Assembly: GCF_000719095.1 (NCBI RefSeq)
Contig: NZ_JOEH01000048.1
Location: 10,104 to 74,103, forward strand
Length of the DNA: 64,000 bases
Reading direction: 5' to 3'
Origin: Streptacidiphilus jeojiense
GTDB taxonomy: Bacteria; Actinomycetota; Actinomycetes; Streptomycetales; Streptomycetaceae
Shown: piece after piece, positions 1 through 64,000 of the stretch
Position numbering within the stretch: position 1 is the stretch's first letter
Layout: every line of letters begins with the position of its first letter
The notes under the pieces: model-generated
What the model saw: the letters and a program-made list of their open reading frames with translations, nothing else
Databases searched by the model: none
Told to the model about the DNA's origin: nothing
Translations under genes and position numbers: made by a program

Positions 1-457
1 CACGCCGCGCAGCCGGGATGCGGTGCTCGCCGAGCAGCCGGTGGTGGCCGAGCTCGTGGGCCAGGACGGCGACGAGGGCGACCGGGTCGGAGCTGAGCTC
101 GCCGGTGAGGGTGATCATCGGCGAGCCGTCCGCCGACCGCTGGTAGTGGCCTGCGGCCCCCTGGGAGCGCCATGCCGCCGAAGGCAGGTTCGCGAGCAGT
201 TCGCGCTCCCCCGGGTCCTCCTCCTCGACCTCGACCGACACCGCCGCGCGGTCCACCCCGAGGTGGGCGAACAGCAGTCGCACCACCTGCTCGACCTCGG
301 CGCCGCCGCCCCGGTAGGGACGGGGGAAGCGGGTGTCCTGCGGCAGCAGTACCTCGCGCCGCAGCACCTCCTCACCGAACTGGCCGGTCAGCCAGTGCAA
401 GGACTCCTCGATCCAGACGCGTTCGTCCTCACCGACCGGACATCTGCGACGGAACAT
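1..457 (-). CDS. HELGH-motif (putative Zn-metalloprotease-like) protein, 3' end outside window
   Basis: The frame reads from an ATG at 457 off the left edge, giving 152 residues. The start follows a purine-rich GGGGGAGGG. Near the end of what is visible lies HELGHH, an HExxH zinc-metalloprotease signature, preceded by the hydrophobic stretch VALVAVLA. The first 110 residues are acidic and have no signal peptide, so a cytosolic protein is likely. It lies 91 bases downstream of the TPR gene, on the same strand as the TPR and Hsp90-like genes, so it is probably the third gene of that operon. Activity is inferred only from HExxH; the third zinc ligand would lie outside the window. Confidence 0.65.
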   Translation of the reverse strand, partial: MFRRRCPVGEDERVWIEESLHWLTGQFGEEVLRREVLLPQDTRFPRPYRGGGAEVEQVVRLLFAHLGVDRAAVSVEVEEEDPGERELLANLPSAAWRSQGAAGHYQRSADGSPMITLTGELSSDPVALVAVLAHELGHHRLLGEHRIPAARR

Positions 458-547
458 CCGCCCTCCCCCACCCCGAGGCCACCCGACCCTGCGGAGGACA
501 TCAGCGGTACCTCGCCCGGTTCCGCAGCACCGCGCGCCCGGCCCGGT

Positions 548-3500
548 TCAGCCCTCCTGACGTTCCAGCCAGGACAGCATCGCCTCGGCCCGCTGGGCCA
601 CCGGGTCCAGTACCCCCGGGTGCTCCTTGGCGAGCGTCCGGACCGCCTCGGCCTCGACCGCCGCGGACTCGTGCTCGCCCTGGCCGATGCGTATCGCGGC
701 GGCGTCGAGCAGGGCCTGCGCGTGCTGGCCCAGGGCGGACTCGCCGCAGTCGGCGAAGGCGTCCGCGGCGCGACGGAAGGACTCCCAGGCCTCCGCGAAC
801 AGGGCGGTCTGCTGGTCGGTGTCCAGCTCGTGGCCGTCCCAGCCGTCGTCCTCGGCGACATCGCGCAGCAGGCCGCCGAGCTGGCGCCAGGTGTCGGCGT
901 GCTCGCGCCGCAGCTCCTCGGCGCGCTCCGGATCGAGGTCGGGTTCGGCCAGGGCCTGCCGCGCGGTCTGCTCGGCCTCCAGCATCAGGGCCCGGCCCTG
1001 CTCGGCAGTACGACCATGACGGAACGTCAGCCAGGCGCGCGCCCGCAGGGTCCGCACCACCATGCCGGCGATCCCCGCCTGCTGCCACAGTGCCTGGGCC
1101 CGGACGTAGGCGGCCTCGGCCTCCTCGGCACGCCCGGCGGCGCTGAGCGCCTCCGCGGCCCGCGAGGCTATCTGGGCCATCGGGAAGGGCTCGCCCCAGC
1201 CCTCCACGATCGGTGCGGCCAGCGCGTACTGCTCCGCCGCGGCGGCGTGCTCGCGCAGCTCGGTCAGCGATTCCGCCAGGGTCTGACGGGCCGTCACGGC
1301 TGCCTGGTCGCCGTGCGCGAGCAGGTCCGGAAGGGCGGCCTGGAGGACTTCCGCGGCCTCCACATGCCGCCCGAGCGCCTGGTAGGAGCGCGCGAGCCGG
1401 TAGCGCGCCCCGGCGCCGGGGCCGGCGGACAGCCCCGCCTCGTCCAGCCTGCGGGTGGCCTCCAGCGCGTGCCGGACCGCCTCCTCATACGCCTCCCGGT
1501 GCCCGAGCAGGTCGGCGAGGAGCAGGTGCAGCAGGCCGGCCTCCTCGACGTCGAGCAGGTCGCCGCCGTGGGCAAGCCCTTCGACCGCGGTGGCCTCGGC
1601 CGTGGTCAGGTCTCCGGTCTGGGCCTGGATCCTGGCCAGCGGGACCAGGGGTTCGGCGGCGTTCCAGGGCCGGTCGACGGAGAGGTAGCCGTCGGCGGCC
1701 GCGCGCAGTTCCGCCGCAGCGGCTTCCGGACGGTCCCCGAAAAGCGCGGCACGGTTGTGCCGCGCGTCGGCGAGCACGCAGACCATCCGGGTGGCCTCGG
1801 CCTCGTCCAGCGCGGCCCGAACCTGCTCGTCGGCTGCGAGCGCGACCGTCTCGTCGAGCGCCGCGTGCGCCGGGGTCCGGGCGGACTCGGCGTGGCCTTC
1901 CAGCGCCTCGACGGTGTGCACCTTCGCCCGGTTGAGCAGCGCCGACGCCAGGTGCCGGGAGTTGGCCGAACCGTCGGCGACGGCGGCCCGGGCCGCGGCC
2001 ACGGCGCTGTCCGCCAGAGCCCGGGCCCGGTCGAGATCACCGTCGCCGTCGCTCCGGTCGGCGGCCAGCGCCAGCGCGACGGCGGCACGTCCCTGGTTGA
2101 CGGCGGCGTCCCCCGGCCGGCCCGCCTCCAGGTAGGCGGCAACCGCCGCCTCGAAGGCGTCCCGGGCGGCCGCGCTGTCCTGCCTGCCGTGGCGGATGCC
2201 GCGCTGGGCGGCGAGCTCGGCGCGCAGCAGCGGCTCCGGCTCACGGTCCCCCGCGCCCGTCTGCTCCCCCGGCCCCGCCCCGTCGCCCGACCCCGCCCCG
2301 TCCCGGAGCGCCACCTCGACGGCGAGCCAGGCCTGGCGGGAGGCCGGGTGGCCGAGGTCGCGCAGTCGGCGGGCCTCGGCGAGCTGCTCGTCGAAACCGG
2401 CCGCCGGCGTCGGCAGCGGTGCCGGCACGGCCGGGCGGGCGGCGCCGGGCAGCACCGCGCTCAGCCCCAGCGGCATCCGCTCCAGCAGCGGCTGCACGGC
2501 GATCCGCTCCGCGCTCTCGCGGGAGACCGCGTCGGTACCGTTGCGGCGGTCGAAACGCTGCACCAGGCCGACCCGCAGCGTCTCGACGTGTTCACGCAGC
2601 GATGCGACCGTCCAGTCACTGCCGCCACCGCCGCCGCTGCCACCGGCGACGGCCGGCCCCACCACCTGCTGTTCGGCCAGCCCGAGCACCAGGAGCCGGT
2701 CCAGCAGCACCAGCGCGGCCTCCGCGAACGACAGGACGCTGTCCGGGTTCCCGGCCCCGGTGAGGTGCTGGGCGTGCTCGGCCAGGATCTCCAGGCCGCG
2801 GGCCTCGTTGCCGGTCAGCGCGCAGAACTCGATGTGGCGCCCGACCGAGGGCAGCAGGCTCTCGTTGCCCCGCGCCATCCGGTAGCCGCGCAGGTGGTTG
2901 GTCCTGGCCTCGTCCACCCGGCCCAGCCGCAGCAGCGGCAGCAGGGAGTACGCGAGCACCCGGTGCGGCTCCTCGGCGCAGGTCAGCCGCCCGGCCAGGA
3001 CCTCGGCCCAGCGGTCCAGGGCGACCTCGTCCCGGCCCTGACGGACCTCCCAGCAGCCCTGGTTGCAGGCCTCGCAGGCGTGGCAGTCGCTCATCCGGTC
3101 GCGTTCCCCGGCGAGCCAGTCGGCATAGGCCGCCTCGGCCCGCGGCAGGTCACCGAGGTGCCTGGCGACGTAGAAGTCCTGGACCCGGACGGTGCGGGCG
3201 TTGTAGCCGGCGATCCGGTAGCGGCGCTCCATCTCCACCAGCCAGTCCTCGATGGAGGACAGCGGGATCTCCGGGTAATCCAGCATGCTGGAGGTGACCC
3301 ACTTGAACCGCCAGAACAGCTCGTAGGTCGACTGGTCGTTGAAGACCGCAGGGTCCTCGTCCCACATCCGCAGCATCCGCGCGAAGGGCACGAACATCTT
3401 GCTGCGCTCGGCGCTGTACTCGTACGCGGTGATCAGGTGCGACAGGGTGTCCAGGAGCAGCGCGGCGTCCCCGGTGGCCTCGGCCGCGGCGACCAGCTCC

Positions 3501-3625
3501 TCGCCGCGCGCATTGCGCTGCGCGCCGTTGGGCGCCCGGTGGTTCTCCCACAGCGCGGCGCGGATGCGCGCCTCCTCGTCGCCCTGACCCGCCATCTCGC
3601 CGCCCGGCGTCTCCCCGCCCGTCAT
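548..3625 (-). CDS. Large TPR-repeat protein, partner of the Hsp90-like ATPase
   Basis: This is a 1025-residue, Ala/Leu/Glu-rich helical protein with repeated TPR-like pairs of helices across most of its length (for example LGRHVEAAEVLQ and LREHAAAAEQYALA), so it should form a protein-binding solenoid. A cluster of four cysteines, C181, C184, C187 and C191 (DCHACEACNQGC), lies in the N-terminal third and could bind zinc or iron-sulfur. A Gly-rich, Pro-rich loop sits near the middle. The ATG at 3625 overlaps the stop of the Hsp90-like gene as ATGA, which implies translational coupling. A co-chaperone or adaptor role is inferred from the pairing; no enzyme domain is visible. Confidence 0.85.
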   Translation of the reverse strand: MTGGETPGGEMAGQGDEEARIRAALWENHRAPNGAQRNARGEELVAAAEATGDAALLLDTLSHLITAYEYSAERSKMFVPFARMLRMWDEDPAVFNDQSTYELFWRFKWVTSSMLDYPEIPLSSIEDWLVEMERRYRIAGYNARTVRVQDFYVARHLGDLPRAEAAYADWLAGERDRMSDCHACEACNQGCWEVRQGRDEVALDRWAEVLAGRLTCAEEPHRVLAYSLLPLLRLGRVDEARTNHLRGYRMARGNESLLPSVGRHIEFCALTGNEARGLEILAEHAQHLTGAGNPDSVLSFAEAALVLLDRLLVLGLAEQQVVGPAVAGGSGGGGGSDWTVASLREHVETLRVGLVQRFDRRNGTDAVSRESAERIAVQPLLERMPLGLSAVLPGAARPAVPAPLPTPAAGFDEQLAEARRLRDLGHPASRQAWLAVEVALRDGAGSGDGAGPGEQTGAGDREPEPLLRAELAAQRGIRHGRQDSAAARDAFEAAVAAYLEAGRPGDAAVNQGRAAVALALAADRSDGDGDLDRARALADSAVAAARAAVADGSANSRHLASALLNRAKVHTVEALEGHAESARTPAHAALDETVALAADEQVRAALDEAEATRMVCVLADARHNRAALFGDRPEAAAAELRAAADGYLSVDRPWNAAEPLVPLARIQAQTGDLTTAEATAVEGLAHGGDLLDVEEAGLLHLLLADLLGHREAYEEAVRHALEATRRLDEAGLSAGPGAGARYRLARSYQALGRHVEAAEVLQAALPDLLAHGDQAAVTARQTLAESLTELREHAAAAEQYALAAPIVEGWGEPFPMAQIASRAAEALSAAGRAEEAEAAYVRAQALWQQAGIAGMVVRTLRARAWLTFRHGRTAEQGRALMLEAEQTARQALAEPDLDPERAEELRREHADTWRQLGGLLRDVAEDDGWDGHELDTDQQTALFAEAWESFRRAADAFADCGESALGQHAQALLDAAAIRIGQGEHESAAVEAEAVRTLAKEHPGVLDPVAQRAEAMLSWLERQEG

Positions 3626-5499
3626 CGGCCCTCCCCCTCGGTGGTGTCGCCAGTGGTGCCAGTGGTGGTGTGGTGCGTGGCCCAGTCCAGGAGTCCCAGG
3701 AACGAGCGGTTCAGCAGCGCCGAGTCGGCGGCGCTGAGCGGTCGGCGGGACAGCAGCAGCGCCTGCCCGTAGAGCGCCTCGACGGCGGTGCCGGCCAGTT
3801 CCTGGTCGGCTATCGCCGCGATCCGCTGGACCAGCGGGTTGTGGTGGTTGAGCACCAGCCGGGCGCGCGGTGCACTGCCGCGCAGGGCGCCGAGGATGCC
3901 CGCCCACAGGGCGTCGGCGCTCTCCTCGGTCTCGGCGCGGGCGCGCTCGTGCCGGGCCTCGCGGTCGTCCAGGTGCAGCGCCGGGACGCCGACCGGCTGG
4001 AAGGTGCGCAGGGCGACGTCGCAGCCGAGCGGGTCCAGCCTGGTCCGGGCGGTGGCGAGGAAGGAGGCGAGCGAGAGCTCGACGGCCGGGTCGACCGGGT
4101 CCAGACTCGCCGTCACAGTGCCCGCGTCCAGGTCGGCGACCACCGTGCCGGGCAGCACCTGCGGCAGCAGGGCGACCAGGTCGGCGTCGTAGGTGTAGCC
4201 GCCGTTGACGACGCCGATGCCCTGGGCCGCGGCGATCGGGGCGATCTGGCGGAACTCCTCCACGGTGGCGGCGATGTGGACGGTGCCGTGGTCGCGGGCG
4301 AAGCGGTCCAGCGCGGTCCTGCCGTCGCTTGTCTCCACCGTGAGCCAGGGCAGCATCAGCCTCAGCATCTCCGGATCGTGCCGGGCCAGGGACTTCACTC
4401 CGAGCTGATGCACCGCCAGGAAGCGGGCCAGCCGATCGGGATCGCCGGCGGCGAGCGTACCGAGCCAGTCGCGGACCTTGACGCCCAGCGCCTCGCGGAC
4501 GGCGGCCAGGGTCTCGTCCTCGTACAGGCTCTCGCGGGAGGCGGTGGGCCGAAGCGTGTCGGTGTCCAGCACGCAGCGGACGAAGAAGGCCCAGTCCGGC
4601 AGCAGTCCCTCGGCCCGGTCGGTGAGCAGCATGCCCTTGAGCGAGACCCGGTGGCCGCCGCGCTGCGCGGGGCTGGCCGCGGCCGGCAACACGTAGCCGA
4701 CGCCGCCGATCCCGGCCAGCGGAACGTCGAGGTCGATGACGTCCAGCGGCTCGAAGCCGAGCAGTGAGGCGCAGTGCCCGGCCAGGGCGATCCTGCGCGC
4801 GGCCGGGGTCGGGTAGGAGCGTGCCCAGACCGGGGGCAGGTCGGTGACCGGCTGCTCGACCCCGTCCGGGCCGACCACCGCCACGTCGTAGGGCAGCAGC
4901 GAGCCGAAGTCGCGGGCCAGCTCCAGCACCCGCGCGGGCGCGAGCCACTCCCCCGCGCCGGGGCGCGCGGTCAGGTGCACGGTGGTGCCGGGCTCGGTGC
5001 GCGCGTCCTGCGCGAGCTCCCTGACGGTGTAGGAGCCGTCATCGCGCGCCGCCCACTCCACCGGCGGCTGCTCGGGGAACCGCGCCGAGCGGGTGACCAC
5101 CCGGATCTCCTGGGCCACCACGAAGCAGGCCAGCAGTCCGATGCCGAACTGTCCGAGGAACTCGCGCCGCGCCGTCTCCAGCCCGTCGCGCTTGGAGCTG
5201 CGTCCGATGGTGGCCAGCAGGGAGTGCACATCGGCGCCGGTCAGGCCGATGCCGCTGTCCTCGATCCGCAGTTCTCCGGGGCTCGCGTGGAGCCGGACCA
5301 CGGCCGGAGCGGCCGCGTCGTCCAGGCGCCGGGCGGTGATCGCGTCGACGGCGTTCTGCAGCAGCTCGCGGACGTACACCCGCGGGCTGGAGTAGAGGTG
5401 GTGCGAGAGCAGGTCGACCAGGCCGCGCAGGTCGACCTGGAAGGTGTGGGCGGACGGTTCGGCGCCGCCCGGGGCGGCAGGGGGAGCTTCAGGTGTCAT
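3622..5499 (-). CDS. Hsp90/HtpG-family ATPase-chaperone
   Basis: The product has 625 residues. The GHKL ATP-binding fold is clear: ELLQNAVDAI (Mg-binding Asn helix), DSGIGLTG and GQFGIGLLACF (nucleotide lid) all lie in the first 130 residues, followed by an HtpG-like middle domain with RGVLLTD-type sequence (VSLKGMLLTDRAEGLLPDWAFF spread over that region) and a variable C-terminal part. The length is close to HtpG. The frame stays open 57 codons upstream of the chosen ATG, but that stretch is low-complexity. It is the first gene of an operon with the TPR protein (4-base overlap) and the HELGH protein. It is probably not the housekeeping htpG but an actinobacterial paralogue. Confidence 0.88.
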   Translation of the reverse strand: MTPEAPPAAPGGAEPSAHTFQVDLRGLVDLLSHHLYSSPRVYVRELLQNAVDAITARRLDDAAAPAVVRLHASPGELRIEDSGIGLTGADVHSLLATIGRSSKRDGLETARREFLGQFGIGLLACFVVAQEIRVVTRSARFPEQPPVEWAARDDGSYTVRELAQDARTEPGTTVHLTARPGAGEWLAPARVLELARDFGSLLPYDVAVVGPDGVEQPVTDLPPVWARSYPTPAARRIALAGHCASLLGFEPLDVIDLDVPLAGIGGVGYVLPAAASPAQRGGHRVSLKGMLLTDRAEGLLPDWAFFVRCVLDTDTLRPTASRESLYEDETLAAVREALGVKVRDWLGTLAAGDPDRLARFLAVHQLGVKSLARHDPEMLRLMLPWLTVETSDGRTALDRFARDHGTVHIAATVEEFRQIAPIAAAQGIGVVNGGYTYDADLVALLPQVLPGTVVADLDAGTVTASLDPVDPAVELSLASFLATARTRLDPLGCDVALRTFQPVGVPALHLDDREARHERARAETEESADALWAGILGALRGSAPRARLVLNHHNPLVQRIAAIADQELAGTAVEALYGQALLLSRRPLSAADSALLNRSFLGLLDWATHHTTTGTTGDTTEGEGR

Positions 5500-5705
5500 G
5501 GAGTAAGGGGTGCACGGGCGTGGCCGCGCGGGTGGTGGCGACCGGTGGGCCGCACAGGCGGAATGACGCCCCATGGTAGGGCGGCGCTCTGACCGCGGAC
5601 CAGGGATTTCAGCAGCCGCCGATCTTGCCTCCCCGGTCCTGGTGCAGACCCTGCCACGAGGGTCCGACAATCGAAGCCGGACCGCCTCCCCGTACGATCG
5701 TCGGC

Positions 5706-7125
<1,420 letters not shown>

Positions 7126-7139
<14 letters not shown>

Positions 7140-8736
7140 AGTCGGCCATCATCGCCATGTCCTCGTGCTCCAGGTTGTGGCAGTGCAGCATGAAGCGGCC
7201 CGGGTAGTCCTCGAACCGCACCGCGATCTCGACCGCCTCGGCGGGCTGCACGTCCACGGTGTCCTTCCAGCCGCCGTCGAAGGGGCCCGGGGCGCCGCCG
7301 TTGCGCGACACCACCTGGAAGTGGTTGAGGTGCAGGTGGACCGGGTGGTGGAAGTCGCTGACGAAGCGCCAGACCTCGGTGGTGCCGAGCCGCGGCGCGG
7401 CCAGCGAGCGCCCCGGGCGGAACTCCTCGCCGTTGACGGTCCAGCCGCCGGCCGACTTCTGGAACAGGAAGGAGCGGGTGGCCACCGCCTTCGACGGGTC
7501 CGGCGCCGCGATCGTGGAGAGTCGCGCCGGGATCCGGGAGTCGTCGGCGACCGTGCGGCCGCCCAGGTCGAACCGCATCACCTCGGCGGTGCCGCCGCTG
7601 CCCAGCCGGTTGACCAGCCGGAGCCTGGTCCCGGCCGGGTAGCGGGAGAAGTCGACGACCACGTCGAAGCGCTCGGCCGGGGCGACGTCGATGCTGTCGT
7701 GCGCGACCGGCGCCGCCAGCAGCCCGCCGTCGCTGCCGATCTGCACCAGCCCGCCGCCGCCCGGCGGCTGCGGGTCCAGTGCGAGCCGGTAGCGGCGGGC
7801 GTTGGACGCGTTGAGGATCCGCAGCCGGTAGCGGGCCCGGTCGGTGTCCAGCACCGGCCAGGGCGCGCCGTTCACCAGCACGGTGTCGCCGAGCACCCCG
7901 TCCATGTAGCGGGTGGCGACCCCGGGCCGGGTCTGCGCGGCGTCCAGCGACGGGTAGGCGAACGAGCCGTCGGCCGCGAAGGAGCGGTCGCAGATCAGCA
8001 GCGGCAGGTCCCGCTCGCCGCGCGGCAGCGGGAGCGCCGCCTCCTCGTCATCGGTGACCAGATGGAACCCGGCCAGGCCGCGCCAGACGTTGGGCCCGGT
8101 GAAACCCATCCGGTGGTCGTGGTACCAGAGCGTGGCGGCCCGCTGCTCCAGCGGATAGGTGTACGTGCGCTGCGTTCCGCCGTCGCCGCTGTCCATCGCG
8201 GCCGCACCGATCGTGCCGGTCATGCCGGTCATGCCGTCCATCCCCGGCATTCCGGCCATCCCCGGGGTCGCCGCTCCGCCCGCCGGGTGGACCAGCTGGG
8301 TCGGATAGCCGTCGCTGTCGGCCGGGGTGTGGCCGCCGTGCAGGTGCACCACGGTGGGGTGCGGCAGCTGGTTGCGGTGGGTCACCACGGTGCGGCGCCC
8401 GGACCGGGACACCAGCGTGGGGCCGGGGAAGCTGCCCTGGTAGGTCCAGGCCTCGGTGTCCAGCCCCGGAAGGATCCGCAGCAGCGCGGGCCGCTGGGTG
8501 ATCTCGTAGTGGTCGGCGGTGGCGTCGCTGCGGACCGGGGCGAGGACCTGCGGACGCGGCAGCCGCACCTGGTAGGGGCGCGGCAGCGGAACCCCGCTGC
8601 GCAGCAGCAGCCCGGGCTGCCCCTGCGTCAGCAGCCCGCCCAGGTACGGCGCCCCGGCCGCGATCGCGCCGGCACCCAGGACCACGCCGCCGCCGATGCC
8701 GAGGAAGCGGCGCCGGCTCAGCGCGGGCCGGCTCAC
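7126..8736 (-). CDS. Tat-exported multicopper oxidase (CotA/CueO-like)
   Basis: The product has 536 residues. The N-terminus has a twin-arginine signal (SRRRFLG) followed by a hydrophobic Gly/Ala-rich segment, so the enzyme is exported folded. All four copper-ligand blocks are present: HLHGGH (about residue 129), WYHDH (about 204), HPVHLHLNHF (about 462) and HCHNLEHEDM (about 517), which supply the type 1 and trinuclear sites. A methionine-rich insert (about residues 155-172) resembles the Cu(I)-binding loops of CueO-type oxidases. The GTG start at 8736 overlaps the stop of the membrane-protein gene as GTGA. Likely substrates are phenols or Cu(I), by family. Confidence 0.9.
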
Positions 8737-9182
8737 GCGTCCACCCCCGCCGTCGAAGCCTGCTCGGACGGCTCGGTGGCGCCGGCGGCCGGGGCCCGCA
8801 GCGGCAGCTTCCAGACCCGCTCGGCGTTCTTCAGCACCAGGATCAACACCCCGACCCCGAGCGGGACATGGATGATCAGTTCGCGGCTGAAGCCCAGCAT
8901 CATCTGCACCGCGACGACGACCAGGGTGATCAGCTGGTCCCGGGCCAGCGCACCCGGTGCACCGCCCGGACGCCACGCCAGCAGCGCGACCACCAGCGAC
9001 ACCAGCACCACCGCCGCCAGGATCATCGCGGCGACCTCGTGCGCCTGCAGCAGCGGGTAGTGCCCCTGCAGGAACCCGCCCGCGAGCACCGGCTGCCCGA
9101 AGGCCAGCAACCCGGCCAGTACCACCGTCCCCCTGAGCACCCGCAGCGCCGTCAGGCGCACCCCCGGCCTGCTCTTCTCCAC
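8733..9182 (-). CDS. Four-helix integral membrane protein, partner of the oxidase
   Basis: The product has 149 residues and four predicted membrane helices (VVLAGLLAFG, VAAMILAAVVLVSLVVALLA, LITLVVVAVQMML and VPLGVGVLILVL). Histidines sit near helix ends (GHYPLL, AHEV, IIHVPLG), a pattern compatible with heme or metal binding but not proof of it. The GTG at 9182 is preferred over an ATG at 9230 because GGAGGAAGG lies six bases upstream. It is translationally coupled to the multicopper oxidase and diverges from the MarR gene. It may help deliver electrons or copper; that is inferred from context only. Confidence 0.75.
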   Translation of the reverse strand: MEKSRPGVRLTALRVLRGTVVLAGLLAFGQPVLAGGFLQGHYPLLQAHEVAAMILAAVVLVSLVVALLAWRPGGAPGALARDQLITLVVVAVQMMLGFSRELIIHVPLGVGVLILVLKNAERVWKLPLRAPAAGATEPSEQASTAGVDA

Positions 9183-9267
9183 AGCCTTCCTCCCCCGCAC
9201 CGAGTTAAGTCCCTCTTGAGAATGTCCCATGTGGAACTATCTCAGTCGGAGCATATACTCGCGCTCC

Positions 9268-9744
9268 ATGGACGCCAACTCCCACCCCGACACCGAGGAG
9301 CAGCCCTCCGGGACCGACGTCGTCGGCCTGCTGCTACGCCGTGCGCACCGCCGGGCCGCCAGGGAGTTCAGCCGACAGCTCCAACCCCTGGGCATCGACA
9401 ACCGCCACGCGGGGGTCCTGCTGCAGCTGGCCCGGGACGAGCCGGTGACCCAGCGCGACCTGATCGCCCTGCTGGGCAGCGACAAGTCCACGATGGTGCG
9501 CAACATCGACGAGTTGGAGGCACGCGGACTGGCGGTGCGCCGACCGCACCCCACCGACCGCCGGGCCCACGCGATCCAGCCCACCGAGGCCGGGCTGGCG
9601 GTACTGGCCGAGGTCCGCAGCCGCGCCGAGGCGGCCAACGACAACCTGCTGACCTGCCTGCAACCGGACGAGCGCGCCCAACTCCTCCACCTGCTGCGCC
9701 GCTTCGCAGACGCCGAGGAACGCTCACCCGACGACCTGTCCTAA
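9268..9744 (+). CDS. MarR-family transcriptional regulator
   Basis: The product has 158 residues with a winged-helix MarR domain: VTQRDLIALLGSDKSTMVR (recognition helix region), then DELEARGLAVRRPHPTDRR (wing) and dimerisation helices at both ends. ATG 9268 is used; a longer frame from 9229 would run into the divergent promoter. TATACT at 9254-9259 lies 9 bases before the ATG, so the mRNA is probably leaderless. It is divergent from the membrane protein/oxidase pair and probably represses it. No redox cysteine is present in the N-terminal helix, unlike the OhrR gene further on. Confidence 0.88.
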   Translation: MDANSHPDTEEQPSGTDVVGLLLRRAHRRAAREFSRQLQPLGIDNRHAGVLLQLARDEPVTQRDLIALLGSDKSTMVRNIDELEARGLAVRRPHPTDRRAHAIQPTEAGLAVLAEVRSRAEAANDNLLTCLQPDERAQLLHLLRRFADAEERSPDDLS

Positions 9745-9764
9745 CGACAGGGCACCGACACGCA

Positions 9765-9802
9765 GTCAGGCGGCCACCGCACGTGCGCGGTGGCCGCCTG
9801 AC
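9765..9802. terminator. Bidirectional hairpin between marR and ohr
   Basis: A 16-bp perfect stem (9765-9780 with 9787-9802) and 6-base loop separate two convergent genes. It has no U-tract, as is usual for Streptomyces terminators. Confidence 0.8.
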
Positions 9803-9832
9803 GATGCAGTGCGGTGGGTGGTGCGGCAGCGA

Positions 9833-10246
9833 CTACTCGACCACCAGCTCCACCGGGATGTTGCCGCGGGTCGCGTTGGAGTAGGGGCAGACCTGGTGCG
9901 CCTGCTCGACCAGGCTCTTGCCGGTCTCGCCCTGCAGCGCCTCGGGGAGCTCCACCCGCAGCACCACGGCCAGGCCGAACCCGCCCTCGCCGTTGCTGCC
10001 GATGCTGACCTCGGCGGTGACCGACGCCTCGCTGGTGTCGACCTTGGCCTGACGGCCGACCAGACCGAGCGCACTGGCGAAACAGGCGGCGTAGCCGGCC
10101 GCGAAGAGCTGCTCCGGGTTGGTGCCCTTGCCGTCGCCACCCAGCGCGGGCGGCATCGCCAGGGTGAGGTCGAGCTGCCCGTCGGAGCTCACGGCACGGC
10201 CCTCGCGTCCGTTGGCGGTGGCTGCGGCGGTGTAGATGGCGTCCAT
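9833..10246 (-). CDS. ohr: Organic hydroperoxide reductase (OsmC/Ohr family)
   Basis: The product has 137 residues, the usual Ohr length. The two redox cysteines are at C55 (AACFASAL) and C120 (HQVCPYSNATRGN), which form the disulfide that reduces organic peroxides with lipoylated-protein electrons in this family. The ATG at 10246 is preceded by GAGGAGA. Its divergent neighbour is the MarR-type regulator with an N-terminal cysteine, and a strong dyad lies between them, the standard ohr/ohrR arrangement. Confidence 0.95.
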   Translation of the reverse strand: MDAIYTAAATANGREGRAVSSDGQLDLTLAMPPALGGDGKGTNPEQLFAAGYAACFASALGLVGRQAKVDTSEASVTAEVSIGSNGEGGFGLAVVLRVELPEALQGETGKSLVEQAHQVCPYSNATRGNIPVELVVE

Positions 10247-10305
10247 CGATGTCTCCTCATGGGTTGCGCTCGGAGGTTCCCGTTCCCTGCCCCATAAGCA
10301 TCACA

Positions 10306-10325
10306 CACAATTCAATTGTGCACAA
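10306..10325. promoter_or_regulatory. OhrR operator (overlapping dyads)
   Basis: CACAATT-C-AATTGTG (10306-10320) is a perfect inverted repeat of the OhrR type, and TTGTGCACAA (10316-10325) is a second palindrome sharing its right arm. The site lies between ohr and ohrR, 20 bases before the ohrR ATG, so it can control both directions. Confidence 0.85.
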
Positions 10326-10345
10326 CTAAGTAGTACCCTTGAGAC

Positions 10346-10843
10346 ATGCCCACGCAGCCGACCGCAACCGCCGAAGACCTGCTCCGCCTGGAGCACCATG
10401 TCTGCTTCGCCCTGCAGACCGCCTCCCGCGCGTTCGGCAGCCTCTACCGTGACGCCCTCCGCGAGCAGCAGATCACCTATCCCCAGTACCTGGTCCTGCT
10501 GGCGCTGACCGAGCACGGCGAGCTCCCGGTGAAGCGCATCGGCGAGCTGCTGCGGCTGGACTCAGGCACCCTGTCCCCGCTGCTGAAGCGGCTGGAGACG
10601 GCCGGCCTGGTGCAGCGCACCCGCAGCGCGCAGGACGAGCGCTCGGTGGACGTCAAGCTCACCGCCAAGGGCGCCACCCGGTCGACGGACTCCCAGCGGG
10701 CCCTGCGTGCCTGCGCCGCGAGCCTCGGCCTGGATCCGGCCGAGCTCCAGGTCCTGCAGGGAATGCTGCAGCGCCTCACCGACCGGCTGGACGCCGTCAC
10801 CGGCGGGGCCGTCGATCCCGGGACCCCGGTCGCCGACAATTGA
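10346..10843 (+). CDS. ohrR: OhrR: peroxide-sensing MarR-family repressor
   Basis: The product has 165 residues. The winged helix (VKRIGELLRLDSGTLSPLLK, then SAQDERSVDVKL) is typical of MarR/OhrR. C20 in LEHHVCFAL is the conserved peroxidatic cysteine whose oxidation releases DNA in OhrR. It is divergent from ohr with the operator between them, so it probably represses both genes until organic hydroperoxide is present. Confidence 0.93.
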   Translation: MPTQPTATAEDLLRLEHHVCFALQTASRAFGSLYRDALREQQITYPQYLVLLALTEHGELPVKRIGELLRLDSGTLSPLLKRLETAGLVQRTRSAQDERSVDVKLTAKGATRSTDSQRALRACAASLGLDPAELQVLQGMLQRLTDRLDAVTGGAVDPGTPVADN

Positions 10844-10921
10844 TCAAACCCGGCCGCCGAGCCGTGCCAGACTGGGCACGCACCCGATCCGGCTGTGCTT
10901 GATCCACGATAGGAGGCCCCC

Positions 10922-11188
10922 ATGGCTGAAGACGCAGTGGCCGACAAGACCCCCGGCGACGCGGCAGCGCCGGAGGCTGAGAGTGAAGCCGCGTCCGAGC
11001 AGCAGACTGCGAACGGCTCGAACGACCCGGCAGAGGATGTGAAGCGCAAGTTCCGTGAGGCGCTGGCCCGCAAGAGCGGCCAGCACGCCGACGCCGCCAC
11101 CGCGGGCGGGAGCGCCGAGACATCCAAGATCCACGGCGCCCACGGCAAGTCCGGCGGACAGCGCGACTTCCGCCGCAAGAGCGGCTGA
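10922..11188 (+). CDS. DUF5302 domain protein
   Basis: An 88-residue, strongly hydrophilic protein. The first 40 residues are Ala/Glu-rich and acidic; the second half carries [15 protein letters not shown] and a basic Gly/Lys/Arg tail, the layout of actinobacterial DUF5302 proteins. No membrane segment is present. AGGAGG sits just upstream of ATG 10922. Function is unknown. A long terminator hairpin follows. Confidence 0.85.
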
Positions 11189-11211
11189 CGCTCCGGGCAC
11201 GAGGGAGACAC

Positions 11212-11257
11212 AACGGGAGCGGGGCGGTGGCCGTCGGGTCACCGCCCCGCTCCCGTT
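11212..11257 (+). terminator. Strong hairpin terminator after the DUF5302 gene
   Basis: An 18-bp perfect GC-rich stem (11212-11229 with 11240-11257) with a 10-base loop, 23 bases after the stop codon. Confidence 0.88.
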
Positions 11258-11337
11258 CCGCCCCGGCAGCGACGCGAGGTCGTCACAGAACGGTACGGAT
11301 GCCTTGTCAGACGGGCCGCAGGAGGCAGGATGTCCGC

Positions 11338-12981
11338 ATGACCTCGATGCGCAAGGGCTCCAACTGCCCCGTACCGACAACCGCCCTGCACGCGGTGGTG
11401 AGCTGGCGCACCGATGCGCCCGCACCGGACGTCGACGTGTCCGCGCTGCTGCTGGACAGTTCCGGCAAGGTCCGTTCGGACGCCGACTTCATCTTCTACA
11501 ACCAGCCCCAGCACGCCTCCGGAGCGGTCCGGCACGAGGGCAAGCGGCCGCAGCCCGGCGAGATGATGGACGCCGTGCTGCTGGACCTGGCCGCGATCGA
11601 GCCGGCGGTCGACCGCATCGTGGTGGGCGCCTCCGCCGACGGCGGGACCTTCGGCCAGGTGCCGGGGCTGCGGCTGCGGGTGATGACCCAGGACGGCGGC
11701 AGCGTCGCCGAGTTCGACATCGAGGGCGCGAGCAGCGAGACGGCGTTCCTGTTCGGCGAGTTCTACCGGCGGGCCGGGGAGTGGAAGTTCCGCGCGGTCG
11801 GGCAGGGCTACGCCTCCGGCCTGGAGGGACTGGCCACCGACTTCGGCATCTCCGTGGAGGGCGACGCGGAACCGGCCCCGGCTCCGGCCGCGCAGCCGTA
11901 CCAGCCGCCGGCCCCGGCACCCGCCCCGCAGCCCTACCAGCCGCCGGCGCCGCAGCAGCCGGTGGGCTTCGGCCCGCCCCCGCCGCAGTACCAGCAGCCG
12001 CAGGCTCAACCCCCGTACCAGCAGCCGCAGTACCAGCAGCCGCAACCCCAGCAACCGCAATCCCAGCAGTACCAGCAGCCCGCGCCGCCTGCCCCCGCCC
12101 CCGCGGGGTCCGCACCGGGCGCTCCGATAAGCCTCAAGAAGCAGAAGCTCATCAACCTGGAGAAGCAGCTCGCCGACCGCGGCGACCGCAACCTGCTCGA
12201 CCTCACCAAGCGCGCCGCGGTCACCCTGGAGAAGCGCGGCCTGTCCGAGCACACCGCCCGGGTCGCGCTCTGCCTCGACATCTCCGGCTCGATGGGCGGC
12301 CTCTACCGCTCCGGCAAGGTGCAGTCACTGGTCGAGCGGGTCCTCGCCCTCGGTCTGCGCTTCGACGACAACGCCGAGGTCGACGTGTTCCTGTTCGGCG
12401 CCCGCGGCCACGAGGCTGGCAGCGTCGGCATGGACAGCTACCAGGGCTGGACCGACCGGATGCTGCAGCAGTGGCGGCTGGAGGGTGGTACCGACTACGC
12501 CGCCGCCATGCACCTGATCCGCCAGCAGTACTTCGGTTCGGCCGACCCGCGCCACAGCCCGATCTCGGACCGCCAGCCGGTCTACGTGATGTTCGTGACG
12601 GACGGTCACACCACCAGCGAGGCGGCCACCAAGGCCCATGTCCTCTCCTCCAGCTACGAACCGCTGTTCTGGCAGTTCATGGGAATAGGGCGGTCCTCCA
12701 AGTCGGTCGACGCCCCGCAGGTCGCCGAGTCGGCACCGCCGCCCGGCAAGCAGTCCCGCTTCGCCCGCAGGTTCTCGGCGATGGCGTCCAACTGGGGCGA
12801 CGGCACCTTCCGCTTCCTGGAGGAGCTGGACGACCTGCCGGGCCGCTTCATCGACAACGCCGACTTCTTCTGCGTCCAGGACCCGGCGAACCTCTCCGAC
12901 GAGCAGTTGTACGACCTGATGACGGCCGAGTACCCGAACTGGCTGCAGCGCGCCAGGGCCCAGGGCCTGCTCATCGGCTGA
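11338..12981 (+). CDS. TerD-vWA two-domain protein
   Basis: The product has 547 residues. The N-terminal 180 match TerD (KGSNCPV start, then [21 protein letters not shown] and the Ca-binding type [21 protein letters not shown]). A Pro/Gln-rich linker of about 80 residues with repeated YQQP/YQPP units follows. The C-terminal 260 residues form a von Willebrand A domain with the MIDAS motif DISGSMG and later [10 protein letters not shown]. TerD proteins belong to tellurite/stress-resistance and calcium-linked systems; the vWA part suggests a metal-dependent scaffold. An ATG at 11338 is preferred, with GGAGG 12 bases upstream. It is apparently monocistronic. Confidence 0.9.
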
Positions 12982-12999
12982 GCCGTCGGCACGGCTGAG

Positions 13000-13016
13000 C
13001 CGCCGCCTCGCGGCGG
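13000..13016. terminator. Short GC hairpin between convergent genes
   Basis: CCGCCGC/GCGGCGG with a 3-base loop follows the TerD-vWA stop. A second dyad, GTCCGGGGG/CCCCCGGAC (13036-13061), overlaps the end of the convergent MocR gene. Confidence 0.6.
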
Positions 13017-13046
13017 GCCGGGCGCGTCCGGGCGCGTCCGGGGGCG

Positions 13047-14402
13047 TCACACCCCCCGGACGTCCCCGTCCCTGCCCCGCAGCACCGCGGCTACGTCCTC
13101 GGCCAGCCCCGGCATCTCGTCCTCCGTCAGCTGCGAGACCGTCAGCCGGACGCCCGGCGCCGAACCCAGCCGGAACCGCGCCCCGGGCGCCACCGCCCAC
13201 CCGCGCTGGAGCAGCCCGGCGACGGCCGCGGTCTCGTCCGGCACCGGGATCCAGACATTGAGGCCGCTCCGGCCCCGGGCCGGCACCCCGCGTTCGGCCA
13301 GTCCCCGGAGCAGCGCGTCCCGCCGGACCCGGTAGGAGGCCGCCGCGGGGGCGCTGTCCTCGGCCTGCCACAGCGCGGCGACGGTGCGCTGCAGCAGATG
13401 GCTGACCCAGCCCGCACCCAGGCGCTGCCGTCCGCGCACCCGGTCCATGGTCTCCGGGTCGCCGGTGAGCACGGCCACCCGCAGGTCCGGGCCGAGCGAC
13501 TTGGCCGCGGAGCGCAGCACCGCCCAGGTCGTGGTGGTCGGCCGACCGTCCGGCCCGGCGCAGAGGGGGTGGAAGGGCAGGTCGACGATGCCGTGGCCGT
13601 GGTCGTCCTCGACCAGCAGCACCCCCGGACGGGCCGCCAGCAGCCCGCGCAGCGCGGCGGCGCGCTCGGCGCCGACCGCGGCGCCGGTGGGGTTCTGCGC
13701 CCGACCGGTGACGACCAGCGCACGGACGCCCTGCTCCAGCGCCCTGGCGACGTCCGCGACGACCGGCCCCTCGTCGTCGACGGCGACCGGGACGGCCTTC
13801 AGCCCCAGGGCCGGCAGCAGGTCCAGCAGGCTGCCCCAGCCCGGGTCCTCGACCGCCACCGGGTCACCGGGGCGCAGCCGGGCCAGGAAGATCCGCTCGA
13901 TGGCGTCCAGCGACCCGGAGGCGACGCCGACGGGTCCGGCCGGAATGCCGTCGGCGGCGAACGACGCCTGCGCCAGGGCGCGCAGCCGGGGGTCGACGGC
14001 CGGTCCCCCGTACATCACCGGATCGGCGGCGTGGGCCAGCGCGGCCTCGCGCACCGCCGCCTCCAGGTCCGGCAGCAGCGCAAGGTCGGGGTTGCCGTCG
14101 GACAGGTTGCGGGTGCCCGCGGGCACCGCCAGCCGGGAGGCGTCGCGGGGGGTGAGCGAGGGCCGGGAACGGATCCGGCTGCCGCGCCGGCCTGCGGTCT
14201 CGATCACACCGCGGTCCCGCAGCAGCCGGTAGGCGGCGGCCACGGTGTTGGGGTTGACGCCCAGGTCGGCGGCCAGATCGCGGAGCGGCGGCAGCGCCGT
14301 CCCGGGTTCCAGCGCGCCCGAGGTGACCGCGTGTTCGATGTCGGCCGCGATCTCAGTGGCCCGGCGTCCCGTGATCCGATAATCTCCTAGCACAAAGAAC
14401 AC
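13047..14402 (-). CDS. MocR-type regulator (GntR HTH plus aminotransferase fold)
   Basis: The product has 451 residues. Residues 10-80 form a GntR winged helix (GTALPPLRDLAADLGVNPNT); from about residue 95 there is a fold-type I aminotransferase with DDHGHG and the PLP lysine in SAAKSLGPDLR. MocR proteins use the cofactor domain as an effector sensor. The GTG at 14402 is taken as start; GTG at 14393 is also possible. A perfect 16-bp palindrome abuts the start, and the divergent gene encodes an FMN-binding PaiB-like protein, so control of that gene, perhaps in response to PLP or an amine, is likely. Confidence 0.88.
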   Translation of the reverse strand: MFFVLGDYRITGRRATEIAADIEHAVTSGALEPGTALPPLRDLAADLGVNPNTVAAAYRLLRDRGVIETAGRRGSRIRSRPSLTPRDASRLAVPAGTRNLSDGNPDLALLPDLEAAVREAALAHAADPVMYGGPAVDPRLRALAQASFAADGIPAGPVGVASGSLDAIERIFLARLRPGDPVAVEDPGWGSLLDLLPALGLKAVPVAVDDEGPVVADVARALEQGVRALVVTGRAQNPTGAAVGAERAAALRGLLAARPGVLLVEDDHGHGIVDLPFHPLCAGPDGRPTTTTWAVLRSAAKSLGPDLRVAVLTGDPETMDRVRGRQRLGAGWVSHLLQRTVAALWQAEDSAPAAASYRVRRDALLRGLAERGVPARGRSGLNVWIPVPDETAAVAGLLQRGWAVAPGARFRLGSAPGVRLTVSQLTEDEMPGLAEDVAAVLRGRDGDVRGV

Positions 14403-14418
14403 TATGCACTAGTGCATA
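14403..14418. promoter_or_regulatory. Probable MocR operator
   Basis: TATGCACTAGTGCATA is a perfect 16-bp palindrome that directly adjoins the GTG start of the MocR gene and lies 49 bases before the divergent flavoprotein gene. Position and symmetry suggest autoregulation plus divergent control. Confidence 0.75.
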
Positions 14419-14466
14419 ACTTCTGTCGACTGCGACGCAACGACCGTAACGCGAGGTGTCTGGACC

Positions 14467-15129
14467 ATGCTGATCAACCCCTGGGACCGCGGCAGCGACG
14501 ACGAGTGGCGCGACTGGCTCTCCACCCGCGACTTCGGCGTACTCGCCGCCAACGGCCCGGACGGCACCGCCCCGATCCTGGTGCCCACCCAGTTCGTCTA
14601 CCAGGGCGGCGACGAGGTGGTGCTGCACCTGGCCCGGCCCAACCCGGTCTGGGCCGCCATCGAGGCCAACCCCCGGCTCACCCTGGCCGTCACCGACGAC
14701 TACGCCTTCGTCCCCGGCCCCTGGCGCGCCCCCGCGGACACCCCGCCCGAGGACGGCGTCCCCACCACCTACTACGCCTCGGTCCACCTGGTCTGCACCG
14801 CCGAGCCGGTGGACGACCCGGCCGCCAAGGCCGCCCTGCTGGACCGTCAGACCGCGCACTTCCAGCCGGATGTGCCGCACCGTCCGATCGTCCCCGGCCA
14901 ACCGCCGTTCGGTCGGATGCTGTCCGCGATCCGGGGACTGCGGCTGCACATCGAGGAGGTGCGCCCCAAGTTCAAGTACGACGACAAGAAGACGACCGAC
15001 TTCCAGGCCGCGGTGGCCGAGGAACTGCTGCTGCGCGACCGCCCGGCCGACCCCGGCGCCCGCGCCCAGCTGCTGCGCCGCCGGGCCGCCCGGCTCGCCG
15101 AGCCTGGTGACTGCCCGGTCGAACACTGA
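14467..15129 (+). CDS. FMN-binding PaiB-like protein (split-barrel flavin family)
   Basis: The product has 220 residues. The N-terminal half (FGVLAANGPDGTAPILVPTQF, read in two parts, then HLARPNPVW) fits the PNPOx-like split barrel of the PaiB/FMN_bind_2 family, and the C-terminal LRLHIEEVRPKFKYDDKK is typical of the same family. Such proteins bind FMN or heme and have been tied to protease and sporulation control or polyamine metabolism. It is divergent from the MocR regulator with a shared palindrome, so probably its target. Confidence 0.85.
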   Translation: MLINPWDRGSDDEWRDWLSTRDFGVLAANGPDGTAPILVPTQFVYQGGDEVVLHLARPNPVWAAIEANPRLTLAVTDDYAFVPGPWRAPADTPPEDGVPTTYYASVHLVCTAEPVDDPAAKAALLDRQTAHFQPDVPHRPIVPGQPPFGRMLSAIRGLRLHIEEVRPKFKYDDKKTTDFQAAVAEELLLRDRPADPGARAQLLRRRAARLAEPGDCPVEH

Positions 15130-15302
15130 TCCAACCGGCCCCCGAATGCCGTGGGCCGTCCGGGGCAGGCATCCACCCGGACGGCCCAGGGAACGGCCTG
15201 GCATCCGTCCCCGGTCGGCCCGCGTTCCTAGGCTGGCCGGACGGACCATCAGTTCGGGGACGCGGCCTCCGCTGCGGCCCGCCGCACTCCCGGGAGCCCA
15301 CA

Positions 15303-16721
15303 CTGACCAGTTCAGCGACATCTCAGCAACCAGCCTCCGGCGAGGGCAGCCTCGGTCACGTCATCTTCATCGCCGCCGCAGCAGCGATGGGCGGTTTCCT
15401 CTTCGGCTACGACAGCTCAGTCATCAGCGGCGCCGTCACCGGCATCCAGCACCACTTCGGCGTGGGCAGCGGCGAGACCGCCCTGGTGGTCTCGGTCGCG
15501 CTGCTGGGCTCGGCCGTCGGCGCCATGGGCGCCGGCTGGCTCGCCGACCGCATCGGCCGCATCCGGGTCATGCAGATCGCCGCCGTGCTGTTCGCCATCA
15601 GCGGCGTCGGCTCGATGTTCCCGCCCAACATCTTCGTCCTCGGCGTCTGGCGCGTGGTCGGCGGTGTCGCCATCGGCATGGCCTCCGTCATCGCCCCCGC
15701 CTACATCGCCGAGGTCGCGCCGCCCGCTGTGCGCGGACGGCTCGCCTCGTTCCAGCAGGGCGCGATCGTGCTCGGCATCTTCATCTCCCAGTTGGTCAAC
15801 TACGCCCTGAACGAGGGCGCCGGCGGCAACCCCAACGACCACATCGCCGGCATCCAGGCCTGGCAGTGGATGCTCGGTGTGGAGACCGTCCCCGCGCTGA
15901 TCTACTTCCTGATGTCCTACGCCATCCCCGAGTCGCCGCGCTTCCTGATCTCCGTCGGCAGGATGGACCGGGCCCGCGAGGTGCTGCGCGACGTCGAGGG
16001 CCAGGACAGCGACCCGGACGCCCGGATCGCCGAGATCCAGCAGGTCATGGCCTCCGAGCACAAGGCCAGCCTGAGCGACCTGCTGGGCGGCCGGGCCGGC
16101 CTGCAGACGATCGTCTGGATCGGCATCGGCGCCTCGGTGTTCCAGCAGTTCGTCGGCATCAACGTGATCTTCTACTACTCCTCGCTGCTGTGGCAGTCGG
16201 TCGGCATCAACGCCAGCAACTCGCTGTTGATCAGCGTCTCCACCTCACTGGTCAACATCGTCGGTACGGTCATCGCCATCGCCCTGGTCGACCGCATCGG
16301 CCGCCGCCCGCTGGCCCTGGCCGGCTCCGCCGGCATGGCCGTCGCCCTCGGCGTGGCCGCCTGGGCCTTCTCCTACCGCCACGGCACCGGCACCACCGCC
16401 ACCCTCCCCAACACCCAGGCGACCGTCGCCCTGGTCGCCGCCCATGTCTTCGTCCTCTGCTTCGCCTTCTCCTGGGGCGTCGTGGTCTGGGTCCTGCTCG
16501 GCGAGATGTTCCCCAACAAGATCCGCGCCCTCGCCCTCTCCGTCGCCGCATCGGCCCAGTGGATCGCCAACTGGGCCATCACCGTCAGCTTCCCGACCAT
16601 GTCCGACTGGAACCTCTCGGCCACCTACGTCATCTACGCCTGCTTCGCCCTGCTCTCCATCCCCTTCGTCTACTTCTTCATCAAGGAGACCAAGGGCCGA
16701 ACCCTGGAATCCATGGGCTGA
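15303..16721 (+). CDS. MFS sugar-porter family transporter (apparent CTG start)
   Basis: The product is 472 residues with twelve predicted membrane helices. Sugar-porter signatures are present: GGFLFGYDSSVISG in helix 1, DRIGRIRVM between helices 2 and 3, PESPRFL after helix 6, QQFVGINVIFYYSS in helix 7, DRIGRRPL and the C-terminal ETKGRTLE. It probably imports a hexose by proton symport. The first in-frame ATG (15387) would delete most of helix 1. The only upstream candidate is CTG at 15303, giving TSSATSQQP, with GGGAG six bases before it. A GC hairpin follows the stop. Confidence 0.9.
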   Translation: MTSSATSQQPASGEGSLGHVIFIAAAAAMGGFLFGYDSSVISGAVTGIQHHFGVGSGETALVVSVALLGSAVGAMGAGWLADRIGRIRVMQIAAVLFAISGVGSMFPPNIFVLGVWRVVGGVAIGMASVIAPAYIAEVAPPAVRGRLASFQQGAIVLGIFISQLVNYALNEGAGGNPNDHIAGIQAWQWMLGVETVPALIYFLMSYAIPESPRFLISVGRMDRAREVLRDVEGQDSDPDARIAEIQQVMASEHKASLSDLLGGRAGLQTIVWIGIGASVFQQFVGINVIFYYSSLLWQSVGINASNSLLISVSTSLVNIVGTVIAIALVDRIGRRPLALAGSAGMAVALGVAAWAFSYRHGTGTTATLPNTQATVALVAAHVFVLCFAFSWGVVVWVLLGEMFPNKIRALALSVAASAQWIANWAITVSFPTMSDWNLSATYVIYACFALLSIPFVYFFIKETKGRTLESMG

Positions 16722-16740
16722 GCAACAACTCCCGAACAGC

Positions 16741-16774
16741 AGGGGCCGCATCTCCACGGTGGAGAGCGGCCCCT
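16741..16774 (+). terminator. Hairpin terminator after the sugar porter
   Basis: AGGGGCCGC (16741-16749) pairs with GCGGCCCCT (16766-16774), with an inner TCTCCA/TGGAGA stem, making a nearly continuous 15-bp helix. Confidence 0.85.
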
Positions 16775-16852
16775 GTCGTGCGCCTCTGGGGAGTCTCCGG
16801 GGAGCGCCGACCATGGACCCTCGTTGCACAGTCACTCGTCCAACGCCTCAGA

Positions 16853-17179
16853 TCACTCCACCGGTTCGAGGTCCCACCGGGCCGCGTGCCCCGATGCGAT
16901 GACGTCGATGCGCTCGGCCAGGGTGAAGTCGGCCTCGGTCAGTACTCCGCCCGCGTCGTGGGTGGTGACGGTGAAGCGGACGCCGTCGAAGGTCAGGTTG
17001 ACGTCGGCGTGGTGGTGGGTGAGTCGGGAGACGTCTGCTACGTGGACGATCAGCGCGACCCCCGCGTGGTAGCGGACCTTGACCAGGCGGGTGATGCTGT
17101 CGCCCTTCCGCTCCCACTGCGGCACGCGGCTCAGGGCCTCGGCGATCTCGTCCTCGGTCAGGGCTACGGGCTCGCTCAC
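16853..17179 (-). CDS. 4a-hydroxytetrahydrobiopterin (pterin carbinolamine) dehydratase
   Basis: The product has 108 residues. The core RLTHHHADVNLTFDGVRFTV followed by TTHDAGG matches the PCD family, where the His-His pair and the later TH catalyse dehydration of pterin-4a-carbinolamine. The GTG at 17179 has GGAGG four bases upstream; a longer frame to 17242 adds only low-complexity sequence. No aromatic hydroxylase gene is nearby, so its partner must lie elsewhere or its role be different. Confidence 0.85.
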   Translation of the reverse strand: MSEPVALTEDEIAEALSRVPQWERKGDSITRLVKVRYHAGVALIVHVADVSRLTHHHADVNLTFDGVRFTVTTHDAGGVLTEADFTLAERIDVIASGHAARWDLEPVE

Positions 17180-17300
17180 GGCGCCTCCAGTGCAGGAGCG
17201 AGGGCCCCGGCCAGCTCCCGCCCGACCGGCGCATCCTGCCACGGCGGCATCGCCGCCGACAGGGCGCCCAACTCCTTCCGCCTACGCCGCTCCGGCTGGA

Positions 17301-18023
17301 TCAGCGGACCCATCCGCCTGGTAGGTCGTTACGGATGTCCTCGAGGTCCGCCACCGTGTGACCACGGGCGTGGAGCCAGCTGTGATCCTGCGTGCCGTCG
17401 TGTCGGAGAAGTCGGCCTGGTGCGGCGTACCAGCGCAGTGGAGAGTCATCCGCGCTGGCCCACATGGGATGGTCCGGGAGGTCGACTCGCGTGTATCGCT
17501 GCTGGAGGGTCGGCAGGAGCGCGTCGGGGAGTTCGCAGGCGTCGTAGAGCGCATCGGGGCCGTCACCGGCGAACATCGACTCACTGAGCACGAGCTCGAC
17601 CCATGCCGTCGACATTCGGTCCAGGAAGGGCATCCAGCCGTCGTGTGTCTGGACGACGACGGGTGGGTCGTCCAGATCGATCTGATCGAGTGGGATGCCC
17701 CAGAAGGCGCAGCCCTGGTTCTCGCGGCGGAAGATCAGGTTGCCGTCCAGTACGAACAGGCCGGTGGCTGGCACCAGAGGGTCTTGAACGCAGGTCAGTG
17801 CGAGGCTGCGGCCCAGCAGGGCGTAGCCCTCCCGGACCGCCACGGGCAGACGAACACCGAGTTCGTCCTCTGCCGTGGACAGTTCCGCCTCGCTGACACC
17901 GTCCGCGTCCTGAACGCCCCGACCGGTCCACGCCGCGGTAAACGCGCGGATGAACTCCCAGGCGTGATGACGATCGCGGAGACCGCCCTGCAGCGCTGCG
18001 CCTACGTCAAGAGCGTCGGACAT
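17301..18023 (-). CDS. SMI1/KNR4 (SUKH)-like protein
   Basis: The product has 240 residues. SEAELSTAEDELGVRLPVAVREGYALLG followed by FRRENQGCAFWGIPL and DDPPVV fits the SMI1/KNR4 (SUKH) fold, whose bacterial members are often immunity proteins to polymorphic toxins or cytosolic scaffolds. No toxin gene is adjacent, so an immunity role is not shown. The ATG at 18023 is chosen; the same frame stays open upstream to 18407 and encodes a membrane-like segment, described separately. Confidence 0.75.
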   Translation of the reverse strand: MSDALDVGAALQGGLRDRHHAWEFIRAFTAAWTGRGVQDADGVSEAELSTAEDELGVRLPVAVREGYALLGRSLALTCVQDPLVPATGLFVLDGNLIFRRENQGCAFWGIPLDQIDLDDPPVVVQTHDGWMPFLDRMSTAWVELVLSESMFAGDGPDALYDACELPDALLPTLQQRYTRVDLPDHPMWASADDSPLRWYAAPGRLLRHDGTQDHSWLHARGHTVADLEDIRNDLPGGWVR

Positions 18024-18407
18024 GCCGTGACGATATCTCTTGTTGCACAAGCAGCCGATCGCTCCAATAATCTGCGAGGGAACGGCCGGACGATTGTCAT
18101 TGTCATGCGACCTTGGCCGCCCTGGGCACGTACCCGGGACGGCCGACGCTCTGCTCTCCCAGAAAGGGGAAAGCGAGTGATGAACGATCAGGCCGGTAAA
18201 CATCAAAACGAGCCCGGCGAGAACCCATCGCCGCTCGCGTGGCGTCCATGGCGGGTTGGCACTGTCAATCGTGCGCCCAGAGCGAATGATGCACGCCAAT
18301 CCAGCGCCGAAGATCGCGCTACCTATAACGAAATTCAACGTCGCTCTGCTTCCAAGGCGTGACGTTCGGACCTCGCGAGCGTAGCCGTTCAGGTCCGTAG
18401 GAATCAT
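18024..18407 (-). other. Open membrane-like segment in frame with the SMI1-like gene
   Basis: This stretch is open in the same frame as the SMI1-like gene. From the ATG at 18407 it encodes about 127 residues with two convincing hydrophobic helices (FVIGSAIFGAGLACII and WVLAGLVLMFTGLIV) and then a tail without clear character (HDNDNRPAVP, CLCNKRYRHG). It is less GC-rich than its surroundings. It may be a separate small membrane-protein gene that lost its stop, or the N-terminus of a fusion. The remaining 118 bases to the HAD gene show nothing recognisable. Confidence 0.4.
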
Positions 18408-18525
18408 GGCGGCCCCCGCCTCGAGAAACCACCGCCACCCATCACCGTCTGCCGTCGCCCCAAGCAGAGCCGACCAGCCGGCCGCCCCTCGGGTCGTTGA
18501 CCAGGACGCTGAGCCGATCGGGGGT

Positions 18526-19242
18526 TCACGAAGCCGCAGGTTCGACGCCGTCGCGGATCATCTCGACGACGCAGTCCGTATCGGCCAAGTCCACCACTAC
18601 GGCATCCGCGCCGACGTCCAGGAGCTCGGCCGCGCTGGTCCTGCCCGTTGCCACCCCAAGGGCGACGGCGCCTGCCAAATGAGCAGCCTCGATGTCTGAC
18701 GGCGTGTCGCCGATGACGAGGGACTCCTGAATGCCGTAGGCCAGCCCATCGGCGGAGGTGGCCCGCGCATATGCGGTGCGGACGAGGTCCGCGCGGACAT
18801 CGGAGTCCTCCGCGTAACCGCCGAGGTCGAAGTCGATGTGCCGGTCCAAGCCGAAGACCTGGAGTTTGATCTCGGCAACGCGGCGAACGTTGCCGGTCAC
18901 CACAGTCTGCCGTACCCCTTCGAGCCTGGCCGTGGCAGCGAGGATGTTCGTCGCACCGGGCAAGGCCTGGCCTCGCTCGCGTAGTTCGCCGGCGCGCCGT
19001 AGGTAGCCCTGAGCAAGGGCGTCGGCGTAGTCGTCGAACCGGTAGTCGTCGGGGTCCAGGCCGTGCAGGCGGCACGACTCGGCGAGAATCGCTCGCTCGG
19101 TACGCCCGGACACGTTCGGGTGGTACTCCTGACGGCGGCCGGTGACCGCGAGGAAGGCCTGCTGGGAGATTGAACTCCCTACGCCACCGGAGGCGATCAG
19201 GGTGTGGTCCACATCCCACAGCACCAGCCGGTACCCCGCCAT
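18526..19242 (-). CDS. HAD-superfamily hydrolase (phosphoglycolate-phosphatase-like)
   Basis: The product has 238 residues. Motif I is DVDHT (D10 nucleophile, D12 acid/base), motif II is VVTGN, the motif III lysine lies in AEIKLQVFGL, and motif IV is GDTPSD. The helical cap between motifs I and II fits subfamily I enzymes such as phosphoglycolate or nucleotide phosphatases. The substrate is not predictable. The ATG at 19242 is used. It is divergent from the XRE regulator, with about 120 bases between the two. Confidence 0.85.
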   Translation of the reverse strand: MAGYRLVLWDVDHTLIASGGVGSSISQQAFLAVTGRRQEYHPNVSGRTERAILAESCRLHGLDPDDYRFDDYADALAQGYLRRAGELRERGQALPGATNILAATARLEGVRQTVVTGNVRRVAEIKLQVFGLDRHIDFDLGGYAEDSDVRADLVRTAYARATSADGLAYGIQESLVIGDTPSDIEAAHLAGAVALGVATGRTSAAELLDVGADAVVVDLADTDCVVEMIRDGVEPAAS

Positions 19243-19365
19243 AGCCCGCTCCGTCCCATCGGCCAGAACCCAACCCTGTCACACGAGTGGTCGGAGAGGG
19301 GACGCTGCGTCATTGACCGCCCTAGGCTGGCAAACAAGGCTACAAGGGCGAGAGCGGAGGCGGCC

Positions 19366-20556
19366 GTGAATCTACCCATCGGCGCCCGGGTGCGCCACTT
19401 CCGCGGCACCCGCCAGCAGGACGTCATCGCCGGGCTGGCCGGAATCTCCGTGGACTACTACTCGCAAATCGAGCGCGGACTGCGGATCCCCACAATCGCA
19501 GTCCTTCACCGGATCGCCCAGGAACTCGGAGTGCCCGTCGCCGCTCTGCTGTCCGAAGGCACCACCGTGACCGTCACAGCCGAGGACACGGCCGCCCCGT
19601 CCATCGCGCGGGCCCTGATGGGCTTCGGGCCTCCGCGGTCCACGGATCCCGCGGGGCCGGAAGTACTGCGCGAGCGCGTCGAGGCCGCGTGGCGATCCTG
19701 GCAGTCCTCGCCGACCCGCTTCACGGACGCCGCTGACGTATTGCCGGACCTCATCACCGACACTGAGCATGCCGTCCGAGCACACCGCACCGGTGACAGC
19801 GAGCGGCGGCGCGAAACACTGCGGGTCTCCGCGGACCTGTACTTCCTGCTGCGCTCCTACCTGCGGCGAGCCGGGCGCACGGACCTGTCGATGATGGCTG
19901 CCGACCGGGCCGTACGCGCAGCTGAGGACGCTGACGACCCGCTGAGGATCGCTGCCGCACAGTGGAATCTCGGGCACGCCCTCCTCGCCGCCGGCGACCC
20001 CGACGCCGCCGAACAAGTCGCACGGAAGGGCAGCGAACAACTGAAGCACCGTGCGCAGGGAGGCGATGCGGACTGCGCGGCGATGGCCGGCGCGCTCCAG
20101 CTGGTGACGGTGATGGCCTCGGCCCGCCGCAAGGACTGGTGGGCTGCCCGGGACCGACTGCGGAGCGCGGCGGCCCCGGCAGCTAAGCAGGCCGGAGAGG
20201 GCAATGTCATGTGGACCGTGTTCGGTCCGACTAATGTCGCGCTCCATGCGATGAGCATCGAAATGGAGGCAGGCGAGGCCAGCGAGGCTCTGCACGACGC
20301 CGACCAGATCGACACCAGCCGGCTGCCGTCGCTGGAGCGAAGGTTCACGTTCCTGCTGGAGGTTGCGCGCTGCCACGACCTGCGGCGCGAGGATCCGGCA
20401 GTGCTGCTGCACCTGCTACAGGCGGAGCAGTTGGCCCCTGAGGACCTGTCTCGGGCTGAGCTGGCACGAACCATGGTCGTCGGGCTGATGCGTCGGGCGC
20501 GGGCGATGCAGGCCCGCCAGGCGGAGCAACTGGCCGGACGCATGGACATGCTCTGA
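19366..20556 (+). CDS. XRE-family regulator with long helical sensor region
   Basis: The product has 396 residues. Residues 1-65 form a Cro/XRE helix-turn-helix (GARVRHFRGTRQQDVIAGLAGISVDYYSQIERG in two helices, then PTIAVLHRIAQELGV). The rest is all-helical and TPR-like (AAQWNLGHALLAAGDPDAAEQVARKG), resembling actinobacterial peptide- or ligand-sensing XRE proteins. The GTG at 19366 has GGAGG upstream; the frame extends to 19204 but that part overlaps the divergent promoter. It heads a block with two small Cys-rich genes. Confidence 0.85.
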   Translation: MNLPIGARVRHFRGTRQQDVIAGLAGISVDYYSQIERGLRIPTIAVLHRIAQELGVPVAALLSEGTTVTVTAEDTAAPSIARALMGFGPPRSTDPAGPEVLRERVEAAWRSWQSSPTRFTDAADVLPDLITDTEHAVRAHRTGDSERRRETLRVSADLYFLLRSYLRRAGRTDLSMMAADRAVRAAEDADDPLRIAAAQWNLGHALLAAGDPDAAEQVARKGSEQLKHRAQGGDADCAAMAGALQLVTVMASARRKDWWAARDRLRSAAAPAAKQAGEGNVMWTVFGPTNVALHAMSIEMEAGEASEALHDADQIDTSRLPSLERRFTFLLEVARCHDLRREDPAVLLHLLQAEQLAPEDLSRAELARTMVVGLMRRARAMQARQAEQLAGRMDML

Positions 20557-20649
20557 CCCGTGCTGTGGGCACGGCCGTGCTGAGAGCACGAACCGCCCTC
20601 GCGGATCATCCCTAACGTCGCTTTCAGGACAGCGACGAAAGGCATCCGA

Positions 20650-20871
20650 GTGATTACGGACGCTCCCTCGAAGCAGCAGGCGGCAAGGCGCACTCGCGCC
20701 GCCGCCCAGCCCGATCCGGTCCGCTGCGACATGTGCACCGAACCGCCGAGCTCAACCGGCCCGGTCCTGCCGATCGGCCCGGATGGCAAGAACGTCGACA
20801 TGGGCCACCTCGGTGAGGAATACGGCTACACCAACTGCTTCCGACTTGCCCAACAGGCCGTGCGGGCATGA
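20650..20871 (+). CDS. Small Cys-containing protein of unknown function
   Basis: A 73-residue protein from a GTG at 20650 with GAAAGG upstream. The middle has RCDMCTEPP, a CxxC pair, and C-terminally NCFRLAQQAV, so a small metal site is possible. No signal peptide or membrane helix is present. Its stop overlaps the next start as ATGA. I do not recognise a named family; the XRE-plus-two-small-proteins arrangement suggests one unit. Confidence 0.65.
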   Translation: MITDAPSKQQAARRTRAAAQPDPVRCDMCTEPPSSTGPVLPIGPDGKNVDMGHLGEEYGYTNCFRLAQQAVRA

Positions 20872-21065
20872 GCGAGAAGACGGAGCCGGCCGCTGGCCGG
20901 GCGGCGGGCGTGTGCACCTGGTGCGACGAGTGGGTGTGCGACGGCGTCATCGTCGGGGAGATCGAGCGCGATGCCGGCCCCGGCTACACCCTCGTGCGAC
21001 ACCAGGAGCATGTCGGTCTGCGCAAGCCGGTGGCTGTGGACCGGCCGCGGACGTGGTCGGGGTGA
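20868..21065 (+). CDS. Small protein with CxxC-x4-C motif
   Basis: A 65-residue protein. VCTWCDEWVCDG near residue 16 has three cysteines in zinc-ribbon-like spacing, with a histidine later (VRHQEH). The ATG at 20868 overlaps the previous stop by four bases. It is the last gene before the tRNA array, 72 bases upstream of it. Function is unknown. Confidence 0.65.
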   Translation: MSEKTEPAAGRAAGVCTWCDEWVCDGVIVGEIERDAGPGYTLVRHQEHVGLRKPVAVDRPRTWSG

Positions 21066-21137
21066 CGGTATGTCGGGGCGCACGCCGGTGCGCAAAAACC
21101 ATTAGCTCCTGAATTACTTGCTTCCTACGATTGGTGC

Positions 21138-21214
21138 TGCGGGTTGGCGCAGCGGGTCAGCGCGAAGGCCTCATAAGCCTTAGGTCACGGGTTCGAATCC
21201 CGTACCCGCCACCA
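21138..21214 (+). tRNA. tRNA with CAT anticodon (Met or Ile2)
   Basis: D-stem GCGC/GCGC, anticodon stem AAGGC/GCCTT around loop CTCATAA, T-arm ACGGG-TTCGAAT-CCCGT, and an encoded CCA end. The acceptor TGCGGGT/ACCCGCC is mismatched at pair 1-72, which is initiator-like, but the anticodon stem lacks the three G-C pairs of an initiator. CAT is read as Met, or as Ile if C34 is modified. Confidence 0.85.
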
Positions 21215-21215
21215 A

Positions 21216-21293
21216 GCGTTGAGTGCTGGGACACGAGCGGGGCTGTAACCCCTGCGCCTTCGGGCTTGCGAGGTTCGATTCCTCGGCAGCGCA
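21216..21293 (+). tRNA. tRNA-Tyr(GTA) with reduced D-arm
   Basis: The anticodon stem CGGGG/CCCTG holds loop CTGTAAC (GTA). A 14-base variable arm (GCC-TTCG-GGC) and T-arm CGAGG-TTCGATT-CCTCG follow, with A73. The acceptor GCGTTG/CAGCGC has six pairs including one G-U. Only about 15 bases are left between acceptor and anticodon stem, so the D-arm is unusually short. It starts one base after the CCA of the previous tRNA. No CCA is encoded. Confidence 0.6.
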
Positions 21294-21311
21294 CGGCAAT
21301 TGCATCAACAA

Positions 21312-21384
21312 GGCGTCGTACCCCAACGGCAGAGGGAGCCGGTTCAGGACCGGTCCAGTGTGCGTTCGAATCGCACCGACGCTA
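21312..21384 (+). tRNA. tRNA-Leu(CAG) with a short variable loop
   Basis: The acceptor GGCGTCG/CGACGCT pairs fully (one G-U). Anticodon stem GCCGG/CCGGT holds loop TTCAGGA, anticodon CAG. T-arm GTGCG-TTCGAAT-CGCAC and A73 follow. The variable region is only five bases (CCAGT), whereas normal bacterial leucine tRNAs carry a long arm. Confidence 0.75.
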
Positions 21385-21397
21385 CGCAAAGCAACAA

Positions 21398-21471
21398 GGC
21401 GCTGTGCCCCAACTGGCAGAGGGGGCGGTCTGAGGGACCGTCGGTTGCAGGTTCGACTCCTGTCAGCGCTA
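21398..21471 (+). tRNA. tRNA-Leu(GAG) with a short variable loop
   Basis: The acceptor GGCGCTG/CAGCGCT pairs fully (one G-U). Anticodon stem GCGGT/ACCGT holds CTGAGGG, anticodon GAG. T-arm GCAGG-TTCGACT-CCTGT and A73 follow. It shares its acceptor and D-arm design with the preceding CAG tRNA and again has only a five-base variable region. Confidence 0.75.
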
Positions 21472-21472
21472 C

Positions 21473-21557
<85 letters not shown>

Positions 21558-21561
21558 CGTT

Positions 21562-21644
21562 GGAAGGTCCGGCATCGGCGTGCCAAGCGCTCCAGAAAAG
21601 CGTGGCGGGTGATACCGCTGCGGGTTCAACTCCCGCACCTTCCG
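21562..21644 (+). tRNA. Class II tRNA, apparent Ser(AGA) with C33
   Basis: The acceptor GGAAGGT/ACCTTCC is perfect. D-stem GGCA/TGCC, variable arm GCGG/CCGC, T-arm GCGGG-TTCAACT-CCCGC and G73 fit serine. The only good anticodon stem, GCGCT/AGCGT, leaves loop CCAGAAA, giving anticodon AGA and C instead of the near-universal U at position 33. It may be non-functional or unusually decoded. Confidence 0.6.
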
Positions 21645-21649
21645 CTCGA

Positions 21650-21722
21650 TCCCCGTTGGTGCAATCGGCAGTCACATCGCTCTCTGGAAGCGAAGATCGA
21701 GGTTCGAATCCTCGGCGGGGAG
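21650..21722 (+). tRNA. tRNA-Gln(CTG)
   Basis: The acceptor TCCCCGT/GCGGGGA pairs with one G-U. Anticodon stem TCGCT/AGCGA holds loop CTCTGGA (CTG). The variable loop AGAT, T-arm CGAGG-TTCGAAT-CCTCG and G73 fit glutamine. It is the last tRNA of the array and ends six bases from the stop of a convergent small gene. Confidence 0.88.
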
Positions 21723-21728
21723 CGTGAA

Positions 21729-21980
21729 TCACTGGGGATGCGCGGCCTTTCGGGCCCGGGCGTCCTCACGGATCAGGCCCAGCAGGTATTCGCAGGCAGG
21801 TGACTCGGCGCGAAAGCGGCGGAGCCAGGAGCAACTGCCGCGGCCCCAGTGGTAGGCGATCCAGTCGGCGCCGTCGCGGTCCAGGCAGTAGGCGTTGTCG
21901 GGCAGTCCGCCGTCCAGGCAGTAGGCGTTGCTCCGGAAGCCCTCGGCCTCCAACTGCGCTCGAAGCTCTTCGCGGTCCAC
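21729..21980 (-). CDS. Small acidic protein with duplicated NAYCLD motif
   Basis: An 83-residue protein. NAYCLDGGLPD is immediately followed by NAYCLDRDGADW, a short tandem duplication, then WGRGSCSWLRRF. GTG at 21980 with GGGAGG upstream is preferred; a GTG at 22010 would add ten residues. It converges on the tRNA array. I do not recognise a named family. Confidence 0.6.
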   Translation of the reverse strand: MDREELRAQLEAEGFRSNAYCLDGGLPDNAYCLDRDGADWIAYHWGRGSCSWLRRFRAESPACEYLLGLIREDARARKAAHPQ

Positions 21981-22035
21981 TGCGGCCTCCCGCTCCTGGG
22001 TGAAGGTCACTCGGCCGGACGGGCGACGGTCCGGG

Positions 22036-22287
22036 TCAGCTGCGCGCCGGACCGGAGTTCTCGTCCACGGTCTTCGCGCTGTCGCCGACGAACCGCACCT
22101 GGTCCAGCCGGACCCCGTACTCGTCGGCGACGGCGATGACGTCGTGCCTGGTCCGGACCACGACCTCGGCGCTCAGGGGGTGCTTCCGGGGGTCGTAGAC
22201 CTGCATCACGACATGCTTCGGATCGGCCTCACCTTCGACCTCATCCTTGATCCACACCTTCGCGGTACGACCGCTCACGTCGTCCAT
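22036..22287 (-). CDS. Small hypothetical protein
   Basis: An 83-residue protein (MDDVSGRTAKVWIKDEV start) with alternating strand-like segments (HVVMQVYDPR, AEVVVRTRHD) and no membrane helix or cysteine. The ATG at 22287 is chosen; the frame runs on to 22359 with poor-character sequence. No family is recognised. It lies 56 bases upstream of the preceding small gene and may be co-transcribed with it. Confidence 0.55.
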   Translation of the reverse strand: MDDVSGRTAKVWIKDEVEGEADPKHVVMQVYDPRKHPLSAEVVVRTRHDVIAVADEYGVRLDQVRFVGDSAKTVDENSGPARS

Positions 22288-22382
22288 GCCCCGATCATCC
22301 GACGGCGCGGGGCTCCTCGCGACCCAGCGGACCGTCACCATCTGGACACTGGAGGCCACGCAGTGTAATCAGCCGGTAGTCC

Positions 22383-22778
22383 TCAAACATCCTGGTCGGC
22401 GCCCGGGGCGAGCAGCCGACAGCTCTCGAAGTTCATGCAGCCGCAGAGCAGACACTCGGCGACGGCATCCCGCAGCACTCGCAGCTGCTCGATGGACCGG
22501 TCCAGCTCGGGGAGCTTGCGTTCGGCGAGGGTCCGCCACTGCCCAGTGGCACCGTGGTCGCCGTCGGCGCTCAGCAACTGGCGGATCTCGGCGAGCGTGA
22601 ACCCGGCTCGCTGGGCCATCCTGATCAACGCGATCCGCCGAACGGTGCTGACCGGATAGACCCGCCGCCCCGCGACCCTCGCCGCCTGAGGCAGCAGGCC
22701 GACGCTCTCGTAGTACCGCAGTGCGGAAGCCCGCATCCCGACCTGCCGCGCGAGGTCCCCGATGGCCAGTTCCCGCAC
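22383..22778 (-). CDS. soxR: SoxR-like [2Fe-2S] MerR regulator
   Basis: The product has 131 residues. A MerR helix-turn-helix (IGDLARQVGMRASALRYYESVGLL) is followed by a dimerisation helix and then CLLCGCMNFESC, exactly the C-x2-C-x-C-x5-C cluster ligands of SoxR. It should sense redox-active molecules through the oxidised iron-sulfur cluster. The GTG at 22778 has GAGGGGG upstream. A SoxR-box-like dyad lies before the divergent MFS exporter, the probable target. Confidence 0.92.
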   Translation of the reverse strand: MRELAIGDLARQVGMRASALRYYESVGLLPQAARVAGRRVYPVSTVRRIALIRMAQRAGFTLAEIRQLLSADGDHGATGQWRTLAERKLPELDRSIEQLRVLRDAVAECLLCGCMNFESCRLLAPGADQDV

Positions 22779-22806
22779 TGATCCGTCCCCCTCGACGTCA
22801 CTTGAC

Positions 22807-22822
22807 TTCAAGCGTGCTTGAA
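22807..22822. promoter_or_regulatory. SoxR-box-like operator and divergent promoter
   Basis: TTCAAGC-GT-GCTTGAA is a perfect dyad resembling SoxR boxes. TTGACT at 22802-22807 can serve as the -35 of the exporter promoter with a MerR-type 19-base spacer to GAGTCT (22827-22832), although this -10 is weak. Transcription would begin close to the GTG at 22839. Confidence 0.75.
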
Positions 22823-22838
22823 CCCTGAGTCTGAACGG

Positions 22839-24134
22839 GTGGCCCTCCCGTCGACAACCCGCATGCTGCCGCGCTCCTACCGGCCGCTCTTCGCCCATGT
22901 CGAGCTCCGACGGCTGCTGCCCGCACTGGCCGCCTCCGATCTGGGTGACGGGATGAGCGTGGTCGCCGTCGCCTGGCTGGCGGTCGTCATCGCGCCGCCG
23001 GGGCAGTCCGGCCTGGTCGTCGGTGCGGCGATCGCCGCCTACGCCCTGCCCGGGGCGCTCGGCGCGCTGGTCTTCGGCCGTTGGCTGCGCCGCCTCCCGG
23101 CCCGGCGCCTGCTGGCCGCGGACAGCGGGCTCCGTGCACTGCTGCTCGGCTCGGTGCCGCTGGCGTGGGCCGCGGGTGTGCTGAATCCGGTCCTCTACAT
23201 CGCCCTGCTGGCCGGTTCCTCGATGCTGCACGCCTGGGGAAGCGCGGGAAAGTACTCTCTGCTCGCCGAGATCCTGCCACCGGAGCAGCGTCTGGCCGCG
23301 AACGCGCTGATCAGTTCGAGCGCCACCGCGGCCGTCATCGTCGGGCCTGCACTCGCCGGACTACTGGCGACCGCAGTCGGCCCTGCCTGGATCATCGGCT
23401 TCGACGCCGTGAGCTTCGCCGTCCTCGCGCTCCAGACCGGCCGGCTCGGCAACCCGAACGGGCCCACACCGACGGCGGAGCCGCCCGACACCGGCCGATC
23501 GAAGGCCGGCCTGCGAGTGTTGCGCGGCCAGCCGGAGCTCTTCGGAATCCTCGCCCTCACCTGGTTCTTCAACTTCCTCTACGGGCCGGTGGAGGTGGCA
23601 CTCCCGCTGCATGTCACCCAGGATCTGCACTCCGGCGCGGACCTCCTCGGTCTGTACTGGACGCTCTTCGGAGTGGGGGCCGTTCTCGGCGCCCTGTCCG
23701 CGACCGCCCTGCGCAAGCTGCCGCTATGGCCGGTCACCCTCGCCATCGTCGCCGGTTGGGGCCTGACTCTGGTGCCCTTCGGCCTTGGTGCGTCCGTGAG
23801 CGTCTCACTCGTCTGTTTCGGGGTCGGCGGTGCGATCTACGGGCCGTTCACGGCGCTGACGTTCACCCTCTTCCAGGACCGCACCCCGGCGGCCCTGCTC
23901 ACCACGGTCCTGGCCGCCCGCGGTGCGGCGCTGCTCACCGCCGCACCCGTCGGCACCGCCCTCGGGGGTCCGCTGACCGTGGCCCTGGGCCCCCGTCAGG
24001 TGCTGGCCGCCTCGGGCATTGCAACCGTCACCCTCGCCCTCGTCGCCGCCGCGTCACGGCTCCGGGCACGGCGGCGGAGCCGTCTGACGGATGTGCGTCA
24101 GCACCCGTCCCCGTCGGAGGCGGCGGCCAGGTGA
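22839..24134 (+). CDS. MFS exporter, probable SoxR target
   Basis: The product has about 431 residues and roughly twelve membrane helices with MFS-3/enterobactin-exporter-like sequence (DLGDGMSVVAVAWLAVVI, then FGRWLRRLPARRLLAADSG between helices 2 and 3). The frame opens at a TTG (22818) inside the SoxR box, so the GTG at 22839 or ATG at 22863 is more likely. No Shine-Dalgarno is seen, consistent with a leaderless mRNA. The last 107 bases overlap the convergent second MFS gene. It probably exports a redox-active or toxic compound. Confidence 0.83.
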   Translation: MALPSTTRMLPRSYRPLFAHVELRRLLPALAASDLGDGMSVVAVAWLAVVIAPPGQSGLVVGAAIAAYALPGALGALVFGRWLRRLPARRLLAADSGLRALLLGSVPLAWAAGVLNPVLYIALLAGSSMLHAWGSAGKYSLLAEILPPEQRLAANALISSSATAAVIVGPALAGLLATAVGPAWIIGFDAVSFAVLALQTGRLGNPNGPTPTAEPPDTGRSKAGLRVLRGQPELFGILALTWFFNFLYGPVEVALPLHVTQDLHSGADLLGLYWTLFGVGAVLGALSATALRKLPLWPVTLAIVAGWGLTLVPFGLGASVSVSLVCFGVGGAIYGPFTALTFTLFQDRTPAALLTTVLAARGAALLTAAPVGTALGGPLTVALGPRQVLAASGIATVTLALVAAASRLRARRRSRLTDVRQHPSPSEAAAR

Positions 24135-25341
24135 TCCGTCGGACGGCGGGTGCGGCGAGGACGGCCAGTGCGCTCAGTGTCGCCCAGGCGGCGGCGAACG
24201 CCAGGACGGTGCCCGCGCCGAACAGAGCGGCCGCAGGGCCGGCCGCCGCGAGCCCCAACGGGCCGGCCGAGTAGCTGCCCAAGGTCTGGAAGGAACTGAC
24301 CCGCGCGAGCGCCCCGGCGGGGACCTGCTGCTGCAGGACGGTACCGCTGAAGGCCGCAGCCAGCGCCGAGCCGGCCCCCGCAACCAGCGCGCCCGCGGCG
24401 ATCAGCGCCACCCCGGCGTGCACGGCCAGGAGCGCGCATGGGACGCCGTACCCCAGCGTGGCAACGGTGGCGCCGACCAGTGGGCGCCCGGGCCGACGGC
24501 CCAGCGCCAGCAGCCCGCCCGCCACGGCCCCCGCTCCGTACGCCGCCATGGTCAGGCCCCAGGCTCCGGCGCCGCCGGGCCGCCGGTCGAACAGCACCGG
24601 CCCGAGCAGCAGGAAAGGCCCCCAGACCACCAGGTTCACAAAGGTGAACTGCACCGTGGTGACCACCAGCCAGGAATGCGCCCGGAACTCCGCCCAGCCC
24701 TCCGCGAGGTCGCGGCGCAGCGATCGGCTCGCTGCCGCCACGAGCGACGATGCCGGAATGCGAAGCCGCCCCAGGGCCAGCACGCTCACCCCGTAGGAGG
24801 CGGCGTCGACGGCGATGACGACCGCCGGGCCGGCGACCGTGATCAGCAGGCCGGCCAGCGCCGGACCGGCGACCGCGGCGGCCGAACGCGCCAGCCCCAA
24901 CAGGGCGTTGGCGTCGCCGAGCCGGTCGACCGGGGTGATCTCGACGGTGAGGGCGCTCAGCGCCGGTCGGAAGAACCCCTCCCCCGTTCCCCGGACCGCC
25001 GCCAGCAGCACGAACAGCCAGATCTGCGGCCGTCCGTGGTCGAGCAGCAGTGCGGCGGCGAAGGCCGCCTGCGCCGCGCACCGAAGCGCATCCGCGCCCA
25101 GCATCACCCGCCGTCGGCCGAACCGGTCCGCGGCCACGCCGCCGAGCAGTAGGAAGACGACCTGGGGCGCGATCCCCGCCGCCATCACCCAACCCAGGTC
25201 GGCTGCGTCGCCGCCGCCGTCCAGCACGGCGAAGGCGACCGCGGGGGTCGACATCGCCGTACCGAGCAGCGAGGTGGCGTATCCAGCCCAGAAGGTACGG
25301 AAATCACGGCCCTCAGGGCCGCGCAACACGCCTGCTCTCAC
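24028..25341 (-). CDS. MFS exporter (MFS-3 like)
   Basis: The product has about 437 residues and twelve predicted helices; FRTFWAGYATSLLGTAMS starts helix 1 and DRFGRRRVMLGAD is the loop 2-3 motif. A GTG at 25341 overlaps the upstream stop as GTGA and is preferred to the GTG at 25389. It is the distal gene of the ECF sigma operon. Its last 107 bases are antisense to the 3' end of the SoxR-linked exporter. The hydrophilic C-terminal tail (TRRRRGRG) comes from that overlap. Confidence 0.85.
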   Translation of the reverse strand: MRAGVLRGPEGRDFRTFWAGYATSLLGTAMSTPAVAFAVLDGGGDAADLGWVMAAGIAPQVVFLLLGGVAADRFGRRRVMLGADALRCAAQAAFAAALLLDHGRPQIWLFVLLAAVRGTGEGFFRPALSALTVEITPVDRLGDANALLGLARSAAAVAGPALAGLLITVAGPAVVIAVDAASYGVSVLALGRLRIPASSLVAAASRSLRRDLAEGWAEFRAHSWLVVTTVQFTFVNLVVWGPFLLLGPVLFDRRPGGAGAWGLTMAAYGAGAVAGGLLALGRRPGRPLVGATVATLGYGVPCALLAVHAGVALIAAGALVAGAGSALAAAFSGTVLQQQVPAGALARVSSFQTLGSYSAGPLGLAAAGPAAALFGAGTVLAFAAAWATLSALAVLAAPAVRRITWPPPPTGTGADAHPSDGSAAVPGAVTRRRRGRG

Positions 25342-25904
25342 GACCGATGCCTGCCGCCGGCCTCCGGCGCTGCTCCGCCGCGGGTCCACGGCCTGGCGGA
25401 GGCGCCGTCCTGCGGGAGGCCGAACCCGGCCGTGATCCGGCCGCGCAGGGTGCGCAACTCGGATGCGGTGTCGACCGGACGGTCGAGCACATCGCCGAGG
25501 CTCTGGCGGATCATCCCGTCGAGGGACATACCCCTGCGGTCCCGGAGGACTCGATCGGCACGGTCGAGGTGGTCGGCGACCGTGCCGAGCAGTTGCTCGA
25601 CCTCGGCCCGGGGCCGGGGCCGGGCCGTCACGGCGTGGCGCAGGGCGAACAGGCCCTCACGCGCCCGTCGGACATCACCGGTCGCCGGACCCTGAAGCCG
25701 TTCGACGGCGTCCAGCAGGGAGGCGAGCGCATCGATCCGAGCGCAGAGGTCACCCTCCGTCAGACCGGCACGCCGATGGACGTCGGCCAGCCCGGCGGCG
25801 AAGTCGAACACCGCGTCCGAGCGGGCGATGTAGCCGTCCCTGACGCCCCGTACGAACTCATCCGTCTCGTCGAACCCGTCGTCGTGCACCTGATCGTCGG
25901 TCAT
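25338..25904 (-). CDS. Helical hypothetical protein between sigma factor and exporter
   Basis: A 188-residue, soluble, mostly helical protein (ARIDALASLLDAVERLQGP, DHLDRADRVLRDRRG). No membrane helix or zinc motif of an anti-sigma factor is seen. The ATG at 25904 has AGGAGGGG upstream and lies inside the 3' end of the sigma gene (47-base overlap), so it is probably translated with it. It could be a soluble partner of the sigma factor; that is inference. Confidence 0.7.
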   Translation of the reverse strand: MTDDQVHDDGFDETDEFVRGVRDGYIARSDAVFDFAAGLADVHRRAGLTEGDLCARIDALASLLDAVERLQGPATGDVRRAREGLFALRHAVTARPRPRAEVEQLLGTVADHLDRADRVLRDRRGMSLDGMIRQSLGDVLDRPVDTASELRTLRGRITAGFGLPQDGASARPWTRGGAAPEAGGRHRS

Positions 25905-26466
25905 CCGAGCTCCCCTCCTTCAACCTCTCCCTGATCGACTCCTTGAGCGTGCGGCGGGCCCGGGCGATGTTCTGCCGGACCGCGGCCTGCTCCATTCCGA
26001 GCAACGCGGCGATCTCGGCGGTGCTCCAGCCCTCGTAGTGCAGTCCGAAGACCTGCCGCTGCCGGTTCGGCAGCGCCGCGAGCAGTGCGAGGACGAACTC
26101 CTGCTGCCGGCCCGCCTCCACGGCGTCGACGGCGTCAGCGGTCGTCCCCGCTGCCTCGACCAGATCCGGCGGGTCGGCCACCAGAACGACTTCGACCGGC
26201 GACCGGCCACCGCCGCCCGCACGGCCACCGGACCCGTGCAGCGATCGCAGGTACCAGCGCACGGCGACGGTCCGCAACCAGGCCGGCCAGGCGCCCGGGT
26301 CGCGGATCCGATCCCTGGCGCGCAGCGCGGACGCGAAGGCCTCCTGGACCGCGTCGCACGCCTCCGCCTCGCTCGCGCCATGGCTTCGGACGTGCCACAC
26401 CAGGGCCGAACGCTGCTGCCGGTAGAGCAGGACGAAGTCCTCATCGGACACGGATTCCTCGGTCAC
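25858..26466 (-). CDS. ECF-type RNA polymerase sigma factor
   Basis: The product has 202 residues. Region 2 is FVLLYRQQRSALVWHVRSHG with DAVQEAFASAL and WLRTVAVRWYL; region 4 is LPNRQRQVFGLHYEGWSTAEIAALLGMEQAAVRQNIARAR. The ATG at 26466 is used. It heads a three-gene operon with a helical protein and an MFS exporter, so it may drive its own efflux module. Its Arg-rich last 15 residues overlap the next gene. Confidence 0.88.
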   Translation of the reverse strand: MTEESVSDEDFVLLYRQQRSALVWHVRSHGASEAEACDAVQEAFASALRARDRIRDPGAWPAWLRTVAVRWYLRSLHGSGGRAGGGGRSPVEVVLVADPPDLVEAAGTTADAVDAVEAGRQQEFVLALLAALPNRQRQVFGLHYEGWSTAEIAALLGMEQAAVRQNIARARRTLKESIRERLKEGSSDDRRSGARRRVRRDG

Positions 26467-26566
26467 CCCCGGCAGTTCCCTTCTCCCCAGGACGGCACAG
26501 CACCGACCACACAGCTAGGTGCACCCGGCCGCGGAATCCGTGACATCGGCCTATCGGTCTACCGGC

Positions 26567-27193
26567 CTACCGGGGCTGGGGACCGCACTCCAGCCCGCGC
26601 AGCAGGATGGCGAGGCCCTGCCCGAACTCCTGCTCCGGCGGGACAGACCGGGCGTCGCGCGCGGTGGCGGCCAGGTGCGGGTAGTCCGCCGACGGCAGTC
26701 CGGCGATCGCGACGGTGCCGGTTCCCGACAGCGGTCCCAGGTGCTCGACCTGGAGCGCGCCGATCAGATAGCTGAGCAGGGCGCGGAAGGCGACCACCCG
26801 CTGCACTCCGGAGAAGCCTGCCTCCGTCAGGACCCCCAACATGGCTTCGCCCCAGGCCAACGAGGCGGCCGAGTCGTGCCGGTGCAGCAGGAGCAGCGGC
26901 ACCACCGAGGGGTGTGCGGCGACGGCCGCGCGGACCCGTTCGACCAGCAGCGTGAGCCGTTCGGTCCAGGGCGCCTCCGGCGGGGTGGCCAACTCCGCCG
27001 AGGCGAGGACGCCGGCCACCACCAGGCCCTCCAACTGCTCGCGGTCCCGGACGTAGCGGTACAGCGCCATGGTGCTCATCCGCAGTTCGCTGCCCACGGC
27101 GCGCATCGACAGGCCGGCCGGTCCGTCCCGGTCGATGACCGCGAGCGCGGCGGCAGCGATCTGATCGTGCGTCAGGGAGCGTGGGCGGGGCAT
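26567..27193 (-). CDS. TetR-family regulator
   Basis: The product has 208 residues. The N-terminal helix-turn-helix is LTHDQIAAAALAVIDRDGPAGLSMRAVGSELRMSTMALYRYV (read in pieces); the C-terminal part resembles the TetR_C effector domain of tetracycline-type repressors. It is divergent from the peroxiredoxin-like gene, and a perfect dyad lies between the -35 and -10 of that gene's promoter, so repression of it is likely. The effector is unknown. Confidence 0.88.
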   Translation of the reverse strand: MPRPRSLTHDQIAAAALAVIDRDGPAGLSMRAVGSELRMSTMALYRYVRDREQLEGLVVAGVLASAELATPPEAPWTERLTLLVERVRAAVAAHPSVVPLLLLHRHDSAASLAWGEAMLGVLTEAGFSGVQRVVAFRALLSYLIGALQVEHLGPLSGTGTVAIAGLPSADYPHLAATARDARSVPPEQEFGQGLAILLRGLECGPQPR

Positions 27194-27196
27194 GGC

Positions 27197-27226
27197 TTGA
27201 CAGCGTACAACATACGCGCATAGCGT
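27197..27226 (+). promoter_or_regulatory. Promoter with TetR operator in the spacer
   Basis: TTGACA (27197-27202, consensus -35) and TAGCGT (27221-27226, -10) are 18 bases apart. The dyad GCGTA-CAACA-TACGC (27203-27217) fills the spacer, and GGCGTACGCC (27231-27240) is a second palindrome at the expected transcription start. Confidence 0.75.
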
Positions 27227-27264
27227 CGTAGGCGTACGCCATACACCTACAAGGGGGCGGCAAC

Positions 27265-27882
27265 ATGTCCAGGGAAGCCAGCGGCACCACGGACAGGAAG
27301 TTCCAGCCGGGGGACGCCATCGCCGAGCGCTCGCTCGACACCGTCAACGGCGGACCCGTCAGCCTGCTGCCGGACTCCGGCGCACGGCTGACGCACCTGC
27401 AGTTCCGGCGGTTCGCCGGCTGCCCGATCTGCAATCTGCACCTTCGCTCGATCGCGGTGCGCCACGAGGAGCTCCGTGCAGCCGGGATCCGCGAGGTGGC
27501 GGTCTTCCACGCGGGCGCGCCGGAACTGCTCCCGCACGTCGCCGACCTGCCCTTCGCCGTCGTCGGCGACCCCGGGAAGCGGCTCTACCGGGAGTTCGGC
27601 GTCGAGTCCGCACCCCGAGCGCTGCTCGACCCCCGCGCCTGGCCGATCGTGCTGAACGCGGTGGCCCGCGGCCTGTGGGCGGTCCTGCGCCGTCGGGGGC
27701 ACCTCCCCGCCACCAGGCCCTCCGGCGGCCGCCTCGGCCTGCCCGCGGACTTCCTGATCACGACCGACGGCCGCATCGCCGCCTGCAAGTACGGCGAACA
27801 CGCGGGCGACCAGTGGTCGGTCGACGACCTGCTGGCCCTGGCCGCCGAGGCGCCCGCAGCGGCGCACCGGACCATCCCCTGA
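27265..27882 (+). CDS. Peroxiredoxin-like AhpC/TSA-family thioredoxin-fold protein
   Basis: The product has 205 residues. FRRFAGCPICNLHLR holds a CxxC pair at the position of the peroxidatic cysteine, and VVGDPGKRLYREFGV and LPADFLITTDGRIAACKYG are typical of AhpC/TSA-like proteins. It should reduce peroxides or act as a thiol oxidoreductase in the cytosol. AGGGGG lies upstream of ATG 27265. It is controlled by the divergent TetR gene, as judged from the dyad in its promoter. Confidence 0.85.
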   Translation: MSREASGTTDRKFQPGDAIAERSLDTVNGGPVSLLPDSGARLTHLQFRRFAGCPICNLHLRSIAVRHEELRAAGIREVAVFHAGAPELLPHVADLPFAVVGDPGKRLYREFGVESAPRALLDPRAWPIVLNAVARGLWAVLRRRGHLPATRPSGGRLGLPADFLITTDGRIAACKYGEHAGDQWSVDDLLALAAEAPAAAHRTIP

Positions 27883-28065
27883 ATCACAACCACTCAGGTC
27901 ACGCCCAAAAACGCTCAATGGTTGATCAGTTCACCTGCATCTCCGGGCAATTGCCGAACAACTGCGGGTCACTGCCGACCGGCCCGGTCGGAGTTCGAAA
28001 CGCTTCCCTGACCGGGCGGCGGTGCGGCCGCCCGGCTCGCCGCACCGGCCCGGGAGGTCGCCAGC

Positions 28066-28908
28066 ATGGCCACACCGCAGTGGAAGCAGCTCGTCGACCA
28101 CGTCATGTCCATCCCGGAGCGGGTCTACGAGACCTGGGTGAGCGGCGAGGGCTGGGACAACCGGACCCAGTTCGGCAAGGAGTACGGCGAGGACGGCGTC
28201 AGCTGGTGCGCGATTTTTGACTGGGACATGTTCAACGACGTGGGGCTGAGTGCCATCGTGCCCAAGCTCGACAACGTGTCCGCGATCGCCGCCCATGCCA
28301 AGGCGAACGGCCAGTGGTCGGAGTACCCCAGCGTCGGTGCCGAGGTCGACTTCGGCAACGGCGCGCACACCGAGATCGTCGTCGGTTTCGACGCCACCGA
28401 CGTCTACACCAAGGGCGGCAACAGCATCCAGAGCGGTGCCAGCGACAACGGTCAGGGCAACGGCGTGTGGAGCCACTCGCACGCGCGCACCAGCTCCTAC
28501 GTGACCGGGTACTTCGCGCCGCGCTTCCCGGACGGGCAGTGCCCGCCGACCGCCGATCCGCACGACTACCGTGGCGGCCTGGCGGTGACGTCCTGGCGCT
28601 GGTCCTCCGCGTCTAGCCGGAGCGTCACCGTCAGCCTCGCCAATGTCATCGACTCCGCCCATCGCGACGGCCCCGCCCCGCAGGGCAGCGCCGCGCACCG
28701 CGCGGACGTCCTCCCGGTCGAGCAGGCCCTGCAGTCCGAGGGGCTGCTCCCCGCGCAACGGGTCGACGGCTCCTTCGGCACCGACACCGTGACCGCCTAC
28801 GCCGCCTGGCAGCGCCGCCTCGGCTTCACCGGCCCCGACGCCAACGGCATCCCCGGCCAGACCAGCCTCGCCAGACTGGGCAGCAAACACGGTTTCACCG
28901 TCCGCTGA
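28066..28908 (+). CDS. CHAP-like amidase with C-terminal peptidoglycan-binding domain, no signal peptide
   Basis: The product has 280 residues. VSWCAIFDWDMF supplies a Cys and GNGAHTEIVVGF a His in the order of CHAP/NlpC-type Cys-His peptidases, and the last 70 residues (VLPVEQALQSEGLLPAQRVDGSFGTDTVTAYAAWQ in pieces) form a PG_binding_1 repeat. No secretion signal precedes the domain, which recalls phage endolysins or proteins exported by other routes. No start closer to a Shine-Dalgarno is seen. The 180 bases upstream hold no recognised gene. Confidence 0.75.
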   Translation: MATPQWKQLVDHVMSIPERVYETWVSGEGWDNRTQFGKEYGEDGVSWCAIFDWDMFNDVGLSAIVPKLDNVSAIAAHAKANGQWSEYPSVGAEVDFGNGAHTEIVVGFDATDVYTKGGNSIQSGASDNGQGNGVWSHSHARTSSYVTGYFAPRFPDGQCPPTADPHDYRGGLAVTSWRWSSASSRSVTVSLANVIDSAHRDGPAPQGSAAHRADVLPVEQALQSEGLLPAQRVDGSFGTDTVTAYAAWQRRLGFTGPDANGIPGQTSLARLGSKHGFTVR

Positions 28909-29027
28909 CCGCCCCGCCCGAACCCACGCGCGAACCCCTGACCGAACCCCTGACCGAACCTCAGCCCAACCCCCCGGCCGCCCCGATAGAGTGACGCACT
29001 TCGAGAGCCGATCACCGGGGGATGACC

Positions 29028-29522
29028 ATGGCCACGGACACGACCGCACCATCAGCCGTACGACCGGGCTCGACGGTGGGCACCCTGCCGACGGCGGTCA
29101 GGGTGGGAGCGGTACTGACCCTGCTCGCCGCCGTCGCCGCGGTCGTGATGCTGTTCCTGCCCGTCGACCCGACGCTCAGCTCCGCCCAGTCGGACCAGCT
29201 CGATTCCCCCGTCTACCTGCACTGCGGCTCCGTCGTCTCACCGTCCGGGGACGATGTGCTGGGCAAGGACGGAGGCGGGTACTCCGGCGCCCCCGGCCAG
29301 GTCTGTGCCTCGGCCAGGATCACGCGCGGCGGCTGGGCCGGGGCGGTGCTGGGTGGCGGCATCGTCGTGCTGATCTTCTCGATGCTCATCGGCGACGGCA
29401 CCGCCGGGCCGGTCCGCCCTGCCGATCCTTCCGAGCCCGGAAACCCTGAGCCCACGCACCCTGTGCCCACAAAGCCTGAGTCCACAGACCCTGTGCCCGC
29501 GCAGCCTGCCGAACCTGCGTAA
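29028..29522 (+). CDS. Two-helix membrane protein with Pro-rich tail
   Basis: The product has 164 residues. Helices VRVGAVLTLLAAVAAVVMLF and AGAVLGGGIVVLIFSMLI flank an extracytoplasmic segment with two cysteines (LHCGS, QVCAS) that could pair. The C-terminal 40 residues are degenerate PEPTHP/VPTKPE/STDPVP-type Pro repeats. ATG 29028 fits the GGGGG at 29016-29021 better than ATG 29022. No family is recognised. Confidence 0.65.
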   Translation: MATDTTAPSAVRPGSTVGTLPTAVRVGAVLTLLAAVAAVVMLFLPVDPTLSSAQSDQLDSPVYLHCGSVVSPSGDDVLGKDGGGYSGAPGQVCASARITRGGWAGAVLGGGIVVLIFSMLIGDGTAGPVRPADPSEPGNPEPTHPVPTKPESTDPVPAQPAEPA

Positions 29523-29535
29523 CCCGAGCTGGACG

Positions 29536-30168
29536 CTACGCGTCCGCGGCCTCCTCCCGCTCCAGCGCGCGGGCCAGCGCCTCGAACCCGGCGTCGGCCC
29601 CGGACAGGTCCCCGTTGCCGGTCGCCCGGTCCACGACGAAACCCCGCAGGGTCGCCAGGATCATCTCCGCGACCTCGAGTTTCCGCTGGTCGGACCAGCC
29701 CTCCGGGCAGAGCGACAGCAGCGAGGGCAGGTACTGCTTGGTCGCCCCCTGCCCCAGTTCCGCGTAGCGCACCGGGTCGTACATCGCCAGGCCGATGGCC
29801 TGGTCGAGGACGCGCCGCAGCCCGGTCTCCTCGCCCATCAGGATCGGCCAGATGGCGCGCACCCGGTCCGCCAGCGTCTGCGGGGCCGGCCGGCCGGAGC
29901 CCTGGGCGGCGGTCAGCGCATTGTCGATCCGCCGTCCGCGCAGTTCGAAGACCGCCTGCTTGAGCAGGTCCTCGACGCCGTCGAAGTAGTAGAGCAGCAC
30001 CTTGTGGGTGGTGCCGGCCGACCGTGCGGCGCGGCGCAGCGAGAAGTCCGCCAGGCCGTTGACCGCCAGGTCGTCGGTGACCCGGCGGAGCAGGTCCTGG
30101 CGCCTGGCCTCGCCGCGCCGTGATCCCGTCGAGCGCCGATAACCGGCCGTCGTATCGGCAGCGTCCAT
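29536..30168 (-). CDS. TetR-family regulator
   Basis: The product has 210 residues. The N-terminal helix-turn-helix is GLADFSLRRAARSAGTTHKVLLYYFDG, and the C-terminal part is a helical TetR-like effector domain. ATG 30168 is chosen; the frame upstream runs through the divergent promoter. It faces two alpha/beta-hydrolase genes, with an 18-bp near-palindrome between them, so it probably represses both directions. Confidence 0.85.
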   Translation of the reverse strand: MDAADTTAGYRRSTGSRRGEARRQDLLRRVTDDLAVNGLADFSLRRAARSAGTTHKVLLYYFDGVEDLLKQAVFELRGRRIDNALTAAQGSGRPAPQTLADRVRAIWPILMGEETGLRRVLDQAIGLAMYDPVRYAELGQGATKQYLPSLLSLCPEGWSDQRKLEVAEMILATLRGFVVDRATGNGDLSGADAGFEALARALEREEAADA

Positions 30169-30275
30169 GGTCGGACGTCCTCTCTCGCAGTGGGTGCACG
30201 ACCCGACCGATGATGCCAGGCCCGCCGATCGCGACGAGGACGTCGCCCGATCGCACCGAAAGTCCTGACGCAATA

Positions 30276-30293
30276 GTGAGCCACGTGGTTCAC
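30276..30293. promoter_or_regulatory. Probable TetR operator
   Basis: GTGA-G-CCACGTGG-T-TCAC is an 18-bp inverted repeat with a single mismatched pair, placed between the TetR gene and the hydrolase operon. Confidence 0.7.
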
Positions 30294-30334
30294 TTCTCAC
30301 AGGGATGGCTCAGCACCAGACGATGGAGGTCTCC

Positions 30335-31234
30335 ATGAGGGTGTCCGTCCGACCGCAGAAAGTCAGCTTCGCCAGCGGCGGCGTCGAGTGCGCCGCGCTG
30401 CACCACCCCGGGACCAACGGCGGCTGCGTGATCATGGCCGGCGGGACCTCGGTCACCAAGGAGCCGGCCAGCGAGCTGTTCGCCCGGCGGTTCAACGAGG
30501 CCGGGTTCGCCGTCCTCGCCTTCGACTACCGCCGGTTCGGCGAGAGCGGGGGCGCTCCCCGCCAGGTCGTCGACATCGGCGAACAGCTCGCCGACTGGCA
30601 GGCCGCGATCGGCTTCGCGGCCGGACTCCCCGACGTCGACCCGGCGGCGATCTCGCTCTGGGGCTTCTCGTTGTCGGGCGGCCATGTCATCCGGATCGCC
30701 GCGGACAACCCGCAGTTGGCCTCGGTGATCGCGCAGACACCGCTCGCCGACGGCAGGGCCGCCGCGCCCAACGCGCTGCACAGCATGACCCCGCTCGCGC
30801 TGCTGCGGCTGACCGGCCTGGCCGTCGCGGACGCCCTCGGCGCGCTGGTCGGCCGGAAGCCGCTGCTGGTGCCGGCAGCGGGGGTGCGCGGTGCGGTCGC
30901 GTCGCTGACCACCCCGGACGCCATGGACGGCCAGCGGGCGCTGGACCCCGACCACCGCCACCCCGACTGGGAGCAGACGGTCGCCGCCCGGATCGCGCTC
31001 CAGGTCGGCCGCTACCGGCCGGGGCTCGAGGCCGCGCAGGTGCGCTGCCCGCTGCTGGTGGTCGTCTGCGACCAGGACAGCAGCGTGCTCCCGGAGCCCG
31101 GCGTCCGCGCGGCCGCGCTGGCCCCGGCCGGGGAGCTGGTCCGGCTCCCCGGCCGGCACTACGCGCCGTTCCTGGAGTCGCACGAGCAGGCCGTCGAGGC
31201 CGAACTGTCCTTCCTGCGCCGGCATCTGCCATGA
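30335..31234 (+). CDS. Alpha/beta-hydrolase with serine nucleophile
   Basis: The product has 299 residues. GFSLSGGH is the nucleophile elbow (Ser), CDQDSSV a candidate acid turn and PGRHYAPF the likely catalytic His. An ATG at 30335 with GGAGG five bases upstream is preferred to the ATG at 30305. The C-terminus overlaps the next hydrolase as ATGA. It resembles dienelactone/esterase-like proteins; the substrate is unknown. Confidence 0.83.
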   Translation: MRVSVRPQKVSFASGGVECAALHHPGTNGGCVIMAGGTSVTKEPASELFARRFNEAGFAVLAFDYRRFGESGGAPRQVVDIGEQLADWQAAIGFAAGLPDVDPAAISLWGFSLSGGHVIRIAADNPQLASVIAQTPLADGRAAAPNALHSMTPLALLRLTGLAVADALGALVGRKPLLVPAAGVRGAVASLTTPDAMDGQRALDPDHRHPDWEQTVAARIALQVGRYRPGLEAAQVRCPLLVVVCDQDSSVLPEPGVRAAALAPAGELVRLPGRHYAPFLESHEQAVEAELSFLRRHLP

Positions 31235-32091
31235 CCGGTATCGAACTGTCCACCGGGACGATCGCCCTCCAGGACACCGGTGGTGACGGTCCGCCAGTCG
31301 TGCTGCTGCACGGGATGCTGATGGACGCCTCGCTGTGGGACGCGGTGGTCACCGACCTGTCGGCCGACCACCGTTGTGTGGCGCCGACCCTGCCGTTCGG
31401 TGCGCACCTGCATCCGGTGCACGCCGACGCCGACCTCTCGCTGCCCGGGATCGCCTCGCTGGTGGCGGAGTTGCTGGAGCGGCTCGACCTTCAACAGGTC
31501 ACCCTCGTCGGCAACGACACCGGCGGCGCACTGGTGCAGTTGCTGATGGGCGAGGGCAACCCCCGGGTGGACCGGGCCGTGCTCGTCTCCTGCGAGGCGT
31601 TCGACAACTTTCCACCGGGGCTGACCGGCAAGACCCTCGCGCTCGCCGGCAGGCTCCCGCCGCGGCTGTTCGGCCTGTTCATGCAGCAGATGCGGCTGCG
31701 TGCGCTGCGACGGCTGCCGATCGCCTTCGGGTGGCTCACCCGGCGCGGGGACGCCGCCACCGCCCGCTGGGTCCGACCGGCGATGGGGCAGCAGGGCATC
31801 CGGAGGGACGCGGTGCGGATGCTCCGGGCGGCCTTCACGGATCGTCAACTCCTGCTCCGCGCAGCCGAGTCGCTGCCGTCGTTCGACAGACCGGCGCTGG
31901 TGGTCTGGGCCGACGGGGACCGGGTGATGCCGGTCGAGCACGGCCGGCGGCTGGCCCGACTGCTGCCGCAGGGGCGGCTGGTCGAGGTACCGGACAGCCG
32001 CACGCTTATCCCGCTGGACCAGCCGGCCGAACTGGCCGGGCTGATCCGCGCGTTCGTCCGGGAGCCGGCCCGCGGGGAGGAGGTCCGCTGA
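31231..32091 (+). CDS. Alpha/beta-hydrolase with Asp at the nucleophile elbow
   Basis: The product has 286 residues. The elbow reads VGNDTGGAL, so Asp stands where esterases have Ser, as in haloalkane-dehalogenase-like proteins; HGMLMDASLW gives the oxyanion region. The usual C-terminal His is not evident: the position reads PDSRTLIPLDQP. Translation is coupled to the upstream hydrolase. It may be a dehalogenase-like, cofactor-like or catalytically inactive member. Confidence 0.8.
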   Translation: MTGIELSTGTIALQDTGGDGPPVVLLHGMLMDASLWDAVVTDLSADHRCVAPTLPFGAHLHPVHADADLSLPGIASLVAELLERLDLQQVTLVGNDTGGALVQLLMGEGNPRVDRAVLVSCEAFDNFPPGLTGKTLALAGRLPPRLFGLFMQQMRLRALRRLPIAFGWLTRRGDAATARWVRPAMGQQGIRRDAVRMLRAAFTDRQLLLRAAESLPSFDRPALVVWADGDRVMPVEHGRRLARLLPQGRLVEVPDSRTLIPLDQPAELAGLIRAFVREPARGEEVR

Positions 32092-32191
32092 CCGGACCGG
32101 AAGCCCGCCGACGGGACGGGAAGCCCGATAAATCCCAACTGCCCCACGCGATCTCCGTGCTAGCGTTCGACCCGGCTCGAAGGGAGTGAGC

Positions 32192-32923
32192 GTGACCAAG
32201 CTCAATCAGATCATCGCGGTGGAGAAGGGCGTCAAGTCCAAGTCCTTCGCCGACCTCACCCAGGCGCACCACGACGTCCAGAAGACCGCGCTCCTGGCCG
32301 GCATCTCGCGGACCTACCAGCCCAAGGACGAGGAGGGCGACCAGTTCCCGCCCGAGTCGACCCGGGTGCAGGTGAAGGCCGAGGACGTGCTGAGGTCCAC
32401 CGCCACCACGCTGACCCGTCTCTTCGACGTCACCGCGACCAAGGACTGGGCCAACTGCACGGCCAAGGCCGACGTCGTGGTCGACGGCGACGTCATCGTC
32501 GAGGGTGCACCGGTCAGCTATCTGCTGTTCCTGGAGAAGCAGTTGGTGGACCTGCACACCTTCGTGAAGAAACTGCCGGTGCTGGACGCCTCGGAGGCCT
32601 GGTCGCGGGACGAGTCGACGGACTCCTGGCGCACCGAGCCGACCCGGACCATCCGCACCCGCAAGGTGATGCGGAACCACGTCAAGGCCGAGGCCACCGA
32701 GAAGCACCCGGCACAGGTCGAGGTCTACACGGAGGACGTCGCCGTCGGCTACTGGACCACCGTCAAGTTCTCCGGGGCCCTGCCCGCGAAGCGGGTCAAC
32801 GACCTGCTGGAGCGGGTGGAGAAGCTGCAGCAGGCGGTCAAGTACGCCCGGGAGGAGGCCAACGGCGCGGAGGTCAGCGACCGGCGCGTCGGCGGAAAGG
32901 TGTTCGGCTACCTCTTCGGGTAG
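32192..32923 (+). CDS. Conserved actinobacterial protein (resembles the DUF7873 family)
   Basis: The product has 243 residues (TKLNQIIAVEKGVKSKSF start, then SRTYQPKDEEGDQFPPEST and HPAQVEVYTEDVAVGYWTT). No known catalytic motif, signal or membrane helix is visible. I recall this family from actinobacterial chromosomes and actinobacteriophages, under DUF7873; that is memory, not a search. GTG at 32192 with GGGAG five bases upstream is preferred to GTG 32186. It ends just before the reversed tRNA halves, so a link with a mobile element is possible. Confidence 0.75.
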   Translation: MTKLNQIIAVEKGVKSKSFADLTQAHHDVQKTALLAGISRTYQPKDEEGDQFPPESTRVQVKAEDVLRSTATTLTRLFDVTATKDWANCTAKADVVVDGDVIVEGAPVSYLLFLEKQLVDLHTFVKKLPVLDASEAWSRDESTDSWRTEPTRTIRTRKVMRNHVKAEATEKHPAQVEVYTEDVAVGYWTTVKFSGALPAKRVNDLLERVEKLQQAVKYAREEANGAEVSDRRVGGKVFGYLFG

Positions 32924-32931
32924 CCCCACAG

Positions 32932-32953
32932 ACCCCCCGTCCTCGGGCGGGGT
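32932..32953 (+). terminator. GC hairpin after the DUF7873-like gene
   Basis: ACCCC/GGGGT plus CCG/CGG with a TCCT loop, 8 bases after the stop. It uses the G-rich run that could otherwise be mistaken for a tRNA acceptor. Confidence 0.65.
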
Positions 32954-32995
32954 GCGCCAAGGAGCGCAAGCTGAAACTGAAGCTTGTCGTGACCG

Positions 32996-33078
32996 ACGCG
33001 GTCCAGTGGAGGTTCGACTCCTCCCCCCGGCACCAGCGGGCCGGGGTAGCCCAAGCAGGCAGAGGCAGCCGCGATCAA
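32996..33078 (+). tRNA. Candidate permuted tRNA A (3' half, CCA, GCGG, 5' half)
   Basis: The 3' half comes first: variable loop CCAGT (33003-33007), T-arm GGAGG-TTCGACT-CCTCC (33008-33024), acceptor CCCCGGC, A73 and CCA (33033-33035). After a GCGG linker comes the 5' half: acceptor GCCGGGG (33040-33046, perfect complement of CCCCGGC), TA, D-arm with GCC/GGC stem, and anticodon-stem strand GCCGC. GCCGC pairs with GCGGT (32998-33002) just upstream of the variable loop; the pairing extends one more pair. CCAGT matches the Leu(CAG) tRNA of the array. The anticodon loop is not resolved; CAA is possible. Confidence 0.45.
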
Positions 33079-33116
33079 TCTCAGACTCTCGCTCCAGATT
33101 CAGTATTCGCCGCCGA

Positions 33117-33254
33117 GCGCCAGATCGAGCGAGTGCGGACGACCATCGTCGGATGCCGGTTCAAGTCCGGCCCCCTGCTCCAGCGCGCAGGGGTAGTTCA
33201 AAGGCAGAACACGGCGATTTGAGAATGATCCGCAACTCTTCAACGTGCTGGCGC
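33117..33254 (+). tRNA. Candidate permuted tRNA B (3' half, CCA, GCGC, 5' half) with pairing leader and trailer
   Basis: The 3' half holds anticodon-stem strand CGTCG (33147-33151), GAT, T-arm GCCGG-TTCAAGT-CCGGC, acceptor CCCCTGC, T73 and CCA (33180-33182). After GCGC the 5' half has acceptor GCAGGGG (33187-33193, perfect complement), TA, D-arm GTTC-AAAGGCA-GAAC, A26 and CGGCG, which pairs with CGTCG. Leader GAGTGCGGA (33131-33139) pairs with trailer TCCGCAACTC with one bulged base, and GCGCCAG (33117-33123) with CTGGCGC (33248-33254). A TTG anticodon (Gln) would follow if the join is after A37. Confidence 0.45.
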
Positions 33255-33367
33255 CAGCAATTGGGTGGCATCACCAGAGGCCCGGGAGATGGATACCGCT
33301 CCCGGGTCTCGTCACGTCCCCCACCCCGTCTCGTCCCCAACCCGTCGGCCGTCGCACCGGACCGGCC

Positions 33368-33898
33368 TCAGCGCTGCCGTGCCCGGACGGCCACTTCGGA
33401 CGGGTCGGCGCCGGCGCCCTTGAGCATCTTGGCGGCCCGGCTGCCCGGGTCGGAGGCCAGTTCGGCGAGCAGGTCCAGCGGGTCCGCCTCCCCGGCGTCC
33501 CGTACCAGGGCGGCGACCCGGGCCCGGCCGACCGCGGCCTCCGCGGCATCGCTCAACCCCGGCTGCAGCGCCAGTCGCTGCCTGGGTATGCCGGCCCCTT
33601 CGTCCGCACTCTCGCCCTCCCCCTGCTGCCAGTCGCGACCGAAACCGATGCTGCGCTGGGCCAGGTACCCCATCAGCCGGGTCGCCTGGGTGGGCTGCGG
33701 GGCGGCCAGGCCGAGCACCTGCTCGTCGGATTCGAGCAGGGCGTGCAGCAGGTGCCCGCTGTCGATCTCGGCGTCACCCGCGCGGACGGCGCGCCGCCGG
33801 GCGCGGGCCATCACCGGCGCGAGCACACCTGCCGGCTCGGGGAGTCGGCGCCCGCGTTCGCTGTGAACGTCTTCGGCACCATAGAGGTCAGGGAACAC
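33368..33898 (-). CDS. Stand-alone Clp N-domain protein
   Basis: The product has about 176 residues. VMARARRRAVRAGDAEIDSGHLLHALLESDEQVLGLAA is the first Clp_N repeat, and a second helical repeat follows (LSDAAEAAVGRARVAALVRDAGEADPLDLLAELASDP). No AAA ATPase domain is attached, so it may be an adaptor or a ClpC-N mimic. The start is uncertain: GTG 33898 is taken because it opens the conserved part. The 255 bases upstream, up to the next start, show no gene. Confidence 0.7.
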   Translation of the reverse strand: MFPDLYGAEDVHSERGRRLPEPAGVLAPVMARARRRAVRAGDAEIDSGHLLHALLESDEQVLGLAAPQPTQATRLMGYLAQRSIGFGRDWQQGEGESADEGAGIPRQRLALQPGLSDAAEAAVGRARVAALVRDAGEADPLDLLAELASDPGSRAAKMLKGAGADPSEVAVRARQR

Positions 33899-34153
33899 GT
33901 GGTCCACCACATCGTCAGCAGGGACGGGGCAGAAGAAGCAGCGGCCGGCTGCCGGTCGCCACGTCGAAGTCTGCTGCGCAGCGTGAGCAGGAGTCAACCC
34001 ACAGATACGATCGTCCCACAGCGAACACCCAGCTTCAGCTGACCCGCAGCCGGAGTCCCGGCCTCCGGGACCGCCCCCCAACTGCCCTGTTCCACACGTC
34101 CGCCACCCTACGCGCCGCCATTCGCCATCCGGCGCGCGGTTGCACGACCAGGC

Positions 34154-34819
34154 GTGCGAGGACCCTCCGCGCCCCCGATCGACCGCAACCACCGCCGTCC
34201 GCGACACGTCGGACACCACAACGGCCACACCCGTGCCGCGCCGCCGCCGTTCCCGGAGCCCTCCATCGATCCCCTACCAGCGCCGCGCCGCGCCGGCCGA
34301 TCCCCGGCCGGCGGACCGGCCCGCACCGACAAGCCGCTGCTGTACCTGGACGTCGACGGCGTGCTCAACCCGGTCTGCCCGCGCCCCGAGGGCGACTTCA
34401 CGATCTACCGGATCCAGGGCAGCACGGTGCTGATATCCGCCCGGCACGGTACCTGGCTGCGCGAACTCGCCGAGGTCTACCAGCTCGTCTGGGCCAGCAC
34501 CTGGGAGGCCTACGCCAATCTCTGCATCGCGCCGCTGCTGCAACTGCCCGAGCTGCCGTTCGTACCGGTGGGCCGACGGGCGGGCGGCGACTGGCTGCCG
34601 ATCGTGCGGCACGCCGCGGGCCGGCCCTTCGCCTGGGTCGACGACCTCATCCCGGACACCGTGCTGCGGGACAGCGAGGCCCGGGGCGGGCCGCCGTCCT
34701 TCCGGGTCCGCCCGGGCCCCGGCCCCCCGCTCCCCCCCCCGTGGGCAAAGGTGGGGCCCCCCCCCCCTCCCACGGGGCCTCCGGGCCGTTGTCGGCCTCG
34801 GCCCGACCCGTGTCGGTGA
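34154..34819 (+). CDS. HAD-like hydrolase, both ends uncertain and 3' part damaged
   Basis: LLYLDVDGVLNPV is HAD motif I, VWASTWEAYAN motif II and WVDDLIPD a motif IV-like acidic pair, so the core from about 34331 to 34680 is real. No good start is seen: GTG 34154 opens a Pro/Arg-rich stretch without a Shine-Dalgarno. After DSEARGG the frame turns into Pro-rich nonsense over poly-C runs, so the true C-terminus is missing or displaced. Confidence 0.6.
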   Translation: MRGPSAPPIDRNHRRPRHVGHHNGHTRAAPPPFPEPSIDPLPAPRRAGRSPAGGPARTDKPLLYLDVDGVLNPVCPRPEGDFTIYRIQGSTVLISARHGTWLRELAEVYQLVWASTWEAYANLCIAPLLQLPELPFVPVGRRAGGDWLPIVRHAAGRPFAWVDDLIPDTVLRDSEARGGPPSFRVRPGPGPPLPPPWAKVGPPPPPTGPPGRCRPRPDPCR

Positions 34820-35261
34820 GCTGGAACAGCTTCTTGCCGCCGGTCTCCTCGCTGCTGATCAGTCCCTCCTCCTCCAGCATCTGGAGGGTGGGGTAGACCG
34901 ATCCAGGGCTGGGCTTCCAGCTGCCGCCCGAGCGCTCCGCGATCTCGCGGATCATCTCGTAGCCGTGCATCGGCCGGTCCTTCAGCAGGGCCAGCAGCGA
35001 TGCGCGGACGTCGCCGCGCCGGGCCCGGCCGCCGTGACGGCCGCCGCGCCCACCGGGGCCTCCGCCCCGGAAGGGGCCGAAACCGGGTCCGAACGGTCCC
35101 GGACCGAAGCCGGGACCTCCGGGGGGCGGGCCGAACCCGCCGAACGCCTGACGGAACTCGGCGCGCGGACCGCGCCCCCGGTGACCGTGTTCTCCGCGCC
35201 CGCCCCGGCCGGGTCGGCCTTCGGGCTGCGCGCCTTCTTCGAATGGATTTCCTGTACGCAT
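34647..35261 (-). CDS. PadR-family regulator, C-terminus damaged
   Basis: A 70-residue Gly/Pro/Arg-rich N-terminus (GFGPPPGGPGFGPGPFGPGF) is followed by a PadR winged helix: LLALLKDRPMHGYEMIREIA, then PSPGSVYPTLQMLEEEGLI and GGKKLFQLTDTGR. After NGPEAPWE (near 34780) the protein becomes Pro/Gly nonsense over the poly-C stretch, so the usual C-terminal helices are missing. The ATG at 35261 has AAGGA upstream. Two dyads lie just upstream of it, and the FtsX/ABC genes follow further upstream on the same strand. Confidence 0.8.
   Translation of the reverse strand: MRTGNPFEEGAQPEGRPGRGGRGEHGHRGRGPRAEFRQAFGGFGPPPGGPGFGPGPFGPGFGPFRGGGPGGRGGRHGGRARRGDVRASLLALLKDRPMHGYEMIREIAERSGGSWKPSPGSVYPTLQMLEEEGLISSEETGGKKLFQLTDTGRAEADNGPEAPWEGGGAPPLPTGGGAGGRGPGGPGRTAARPGPRCPAARCPG
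34690..34800. other. Poly-C stretch, probable assembly junction
   Basis: Runs of nine and eleven C residues (34731-34741 and 34757-34767) flank GTGGGCAAAGG, and the CCCCGTGGG motif recurs inverted as CCCACGGGG. Two genes on opposite strands both lose their expected C-termini here. This looks like a low-quality join or a collapsed segment, not natural intergenic DNA. Confidence 0.65.
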
Positions 35262-35289
35262 GATCTTCGTCCTTTCATGAACGACTTCT

Positions 35290-35322
35290 ATCGAGTGGTC
35301 TCGATGCCTCAACGATATATCG
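35290..35322. promoter_or_regulatory. Two dyads upstream of padR (probable PadR operators)
   Basis: ATCGAG-TGGT-CTCGAT (35290-35305) and CGATATATCG (35313-35322) are both perfect inverted repeats in an AT-richer stretch between padR and the end of the permease gene. They resemble autoregulatory PadR sites. Confidence 0.65.
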
Positions 35323-35359
35323 GTAGTAGTCGTTCGGCAAGGCCGAATCTCAAGATCTT

Positions 35360-37759
35360 CTACTCGGTCCGCAGCGCCGTGGCGGTCCGGGCCTTCGCCG
35401 CCCATCCGGCCGGGAGCATCGCCCCGCACACCGCGACGGCCACCCCGCCCACGCCCAGCAGGACCAGCTCCAGCAGTCCGTAGACGTCCTCGATCTGCGA
35501 CGGGGTGCCGCTGCCCGCGGTCCGCATCATCACCGGGATGATGTAGTCGTGCAGCGCCAGCCCGATCGGGACGCCGAGCGCGGCACCGACCAGCCCCGCC
35601 CCCACCACCGAGGACAGCACCTGGGCCACGGTCTGACCGGGCGTCATCCCGACCGCCTTGCACACCCCCAGGTCGTGCACCCGCTCCCGGGTGTCCAGGA
35701 CCACCGAGTTGAGCACCCCGAGCCCGGCCACCGAGACCAGCATCAGGGTCAGCAGCACCGACATCGCGTCGAAGGCCACCACGACCGGGCTCACGTGCTC
35801 CGTCTCGTTCGCCTCGACCTGCACGCCGCTGGACTGCAGGGCGGTGCGGAGCCCGCTGGTGTAGGCCGCGACCTCGGTGCCCGGCTTGAGCACCACGTCG
35901 TAGAAGACCGGGTGCAGCCCGGGCTGGGCCCCGGCCAGCGTGGCCATGTCGGTGTTGATGGTCAGCCCGGCGTTGCCCGGGTCGAAGTCCTCGCCGACGA
36001 TCCGCACCGGCACCTGCACGCCCTGGTCGACCAGGGTGACGGTGTCGCCGACCTTCGTACCGGTGGTGGTCAGGAAGTGCGTGGGCACCACGATCTCCCC
36101 GGGGCCGTGGAACCAGCGGCCGGAGATGAGGGCGAACGCCTCGGCGGAGGACGGCCCCTGGTAGAGCCGGACCCGGATCGTCCCGGTGCCGCCGGCCACG
36201 CTGACGGTCCCCTGGCTCTGCCCGATGGCCGCCGCGGTGCCCGGCTGGGCCAGGATGGCCGCCCGTACCTTCGCCGGATCCGCCTGCGCCGGAGCGCTGC
36301 CGCCCGCGGCGACCGGCGCCGGTCCGTCACCGCCGAGGAACACCGAGACCGGGATGCTGCCCTGCGGGTGCCGCGCGGTGGTCACCGCGCTGGCGGACGA
36401 GGTCAGCCCGATGGCGAAGGTGGCCGCCGTGGTCCCGAACACCACCGCGGCCAGCAGCGCCGCCGAGCGGACCGGTCGGGCGAAGGGCGCGGCCAGTCCC
36501 AGCGTCACCGCCCTGGGCAGCGGCAGCCGGGCCGCGAGGCGCTGCGCCCAGCGCCCCCGGCCGGTGCGCGGCGCGCGTCCCACCGCGAGCGCCTCCACCG
36601 TACGCAGCCGGCCCGCCCGCAGGGCCGGCACCAGCGCCGCCACGGCGACCAGGACCAGCGCGGCGGCCGGCACGGCCAGGTCGATCCACCAGGTCACCGC
36701 GGAGGCACTGCCCCCGTACATCTGCGCGGTGTCGCCCATCAGCGGCATCGCCAGCACATTGCCGAGCACCACCCCGATCACCGCGCCCACGCTGGACGGG
36801 ATCAGCGCCTGCGCCAGATAGGCCCGGACCACCTGACCCGGCGTCAGTCCGATCGACTTCAGGATGCCGATCCTGCGGATCTGCGCGCCCACCGCCCCGC
36901 TGACCACGCTGGCGATGATGATCACCGACATCAGCAGGCCGAGCACTCCGAAGGCCAGCATCACCGGCACGAACAGCGCGGTGTTCTCGTCGGCCGCCAG
37001 CTTCACGTCCAGGTAGGACTGTGCGCTCACCATCGCGCCCTTGGGCAGGGCCGCCGCGATCGCGGCCCGGTCCGCGTTCACCTCGGCGGTGGTCGCCGCG
37101 GAGCTGAAGCGGTAGAGCATCTGCGCGCTGGTCGCCGCACCGGCCGTGCGCAGCGCGTCGATCTCGGCGGGGACCACCCAGCCGTCCGCGCTGTCGGTGA
37201 CCGACGAGGCCAGGCCGACCACGGTCAGGGTGGGGCTGCCGGCCGCACCGGAGGTCTTCAGCGTGGTGCCGAGCCTGGTGTCCGGCCCCACCGAGTTGGC
37301 GTCCGTGGAGAGCACGATCTCCCCCGGCTTGGACGCCCAGCGCCCCGACCGCAGGGTGACGTCGTCGACGCCGCCACCGGCCGTGGCCCGTCCGACGACG
37401 GTCTCGGTCTGCTGGAGGTCGGCGCCGTCCGGACCGGGCGGGTCGATCTGCGCCACCTGGTACGGGCCCGAGCTAGCGGTCACCCCGGCCAGCCGCCCAG
37501 TGGCCGCGATCTGTTCGGCCGTCGCCCGGCCCTCGTCGAACTGCGCGGTCAGCTGCGCTCCGTGCTGCCGGGCGAAGGCGGTGTCGAACGGTGCCGACGC
37601 GCTCGCCATCAGCGACCCGGCGACCACCGCCGAGGCCACCGCCATCAGTACGGACAGGGTCATCACGATGGTCTGCACCCGCCGTCGGCCGACCCGGCCC
37701 AGCCTGATCCGCCCGCCTCCGCTGCCGCTGCGGCCCCGCCGCATCCACCCGGCGCTCAT
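35360..37759 (-). CDS. FtsX/MacB-like ABC permease
   Basis: The product has 799 residues in two FtsX repeats: one N-terminal helix (TIVMTLSVLMAVASAVVAGS), a 200-residue extracytoplasmic domain, three helices (VMLAFGVLGLLMSVIIIASVV and others), a central helix, a second external domain and three terminal helices. It should form the membrane part of a mechanotransmitting exporter, for lipids, peptides or antibiotics. The ATG at 37759 overlaps the ATPase stop as ATGA. The divergent two-component system probably controls it, as in bacitracin-type modules. Confidence 0.88.
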   Translation of the reverse strand: MSAGWMRRGRSGSGGGRIRLGRVGRRRVQTIVMTLSVLMAVASAVVAGSLMASASAPFDTAFARQHGAQLTAQFDEGRATAEQIAATGRLAGVTASSGPYQVAQIDPPGPDGADLQQTETVVGRATAGGGVDDVTLRSGRWASKPGEIVLSTDANSVGPDTRLGTTLKTSGAAGSPTLTVVGLASSVTDSADGWVVPAEIDALRTAGAATSAQMLYRFSSAATTAEVNADRAAIAAALPKGAMVSAQSYLDVKLAADENTALFVPVMLAFGVLGLLMSVIIIASVVSGAVGAQIRRIGILKSIGLTPGQVVRAYLAQALIPSSVGAVIGVVLGNVLAMPLMGDTAQMYGGSASAVTWWIDLAVPAAALVLVAVAALVPALRAGRLRTVEALAVGRAPRTGRGRWAQRLAARLPLPRAVTLGLAAPFARPVRSAALLAAVVFGTTAATFAIGLTSSASAVTTARHPQGSIPVSVFLGGDGPAPVAAGGSAPAQADPAKVRAAILAQPGTAAAIGQSQGTVSVAGGTGTIRVRLYQGPSSAEAFALISGRWFHGPGEIVVPTHFLTTTGTKVGDTVTLVDQGVQVPVRIVGEDFDPGNAGLTINTDMATLAGAQPGLHPVFYDVVLKPGTEVAAYTSGLRTALQSSGVQVEANETEHVSPVVVAFDAMSVLLTLMLVSVAGLGVLNSVVLDTRERVHDLGVCKAVGMTPGQTVAQVLSSVVGAGLVGAALGVPIGLALHDYIIPVMMRTAGSGTPSQIEDVYGLLELVLLGVGGVAVAVCGAMLPAGWAAKARTATALRTE

Positions 37760-38454
37760 CGGACGACCTCCGCGTTCCTGCTGCGGTCCACCGCGACGTG
37801 CCCGTCCACCAGTTGGATGGTCCGCTCGGCGCAGGCCTCGGCGAGAACCAGGTCGTGGGTGACCAGGACCACGGTCTGGCCGCTGCGGTGCAGATCGACC
37901 AGCAACTGCCGCACCTCGTGCCCCGACGCGGTGTCCAGCGCCCCGGTCGGCTCGTCCGCGAGCAGCAGGGCCGGGCGGTTGACCAGCGCCCTGGCCACCG
38001 CGACCCGCTGCCGCTCGCCGCCGGACAGCCGGCCCGGGTAGGCGTCGGCGTGCTTGGCGATACCCAGCACGCCCATCAGCTCGGCCGCCCTGGTGGCGGC
38101 CTTCCCCCGTGCGCTGCCCGCGAGTTGGGCCGGGAGCAGGATGTTGTCCCGCACCGTCAGGTCGTCCAGCAGGTTGAAGAACTGGAACACCATCCCGATC
38201 CGCTCGCGGCGGAAGCGTGCCAGCGCCTTCTCGCCGAGTCCGTCGATCTGCAGCCCTCCGACGGACACCCGGCCCTCGGAAGGCCGGTCCAGCCCCGCGA
38301 CCAGGTTCAGCAGGGTCGACTTGCCGCTGCCCGAGGGACCGGTCACCGCCACGGCCTCGCCCTCGGCGACGGTCAGCGTCACCGGACCCAGTGCCGGTGC
38401 GCCGGCGCTGTCGTAACGCTTGACCACGCCTTCCAGTTCGATCACATTCGCCAT
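37756..38454 (-). CDS. ABC transporter ATP-binding protein (MacB/LolD type)
   Basis: The product has 232 residues. Walker A is GPSGSGKST, the Q-loop is VFQFFNLL, the signature is LSGGERQRVAVARAL, Walker B is LLLADEPTGALD and the H-loop is VTHD. DEPTGALD is typical of the MacB/LolD class that works with FtsX permeases. The ATG at 38454 opens MANVIELEGVVKRY; the 21 residues further upstream look non-coding. It is coupled to the permease downstream and faces the histidine kinase gene across 231 bases. Confidence 0.93.
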   Translation of the reverse strand: MANVIELEGVVKRYDSAGAPALGPVTLTVAEGEAVAVTGPSGSGKSTLLNLVAGLDRPSEGRVSVGGLQIDGLGEKALARFRRERIGMVFQFFNLLDDLTVRDNILLPAQLAGSARGKAATRAAELMGVLGIAKHADAYPGRLSGGERQRVAVARALVNRPALLLADEPTGALDTASGHEVRQLLVDLHRSGQTVVLVTHDLVLAEACAERTIQLVDGHVAVDRSRNAEVVR

Positions 38455-38685
38455 TGCCGGGCCCGTCCCTGTCGTCTCGTCCGTGTTGTCGTCGCCGCGG
38501 CTCTCCCCCGGCGGCAACGACGTTAGGAGCGCGGGCAGTCGGGCCGCGTCGGCCGTCGAAGCGACCTTTCGTCGGCCACGCGGACGACTCCACCCGGGGT
38601 CATCCCTGCGATGTACATCCCCCGGCGTCCGGGGTGATCAGCAAGACGGATGCGCCCGCGGCCGGAACGGCCGCAGAATGGCCCC

Positions 38686-40011
38686 ATGGAACTGGTAGGA
38701 GGGCGCGACCTGCGCCGATATCTGCGCACCGTACTGCGTCCCGAGGGGCAGGCCGTCCGGCTGCCGCGCTGGTCCCGGCGGGCCGACGCGGTGTTCGCGG
38801 TTCTGCTCACCGTCCTCGTGCTGCTCTCCATGCGCCACGCCGTGATCACCTGGCAGGGGCCGGTCACCGCGTATCCGTTCCCACCGACGGCTCCGGTCCC
38901 GCCGCAGCCGGTGGACCTGACGGCCGTCCCGCTCACCCCGGACTGGCACCACTACCTGGCCGGCGCGGTGGCCGCCCTGGCCCTGGCGGCGCGGCGGCGG
39001 TACCCGCTGGTCGCCTTCTGGGTGGTGCTGATCGCCCTGCGCAGCGACTACTTCCTGCCGGTCGTGGTCACCCTGCTGATCAGCGGGATCGCCATCTGCG
39101 CGGCGGTCCTGCACAGCCGCAACCAGATCCCGGTGCTGGGCAGTCTCCTGCTGGCCGCGCTGCTGGCGACCACCATGTTCCAGAACGCGGACACGGCCGT
39201 GCCGCCGATGCTCATCCTGATGCTGGTCCTCGGTCTGATCGGTGGCACCGCCCGGTTCTGGCGGGCCCGGGTGGCCGCCACCCAGCTCCGGATCGCCGAG
39301 ATCCAGCAGGCCCAGGAGACGGCGATGCGCCAGGCCGTAGAGGAGGAGCGCTCCCGGATCGCCGGCGAGCTGCACGATGTGGTCACCCACAACGTCAGCG
39401 TGATGGTCATTCAGGCCGGAGCGGCCCGAACCGTGTTGGACACCTCCCCGGAGATGGCCAAGGAGGCGATGCTCGCCGTCGAGGCCGGGGGGCGCGCGGC
39501 GATGGCCGAACTCCGGCACGTCATGGGCCTGTTGGCGGCCTCGGGCACCGGCGGCCGGCCGAAGGACCTCAGGGACGGCCGTCCCACCGCGGAGGAGCTG
39601 GTGCCGCAGCCGGGCCTGGGCCAGCTCACCCCGCTGGTCGACCGGGTCCGCGCGGCCGGGACCCCGGTCTCGGTGTCGGTGTCGCTGCCGTCCGAACCAC
39701 TGCTGTCCGGAATCGATCTGACGGCCTATCGGGTGGTCCAGGAGGCGTTGACCAACACCATCAAGCACGCCGTCGGCGCGGCCTCCTCGGTCACCATCGG
39801 GCACTCCGCCGGGGTGCTGGAGATCGAGGTGGTCGACACCGGCGGCACCCCGGGGTTCCAGTCGCTGACCGGAAACAGCCGCGGCCTGCTCGGCCTGCGC
39901 GAACGGCTCGCCGTCTACGGCGGCACGCTTGACGCAGGGCGTACGATCAACGGCGGCTTCCGGGTGGAGGCCCGCATCCCTTTGGAACACACCCCTTCGA
40001 GCACGGCATGA
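38686..40011 (+). CDS. NarL-type sensor histidine kinase
   Basis: The product has 441 residues. About five to six N-terminal membrane helices carry only short external loops, an intramembrane-sensing layout. The HisKA_3 box is EERSRIAGELHDVVTHNVSVMV (His in LHD) and the ATPase part has VVQEALTNTIKHA and GRGLLGLRER-type sequence (NSRGLLGLRERL). ATG 38686 has no clear Shine-Dalgarno and may be leaderless. The regulator gene follows 24 bases later. It faces the FtsX/ABC genes, its likely targets. Confidence 0.9.
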   Translation: MELVGGRDLRRYLRTVLRPEGQAVRLPRWSRRADAVFAVLLTVLVLLSMRHAVITWQGPVTAYPFPPTAPVPPQPVDLTAVPLTPDWHHYLAGAVAALALAARRRYPLVAFWVVLIALRSDYFLPVVVTLLISGIAICAAVLHSRNQIPVLGSLLLAALLATTMFQNADTAVPPMLILMLVLGLIGGTARFWRARVAATQLRIAEIQQAQETAMRQAVEEERSRIAGELHDVVTHNVSVMVIQAGAARTVLDTSPEMAKEAMLAVEAGGRAAMAELRHVMGLLAASGTGGRPKDLRDGRPTAEELVPQPGLGQLTPLVDRVRAAGTPVSVSVSLPSEPLLSGIDLTAYRVVQEALTNTIKHAVGAASSVTIGHSAGVLEIEVVDTGGTPGFQSLTGNSRGLLGLRERLAVYGGTLDAGRTINGGFRVEARIPLEHTPSSTA

Positions 40012-40035
40012 GGCACACCGGATGAGGAGCACCGC

Positions 40036-40719
40036 GTGACCCAACCGCCCCTGCGCGCCGTCATCGCCGACGACCAGGCGCTGGTCCGCACCGGCTTCGG
40101 GATGATCCTGGCGGCCGACGGGATCGAAGTGGTGGCCGAGGCCGCCAACGGCGCGGACGCCGTCGCCGCGGTCCGGCGCACCCGGCCGGACGTGGTCCTG
40201 ATGGACATCCGGATGCCCGAACTGGACGGCCTGGAGGCCACCCGGCAGATCATGGCCGGTGGATCGGACGGGACCAGGGTCCTCATCCTCACCACCTACG
40301 ACCTGGACCACTACGTCTACGCGGCGCTGACCGCCGGCGCCAGCGGCTTCCTACTCAAGGACGTCACCCCCGAGCACCTGGTCGCCTCGGTCCGCCTGGT
40401 CCGCTCCGGCGACGCCCTGCTCGCCCCGACCATCACCCGCCGGCTGATCGAGCGCTTCGCACCCCGGGACGAGGTCAAGGCGACCCGGCACCGCGACCTG
40501 TCCGAACTGACACCCCGTGAGCTGGAGGTGCTGCGACTGCTGGCCACCGGCCTCAGCAACGCCGAACTGGCCGACCGGCTCACTCTCAGCGCCACCACGG
40601 TGAAGACCCATGTGGCCCGGATCCTCTCCAAGTTGGGCCTGCGCGACCGGGTCCAGGCCGTGGTCCTGGCCTACGAGACCGGCCTGATCTCCCCCGGCGC
40701 CGCGACGACCGACGCCTAG
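40036..40719 (+). CDS. NarL/LuxR-family response regulator
   Basis: The product has 227 residues. The receiver domain has DDQALVRTGF (acidic pair) and the phosphoacceptor in VVLMDIRMPELDG. The C-terminal LuxR helix-turn-helix is LTPRELEVLRLLATGLSNAELADRLTLSATTVKTHVARIL. It starts with GTG at 40036. It forms an operon with the kinase and probably controls the divergent FtsX/ABC exporter. Confidence 0.94.
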   Translation: MTQPPLRAVIADDQALVRTGFGMILAADGIEVVAEAANGADAVAAVRRTRPDVVLMDIRMPELDGLEATRQIMAGGSDGTRVLILTTYDLDHYVYAALTAGASGFLLKDVTPEHLVASVRLVRSGDALLAPTITRRLIERFAPRDEVKATRHRDLSELTPRELEVLRLLATGLSNAELADRLTLSATTVKTHVARILSKLGLRDRVQAVVLAYETGLISPGAATTDA

Positions 40720-40735
40720 GTCCTGTCTGGGGTTC

Positions 40736-40773
40736 CGGCGCGGGCCGGCCACCGAGTGGCACGGCCCGCGCCG
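40736..40773. terminator. Hairpin between response regulator and secreted protein genes
   Basis: CGGCGCGGGCCG (40736-40747) pairs with CGGCCCGCGCCG (40762-40773), and an inner GCCAC/GTGGC stem continues it. It serves two convergent genes. Confidence 0.88.
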
Positions 40774-40780
40774 ACCGGGA

Positions 40781-42298
40781 TCAGCCGACGTTGAGGGCGG
40801 TGTCGTCCAGGACGAACGAGGTCTGGTCGACGCTGTCCTCGGCACCGGTGAACTTCAGGGTGACCGTCTGTCCGGCGTAGGAGGCCAGGCTGAAGCTGCG
40901 CTGGGTGTAGCCGGAGGCGGCGTTCAGGTTGGAGTAGGTGGCCAGGGTGGAGAGCACCGTGCCGGAGCTGTTCAGCAGTTGCACCTTCAGGGTGTCGTAG
41001 GCCGTGCTGGTGGTGGTCTCCGCGGTGTCGATGTGCAGGTAGAAGCTGAGCGCGTAGCTGGAGCAGCCGCTGGGCAGGGTCACCGACTGGGACAGCGTGT
41101 TGGTGGTGGTCGTTCCGTAGCCGTCCAGCCAGGCGTCGTAACTGCCGGTGCGGGCGGGCTCCTTGGTGCCGCTGTAGATGTTGCTGCTGGTGCTGGCGGT
41201 CCAGGGCGAGGCGGAGCCGGTCTCGAAGCCGGGGTTGCCGAGCAGCTGGCTGGAGGCGCAACTACCGGTCGAGGTGGGCGAAGCACTCGCCGAGGCGCTC
41301 GCACTGGCCGACGTGCTCGCGGAGGCGCTGGCCGAGGCACTCGCCGAGGCGGTGGAGGTGGAGCCGCTCGCGCCGGCGAGCCAGGCGGTGGCGTTCAGCG
41401 CGAGGGCGGCGTTGGTGGCGGTGGTGTCGTTCCACCCGTCGTACAGGGTGTTGCCCGACTGGCCGGTGCCGTCGTCGACGTCCGAGCTGTCGCCCCAGAT
41501 GGCGACCTTGCCGGAGCCGAAGCCGCTGGTGACGAAGAAGGCGCCGGTGTTGCCGCTGTAGCCGCTGCGGTAGAGCAGGCCCTTGACCGCTGAGTTGTCG
41601 GCCGGGGTGAGCGTGAAGGTGGTGCCGTTGTAGAAGTCGCTGCCGGTGACCGTGCCGAAGCTGCCGTTCAGCACCGGGTTGGTGGAGTCGCTGATGGCCT
41701 TGGGCGTGCCCGAGGCGATGTTCAGCAGGTCGACCGAGAAGCCGAAGGGGTCGGTGCTGTCCACGGTGTTGTTGGTCATCAGGTCGTTGATGATCGCCGG
41801 GGAGTCGTAGCCGTCGCTGTTGCGGTCGCTGCCGGTGTGGTCGGAGATCAGGAACAGACCGCCGCCGTTCTTCACGAAGTTCATCAGCGCGGTCTTCTCC
41901 GCCGCGGTGAACAGCGTGTTCGGCTCGTCGATGACGACCTCGTTGAAGTTGCTGAGGTCCAGGGAGGCGCTGGTGCCGTAGGTCAGCGCGCTGGTGGTGG
42001 TCTTCAGGCTGTAGGAGCCGGTCTTCTGCAGGGCGACGCCCCAGCTGGAGAGGGCCCCGGTCCAGTCGGTCTCGACGGACGGGCTGGTGTTCTGGGCCAA
42101 CGGGTCGGGCATGCTGGTGCTGATGATCCAGTCGGCGTTGCCCGCGGTCTCCGCGTGGCCGTCGTCGAACAGCACGTTGTACTTGGTGGCCGCGTGCGCG
42201 GTGGGGGCGACCACGGTGACGCCCACCAGTCCGGCACCGATCGTGATCGCTGCGGCGAACACGGCGACCAGCCGCCGGTCCTTACCAACACCCGTCAT
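40781..42298 (-). CDS. Secreted two-domain protein with Ser-Ala linker
   Basis: The product has 505 residues. A Sec signal peptide ([19 protein letters not shown], cleavage after AHA) precedes a 280-residue domain ([42 protein letters not shown]) resembling DUF4350/ThuA-like or glutamine-amidotransferase-like folds, a linker made almost only of SA/ST repeats, and a C-terminal 150-residue beta-sandwich ([11 protein letters not shown], then LDDTALNV) like carbohydrate-binding modules. It has GGAGG upstream of ATG 42298. An extracellular polymer-binding role is likely; the catalytic activity is unknown. Confidence 0.85.
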
Positions 42299-42340
42299 GA
42301 GTGCTTCCTCCGATTGGAGTTGACGACGCGTCGGACAGGG

Positions 42341-42382
42341 GTATCCGCGCGTAGACTCGGAGTATTCGCGCGTAGACCCGAC
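42341..42382. repeat. Two tandem 21-base repeats upstream of the secreted-protein gene
   Basis: GTATCCGCGCGTAGACTCGGA (42341-42361, 21 bases) is repeated with 4 changes at 42362-42382; the shared core is CGCGCGTAGAC. The two-turn period places both copies on one face of the helix, 43 bases before the start codon. Confidence 0.7.
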
Positions 42383-42469
42383 GGTGGATAGGTCTCGTGG
42401 GTTAAAGATTCTTGACGATCTCATGACATCGCAGGTCGCAGCTTGACGCCTGCCCGAATCCACAGGAAA

Positions 42470-42496
42470 GCCGCCGGCGCTGACAGCGCCGGCGGC
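42470..42496 (-). terminator. Perfect 12-bp GC hairpin
   Basis: GCCGCCGGCGCT (42470-42481) and AGCGCCGGCGGC (42485-42496) with a 3-base loop, 20 bases after the stop of the minus-strand gene ending at 42516. Confidence 0.85.
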
Positions 42497-42515
42497 TCGA
42501 TCGGTGCGCCTGGTC

Positions 42516-43073
42516 TCACTCCGCCTGAGTGTCCGACGGAGCCTCGGCCTCCGGCGCCGCGTCGGGTCCCGCCGCGCCGGATCCCGCCGCATCGGGTCCC
42601 TGTTCGCGCACCTCGCGGACGTGCCGCAGGGCGTCCCGCAGGTCACCGAGCCAGGCGTCGGCGTTGGCACCGACCTGGCGGACGCACCAGGCCAGCGCAT
42701 CGCTGCGGCTGCGGGCCACGCCCGCGGCCACCAGGGTGTCCAGCACCTGGCGCTCGGGCTGCCGCAGCCGGGTCATCGCCGGCACGGCGAGGTGGGTGAA
42801 CATCACCCGCTGGTCCCCGTGCAGCACGCCCCAGGAGACCTTGCGCCCGTAGCGCCGCTCAGCCTCCTTGGCCACCGACATCCGCTCGCCCCGGGTCCGC
42901 TCCCGGAACTCGCCCACCGCCCGCTCCGCGGACTCCCCTGCCGGAATCCGGCCCACCACCGTGATCTCCTCACGGTCGGCCTGGATCTCCGGCGCCTCCT
43001 CGAACAGCCCCTCGGGCAGTCGCTCGGCGAACCACGCCGCCACCGACTCCCCGGTCTTGCCGCTACCAGTCAT
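42516..43073 (-). CDS. Hypothetical protein, possible DNA-binding segment
   Basis: A 185-residue soluble protein. The C-terminal third has [31 protein letters not shown], which resembles a ribbon-helix-helix or CopG-like helical pair, then an Ala/Glu/Pro-rich acidic tail. The N-terminal half starts [24 protein letters not shown] 43073 is used. The direct repeat ATTACA-TG-ATTACA (43083-43096) lies just upstream. No named family is recognised. Confidence 0.7.
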
Positions 43074-43162
43074 GAAATCACCATTACATGATTACAAGGT
43101 CTGGCCAAGGCTTCTGACCCGAGCGGCGATGAGCCGTCAGCGAACAGGTACGGCAGTGCGCC

Positions 43163-43942
43163 TCAGGTAGGCAGCCAGCTCACGTGCCCGGCCAGCAGCA
43201 CGTACCCGACGAACGCGACCGTGTCGATCAGCGTGTGCGCGATCGCCAGCGGCGCGACCCGGCGCCAGCGCCGGTAGAGCAGGCAGAAGATCACGCCCAT
43301 CACCACGTTCCCGGCGAAGCCGCCCACCCCCTGGTAGAGGTGGTACGACCCGCGCAGCAGCGCACTGGCGGCGACGATCGCGGGCCAGGACCAGCCCAGC
43401 ATGCTCAGCCTGCGGATCATGTACCCGATCACGATCACCTCCTCCACCACCGCGTTCTGCGCGGCGGAGAGGATGAGCACCGGGATGCGCCACCAGACGT
43501 CCGGCAGCGAGCTGGGGATCACCGTGAGGTTGAAGCCGGCCGCCCGCGCGCCCAGGTAGAGCAGCAGCCCGGAGCCGCCGATGCCGGCGGCGATCAGCAC
43601 CCCGCGGCCGAAGTCCCAGCCGGGCCGGGTGAGGTCGAAGCCCAGCGAGCGCAGCGACGCGCCCTCGCGCAGCAGCAGGTAGCCGACCAGCACCACCGGC
43701 ACCAGCGGGGTGGCGATGTCGAACAGCTGCCAGCTGAGGTCCAGCCAGGGACGCCCCGGGGCCAGTGAACCGTTGAGGGTCGCGGTCTGGGTGTTGAGCG
43801 CGGCCGGCGCGGTCAGCGACCCGATGAAGCTGATCAGTGCGCTGACACCGCTGGCGCCCAACGACAGCCCCAGCACGATCAGCAGTTCCAGCCCCATCAG
43901 CCTGCGGGTGAGCCGGACCGGCGCGGGCAGCTGGGTGGGCAT
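43163..43942 (-). CDS. CPBP (Abi) family intramembrane metalloprotease
   Basis: The product has about 259 residues and eight predicted helices. The CPBP motifs are EEVIVIGYMIRRL (EExxxR), LRGSYHLYQG (motif 2 His) and FCLLYRRWRRVAPLAIAHTLID (motif 3 His and motif 4). Such enzymes process prenylated or small proteins, or act in bacteriocin immunity. ATG 43942 with GAGGA upstream is preferred; a GTG at 44056 would add 38 Gly-rich residues. Confidence 0.88.
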   Translation of the reverse strand: MPTQLPAPVRLTRRLMGLELLIVLGLSLGASGVSALISFIGSLTAPAALNTQTATLNGSLAPGRPWLDLSWQLFDIATPLVPVVLVGYLLLREGASLRSLGFDLTRPGWDFGRGVLIAAGIGGSGLLLYLGARAAGFNLTVIPSSLPDVWWRIPVLILSAAQNAVVEEVIVIGYMIRRLSMLGWSWPAIVAASALLRGSYHLYQGVGGFAGNVVMGVIFCLLYRRWRRVAPLAIAHTLIDTVAFVGYVLLAGHVSWLPT

Positions 43943-44135
43943 GCTGTCCTCGCCGTTGCTCCAACCCCCCGGGGGACGCCCCCCGGCATCCCCGTGCGAC
44001 CCCCAGCCGGCGATCCTCATGCGGGCGAGCTCTACGAGGCGAAGCGGAGTGGTCACGGGGTGTCGTCTCCCACGCGGGCGCTGGCTGAACGGTCGATTCG
44101 GACGATCATCGCACAGCGGACTGAGCCTGCCGCCG

Positions 44136-45662
44136 TCAGCGCACCGGCCAGGTGTGCACCGGCTCGCCCAGCCGCATCAGCTCCATGTAACGCAGCGTCA
44201 TCCGCTCCAGCGCGGTCCTGCGGTCCAGCCCGCCGCGGTCCCGCAAGTCGTGGAAGACGGCGCTCTGCCAGGCCGCCCCGTTCATCCCGGTCCGGCAGCG
44301 GTCCTCGATGATCCCCAGGTAGCGGTCCCGGTCCACCGGTTCCAGGCCCCAGGCGTCCAGCCCCTGCCCGGCCAGCGGCAGCAGCTCCTCGCGGACCAGT
44401 TCCCGCACCGGCACCTGGGACACCCCGCCCCCGGCGCGCACGGCCGGTCCGCGCGCCCCGAAGCGTCCGCCGCGCGGCCACCACTGCGCGGCGTCCAGGC
44501 CGTACCGGGCCGCCTGGTGGAAGTTCTCCGCGGCCAGCGCGAAGGGGAGCCGGTTCCACACCGGTCGCGGCTGGTCCGCGAGAGCACGTACCAGTCCGTA
44601 GTAGAAGGCCGCATTGGCGAGGGTGTCCACCACCGTCGGACCGGCGGGCAGGGCCCGGTTCTCCACCCGCAGATGCGGTACTCCCTCGGCGACGTCGTAG
44701 ACGGGCCGGTTCCAGCGGTAGATGGTGCCGTTGTGCAGCCTCAGCTCGCGCAGCGCCGGGATGCCGCCGGCGGTCAGCACCTTCAGCGGGTCCTCGTCGT
44801 CGCAGATCGGCAGCAGCGAGGGGAAGTAGCGCAGGTTCTCCTCGAACAGGTCCAGCGGCGAGTCGATCCAGCGCTCGCCGAACCAGGTGATCGGCCGCAC
44901 GCCCTGGACCTTGAGTTCCGCCGGACGGGTGTCGCAGGCCTGTTCGAAGAGGATCGGCCGGGTCTCCCGCCACAGCTCCCGCTCGAACAGGAACGGCGAG
45001 TTGGCCCCGAGCGCCACTTGTGGCCCGGCCAGCGCCTGGGCGGCGTTCCAGACCGCGGCGAAGCGGTCCGGGGTGACCTGCAGGTGCAGTTGCAGCGAGG
45101 TGCAGGCGGCCTCGGCGACGATGGAGACCGAGTCGACCCGCATCCGCTCCACCCCGTCGATGTCCAGGGCGATGTCCTCCCCCCGGGCGGCCAGGATCCG
45201 GTCGTTGAGCAGCTGGTAGCGGTCGCCCCTGGACATGTTGTCCAGCACCGCGTGGTCGCTGGTCAGGGTGGGCAGGATGCCGACGGTGACGATCCGCGCC
45301 CCGACCTCGGCCGCCTTGCGGTCGGCGTAGCGCAGCCCGGTGTCGATCTCCTCGCGCAGGGTCTCCAGCACCCGGCCGCCGAGCCGGTGCGGGGCGATGT
45401 TGACCTCGATGTTGAAGCGGCCCAGCTCGGTCTGGAAGTCGCCGCTGGCGATGGCCGCCAGCACCTGTTCGTTCAGCATCGCCGGGTGCCCGGACTCGTC
45501 GGCCAGGTTGAGCTCGATCTCCAGGCCCATCACCGCTCTCGGACGGTCGAAGCGCCGCTCACCCAGCATCAGTTCCAGTGCCTCCAGGCACTGTCGGAGC
45601 TTCCTCCGGTAGAGCTGGCGGTCCGCCAGATCAGAGCCGGCGGCGGCGACCTTCTCCCCCAT
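44136..45662 (-). CDS. Glutamate-cysteine ligase family protein (GCS2-like)
   Basis: The product has 508 residues. VMGLEIELNLAD (metal-binding acidic strand), LGRFNIEVNIAPH, LQLHLQV and the helix LALGANSPFLFERELWRETRP-like region (VALGANSPFLFERELW) fit the GCS2/carboxylate-amine ligase fold, and HLRVENRALPAGPTVVDTLAN carries the ATP-site residues. It ligates an amino group to the gamma-carboxylate of glutamate; in actinobacteria the product may be gamma-Glu-Cys for ergothioneine or another conjugate. The ATG at 45662 is used. Confidence 0.88.
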   Translation of the reverse strand: MGEKVAAAGSDLADRQLYRRKLRQCLEALELMLGERRFDRPRAVMGLEIELNLADESGHPAMLNEQVLAAIASGDFQTELGRFNIEVNIAPHRLGGRVLETLREEIDTGLRYADRKAAEVGARIVTVGILPTLTSDHAVLDNMSRGDRYQLLNDRILAARGEDIALDIDGVERMRVDSVSIVAEAACTSLQLHLQVTPDRFAAVWNAAQALAGPQVALGANSPFLFERELWRETRPILFEQACDTRPAELKVQGVRPITWFGERWIDSPLDLFEENLRYFPSLLPICDDEDPLKVLTAGGIPALRELRLHNGTIYRWNRPVYDVAEGVPHLRVENRALPAGPTVVDTLANAAFYYGLVRALADQPRPVWNRLPFALAAENFHQAARYGLDAAQWWPRGGRFGARGPAVRAGGGVSQVPVRELVREELLPLAGQGLDAWGLEPVDRDRYLGIIEDRCRTGMNGAAWQSAVFHDLRDRGGLDRRTALERMTLRYMELMRLGEPVHTWPVR

Positions 45663-46032
45663 GCGCGGTGTCCTCCTCGGTCGGCGTCAGCGCAGGCATC
45701 ATGCCCAGCCTGGAGATCGATAGCCCGCAGACGGGGCATGTGCCAACCTCACCTTGTGTGTACGAACGTTCTCGAACCCGCCTTGCGGCCACACACGGTG
45801 GGTAGTAGAAGAGTCACGGCGCGCATCCGTTCGTATAGAATCGCCCCCACGGGTGAGTACGAATGCCTCTGTCCGCAAGCTCGTCCGAACCGCTCGTCCG
45901 CATCGAGCACACGATCGAATCACCGCTACAGCGTCTGAAGCACTCCCGGAGCCCGGTGCCCTCCCCTCCGCACCGAAGGTTCCGCCGTACGTCCCCCGCT
46001 CCGCCTGTCTCTGCCTTGAGAGGCGATCCCTC
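45663..46032. other. 370-base stretch without a convincing gene
   Basis: It lies between the divergent ligase gene and the gene starting at 46033. The sequence is less GC-rich in its middle. TATAGAAT (45834-45841) is a plausible -10 for the plus-strand gene, with a 190-base leader. GAACGTTC (45766-45773) is a short palindrome. Nothing else is recognised. Confidence 0.5.
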
Positions 46033-46626
46033 ATGCCACTGACGATGCCCCAGCCCCCCGCCGCCGCCCTGCGAGCCGTCCGCGCCGCGATCGACTCCCC
46101 GACCACGGTCCGCGCGCTGCACAGCACTGCCGGACGCCGCCGCGGCGGCGTCCTCGTGGCCTCCCACGCACTCCCGGTCCATCTCCTCGATCCGGCGACC
46201 GCGACGGTGGCGACGCCCAGCGCCGACGCCCTGGCCGAGACCACGCGCACCGGCTGGCGCTTCCTGGTCATGGACGGCGAGGAGGTCGTGGCGGCGGCCG
46301 AGACCCGCGTCGCGGAGGGAGGGCACACCTTCTCGCACTTCGCCGGCGGCCCCTACCCGCTGGCCACCCTGCGGGCGCTGCGGCAGGCCCAGAAGCACAC
46401 CGCGGGGTCACCGACCGTGTTCCTGCCCCGGTTGCTCTCCGTGCCCGGCCACTACATGACGGCGCTCTGGCTGCACCCGGTGCTCGACCGGGCACAGAGC
46501 GCCGACGTACTGATCCCGCTGGCCCCCGCGCCGCTCGGGGTGACCGCGCACCTGCCGCACGACGCGGACGAGCTGCTGTCGCTGCTCTCCCTCGGCGGCA
46601 GTCGGTTGCTCACCGTGACCACCTGA
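46033..46626 (+). CDS. Hypothetical actinobacterial protein
   Basis: A 197-residue soluble protein. The middle has AGRRRGGVLVASHALPVHLLDP and GWRFLVMDGEEVVAAAETRV, and the C-terminus has VFLPRLLSVPGHYMTALWLHP; it has alternating strands and no catalytic motif I recognise. ATG 46033 with GAGAGG nine bases upstream is preferred to an earlier in-frame ATG at 45754. A strong hairpin follows the gene. Confidence 0.7.
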   Translation: MPLTMPQPPAAALRAVRAAIDSPTTVRALHSTAGRRRGGVLVASHALPVHLLDPATATVATPSADALAETTRTGWRFLVMDGEEVVAAAETRVAEGGHTFSHFAGGPYPLATLRALRQAQKHTAGSPTVFLPRLLSVPGHYMTALWLHPVLDRAQSADVLIPLAPAPLGVTAHLPHDADELLSLLSLGGSRLLTVTT

Positions 46627-46649
46627 GTACCGGCTCCCCCGCCTCTCAC

Positions 46650-46682
46650 CCGAAGTGACCATGCCGAGCATGGTCACTTCGG
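46650..46682 (+). terminator. Perfect 14-bp hairpin terminator
   Basis: CCGAAGTGACCATG (46650-46663) and CATGGTCACTTCGG (46669-46682) with a 5-base loop, 23 bases after the stop. Confidence 0.88.
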
Positions 46683-46879
46683 TGCGTCCCGGCGTCCGAA
46701 AGGGTGGTCCGTACCCGAGTCCGGTGACGCATGTCACCAAATGGCTGCGGGAGCGTCCCCGTCCGTCGACACTGGGAACCAGCGCGGGCGGCTTCAGCTT
46801 CTACCCGGGAAGCAGGCGGTTCACACCTTCCGAAGCGGACCGCGCGGTGACCAGCAACTGCGAATCGAGGGTACGAGCT

Positions 46880-47071
46880 ATGTGCCAGCACCGTCCTGAG
46901 TGCCCGTCGGCCGACTCCACCGACCGCGAGGCCGCCGTCGTCGTGGCCAGCTACCCCGAGCAGGGCTGGAGCCTGCTGTGCAACGGGGTCCTCCTGTTCG
47001 AGGACACCGGCGAGATCCTCCCCGACGGCCGGGTGATCGCCCCCCACCGAACCCTCGCCGCAGCGGCATAG
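46880..47071 (+). CDS. DUF5999 small protein
   Basis: A 63-residue protein with MCQHRPECPSADSTDREAA at the start and EQGWSLLCNGVLLFEDTGE after it, the pattern of DUF5999. Two N-terminal Cys and a His (C2, H4, C8) plus C34 could bind a metal. The ATG at 46880 follows a weak purine run. It is conserved in Streptomyces, with unknown function. Confidence 0.85.
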   Translation: MCQHRPECPSADSTDREAAVVVASYPEQGWSLLCNGVLLFEDTGEILPDGRVIAPHRTLAAAA

Positions 47072-47076
47072 CAGCA

Positions 47077-47158
47077 GCGCCCCAAAGGGGCGCGGGGAAC
47101 TGCGCGACCAGCCACGCACCAAGGTGCACCCGCCGGCCGAACAGCTCCCCGCGCCCCT
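47077..47158. repeat. Dispersed GGGGCGCGGGGAACTG hairpin element, copy 1
   Basis: AGGGGCGCGGGGAACTG (47086-47102) and its inverted near-copy CAGCTCCCCGCGCCCCT (47142-47158) flank a short loop region that holds GGTGCACC. GCGCCCC-AAA-GGGGCGC (47077-47093) forms an alternative hairpin. The same sequence occurs at 53319-53411. It separates DUF5999 from gcvP and may terminate both. Confidence 0.8.
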
Positions 47159-47168
47159 GCCGTGCGTC

Positions 47169-50045
<2,877 letters not shown>

Positions 50046-50099
50046 GGCGGGAGAGCCTCCTGGTCGGACCCGGTTGGCACGATGGGCGTGCCGGGACGA

Positions 50100-50290
50100 C
50101 CTCCCCCTCTGTCATGGAACCTGAGAGCTTCACCGGCCAGGGACAGCCGGCTTTCACCGTCGGTGTGGACCCTCACGGACGGGCCCCGCTTTCCAGAGTG
50201 ACCTCGCGCGCGCGGTACGGATGCCTGAGAGTTTCCGGGGAGGAGTTGCTCCTTCGGCGCCGCAGAGGTGCACGGTCTCTCCCGCGCGCA
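50100..50290 (-). ncRNA. Tandem glycine riboswitch controlling gcvP
   Basis: Read on the minus strand, aptamer 1 (about 50290-50215) has GGGAGAGACC, GCCGAAGGAGCAA and GAAACTCTCAGGC. Aptamer 2 (about 50205-50100) has CACTCTGGA, GACGGTGAAAGCC, GTGAAGCTCTCAGG and GACAGAGGGGGAGG. These are the conserved boxes of gcvT-type glycine aptamers. It ends about 55 bases before the gcvP start, whose AGGAGG lies at 50055-50060. Confidence 0.93.
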
Positions 50291-50453
50291 CTCGACCGGT
50301 CGCCGTCAGCCTATCAGCGTGATCCCCGGGTGCATCGAATGGAGCAGTGACACACCCGTAACGGCGGTAGGCATTCGACAAATCGATCTTTATGCCTTTT
50401 CGTATGAGTTGATCGCATATGTCATCTTTCCGCCGCGAGGAGTGGACGCGCCC

Positions 50454-51734
50454 GTGCAGACCGAGATCGACCCCAGGGACCTGATCGGCCACAAGGCCGT
50501 TGACCGCAACGGCGACAAGATCGGCACCGTGGACGAGGTGTACCTCGACGACGCGACGGGCAAGCCGGAGTGGGCCGCGGTCCGCACCGGGCTGTTCGGT
50601 CGGGACGCCTTCGTGCCGCTGGCCACCAGCGAGTTCGTCAGCGACGAGCTGCGGATCCCCTACGACAAGTCCCAGGTGAAGGACTCCCCGGACTTCGGCG
50701 TGGGTCAGCACCTCTCGCCGGAGCAGGAACTGCAGCTCTACCGCTACTACGGCCTGGAGGTCCCCGGCGGCGGCAGCGGCAGCGGTTCGGGCAGCGGCTC
50801 CGGCTCCGGTTCCGGCGGCGCTAAGGACCCGGCCCCTGCGGCTGCGGCTCCCACCGCCCCGGCGACTCCCACTGCCCCGGCCTCTCCGGTCGTGCCCCCC
50901 GCCGCGCCCGCGGCCACGCAGGCCATGCCGGTGGTGACGGCCGCCGCAGCCGCCGCGGCCACCACCACGGCGACCGGGTCCACCCCCACCGCCGACACCA
51001 GCCGCACCGCGGCGTTCATGGCCCCGCCGCCGGCCCAGACCACCTCGGTCCCGCCCACCGCGGCAGCGACCGGTGCGTCCGGTGCCGCCGCGGCCCGGCC
51101 CTCGGTCCCCGCCGAGCCGGCCCCGTCGCTGCAGAAGACGGACCAGCGCGCCGACCAGCCGGACCCGCTCACCGGTCCGCTGCCGGGCACCGCGGCGGCC
51201 GCGACCCGCGCCGCCCAGGCCGGCGTCCCGGAGCCGATCGAGTTCGTCTGCCGCGAGGAGCGGCTGGACATCTCCACCGAGTGGCGCGTCCTCGGCAAGG
51301 CCCGGCTGCGCAAGTACGTGACGGCCGAGCAGGTGGAGCGCCGGGTTCCGGTGATCCGCGAGCGGATCCGGGTCGAGCGGGTCCCGGTCGGCGCCGACGA
51401 GCGCGCCCAGCTGACGGACCAGGAGATCACCGAGAGCACCGAGGAGGTCACCCTCCACGAGCAGCGGGTGGTGGTCCGCAAGGCGGTCGTCCCGGTCGAG
51501 CGGATCCGCCTGGTCACCGAGCGGTTCACCGAGGAGGAGATCGTCCGGGACGAGCTGCACCGGGAGCACATCCAGGTGCAGGACAGCACCCGCCCGGCCG
51601 GACCGACCCCGGTGCCCGGCGGCGGGCAGGCCCCCGGCCAGGCGCCGGTGGGTCAGGCCCCGACCGCCGCCCCCTCCACGCCTCCGCCCGCGCCCGGCCG
51701 TCCCGACCTCCCGGGCCACGCCATCGGCGCCTGA
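50454..51734 (+). CDS. PRC-barrel and DUF2382 stress protein
   Basis: The product has 426 residues. The N-terminal 110 form a PRC barrel (DLIGHKAVDRNGDKIGTVDEVYLD), then a (GS)n stretch and a 150-residue Ala/Pro/Thr linker, then a DUF2382 domain (LDISTEWRVLGKARLRKYV, ERRVPVIRERIRVER, LHEQRVVVRKAVVPVERIRL). Both domains are common in actinobacterial general-stress proteins. A GTG at 50454 with GAGGAG upstream is likely; the open frame before it overlaps the AT-rich promoter (50390-50435, with GCATATGTCAT). It is divergent from the gcvP riboswitch. Confidence 0.85.
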   Translation: MQTEIDPRDLIGHKAVDRNGDKIGTVDEVYLDDATGKPEWAAVRTGLFGRDAFVPLATSEFVSDELRIPYDKSQVKDSPDFGVGQHLSPEQELQLYRYYGLEVPGGGSGSGSGSGSGSGSGGAKDPAPAAAAPTAPATPTAPASPVVPPAAPAATQAMPVVTAAAAAAATTTATGSTPTADTSRTAAFMAPPPAQTTSVPPTAAATGASGAAAARPSVPAEPAPSLQKTDQRADQPDPLTGPLPGTAAAATRAAQAGVPEPIEFVCREERLDISTEWRVLGKARLRKYVTAEQVERRVPVIRERIRVERVPVGADERAQLTDQEITESTEEVTLHEQRVVVRKAVVPVERIRLVTERFTEEEIVRDELHREHIQVQDSTRPAGPTPVPGGGQAPGQAPVGQAPTAAPSTPPPAPGRPDLPGHAIGA

Positions 51735-51741
51735 CGCCCGC

Positions 51742-53259
51742 TCAGACCTCGGCAGTCCCGTCGGCGAGGGCCGACCCGCGCACCAGTGGCAGCGGGTCGG
51801 CCTTCTCCAGTTCCGGGTCGTCGACCGAGAAGGTGCGCACCGGCCCCCGCTCGCCCCAGGGCGTCTCGAAGCGCACCGTCACCCGGCCCACCCCACTGCC
51901 CTGGACCCAGCCGTGACCGAGCTCGGCGTGCCGGACGTCCTGGCCCGGCATCCAGCGCCGCACGGTGAGCAGCGTGCCGACGCCGCCCGGGTGCTCCGAT
52001 CCCCCGGGGAGCGACGAGCGCTCTCCGCCACTCGAACCCGGGTGGAACGCCCGTGGCCCGTCCGGGCCCCCGTAAGCGGCCTCCGCCCCGTGAGCCGCCT
52101 CCGGATCCTGCTCCGAACCGCCGTCGGGGTAGCCCGCCGCCGCGGCCTCGGCGGCCTCCCGCTCGGCCTGGGCGAACAGGTCCTCCTGGGTGAAGTCCGC
52201 GAGACCGGACACGCCGACGCCCAGCAGCCGTACTCCGCCGGTCAGTTCGACCTGCTCCAGCAGCCGCCGGGCGATCGCCGAGATCACCAGAGGGTCGTCG
52301 GTGGGCGACAGCAGCGTCTCGGACCGGGTCAGCGTGGTGAAGTCGAACAGCCGCACCTTGATCACCACGGTCCGCCCGGACCGCGCCGCCGCGCGCAGCC
52401 GCCGCACACAGCGGTCGGCCAGCCGGTCCAGCTCGGCCCGGATCAGCTCCCGGTCGCCGAGGTCCACCTCGAAGGTGTCCTCCACCGACACCGACTTGGC
52501 GTCCCGCTCGGCCACCACGGCGCGCTCGTCCCGCCCCAGCGCCAGCGCGTGCACGCCGGCCCCGTGGGCCCGCCCCAGCAGCCGTACCAGTTCGTCCTCG
52601 GGGGTGGCCGCGATCTGGGAGACCTGGGTCAGTCCCAGCCTGCGCAGGGTCTCCGCCGTCGCCGGACCCACCCCGGGCAGCGCCCGCACCGGCAGCGGAT
52701 CGAGTATCTCCCGCTCGCGGCCGGGCTCGATCAGTACCAGTCCGTCCGGCTTGGCCTGCTCGGAGGCGATCTTCGCCAGGAACTTGGTGCCGGAGAGCCC
52801 GACCGAGGCGGTCAGGCCGACCGCGGCCAGGATGTCGGCACGCAGGTCCTCGCCCAGGGCGCGGACCAGTTCGACGCCCTCCTCGACCGAGCCCTCACGC
52901 AGCAGCTCGCCGTAGGGGCCGGCCTCCAGGTCCACGAAGGCCTCGTCCAGGCTCAGCGGCTCCACCAGCGGGGAGAGCTCCCGCAGCAGGCCCATCACCA
53001 GATCGCTGACCTGGCGGTAGAGCTCGAACCTGGGGATGAGGTAGGCGGCGTTGGGCGCGCGGCGGCGCGCCTGCGCCATCGGCATCGCCGAGTGCACCCC
53101 GAACACCCGCGCCTCGTAGGAGGCGGTGGCGACGACCCCGCGGCCGCCGAGGCCGCCGACCACCACCGGTTTTCCGCGCAGGCTCGGCTTGGACGCCTGC
53201 TCCACCGCAGCGAAGAAGGCGTCCATGTCGAGGTGCAGGATCGATGGCACGGACCGCAT
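51742..53259 (-). CDS. dinB: DNA polymerase IV (Y family)
   Basis: The product has 505 residues. ILHLDMDAFFAAVEQ supplies the first metal-binding Asp, VATASYEARVFGV the fingers and SLDEAFVDL the two acidic residues of the palm, followed by helix-hairpin-helix LPGVGPATAETLRRLGL and the little-finger domain. The last 100 residues (PGQDVRHAELGHGWVQGSG, then VRFETPWGERGPVRTF) form an extra C-terminal domain common in Streptomyces DinB. It performs translesion synthesis. No LexA box is evident in the 60 bases upstream. Confidence 0.93.
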   Translation of the reverse strand: MRSVPSILHLDMDAFFAAVEQASKPSLRGKPVVVGGLGGRGVVATASYEARVFGVHSAMPMAQARRRAPNAAYLIPRFELYRQVSDLVMGLLRELSPLVEPLSLDEAFVDLEAGPYGELLREGSVEEGVELVRALGEDLRADILAAVGLTASVGLSGTKFLAKIASEQAKPDGLVLIEPGREREILDPLPVRALPGVGPATAETLRRLGLTQVSQIAATPEDELVRLLGRAHGAGVHALALGRDERAVVAERDAKSVSVEDTFEVDLGDRELIRAELDRLADRCVRRLRAAARSGRTVVIKVRLFDFTTLTRSETLLSPTDDPLVISAIARRLLEQVELTGGVRLLGVGVSGLADFTQEDLFAQAEREAAEAAAAGYPDGGSEQDPEAAHGAEAAYGGPDGPRAFHPGSSGGERSSLPGGSEHPGGVGTLLTVRRWMPGQDVRHAELGHGWVQGSGVGRVTVRFETPWGERGPVRTFSVDDPELEKADPLPLVRGSALADGTAEV

Positions 53260-53318
53260 GCTCCTATCGTCGCCGACACCACTGACAACGGAGCGTTGAT
53301 CTTGCCTGCGGGCCGTAG

Positions 53319-53411
53319 ATGGTTTGTCGCGCAGTTCCCCGCGCCCCTAGGGGGCTGCAACTGGCTCAGTTGCACAACCTCAGGGGCGCGGGGAACTGCG
53401 CGACAAACCAT
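53319..53411. repeat. Dispersed hairpin element, copy 2, with 30-bp perfect arms
   Basis: Arms 53319-53348 and 53382-53411 are perfect inverted copies of each other (core GCGCAGTTCCCCGCGCCCCT). Inside, TGCAACTG and CAGTTGCA form a second 8-bp stem. It sits between dinB and the SanA-like gene. The same core is found at 47086-47158. Confidence 0.9.
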
Positions 53412-53435
53412 GCACACGCCGCACCCGAGAACCCC

Positions 53436-54149
53436 TCAGCGCCACCGCGCCAACGCCGTGACCTTCGGCCCGAGCAACGAAGGCGCCGGCTTCAGCACCG
53501 CGTCCAGCACCGCCTCCCCCGCCGCAGGCAGCTCCCGGACCCCGCCGTAGTACCAGGTGGCGTCATGCGGTTCGTCCACGGCGATCCCGTAGGCGTCGAT
53601 GCCTGCCGCACGGCACATGCTGAGCGCGCGGCGGACGTGGAAGCCCTGGGTGACCAGCAGGGCCCGGTCCACCCCGAAGATCCGGTGGGCCCGGCTGCAG
53701 GAGTCCCAGGTGTCGAACCCGGCGTAGTCGCGGACCACCCGGTCGGCCGGGACCCCGTGCTGCAGCAGGTAGGTCCGCATCGCGTCCGGCTCGTCGTAGT
53801 CGGTGCGCCCGTTGTCGCCGGTGACCAGCAGCGCCTGCACCTTCCCGGCCCGGTAGAGGGCCAGCGCCGCGTCCAGCCGGTGCGCCAGGTAGGGCGAGGG
53901 GACGCCCTGGTCGAGCCCCGCCCCGAAGACCACCGCGACCGGCTCGGACGGGGCGTCGGCGACGGTGCGCAGCCGCTGCCCCTCCTCGACGTAGAGCCAG
54001 GCCGACGGCAGCAGCGCCAACAACACCGCGGCCGCCACGATCCGAAAGGCCCAGCGCTGCCCGCGCCTGGTCCGCAGCGCCCGTGCCGTTGCCCGCAGCC
54101 CCGACCGCGACCGCTCCCGCAACCGTCCCAGCGCCATCCGCCACCCCAC
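53436..54149 (-). CDS. SanA/YdcF-like DUF218 membrane protein
   Basis: The product has 237 residues. An Arg-rich N-terminus and one helix (FRIVAAAVLLALLPSAWLYV) precede a DUF218 domain: VAVVFGAGLDQGVPSPYLAHRLDAAL, ALLVTGDNGRTDYDEPDAM and LLVTQGFHVRRA. SanA-like proteins act in cell-envelope integrity and vancomycin tolerance. GTG 54149 or ATG 54137 may start it. It lies in the same conserved order, between dinB and a MerR gene, as in other Streptomyces. Confidence 0.88.
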   Translation of the reverse strand: MGWRMALGRLRERSRSGLRATARALRTRRGQRWAFRIVAAAVLLALLPSAWLYVEEGQRLRTVADAPSEPVAVVFGAGLDQGVPSPYLAHRLDAALALYRAGKVQALLVTGDNGRTDYDEPDAMRTYLLQHGVPADRVVRDYAGFDTWDSCSRAHRIFGVDRALLVTQGFHVRRALSMCRAAGIDAYGIAVDEPHDATWYYGGVRELPAAGEAVLDAVLKPAPSLLGPKVTALARWR

Positions 54150-54196
54150 AGCTCCCCGAGCCCCTCCCCGGGGCTCTGATCACTGCGGACGCGCGG

Positions 54197-54889
54197 TCAG
54201 CCCGCGCGGTTGCGCCGTCGTGCCAGCTCGTCGCCGGGGTCGAAGCCGACCAGGGTCTCCCCGGTGTCGGCGCGTTCGCCGTGCAGCCGGCCCAGCGAGC
54301 CCTCCAGCTCGCGCCAGACCGCGCCCAGGGCGATGCCGAAGACGCCCTGACCGCCCTGGAGCAGCTCCACCAGCTGGTTCGGCGAGGTGCACTGGTACAC
54401 CGAGGCGCCGTCGCTCATCAGCGTGATCCCGGACAGGTCGGCGATCCCGCAGGTCCGCAGGTGCTCCACCGCGGCACGGATGCTCTGCAGCGAGACGCCG
54501 GCGTCCAGCAGCCGCTTGACCACCTTCAGCAGCAGCACGTCGCGGAAGTCGTAGAGCCGCTGGGTGCCGGAACCCTGCGCGGCCCGGACGCTGGGCTCGA
54601 CCAGCCCGGTCCTGGCCCAGTAGTCCAACTGGCGGTAGGTGATGCCGGCCGCCGCGCACGCGGTGGGGCCGCGGTAGCCGATCAGCCCGGAGGCCGGGTC
54701 GGCGGTCTCCTCCGGTCCGTCCGCCGCGTGACCGGGCCCCTCGGGCCCGGCACCGCCCTGCTGCGGGACGACGGCCGGAAGGGCCTCCCAGCCGCCGCGC
54801 GCCGCCCGCATCGACCGCTGCGGGGCGTGTCTCGCCGGGTGGAGCGGACAGGAACCACCTGCGGCCGTGCCGTCACCGGTGCTGCTCAC
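54197..54889 (-). CDS. MerR-family regulator (SanA-linked)
   Basis: The product has 230 residues. After an 85-residue Pro/Gly-rich N-terminus comes a MerR helix-turn-helix (TACAAAGITYRQLDYWARTGLVEPSV and LYDFRDVLLLKVVKRLLDAG), then a C-terminal helical domain. The GTG at 54889 has GGAGGG upstream. The order bifunctional nuclease between two MerR genes is conserved in actinobacteria. Target genes are unknown. Confidence 0.85.
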   Translation of the reverse strand: MSSTGDGTAAGGSCPLHPARHAPQRSMRAARGGWEALPAVVPQQGGAGPEGPGHAADGPEETADPASGLIGYRGPTACAAAGITYRQLDYWARTGLVEPSVRAAQGSGTQRLYDFRDVLLLKVVKRLLDAGVSLQSIRAAVEHLRTCGIADLSGITLMSDGASVYQCTSPNQLVELLQGGQGVFGIALGAVWRELEGSLGRLHGERADTGETLVGFDPGDELARRRNRAG

Positions 54890-55087
54890 ACGGCCCTCCG
54901 TTCCACTTGTCCTCCGGATCCGCCGCTGAGGGCAAGGTGGTGCACCCAGGACGTCCACAACCGACGGTAGGCAGTTGGCCGACGTGCGTCAACGATCGCC
55001 ACGCTGGGCATGGCGGGTGATGTCGCCCCGATGAGTGGTTTGGCGTGTCCTGACGGCGGGTAGGGGGTGTCGGTTGCGCGCTGCAGG

Positions 55088-55561
55088 CTACTGGCTGCTG
55101 CTGCCGAAGTCCTCGGGCGAGATCTGGTCCAGGAACTCCCGGAACCGTTCGACCTCGTCCTCCTGCTCGTCCGGGATGGCGATCCCGGCCTCGTCCAGCA
55201 CACCGTCGCTGCCGTAGATCGGCGCACCGGTCCGCAGTGCCAGCGCTATGGCGTCCGAGGGACGCGCACTGACCTCCACGCCGCTCGCGAAGACCAGTTC
55301 GGCGTAGAAGACCCCCTCGCGGAGGTCGGTGATCCGCACCTCGGTGAGCTGCTGGCCCACCGCCTCCAGCACATTGCGGAAGAGGTCGTGCGTGAGCGGG
55401 CGCACCGGGGTCATCCCCTGCTGCGCGAAGGCGATGGCCGTGGCCTCCCCCGGTCCGATCCAGATGGGGAGGTACCGGTCGCCCCCGACCTCGCGCAGCA
55501 GCACGATCGGCTGGTTCGACGGCATCTCCACCCTGACACCCACGACGTCTAGCTCGTTCAC
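55088..55561 (-). CDS. Bifunctional nuclease family protein (DUF151)
   Basis: The product has 157 residues. ELDVVGVRVEMPSNQPIVLLRE, LPIWIGPGEATAIAFAQQG and VSARPSDAIALALRTGAPIY are the hallmarks of the BFN/DUF151 family. The acidic C-terminus (DEQEDEVERFREFLDQISPEDFG) is typical of actinobacterial members. The GTG at 55561 gives VNELDVVGV. The precise role is unsettled. It lies between two MerR regulators. Confidence 0.92.
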   Translation of the reverse strand: MNELDVVGVRVEMPSNQPIVLLREVGGDRYLPIWIGPGEATAIAFAQQGMTPVRPLTHDLFRNVLEAVGQQLTEVRITDLREGVFYAELVFASGVEVSARPSDAIALALRTGAPIYGSDGVLDEAGIAIPDEQEDEVERFREFLDQISPEDFGSSSQ

Positions 55562-55644
55562 ACTCGCAACCCTAGGGCGCACCGCCCCGATACTCCAGTT
55601 CTGATTGGTTTCGGAGGGGGGTCGGAGCAGGCTCGGGTGCAGGC

Positions 55645-56442
55645 TCAGAGCCCGGGGCGGGCCCGTAGTCCGGCCTGGACCAGGGCGGCGTGCAGCCGTA
55701 CCGAGAGCGTGGCGAGTTCCCGGGCCAGCGCGGCGGCATGGGCCCGGGTCTGCGGGTTGCGGTGCCTGCGCAGCGGCGCGACCACCTGTTCGACCAGTCC
55801 GACCTCCCGGTCGGCCGCCGCCTTGACCGCGCGCAGGTGCCGCGGCTCCAGGCCGAACCGGCCCAACTCCGCCACCAGTCGGGCGACCTGCAGCATCTCC
55901 GGGTCGTAGCCGCCCTCGGGGGTCGCCACCACCAGCCCGTAGGACTCCCAGTCGGCCAACTGCTGCTCGGCCACGCCCGCCGCCGCCAGCAGCTCCGCCC
56001 GTCCCAGCCGCGGGCCCGGGACGAACGCCTCCGGCTGGGGCGGCTCGATCGCGTGCGGCTCGCCGCCGCCCGGCAGCGCCGGCGGCTCCTCGCCCGCGTC
56101 CAGGGCGTCCAGGTGCTCCCTGATCACCCGCAGCGGCAGGTAGTGGTCCCGCTGCATGCGCAGCACCTGGGCGAGCCGGTGGACGTCGGCGCGGCTGAAC
56201 TTCCGGTAGCCCGAAGGGGTGCGCTGCGGCTCGACCAGGCGCTCCGCCTCCAGGAAGCGGATCTTGGAGATGGTGACCTCGGGGAACTCGTCCCGCAGCA
56301 CCCCGAGTACCGCGCCGATGCTCAGCAGCTGCCTGCCGGCCTCGACGGCTCCGGCCGTGGCGGTGGCCACTTGGGCCGTACCGACCTGGGCCGTTCCGGC
56401 TTCGGCCGTGCCGATGTGAGACGTGCCGTTGTCGCCCTGCAC
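55645..56442 (-). CDS. ftsR: MerR-family regulator, FtsR-like
   Basis: The product has 265 residues. LLSIGAVLGVLRDEFPEVTISKIRFLEAERLVEPQRTPSGYRKF (read in pieces) is the helix-turn-helix of the FtsR group; a 190-residue C-terminal part with PRLGRAELLAAAGVAEQQLADWESYGL follows. In corynebacteria FtsR activates ftsZ; this role is transferred by family. The N-terminus has repeats of AQVGTA type. The GTG at 56442 has GGAGG nine bases upstream. Confidence 0.85.
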   Translation of the reverse strand: MQGDNGTSHIGTAEAGTAQVGTAQVATATAGAVEAGRQLLSIGAVLGVLRDEFPEVTISKIRFLEAERLVEPQRTPSGYRKFSRADVHRLAQVLRMQRDHYLPLRVIREHLDALDAGEEPPALPGGGEPHAIEPPQPEAFVPGPRLGRAELLAAAGVAEQQLADWESYGLVVATPEGGYDPEMLQVARLVAELGRFGLEPRHLRAVKAAADREVGLVEQVVAPLRRHRNPQTRAHAAALARELATLSVRLHAALVQAGLRARPGL

Positions 56443-56506
56443 AGGATCGCTCCTCCGTTGTGCGCCGGGCCCGGCCGCAGTCGGTCCCGGCGGAACATCC
56501 CCCTGC

Positions 56507-57319
56507 TCAGAACCCCCGGCGGCTCTCGAAGAAGACCACCCGGTACTTGCCGATCTGCACCTCGTCACCCGTGCTCAGCGGCACCTCGTCGATGCGCTCA
56601 CGGTTGACGTAGGTGCCGTTGAGGCTGCCGACGTCGGCCACGCTGAAGCCGCCGGGCGTGCGGCGGAACTCGACGTGGCGCCGGGAGACGGTGATGTCGT
56701 CCAGGAAGATGTCGCTCTCCGGATGCCGGCCCGCCGTGGTCACATCGGTGTCCAGCAGGAACCGGCTGCCCGAGTTGGGCCCGCGGCGCACCACCAGCAG
56801 GGCCGAGCCCGGCGGCAGCGCGTCCACGGCGGCCTGCGCCTCGGGCGAGATCATCGGGGTGGCCTGGGTGGACGTCACCTCGGGGTCGTAGGCCTCCAGG
56901 CCCGAGATCGAGATGGTGGACGTCTGCTCCGACGGCCCCTCCGCCTGGCCGCGCGCCCGCAGCGGCGCGCCGCAGTTGGAGCAGAACCGGCTGGCCTCGG
57001 GGTTGCTGCTGCCACACCGGGTGCACACCGTCATCCCTGCGGCCTCCTGTCGCGGATCGCCTGCCTGAGCCTGCGCATACGGATCGGTACCAAACCCTCC
57101 AGCTGAGGTTGAGGGTACCGCTCCCTGTGCTATGCCCGCCCCACCGCCGAAACCGGCGTGTCGCTGGTCCTCCCGGTACATCGGACGCTCCTGCACCGGG
57201 GCCAGGGCGTCGCCCTCGTCCGGGCCGCGCATGCCCGGTACCGCCCGGTGGCGTGCGGTGGGCGCCTCGACCGCGCCCTGAGGGGACTTACGACCGAACA
57301 GCTTCGAGAACAGACTCAC
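56507..57319 (-). CDS. Zinc-ribbon plus FHA domain signalling protein
   Basis: The product has 270 residues. A 90-residue Pro/Gly-rich N-terminus is followed by a zinc ribbon (CTRCGSSNPEASRFCSNCG, four Cys) and a C-terminal FHA domain with GRHPESDIFLDD, TVSRRHVEF and GSLNGTYVN, the phosphothreonine-binding residues. It resembles GarA-type substrates of serine/threonine kinases. The GTG at 57319 gives SLFSKLFGRK. It heads the segment with DUF881 and Sbp genes, which points to envelope or division signalling. Confidence 0.88.
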   Translation of the reverse strand: MSLFSKLFGRKSPQGAVEAPTARHRAVPGMRGPDEGDALAPVQERPMYREDQRHAGFGGGAGIAQGAVPSTSAGGFGTDPYAQAQAGDPRQEAAGMTVCTRCGSSNPEASRFCSNCGAPLRARGQAEGPSEQTSTISISGLEAYDPEVTSTQATPMISPEAQAAVDALPPGSALLVVRRGPNSGSRFLLDTDVTTAGRHPESDIFLDDITVSRRHVEFRRTPGGFSVADVGSLNGTYVNRERIDEVPLSTGDEVQIGKYRVVFFESRRGF

Positions 57320-57428
57320 GGACGATTCCCCTTGCGTGACACGAGCCTGCCCGAGGGGCAGGGTGAAGCCATCATGGACGATAGTTGAGAACTGCTGCCG
57401 ACAGGGCCGTGGGCGACCCGGCGGAACC

Positions 57429-58361
57429 TCATGGCTGCGCCGAGTGAGCGTAGCCAGGGGCACTCAACGGGATCAAGGCCGTCACCGACAGCGACTTCTG
57501 CTCGGAGACGGTGGCTTTCGCCCCCTGCAGCTTGTCGACGGACTGGACCACACCACCGGGGATCCCCAGCGCGACGTCGAGGTCGTGCGAGTTCCCGATG
57601 ACGGTGAACCGGTAGGGCTGGGTGATCTTGGTACCGCCGGTCACGACGGTCCCGGGGTCGGCGTCGGAGAACCAGGTGCCGGCGACCACACGTACATCGT
57701 TGATCTGCACCGCCTCCGCCCCCGCTGCGCGAAGCTCCTCCAAAGTGTTGAGCAGCATATCTGCTTGCACCTTGCCGTCGGGGTCGTTGACGGTGAGGAC
57801 GATCCCCGGCCCGGTCGCCGCGACCGTGCCCGCGAGCACGCCCAACTGCTGTTCCTTGATCCGGGTCTGCTTCTGCGCCTCGGCCGCCTGCTGCGAGCTG
57901 TTCTGCAGCGTGGTCAGCGACTCCTGCAGCTGCTGGCGGTCGTCCTGCAGCCGCTGCTGCTTGGCGTCCACCTCGTCCAGCACCCGGACCAGGTCCTCCT
58001 GGCGGGCGCCGCGCAGCTGCGACTCGGTGTTGGTGGAGCGCACCTGGATGGCCAGGCCCAGCCCCAGCGAGAACAGCAGCAGCGCGACCACGATCTGCGG
58101 CCGGGACAGCCGCGGCGGCCAGAGCGCCGCGGCGAGCCGCTGACGCCCGGTCAGACGGTCCGGCTGCCCTGCCTGGTCCGACACGACCGATTCGGTCGCC
58201 GCTGATTCGGCCGCCGCTGATTCGGCCGCCGGCTTCGTTCCTGACGGATCCGCCGCGTGGTGCGCGGGCTGGTGCCCCGTCGGCTGGTCCGCCGGCTGGT
58301 CCGGGGCAGGCGTCAGCGGCGTTGGGGGCTGCTCCCCCGACGCTCTCTCGTGCTGGCCCAC
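57429..58361 (-). CDS. DUF881 membrane-anchored protein (second of pair)
   Basis: The product has 310 residues. An 80-residue hydrophilic N-terminus with AAESAAAESAATES repeats precedes one membrane helix (IVVALLLFSLGLGLAIQV), a coiled coil (VLDEVDAKQQRLQDDRQQLQESL) and a DUF881 domain (GPGIVLTVNDPDG, RAAGAEAVQIND). DUF881 proteins flank Sbp in actinobacterial and firmicute division regions. It starts with GTG at 58361. Confidence 0.9.
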   Translation of the reverse strand: MGQHERASGEQPPTPLTPAPDQPADQPTGHQPAHHAADPSGTKPAAESAAAESAATESVVSDQAGQPDRLTGRQRLAAALWPPRLSRPQIVVALLLFSLGLGLAIQVRSTNTESQLRGARQEDLVRVLDEVDAKQQRLQDDRQQLQESLTTLQNSSQQAAEAQKQTRIKEQQLGVLAGTVAATGPGIVLTVNDPDGKVQADMLLNTLEELRAAGAEAVQINDVRVVAGTWFSDADPGTVVTGGTKITQPYRFTVIGNSHDLDVALGIPGGVVQSVDKLQGAKATVSEQKSLSVTALIPLSAPGYAHSAQP

Positions 58362-58475
58362 CTGTCACTCCCGCCGCTTCCGACCTGCGCCGATCATCCT
58401 GCCATCCGTCCTACCCGGCCGGAGCACCGGGTGCACCCGCCTCATGCCCGGGCCGAGCCCGGAACTCCCGCGCCC

Positions 58476-58808
58476 CTAGGCCCGGAACACATGCCTTCTG
58501 ATCGCCGCGGCATTGGAGAAGATCCGGATACCGAGCACCACCACCACACCGGTGGACAGCTGCGACCCCACTCCGAGCTGGTCGCCCAGGAACACGATCA
58601 GTCCGGCGACCACCACGTTCGACAGGAACGAGACCACGAAGACCTTGTCGTCGAAGATGCCGTCGAGCATGGCCCTGATCCCGCCGAAGACCGCGTCCAA
58701 CGCGGCCACGATGGCGATGGGCAGGTACGGCACCAGCCCCGCCGGGATACCCGGCTGGACCACCAGCCCGACGACGACCCCGATCACGAGGCCCAGTACG
58801 GCGATCAC
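58476..58808 (-). CDS. sbp: Small basic protein Sbp (DUF1290)
   Basis: The product has 110 residues and three predicted helices (IAVLGLVIGVVVGLVVQP, YLPIAIVAALDAVFGGIRA and SFLSNVVVAGLIVFLGDQLG), matching Sbp. The GTG at 58808 overlaps the stop of the upstream DUF881 gene as GTGA. Despite its name the Sbp family is a membrane protein linked by context to cell division and FtsZ-region genes. Confidence 0.92.
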   Translation of the reverse strand: MIAVLGLVIGVVVGLVVQPGIPAGLVPYLPIAIVAALDAVFGGIRAMLDGIFDDKVFVVSFLSNVVVAGLIVFLGDQLGVGSQLSTGVVVVLGIRIFSNAAAIRRHVFRA

Positions 58809-59731
58809 GGTGTTGCTCCTCCCCTGCCGGACGGGGTCGCGTACTGCAGGCCGCTCCTGGCCGCCGCAGGCAGATCCACCCGGTCCTCACTGCTGATGCT
58901 GTATCTGATGGCGTAGTCCGCCTTGAGCTGCTCCAGGTAGACGCCGCCGTCGACGTTCTGCTGGAACCCGCTCTCCATCCCGCTGCCTCCGATGGCATCC
59001 ACGGTGTAGGGGAGGACCAGCGGGTGGTTGTCGACCAGTATCGCGTCGCCGGCCGCGCGGATCGCCGACAGGGCGGTGAGCCGCTGGCCGTTGATCGCGA
59101 CGCCCTCCGCGCCGGACTGCCAGAGTGCGTTGACCACCAACTGGACGTCGCGGTCACGGACCCGGCCGGTGTCACTGAACCCGGCCGCGGTACGCGGGTT
59201 GTCCCCGCCGTCGGTCCCGGCCGACACCGCGTCGTCCAGGACCAGCCGTATCCCGGGTCCGTAGGCCGCGCCGACACCGGTGACCAGCTGCAACTGCTGC
59301 AGCTGCGCGGTGCTCCCGCCGTCGCCGGCACCGTCCGCCTTCGCCTGCTGCTGGAGCCGCTTCAGCTGGGCCCGGTCCTTGTCGATCTCCTGCTGCACCT
59401 GGTCGGCGTTGGCCTGCGCCGTGCCCACCCGGGCGATCAGCTCCTGCCGCTCCTGGGCGGCCACCGGCGCGGAGGCCCTGACCTGCACCGCCCCCACCGT
59501 CAGCACCAGCGCCGCGAGCAGCAGCCCGCCCCCGAGGAAGAGCTTGCCGCGCAGCGTCCCGGGCATCCGGCTGGTGCCGTACTGGCCGCGGCTGCGGGCC
59601 GCGTCCGCGTAGCCGTCGTCGAGGGCGTGCTCCATGACATTGGTGAGCAACGACATGGACGCGTCGGGGCGCGAACTCCACTTCCCCGCGGATCGCGCAG
59701 CCCTTTCACCATCCGCCCCTGTCGTCGACAT
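58805..59731 (-). CDS. DUF881 membrane-anchored protein (first of pair)
   Basis: The product has 308 residues. One helix (FLGGGLLLAALVLTVGAVQV) is followed by a coiled coil (ANADQVQQEIDKDRAQLKRLQQQ) and the DUF881 domain (GPGIRLVLDDAV, WQSGAEGVAINGQR, LPYTVDAIG). ATG 59731 is chosen over 59800. The stop overlaps sbp by four bases. A DUF881-Sbp-DUF881 trio may form a membrane complex. Confidence 0.9.
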   Translation of the reverse strand: MSTTGADGERAARSAGKWSSRPDASMSLLTNVMEHALDDGYADAARSRGQYGTSRMPGTLRGKLFLGGGLLLAALVLTVGAVQVRASAPVAAQERQELIARVGTAQANADQVQQEIDKDRAQLKRLQQQAKADGAGDGGSTAQLQQLQLVTGVGAAYGPGIRLVLDDAVSAGTDGGDNPRTAAGFSDTGRVRDRDVQLVVNALWQSGAEGVAINGQRLTALSAIRAAGDAILVDNHPLVLPYTVDAIGGSGMESGFQQNVDGGVYLEQLKADYAIRYSISSEDRVDLPAAARSGLQYATPSGRGGATP

Positions 59732-59892
59732 GCGCCACATCGTCGCACGTCGCGTCGCCGACACCGGCACAACTCGCGCCGCACGCCGCCAACCCGGCAC
59801 AGGATCGTGACAAAATCCCGGACGCGCCGGGGGCCGGTGTCACGTTCTCCGTCGCGGCACCGGCCCCTCGATCCCCCTGCTGCGCCTCGCGG

Positions 59893-62391
59893 CTACTCGC
59901 GGTCGGTGGCCTCGACCACCGCGCTCCACTCGTCCAGCAGCGCCTGCGTGGAGACGTCGTCGGGACCCTCCGCCCACAGGTGGGTGACGGCCTCCGCCGG
60001 GTCGGGGACGACCATCGTCCAGCGGCCGTCGGTCTCCACCACCCGCACCCCGTCGGTGGTGTCCACGTGCCGGTCACCGGCCGCCTCCACCACCGAGCGC
60101 ATCACCATGCCCTTGGCGGACCACGGCGTCGCCAGGTCGCGCCGGTGCACATGTGCCTTGGGGATCCGCGCATCGATCTGACTCAGCGTCAACTGCGTCC
60201 GCGCCACCAGCCCGACCAGCCGGACGAAGGCGGCGGCGCCGTCGAAGATCCCGCTGAACTCGGGGATCACGAAGCGGCCCCGGCCGTCCCCGCCGAAGAT
60301 CGTGCCCTCCGCGGACGAGGCGCTGGTCAGCGCGTCCGGCGAGGTCGTGGTCCACTGCACCTGGGTGCCGTGGTAGGCGGCGACCTGCTCGGCGATCCTG
60401 GTCGTGGTCACCGGCAGCGCCACCTTCCCGCTGCGGCCCTCGGCCGCCACCAGGTCCAGGAAGACCAGCAGCGCCCGGTCGTCCTCGATCAGGTGCCCGC
60501 GCTCGTCGACGAACGACACCCGCTCGCCCACCGGGTCGAAGCGCACCCCGAAGGCCGCCTTGGACGAGGCCACCAGCTCACCGAGCCGCACCAGGCCGGC
60601 CCTGCGCTCCTCGGCCGACTCGGTCGGCCTGGCCTCGTTCATGCCCTGGTTGACGGTCAGCGCCTCGATCCCGAGCCGACCCAGGATGCTGGGCAGGACC
60701 AGGCCGGCGCTGCCGTGCGCGGCGTCGATGACCACCTTCAGCCCGGCCTCGGGCACCCCGCTGGTGTCCACGGCACGCAGCAACGTTCCTGCATAGGAGT
60801 CGAAGACGCTGGCGGGGAAGGTCAGGTCGCCGATCTCACCGGGGAACGCCCTGCGGTACTCCTGGCGGGCGTAGACCCGGTCGAGCTTGCGCTGGCCCGC
60901 CTGGGAGAGGTCCGCGCCGCGCTCATCGAAGAAGAGGATGTCCAGCGAGTCCGGCACCCCGGGCGTGGTCCGCAGCATGATGCCGCCGGCGCTGCCTCGG
61001 GCCGTCTGCTGCCGGGCCACCGGCATCGGCACGTTCTCCAGGTCGCGCACGTCGATGGCGCTGGCCTGCAGGGCCGAGATCATGGCGCGCTTGAGCGCAC
61101 GGGCACCGCGGGAGTGGTCACGCGCGATGGTGACCGTCGCGCCCTTCTTGAGCGTGGTCGCATAGGCACCGGCCAGCCGGACCGCCAGCTCGGGCGTGAT
61201 CTCGACATTGATGATCCCGGAGACGCCGCGCACGCCGAAGAGGTGCTCCTGGCCGCGGGACTCCCAGATCACCGAGGTGTTGACGACCGCGCCGGCCTCG
61301 ATGGTCTTGAACGGGTAGACGCGGACGTTGCCCGCGATGATCGACTCCTCCTCGATCAGGCACTCGTCCCCGATCACCGCGCCGTCGTCGATCCGCGCCG
61401 CCCGCATCACATCGGTGTTCTTGCCGATGACGCAGCCGCGCAGATTGGTCTGCGGACCGATGTAGACGTTGTCGTGCACGATCGCCCGGTGCAGGAACGC
61501 CCCGCGTTTCACCACGACGTTGCTGCCGAGCACGGTGTTCTCGCGCAGCTCGACGCCGCCCTCGACCTTGGCGTAGTCGCCGATGTAGAGCGGCCCGCGC
61601 AGCACCGCCTCGGGGTCCACCTCGGCGCCCTCGGCCACCCAGACGCCGGGGGAGATCTCGAAGCCGTCGATGTCGACGTCGACCTTGCCCTCGAGGACGT
61701 CGGCCTGTGCCTTCATGTAGCTGTCATGGGTGCCCACGTCCTCCCAGTAGCCCTCGGCGACGAAGCCGTAGATCGGCTTCCCCTCCTTGAGCAGCTGCGG
61801 GAAGACGTCCCCGGACCAGTCGACGGAGGTGTCCGCGGCCACGTAGTCGAAGACCTCGGGCTCCATGACGTAGATGCCGGTGTTCACCGTGTCCGAGAAC
61901 ACCTGGCCCCAGGTCGGCTTCTCCAGGAAGCGCTCGACCCGCCCCTCGTCGTCGACGATGGTGATGCCGAACTCCAGCGGGTTCGGGACCCGGGTCAGAC
62001 AGACGGTGACCAGCGCGCCCTTGGAGCGGTGGAACTCCATCAGCTCGGTCAGGTCGAAGTCGGTGAGCGCGTCACCGGAGATCACCAGGAAGGAATCGTC
62101 CTTGAGCGCGTCCTCCGCGTTCTTGACGCTTCCAGCGGTCCCGAGCGGGGTCTCCTCATTCGCGTAGGTAAGGGTCATGCCCAGTTCTTCGCCGTCCCCG
62201 AAGTAGTTCCGGACGAGCGAAGCAAGGAATTGCACAGTCACAACGGTCTCGGTCAGCCCGTGTCGCTTCAGCAGACGGAGCACATGCTCCATGATCGGTC
62301 GGTTCACGACCGGAAGCAGGGGCTTGGGCATGCTTGAGGTCATAGGGCGGAGGCGCGTGCCCTCGCCTCCGGCCATCACAACGGCCTTCAT
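59893..62391 (-). CDS. Mannose-1-phosphate guanylyltransferase-type protein fused to a degenerate phosphomannomutase domain
   Basis: The product has 832 residues. Residues 1-235 are a sugar nucleotidyltransferase ([21 protein letters not shown], then [11 protein letters not shown] and [10 protein letters not shown]). Residues 240-370 carry hexapeptide repeats (left-handed helix). From about 385 there is a phosphohexomutase fold, but the usual phosphoserine motif, the Asp-rich metal loop (here FDPVGERV) and the C-terminal SGTEP motif are not seen. It should supply GDP-mannose or a related sugar for envelope glycans; the mutase part is probably regulatory. Confidence 0.88.
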
Positions 62392-62475
62392 GTCGGGTGG
62401 TTCCTCCTTGTGGCCTTGGCGGAGCTGTCATCCGACGGCCGACCCCGCCACGGGCGCCCAAGGGCCACCCGGCGG

Positions 62476-63084
62476 TCAGTCGACCGCGGTGCCCGTCCGT
62501 ACCAGACGACGGGTCTGAACCGCGTACAGGATCCCTGCCCACCAATACAGCGTCGTACCCCACCAGACGAACGCCCATCCGATGATGAATGCCACACTCC
62601 CCAGCCAGTCACTCCTCTCTGTGAGCAGAAGCAACGGGAATGCGTACATCAGATTGAACGTAGCCGCCTTCCCCAGGAAATTCACCCCGGGCGGCCCGTA
62701 CCCGTGCCGCCTCAGCACCGGCAGCAGCGAGGCGATGAACACCTCCCGCCCCAGCAGAAGCGCGGTCAGCCACCAGGGCATGATGCCCCGCCAGGTCAAC
62801 CCGACGATCGTCGACAGCACGAACAGCCGATCAGCAAGCGGATCGAGCAGTTGACCCAGACGGCTGATCTGCCCCCACCGCCGAGCGAGCTTCCCGTCCA
62901 GGTAGTCGCTGACCCCGCTCGCCATCAGGATGAGAATCGCCCAGCCGTCGTTGTGCGGCCCCCCGAACTCCGGCCACAGCACCAACCACAGAAACACCGG
63001 CACCCCGACGAGCCGCGCCATGCTGAGCACGTTGGGGATGGTGAGCACGCGGTCGGTCTGGACTCGCGTCTCCTGAACCTCCAC
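62476..63084 (-). CDS. CDP-alcohol phosphatidyltransferase, probable cardiolipin synthase
   Basis: The product has 202 residues and several membrane helices. SDYLDGKLARRWGQISRLGQLLDPLADRL is the DG-AR-G-D-D motif (split here as SDYLDGKLARRW and LGQLLDPLADRL). As I recall, the S. coelicolor gene at this place (SCO1389) encodes a eukaryote-like cardiolipin synthase, so this may join CDP-diacylglycerol with phosphatidylglycerol; PgsA activity is the alternative. The GTG at 63084 has AGGAGG eight bases upstream. Confidence 0.88.
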   Translation of the reverse strand: MEVQETRVQTDRVLTIPNVLSMARLVGVPVFLWLVLWPEFGGPHNDGWAILILMASGVSDYLDGKLARRWGQISRLGQLLDPLADRLFVLSTIVGLTWRGIMPWWLTALLLGREVFIASLLPVLRRHGYGPPGVNFLGKAATFNLMYAFPLLLLTERSDWLGSVAFIIGWAFVWWGTTLYWWAGILYAVQTRRLVRTGTAVD

Positions 63085-63261
63085 CCGGGAGCCTCCTGGG
63101 ACGAACGGACGATCGGACGATGTACGAAGCGGGCATGGGTATGGCTACGGGTTTGGGTACCGCCTTGGGTACGGCTGTACAGGGACTTTACCTTCCCATG
63201 GAGTGAGGGCGAGCGCGTGGGGCTGGGGATGCGTACGGCGACAGGGGAGGCCGAGCTCCAA

Positions 63262-63830
63262 CGCGGGTCGCGGCAACTGCAGGTGGCTTACATGGCGGGT
63301 CCGATGCCGCCCTCCGCCGCCCGTGGCTTGTTGCTGCTGCTCGCTACGCTCGCGGCGACAAGGGCGGGGAGGGGTGGCAGCTGGGGCCCGTTGCCGGGCG
63401 GCGGGGGGTGGGGGCGGTGCAGAAACGTTCCTGCCGAGGCGTGCGCGGTTTTGGGGTCACTGGTCCGACGCTTTCTGCCTGCAATGTCCGGTTTCGACGT
63501 CGAGGGAGTGACCCGATAGGTGGGGCCTTGGACTGAACCGGGGTCACTTTCGGGACAAGGTGTCACTTGATCATGCCGTAATGCCCCATTTGACCCGGCC
63601 CTGGCGTACCACGAGTGACCCGACGTCCCGAAATCGACCCCGGTTCCCGCGAGCCCCGGCCACAGAACCGTTTCTGCACACCCGCACCCGGCAACGGCGC
63701 CCGGCACCGGCACCGCTTCTCCGCTGTAGTTGGCCCGCGAGGCGGAGCCGAGCAACAGCAACAAGCCACGGACGCGCCATTCGGCATCGGTGGCGCCATG
63801 TAAGCCACCTGCAGTAGCCGCTGGCCCGCG
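63262..63830. repeat. Large imperfect inverted repeat in a gene-free 0.8-kb stretch
   Basis: Between the phosphatidyltransferase gene and the rRNA terminator no gene is seen. Arm 1 (63262-63430) and arm 2 (63665-63830) are inverted relatives. Shared blocks in order are CGCGGG, CTGCAGGTGGCTTACATGGC, GTGGCTTGTTGCTG and GTGCAGAAACG. Several GTGACC/GGTCAC units lie between the arms. Peptide frames in the arms shift between copies, so the sequence is not coding. Confidence 0.8.
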
Positions 63831-63868
63831 GTGGCGGCCGGCTCCCCCACCGCACTGGCGGGGAATGC

Positions 63869-63903
63869 AGGAAGCCCCCTGACCGGTGGTCAGGGGGCTT
63901 CCT
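63869..63903 (-). terminator. rRNA operon terminator hairpin
   Basis: A 16-bp perfect stem (63869-63884 with 63888-63903, AGGAAGCCCCCTGACC) and 3-base loop follow the 3' end of the 5S gene. Confidence 0.92.
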
Positions 63904-63912
63904 GTTAATGGT

Positions 63913-64000
63913 TGTTCGGCGGCGTCCTACTCTCCCACAGGGTCCCCCCTGCAGTACCATCGGCGCTGTGAGGCTTAGCTTCCGGGTTCGGGATGTTACC
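63913..64000 (-). rRNA. rrf: 5S ribosomal RNA, 3' part
   Basis: Read on the minus strand the sequence contains CCCGAACCCGGAAGCTAAGC, GCGCCGATGGTACTGC and GGGAGAGTAGGACGCCGCC, the conserved 3' two thirds of actinobacterial 5S rRNA. The 5' part continues past the right edge, so an rRNA operon lies to the right and is transcribed leftward. The exact 3' base is uncertain by a few positions. Confidence 0.95.

Follow-up and report, generated by a model that had tools for sequence, protein, structure and literature searches.

In the genome of the actinobacterium Streptacidiphilus jeojiense, parts of two tRNA-like bodies lie one behind the other in an order in which the 3′ half precedes the 5′ half, which raises the question of what kind of product such a locus encodes. 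Circularly permuted tRNA genes exist in red and green algae and in archaea, and the initial annotation of the window, i.e., the whole stretch of 64,000 nt of DNA analysed here, had read the region as two tandem candidates for such genes, possibly matured through circular precursors, with decay or chance as a fallback. We consider it probable that the locus instead encodes a two-headed tRNA-mimic RNA of ~350 nt that works together with a protein of the family DUF7873 and represents a Ro60-independent analogue of Y ribonucleoproteins (RNPs) in actinobacteria and phages. No description of the two-headed RNA was found in the open-licence subset of PMC, in which 0 papers name DUF7873.

Two Permuted Modules Downstream of a DUF7873 Gene

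All sequence elements listed by the initial annotation are present on the forward strand, where positions 32996–33254 contain two tandem modules, A and B, each of which is built of a T-arm, an acceptor 3′ strand, a linker, an acceptor 5′ strand and a D-arm. Upstream on the same strand lies the gene of a 245-aa DUF7873 (PF25283) protein (32186–32923), the predicted protein partner, which matches the Pfam model with an E-value of 1.1e-118 and 395.8 bits (gathering score 27). Just past its stop codon the sequence contains the hairpin CCCCCGTCCTCGGGCGGGG (32934–32952, forward strand), which differs among relatives. Beyond it we predict one non-coding RNA of ~350 nt (about 32953–33310), in which two lollipops resembling Y RNAs are followed by a terminal hairpin. 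A lollipop would consist of a long basal stem bearing a tRNA-shaped head with a D-arm, a T-arm and an acceptor stem that ends in a linker loop, and it is this head that would give rise to the permuted order.

Folding with the heads forced places the 5′ strand of basal stem A at 32953–33007 (all features on the forward strand), including ARNYUN hexads at 32968–32985 and the anticodon-like strand GCGGT at 32998–33002. It is followed by T-arm A (GGAGG TTCGACT CCTCC; 33008–33024), by acceptor stem A (33025–33046), in which CCCCGGC (33025–33031) and GCCGGGG (33040–33046) enclose the linker ACCAGCGG (33032–33039), by D-arm A with GG in its loop (33049–33066), and by the 3′ strand of basal stem A (33068–33113), which comprises GCCGC (33068–33072) as well as hexads and a conserved stretch (33077–33094) and is retained where head A is lost. 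In module B, the 5′ strand of the basal stem (33117–33154) is formed by GCGCCAG (33117–33123), the loop ATCGA, GAGTGCGGA (33131–33139) and ATCGTCG (33145–33151), after which come T-arm B (GCCGG TTCAAGT CCGGC; 33155–33171), acceptor stem B (33172–33193) with CCCCTGC (33172–33178), the linker TCCAGCGC (33179–33186) and GCAGGGG (33187–33193), and D-arm B, again with GG in the loop (33196–33210). The 3′ strand of basal stem B (33212–33254) includes CGGCGAT (33212–33218), TCCGCAACTC (33229–33238), the internal loop TTCAACG (33239–33245) and CTGGCGC (33248–33254). The linker between the acceptor strands measures 8 nt in each unit, and the T-loops of the two units are 147 nt apart.

Conservation and Covariation of the Modules

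A motif scanner for the permuted order is not decisive by itself because shuffled windows also give matches, with an average of 1.48 and a maximum of 4 per 64-kb window when both strands of 60 dinucleotide shuffles were scanned; a further 60 shuffles yielded only 1 match with a score of at least 15, and the real units score 15 and 16. Decisive for the reality of the modules is their conservation. Used as a DNA query, a 321-nt region found matches in 28 of 41 related genomes. To judge covariation, 53 bacterial RNAs were aligned blind to structure, and the structure was projected onto the alignment from the window sequence; the RNAs are 53 of 54 representatives from 113 bacterial loci, with L014, which is without the A head, omitted, and 8 of the 53 are without complete acceptor columns in A. 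Pairing holds in 92.8% of the cells of this alignment, and changes on both sides occur in 44 of the 59 pairs. Sliding the partners by 1–3 columns left 42.4–51.0% of the cells paired and 12–22 double-change pairs, a control that somewhat favours the projected structure as this was taken from one aligned sequence; the double-sided changes are independent of that. Shuffled controls gave a mean of 27.8 double-change pairs and reached 44 in 0 of 500 cases. Decay or chance, the fallback of the initial annotation, is thereby excluded.

The covariation signal is carried by both acceptor stems, both T-stems, D-stem B and the basal stems of B. The complementary 7-bp acceptor strands that had been seen in the window hold throughout the alignment, with 99.4% of cells paired and double changes in 4 of 7 pairs in A, and 100% paired with 7 of 7 pairs covarying in B. 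T-arm A is paired in 99.1% of cells (double changes in 2 of 5 pairs) and T-arm B in 100% (4 of 5 pairs covary), while D-arm A has three invariant pairs, present in 100% of cells, and D-arm B is paired in 95.3% (3 of 4 pairs covary). The leader and trailer pairings proposed earlier fared differently in the two units: those of B are borne out, with 8 of 9 and 6 of 7 pairs covarying and 94.7% and 88.7% of cells paired, whereas GGAGCG/CGCTCC of A is paired in 91.5% of cells and nearly invariant, with a double change in 1 of 6 pairs. Most of the pairings across the permuted order are confirmed; the anticodon-like stem of A is weak (70.1% of cells over four pairs, 38.0% for the fifth).

Inheritance of RNA and DUF7873 as a Cassette

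Among the 41 related genomes, RNA and DUF7873 are both present in 28 and both absent from 13 (Fisher p 5.7e-11, uncorrected for kinship), although the RNA was found by the DNA query only and DUF7873 by a separate search with the Pfam model. Each of the 30 loci retrieved through the DNA query, which represent 29 places (three weaker matches contributed no locus), has a DUF7873 relative. In the opposite direction, we scanned the best 80 of at least 574 DUF7873 relatives from named genomes, all of Streptacidiphilus, Kitasatospora or Streptomyces, and all 80 have at least one module within 1200 nt downstream; two modules occur in 70 of them and one in 10. In viral contigs (best 80 of 127), modules were detected within this distance in 71 (two in 42, one in 29) and none in the other 9. 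The scanner gave few matches in the controls, with 0/80 upstream, 2/80 antisense and 0/80 in shuffled sequence for the bacterial loci and 3/80, 2/80 and 0/80, respectively, for the viral loci. T-loops of two-module loci are 142–189 nt apart, and the first detected T-loop lies 88–248 nt past the DUF7873 stop codon on the same strand in the 80 bacterial loci. Five neighbour genes of the window are retained in a single one of these loci, the near-identical one of S. carbonis, while DUF7873 is kept in 80/80; judged by these positions, gene and RNA therefore travel together as a two-part cassette. Inherited in this manner, the RNA most likely forms a ribonucleoprotein with DUF7873, which would probably bind to the basal stems with their conserved internal loops.

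DUF7873 itself is a large family, with at least 7274 protein clusters at E ≤ 0.001 for the window query, and the nearest named relative among the matches listed is the protein of S. carbonis (L062), which is 99% identical. Searches against PHROGs, NCBIfam and PADLOC assigned no family, and the sequence gave a single match among solved structures (E 1.1). From the protein alignment L180 was excluded due to a stop inside its translation. A structure model (pLDDT 93.8, pTM 0.71) combines long helices with long beta strands, and its comparison with structures revealed no clear relative and no clear match to an RNA-binding fold. Ro60 has the fold of a HEAT ring with a vWA domain; it is not among the structural matches shown for the model, which covers the matches listed and is uninformative on Ro60 likeness.

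Other features of the window surround the cassette. An array of seven tRNA genes (Met, Tyr, Leu, Leu, Ser, Ser, Gln) at 21138–21723, ~10.5 kb upstream of DUF7873, comprises seven ordinary tRNAs according to ARAGORN and five according to Rfam. An ORF at 34154–34819, ~0.9 kb downstream, weakly matches HAD_SAK_2, a domain that takes its name from RNA repair proteins, and stands beside the cassette only in S. carbonis among the 80 bacterial loci. Tandem glycine riboswitch aptamers are found at 50099–50294 on the reverse strand.

Architecture of the Predicted RNA

The architecture was studied with 134 distinct two-module RNAs, from which the duplicate loci L030, L053, L142 and L143 and identical units had been removed; since these loci were by construction selected for two scanner-found modules, head pairing here would be a circular argument and was not counted as evidence. 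Folds with the heads forced, calculated with no shuffled control, suggest two tandem basal stems, with a median of 24 expected pairs between leader and trailer of A and of 20 between leader B and tail; cross terms are smaller, the largest being leader with tail (median 5.6). In the internal loop of basal stem B, ATCGA is found in 40 of the 53 aligned bacterial RNAs, opposite to TTAAACG in 28 or TCAAGCG in 11, and TTAAACG occurs in the tail of 85/134 RNAs. A terminal hairpin with a 12-bp stem and a GGNTA loop (33277–33310, forward strand) follows in 117/134 RNAs compared to 9/134 shuffled tails and may form the 3′ terminus of the RNA. Linkers between the acceptor strands vary in length from 4 to 59 nt, and those of at least 16 nt often fold back on themselves (at least 4 pairs in 46/67; mean z −1.7 against shuffles). 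The 5′ acceptor strand exists in 35 variants in A and 56 in B.

Head A can be missing. In all 10 one-module bacterial loci among the 80, both A flanks are kept, 58–72 nt apart as measured by anchors, and the shorter stretch in place of the head is, by eye, a plain hairpin in several of them. Loss of the head with intact flanks fits a head on a stem, not a tRNA gene.

The ARNYUN hexads lie on both strands of basal stem A and are retained from phages to Streptomyces; at least two consecutive repeats are found in 116/134 leaders and 124/134 trailers of A, compared to 1/134 each in shuffled sequence. Offset by one, hexads can pair mutually (A-U, R-Y, N-N, Y-R, U-A, N-N), and in the folds the mean probability that a hexad nucleotide of the leader pairs with the 3′ side of A is 0.53. 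Alternatively, the repeats could encode a short peptide, such as a K-L-K-L-like beta strand, in a tmRNA-like manner, as their third positions vary, their triplets read as polar and hydrophobic codons, and 77/116 leader repeats have an in-frame upstream start codon. The remaining 39/116, however, have none, the frame relative to the DUF7873 stop codon is random (41, 40 and 35), and the first leader triplet among the 53 RNAs is AAG in 49, AGA in 3 and AGG in 1 and never CGN even though the genomes are GC-rich, which indicates a nucleotide rather than an amino-acid constraint. We regard a coding function of the hexads as highly improbable.

Relation to YrlA and Ro60

The bacterial Y RNA YrlA is modified by TruB and DusA. 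Its paired ends are described as forming a basal stem that carries D, T and acceptor arms, and the basal stem is reported to bind Ro60/Rsr and the tRNA-mimic head to contact PNPase (PMC8394870). The order, for which the initial annotation was not aware of a bacterial case, thus has a bacterial precedent in YrlA. In Salmonella, the RNAs of the Y RNP operon lie downstream of the protein gene in the order rsr-yrlBA-rtcBA (PMC7790460). The heads analysed here likewise combine a T-arm, a capped acceptor stem and a D-arm in this permuted order and stand on a basal stem whose strands pair. Of the Rfam families, that of YrlA (RF02553) scores best on both units, with 32.1 bits (E 3.4e-5) for B and 21.7 bits (E 0.034) for A, neither reaching its gathering score of 69. 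This model found units in 7 of 9 further DUF7873 loci (25.9–37.1 bits; no match in L051 and L059), and in 7 of the 8 loci with the Ro60 domain TROVE that were scanned within the phylum (30.5–56.2 bits), again under 69. The score alone proves little because it also reaches 40.2 bits on tandem ordinary tRNA-Ala genes and, in L057, 25.7 bits at a site outside the units.

The likeness to YrlA therefore consists of the permuted head, the basal stem of paired ends and the position of the RNA beside the gene of the presumed protein. By contrast, two heads are united here in one predicted RNA, which has ATCGA opposite TTAAACG, hexad repeats and a terminal GGNTA hairpin, the neighbouring gene encodes DUF7873 and not a TROVE protein, and scores with RF02553 remain at 22–37 bits versus the gathering score of 69. 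As far as sequence and predicted folding tell, the head is of the YrlA kind and the remainder differs; the RNA is likely a variant of the bacterial Y RNA kind that stands outside the YrlA family by Rfam threshold and by Ro60 linkage.

A TROVE gene was not matched in the genome of the window, nor in a third of the DUF7873 carriers (9 of 28, some of them draft genomes). It is present in 19/28 carriers and 4/13 non-carriers (p 0.043; 41 genomes, kinship uncorrected), and this weak association makes some tie of the cassette to Ro60 biology possible. In G012, a genome of the same genus, a stretch of ~5 kb (L230, 1984–6449) contains in succession a permuted unit of the Ro60-linked type, recognised by the scanner alone, a TROVE gene and the DUF7873 cassette, with the TROVE gene ~2.4 kb upstream of the cassette. 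Four TROVE loci from genomes of the Streptomyces family (L035, L037, L038 and L040) show two permuted units ~230–250 nt apart with other flanking stems and thus a second kind of tandem arrangement.

Alternative Explanations

Are the modules nevertheless tRNA genes? If they were two genuine circularly permuted ones, cuts in the linker and on the anticodon side and circularisation by a ligase, e.g., RtcB, would yield decoding tRNAs. The 3′ half before the 5′ half with complementary acceptor strands, the 7-bp acceptor stems and the intact T- and D-arms speak for this, as do an RtcB ligase in the genome, linker ends under partial constraint (the second position is commonly C, and a C with G or A after it is common near the end), an invariant U near the junction of B (column 580, 53/53, four columns beyond column 576), and ARAGORN, which on circularised pieces with introns allowed proposes tRNA-Val for A and tRNA-Ser for B. 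This mode of ARAGORN, however, yields many inconsistent anticodons and was not relied upon; its linear scan and Rfam at gathering score report neither unit as a tRNA, and the covariance model RF00005 gives only 19.7 bits. The one tRNA that the linear ARAGORN scan does call here, tRNA-Phe at 32946–33035, is a reading that runs across unit A and was rejected. Rejoining the halves under an assumed 5-bp anticodon stem does not, in most RNAs, produce the expected 7-nt anticodon loop with U33: this nucleotide, already questioned for A, is found in 6 of the 45 bacterial RNAs with an A head, and B has it in 13/53. In B the equivalents of positions 33 and 37 form a covarying pair (columns 458–576: GC 27, AU 10, GU 3, other 10). 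Moreover, the flanking stems are conserved beyond the needs of a tRNA, by covariation in B and as sequence in A, head A is dispensable, acceptor strands vary widely, and long linkers fold back as described above. NCCA follows the acceptor in 49/134 (A) and 29/134 (B) two-module RNAs, which by itself says little, since CCA is not encoded in many actinobacterial tRNA genes. The proposed maturation into decoding tRNAs thus finds no support, and we judge it very unlikely. Half order and linker between the acceptor strands are shared with the permuted tRNA genes of algae and archaea, while an unconserved anticodon loop, conserved flanks and a dispensable head A set the modules apart. A permuted tRNA-like domain in a bacterial RNA is also known from two-piece tmRNA, from which the present RNA differs by its two tRNA-like heads and by the lack of a detected tag-coding part; the sole match of a tmRNA model over a DUF7873-linked unit has 24 bits (L013), under the threshold of 47. 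Given RtcB in the genome and the invariant U near the B junction, cleavage and ligation of the RNA may nonetheless occur.

The modules might instead act in cis as the 3′ UTR of DUF7873, as a site of RNase P/Z processing or of feedback binding that controls the mRNA end, and their position on the DUF7873 strand shortly past the stop codon speaks for this. Yet a processing signal would hardly need two modules whose conserved stems are distinct, together with hexads and a terminal hairpin, and the RNAs of the Salmonella Y RNP likewise follow a protein gene (PMC7790460), which leaves this a less likely explanation than a separate RNA. A further explanation holds that ordinary tandem tRNA genes, or their decay, feign the order by the 3′ half of one being followed by the 5′ half of the next. 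Two tandem tRNA-Ala genes of this genome give exactly such a match, and ARAGORN can join the 5′ strand of A with the 3′ strand of B as an intron-containing tRNA-Arg. These cross-combinations, however, pair with at most 1 mismatch in 26/134 RNAs (5′ A with 3′ B) and 21/134 (5′ B with 3′ A), whereas in the structure-blind alignment the partners of the permuted reading covary and are paired in 99.4% (A) and 100% (B) of cells, which refutes the explanation and leaves it a negligible probability. The tRNA-Ala genes in question (L228, ~1481–1653; G000:C4:304017–304156) are the site of the false YrlA match of 40.2 bits and of a false permuted unit. A match of the Twister-sister ribozyme over unit B (26.5 bits, gathering score 34) was dropped, as it overlaps the covarying head.

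Distribution in Bacteria and Phages

Among 296 genomes sampled evenly from the phylum, DUF7873 occurs in 6, all of the window's own family, TROVE in 8 and both in four. Protein searches with DUF7873 also return Micromonospora, Polymorphospora, Actinocrinis, Actinoallomurus and Spirillospora, and they yield 73 phage records with the window query and 79 with a distant query. Of 12 loci fetched from named phages, 10 have a module within 500 nt downstream of DUF7873: two modules are found in Arthrobacter phage Mimi, Rhodococcus phage NiceHouse, Gordonia phage Phendrix, Pseudanabaena phage Pam2 and two Klebsiella jumbo phages, and one in Gordonia phage Ziko, Vibrio phage D517 and two Rhizobium phages, while none was detected near DUF7873 in the Microcoleus and Prevotella Lak phages (L060, L225). 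Further single scanner matches away from the cassette in L056, L057 and L060 look spurious. Mimi, NiceHouse, Phendrix and one Rhizobium phage carry the cassette amid tRNA genes. In Klebsiella phage FBKp24, an annotated suppressor tRNA (TTA) overlaps the T-arm of the second module (L226, 3518–3597) and resembles a linear misreading.

Proposed Function and Implications

We infer that the locus is transcribed as one RNA that binds DUF7873 and acts on tRNA metabolism or in a conflict that targets tRNAs. The heads would be seen by tRNA-handling enzymes and serve as decoy or as tether, in analogy to YrlA with Ro60 and PNPase, and tRNA mimicry together with the phage tRNA arrays makes such a role the most likely function on present analysis. 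We propose tentatively, at slightly less than even odds, that this extends to a Ro60-independent class of Y-type RNPs that is spread by phages and whose paired mimics are decoys for tRNA-cleaving or tethers for RNA-processing enzymes.

The locus teaches caution, as tRNA-like halves in permuted order do not necessarily indicate a permuted tRNA gene when they are met in a bacterial genome. If the proposed two-headed RNA and its partnership with DUF7873 are correct, a large and unexplained protein family would gain an RNA partner, Y-type RNAs that mimic tRNA would not be tied to Ro60, and a second protein would be at hand for testing what bacterial Y RNAs do. A role in tRNA conflict, if true, would explain why the cassette lies inside the tRNA arrays of several phages, and its presence in these arrays makes the purpose of tRNA mimics in phages directly testable.
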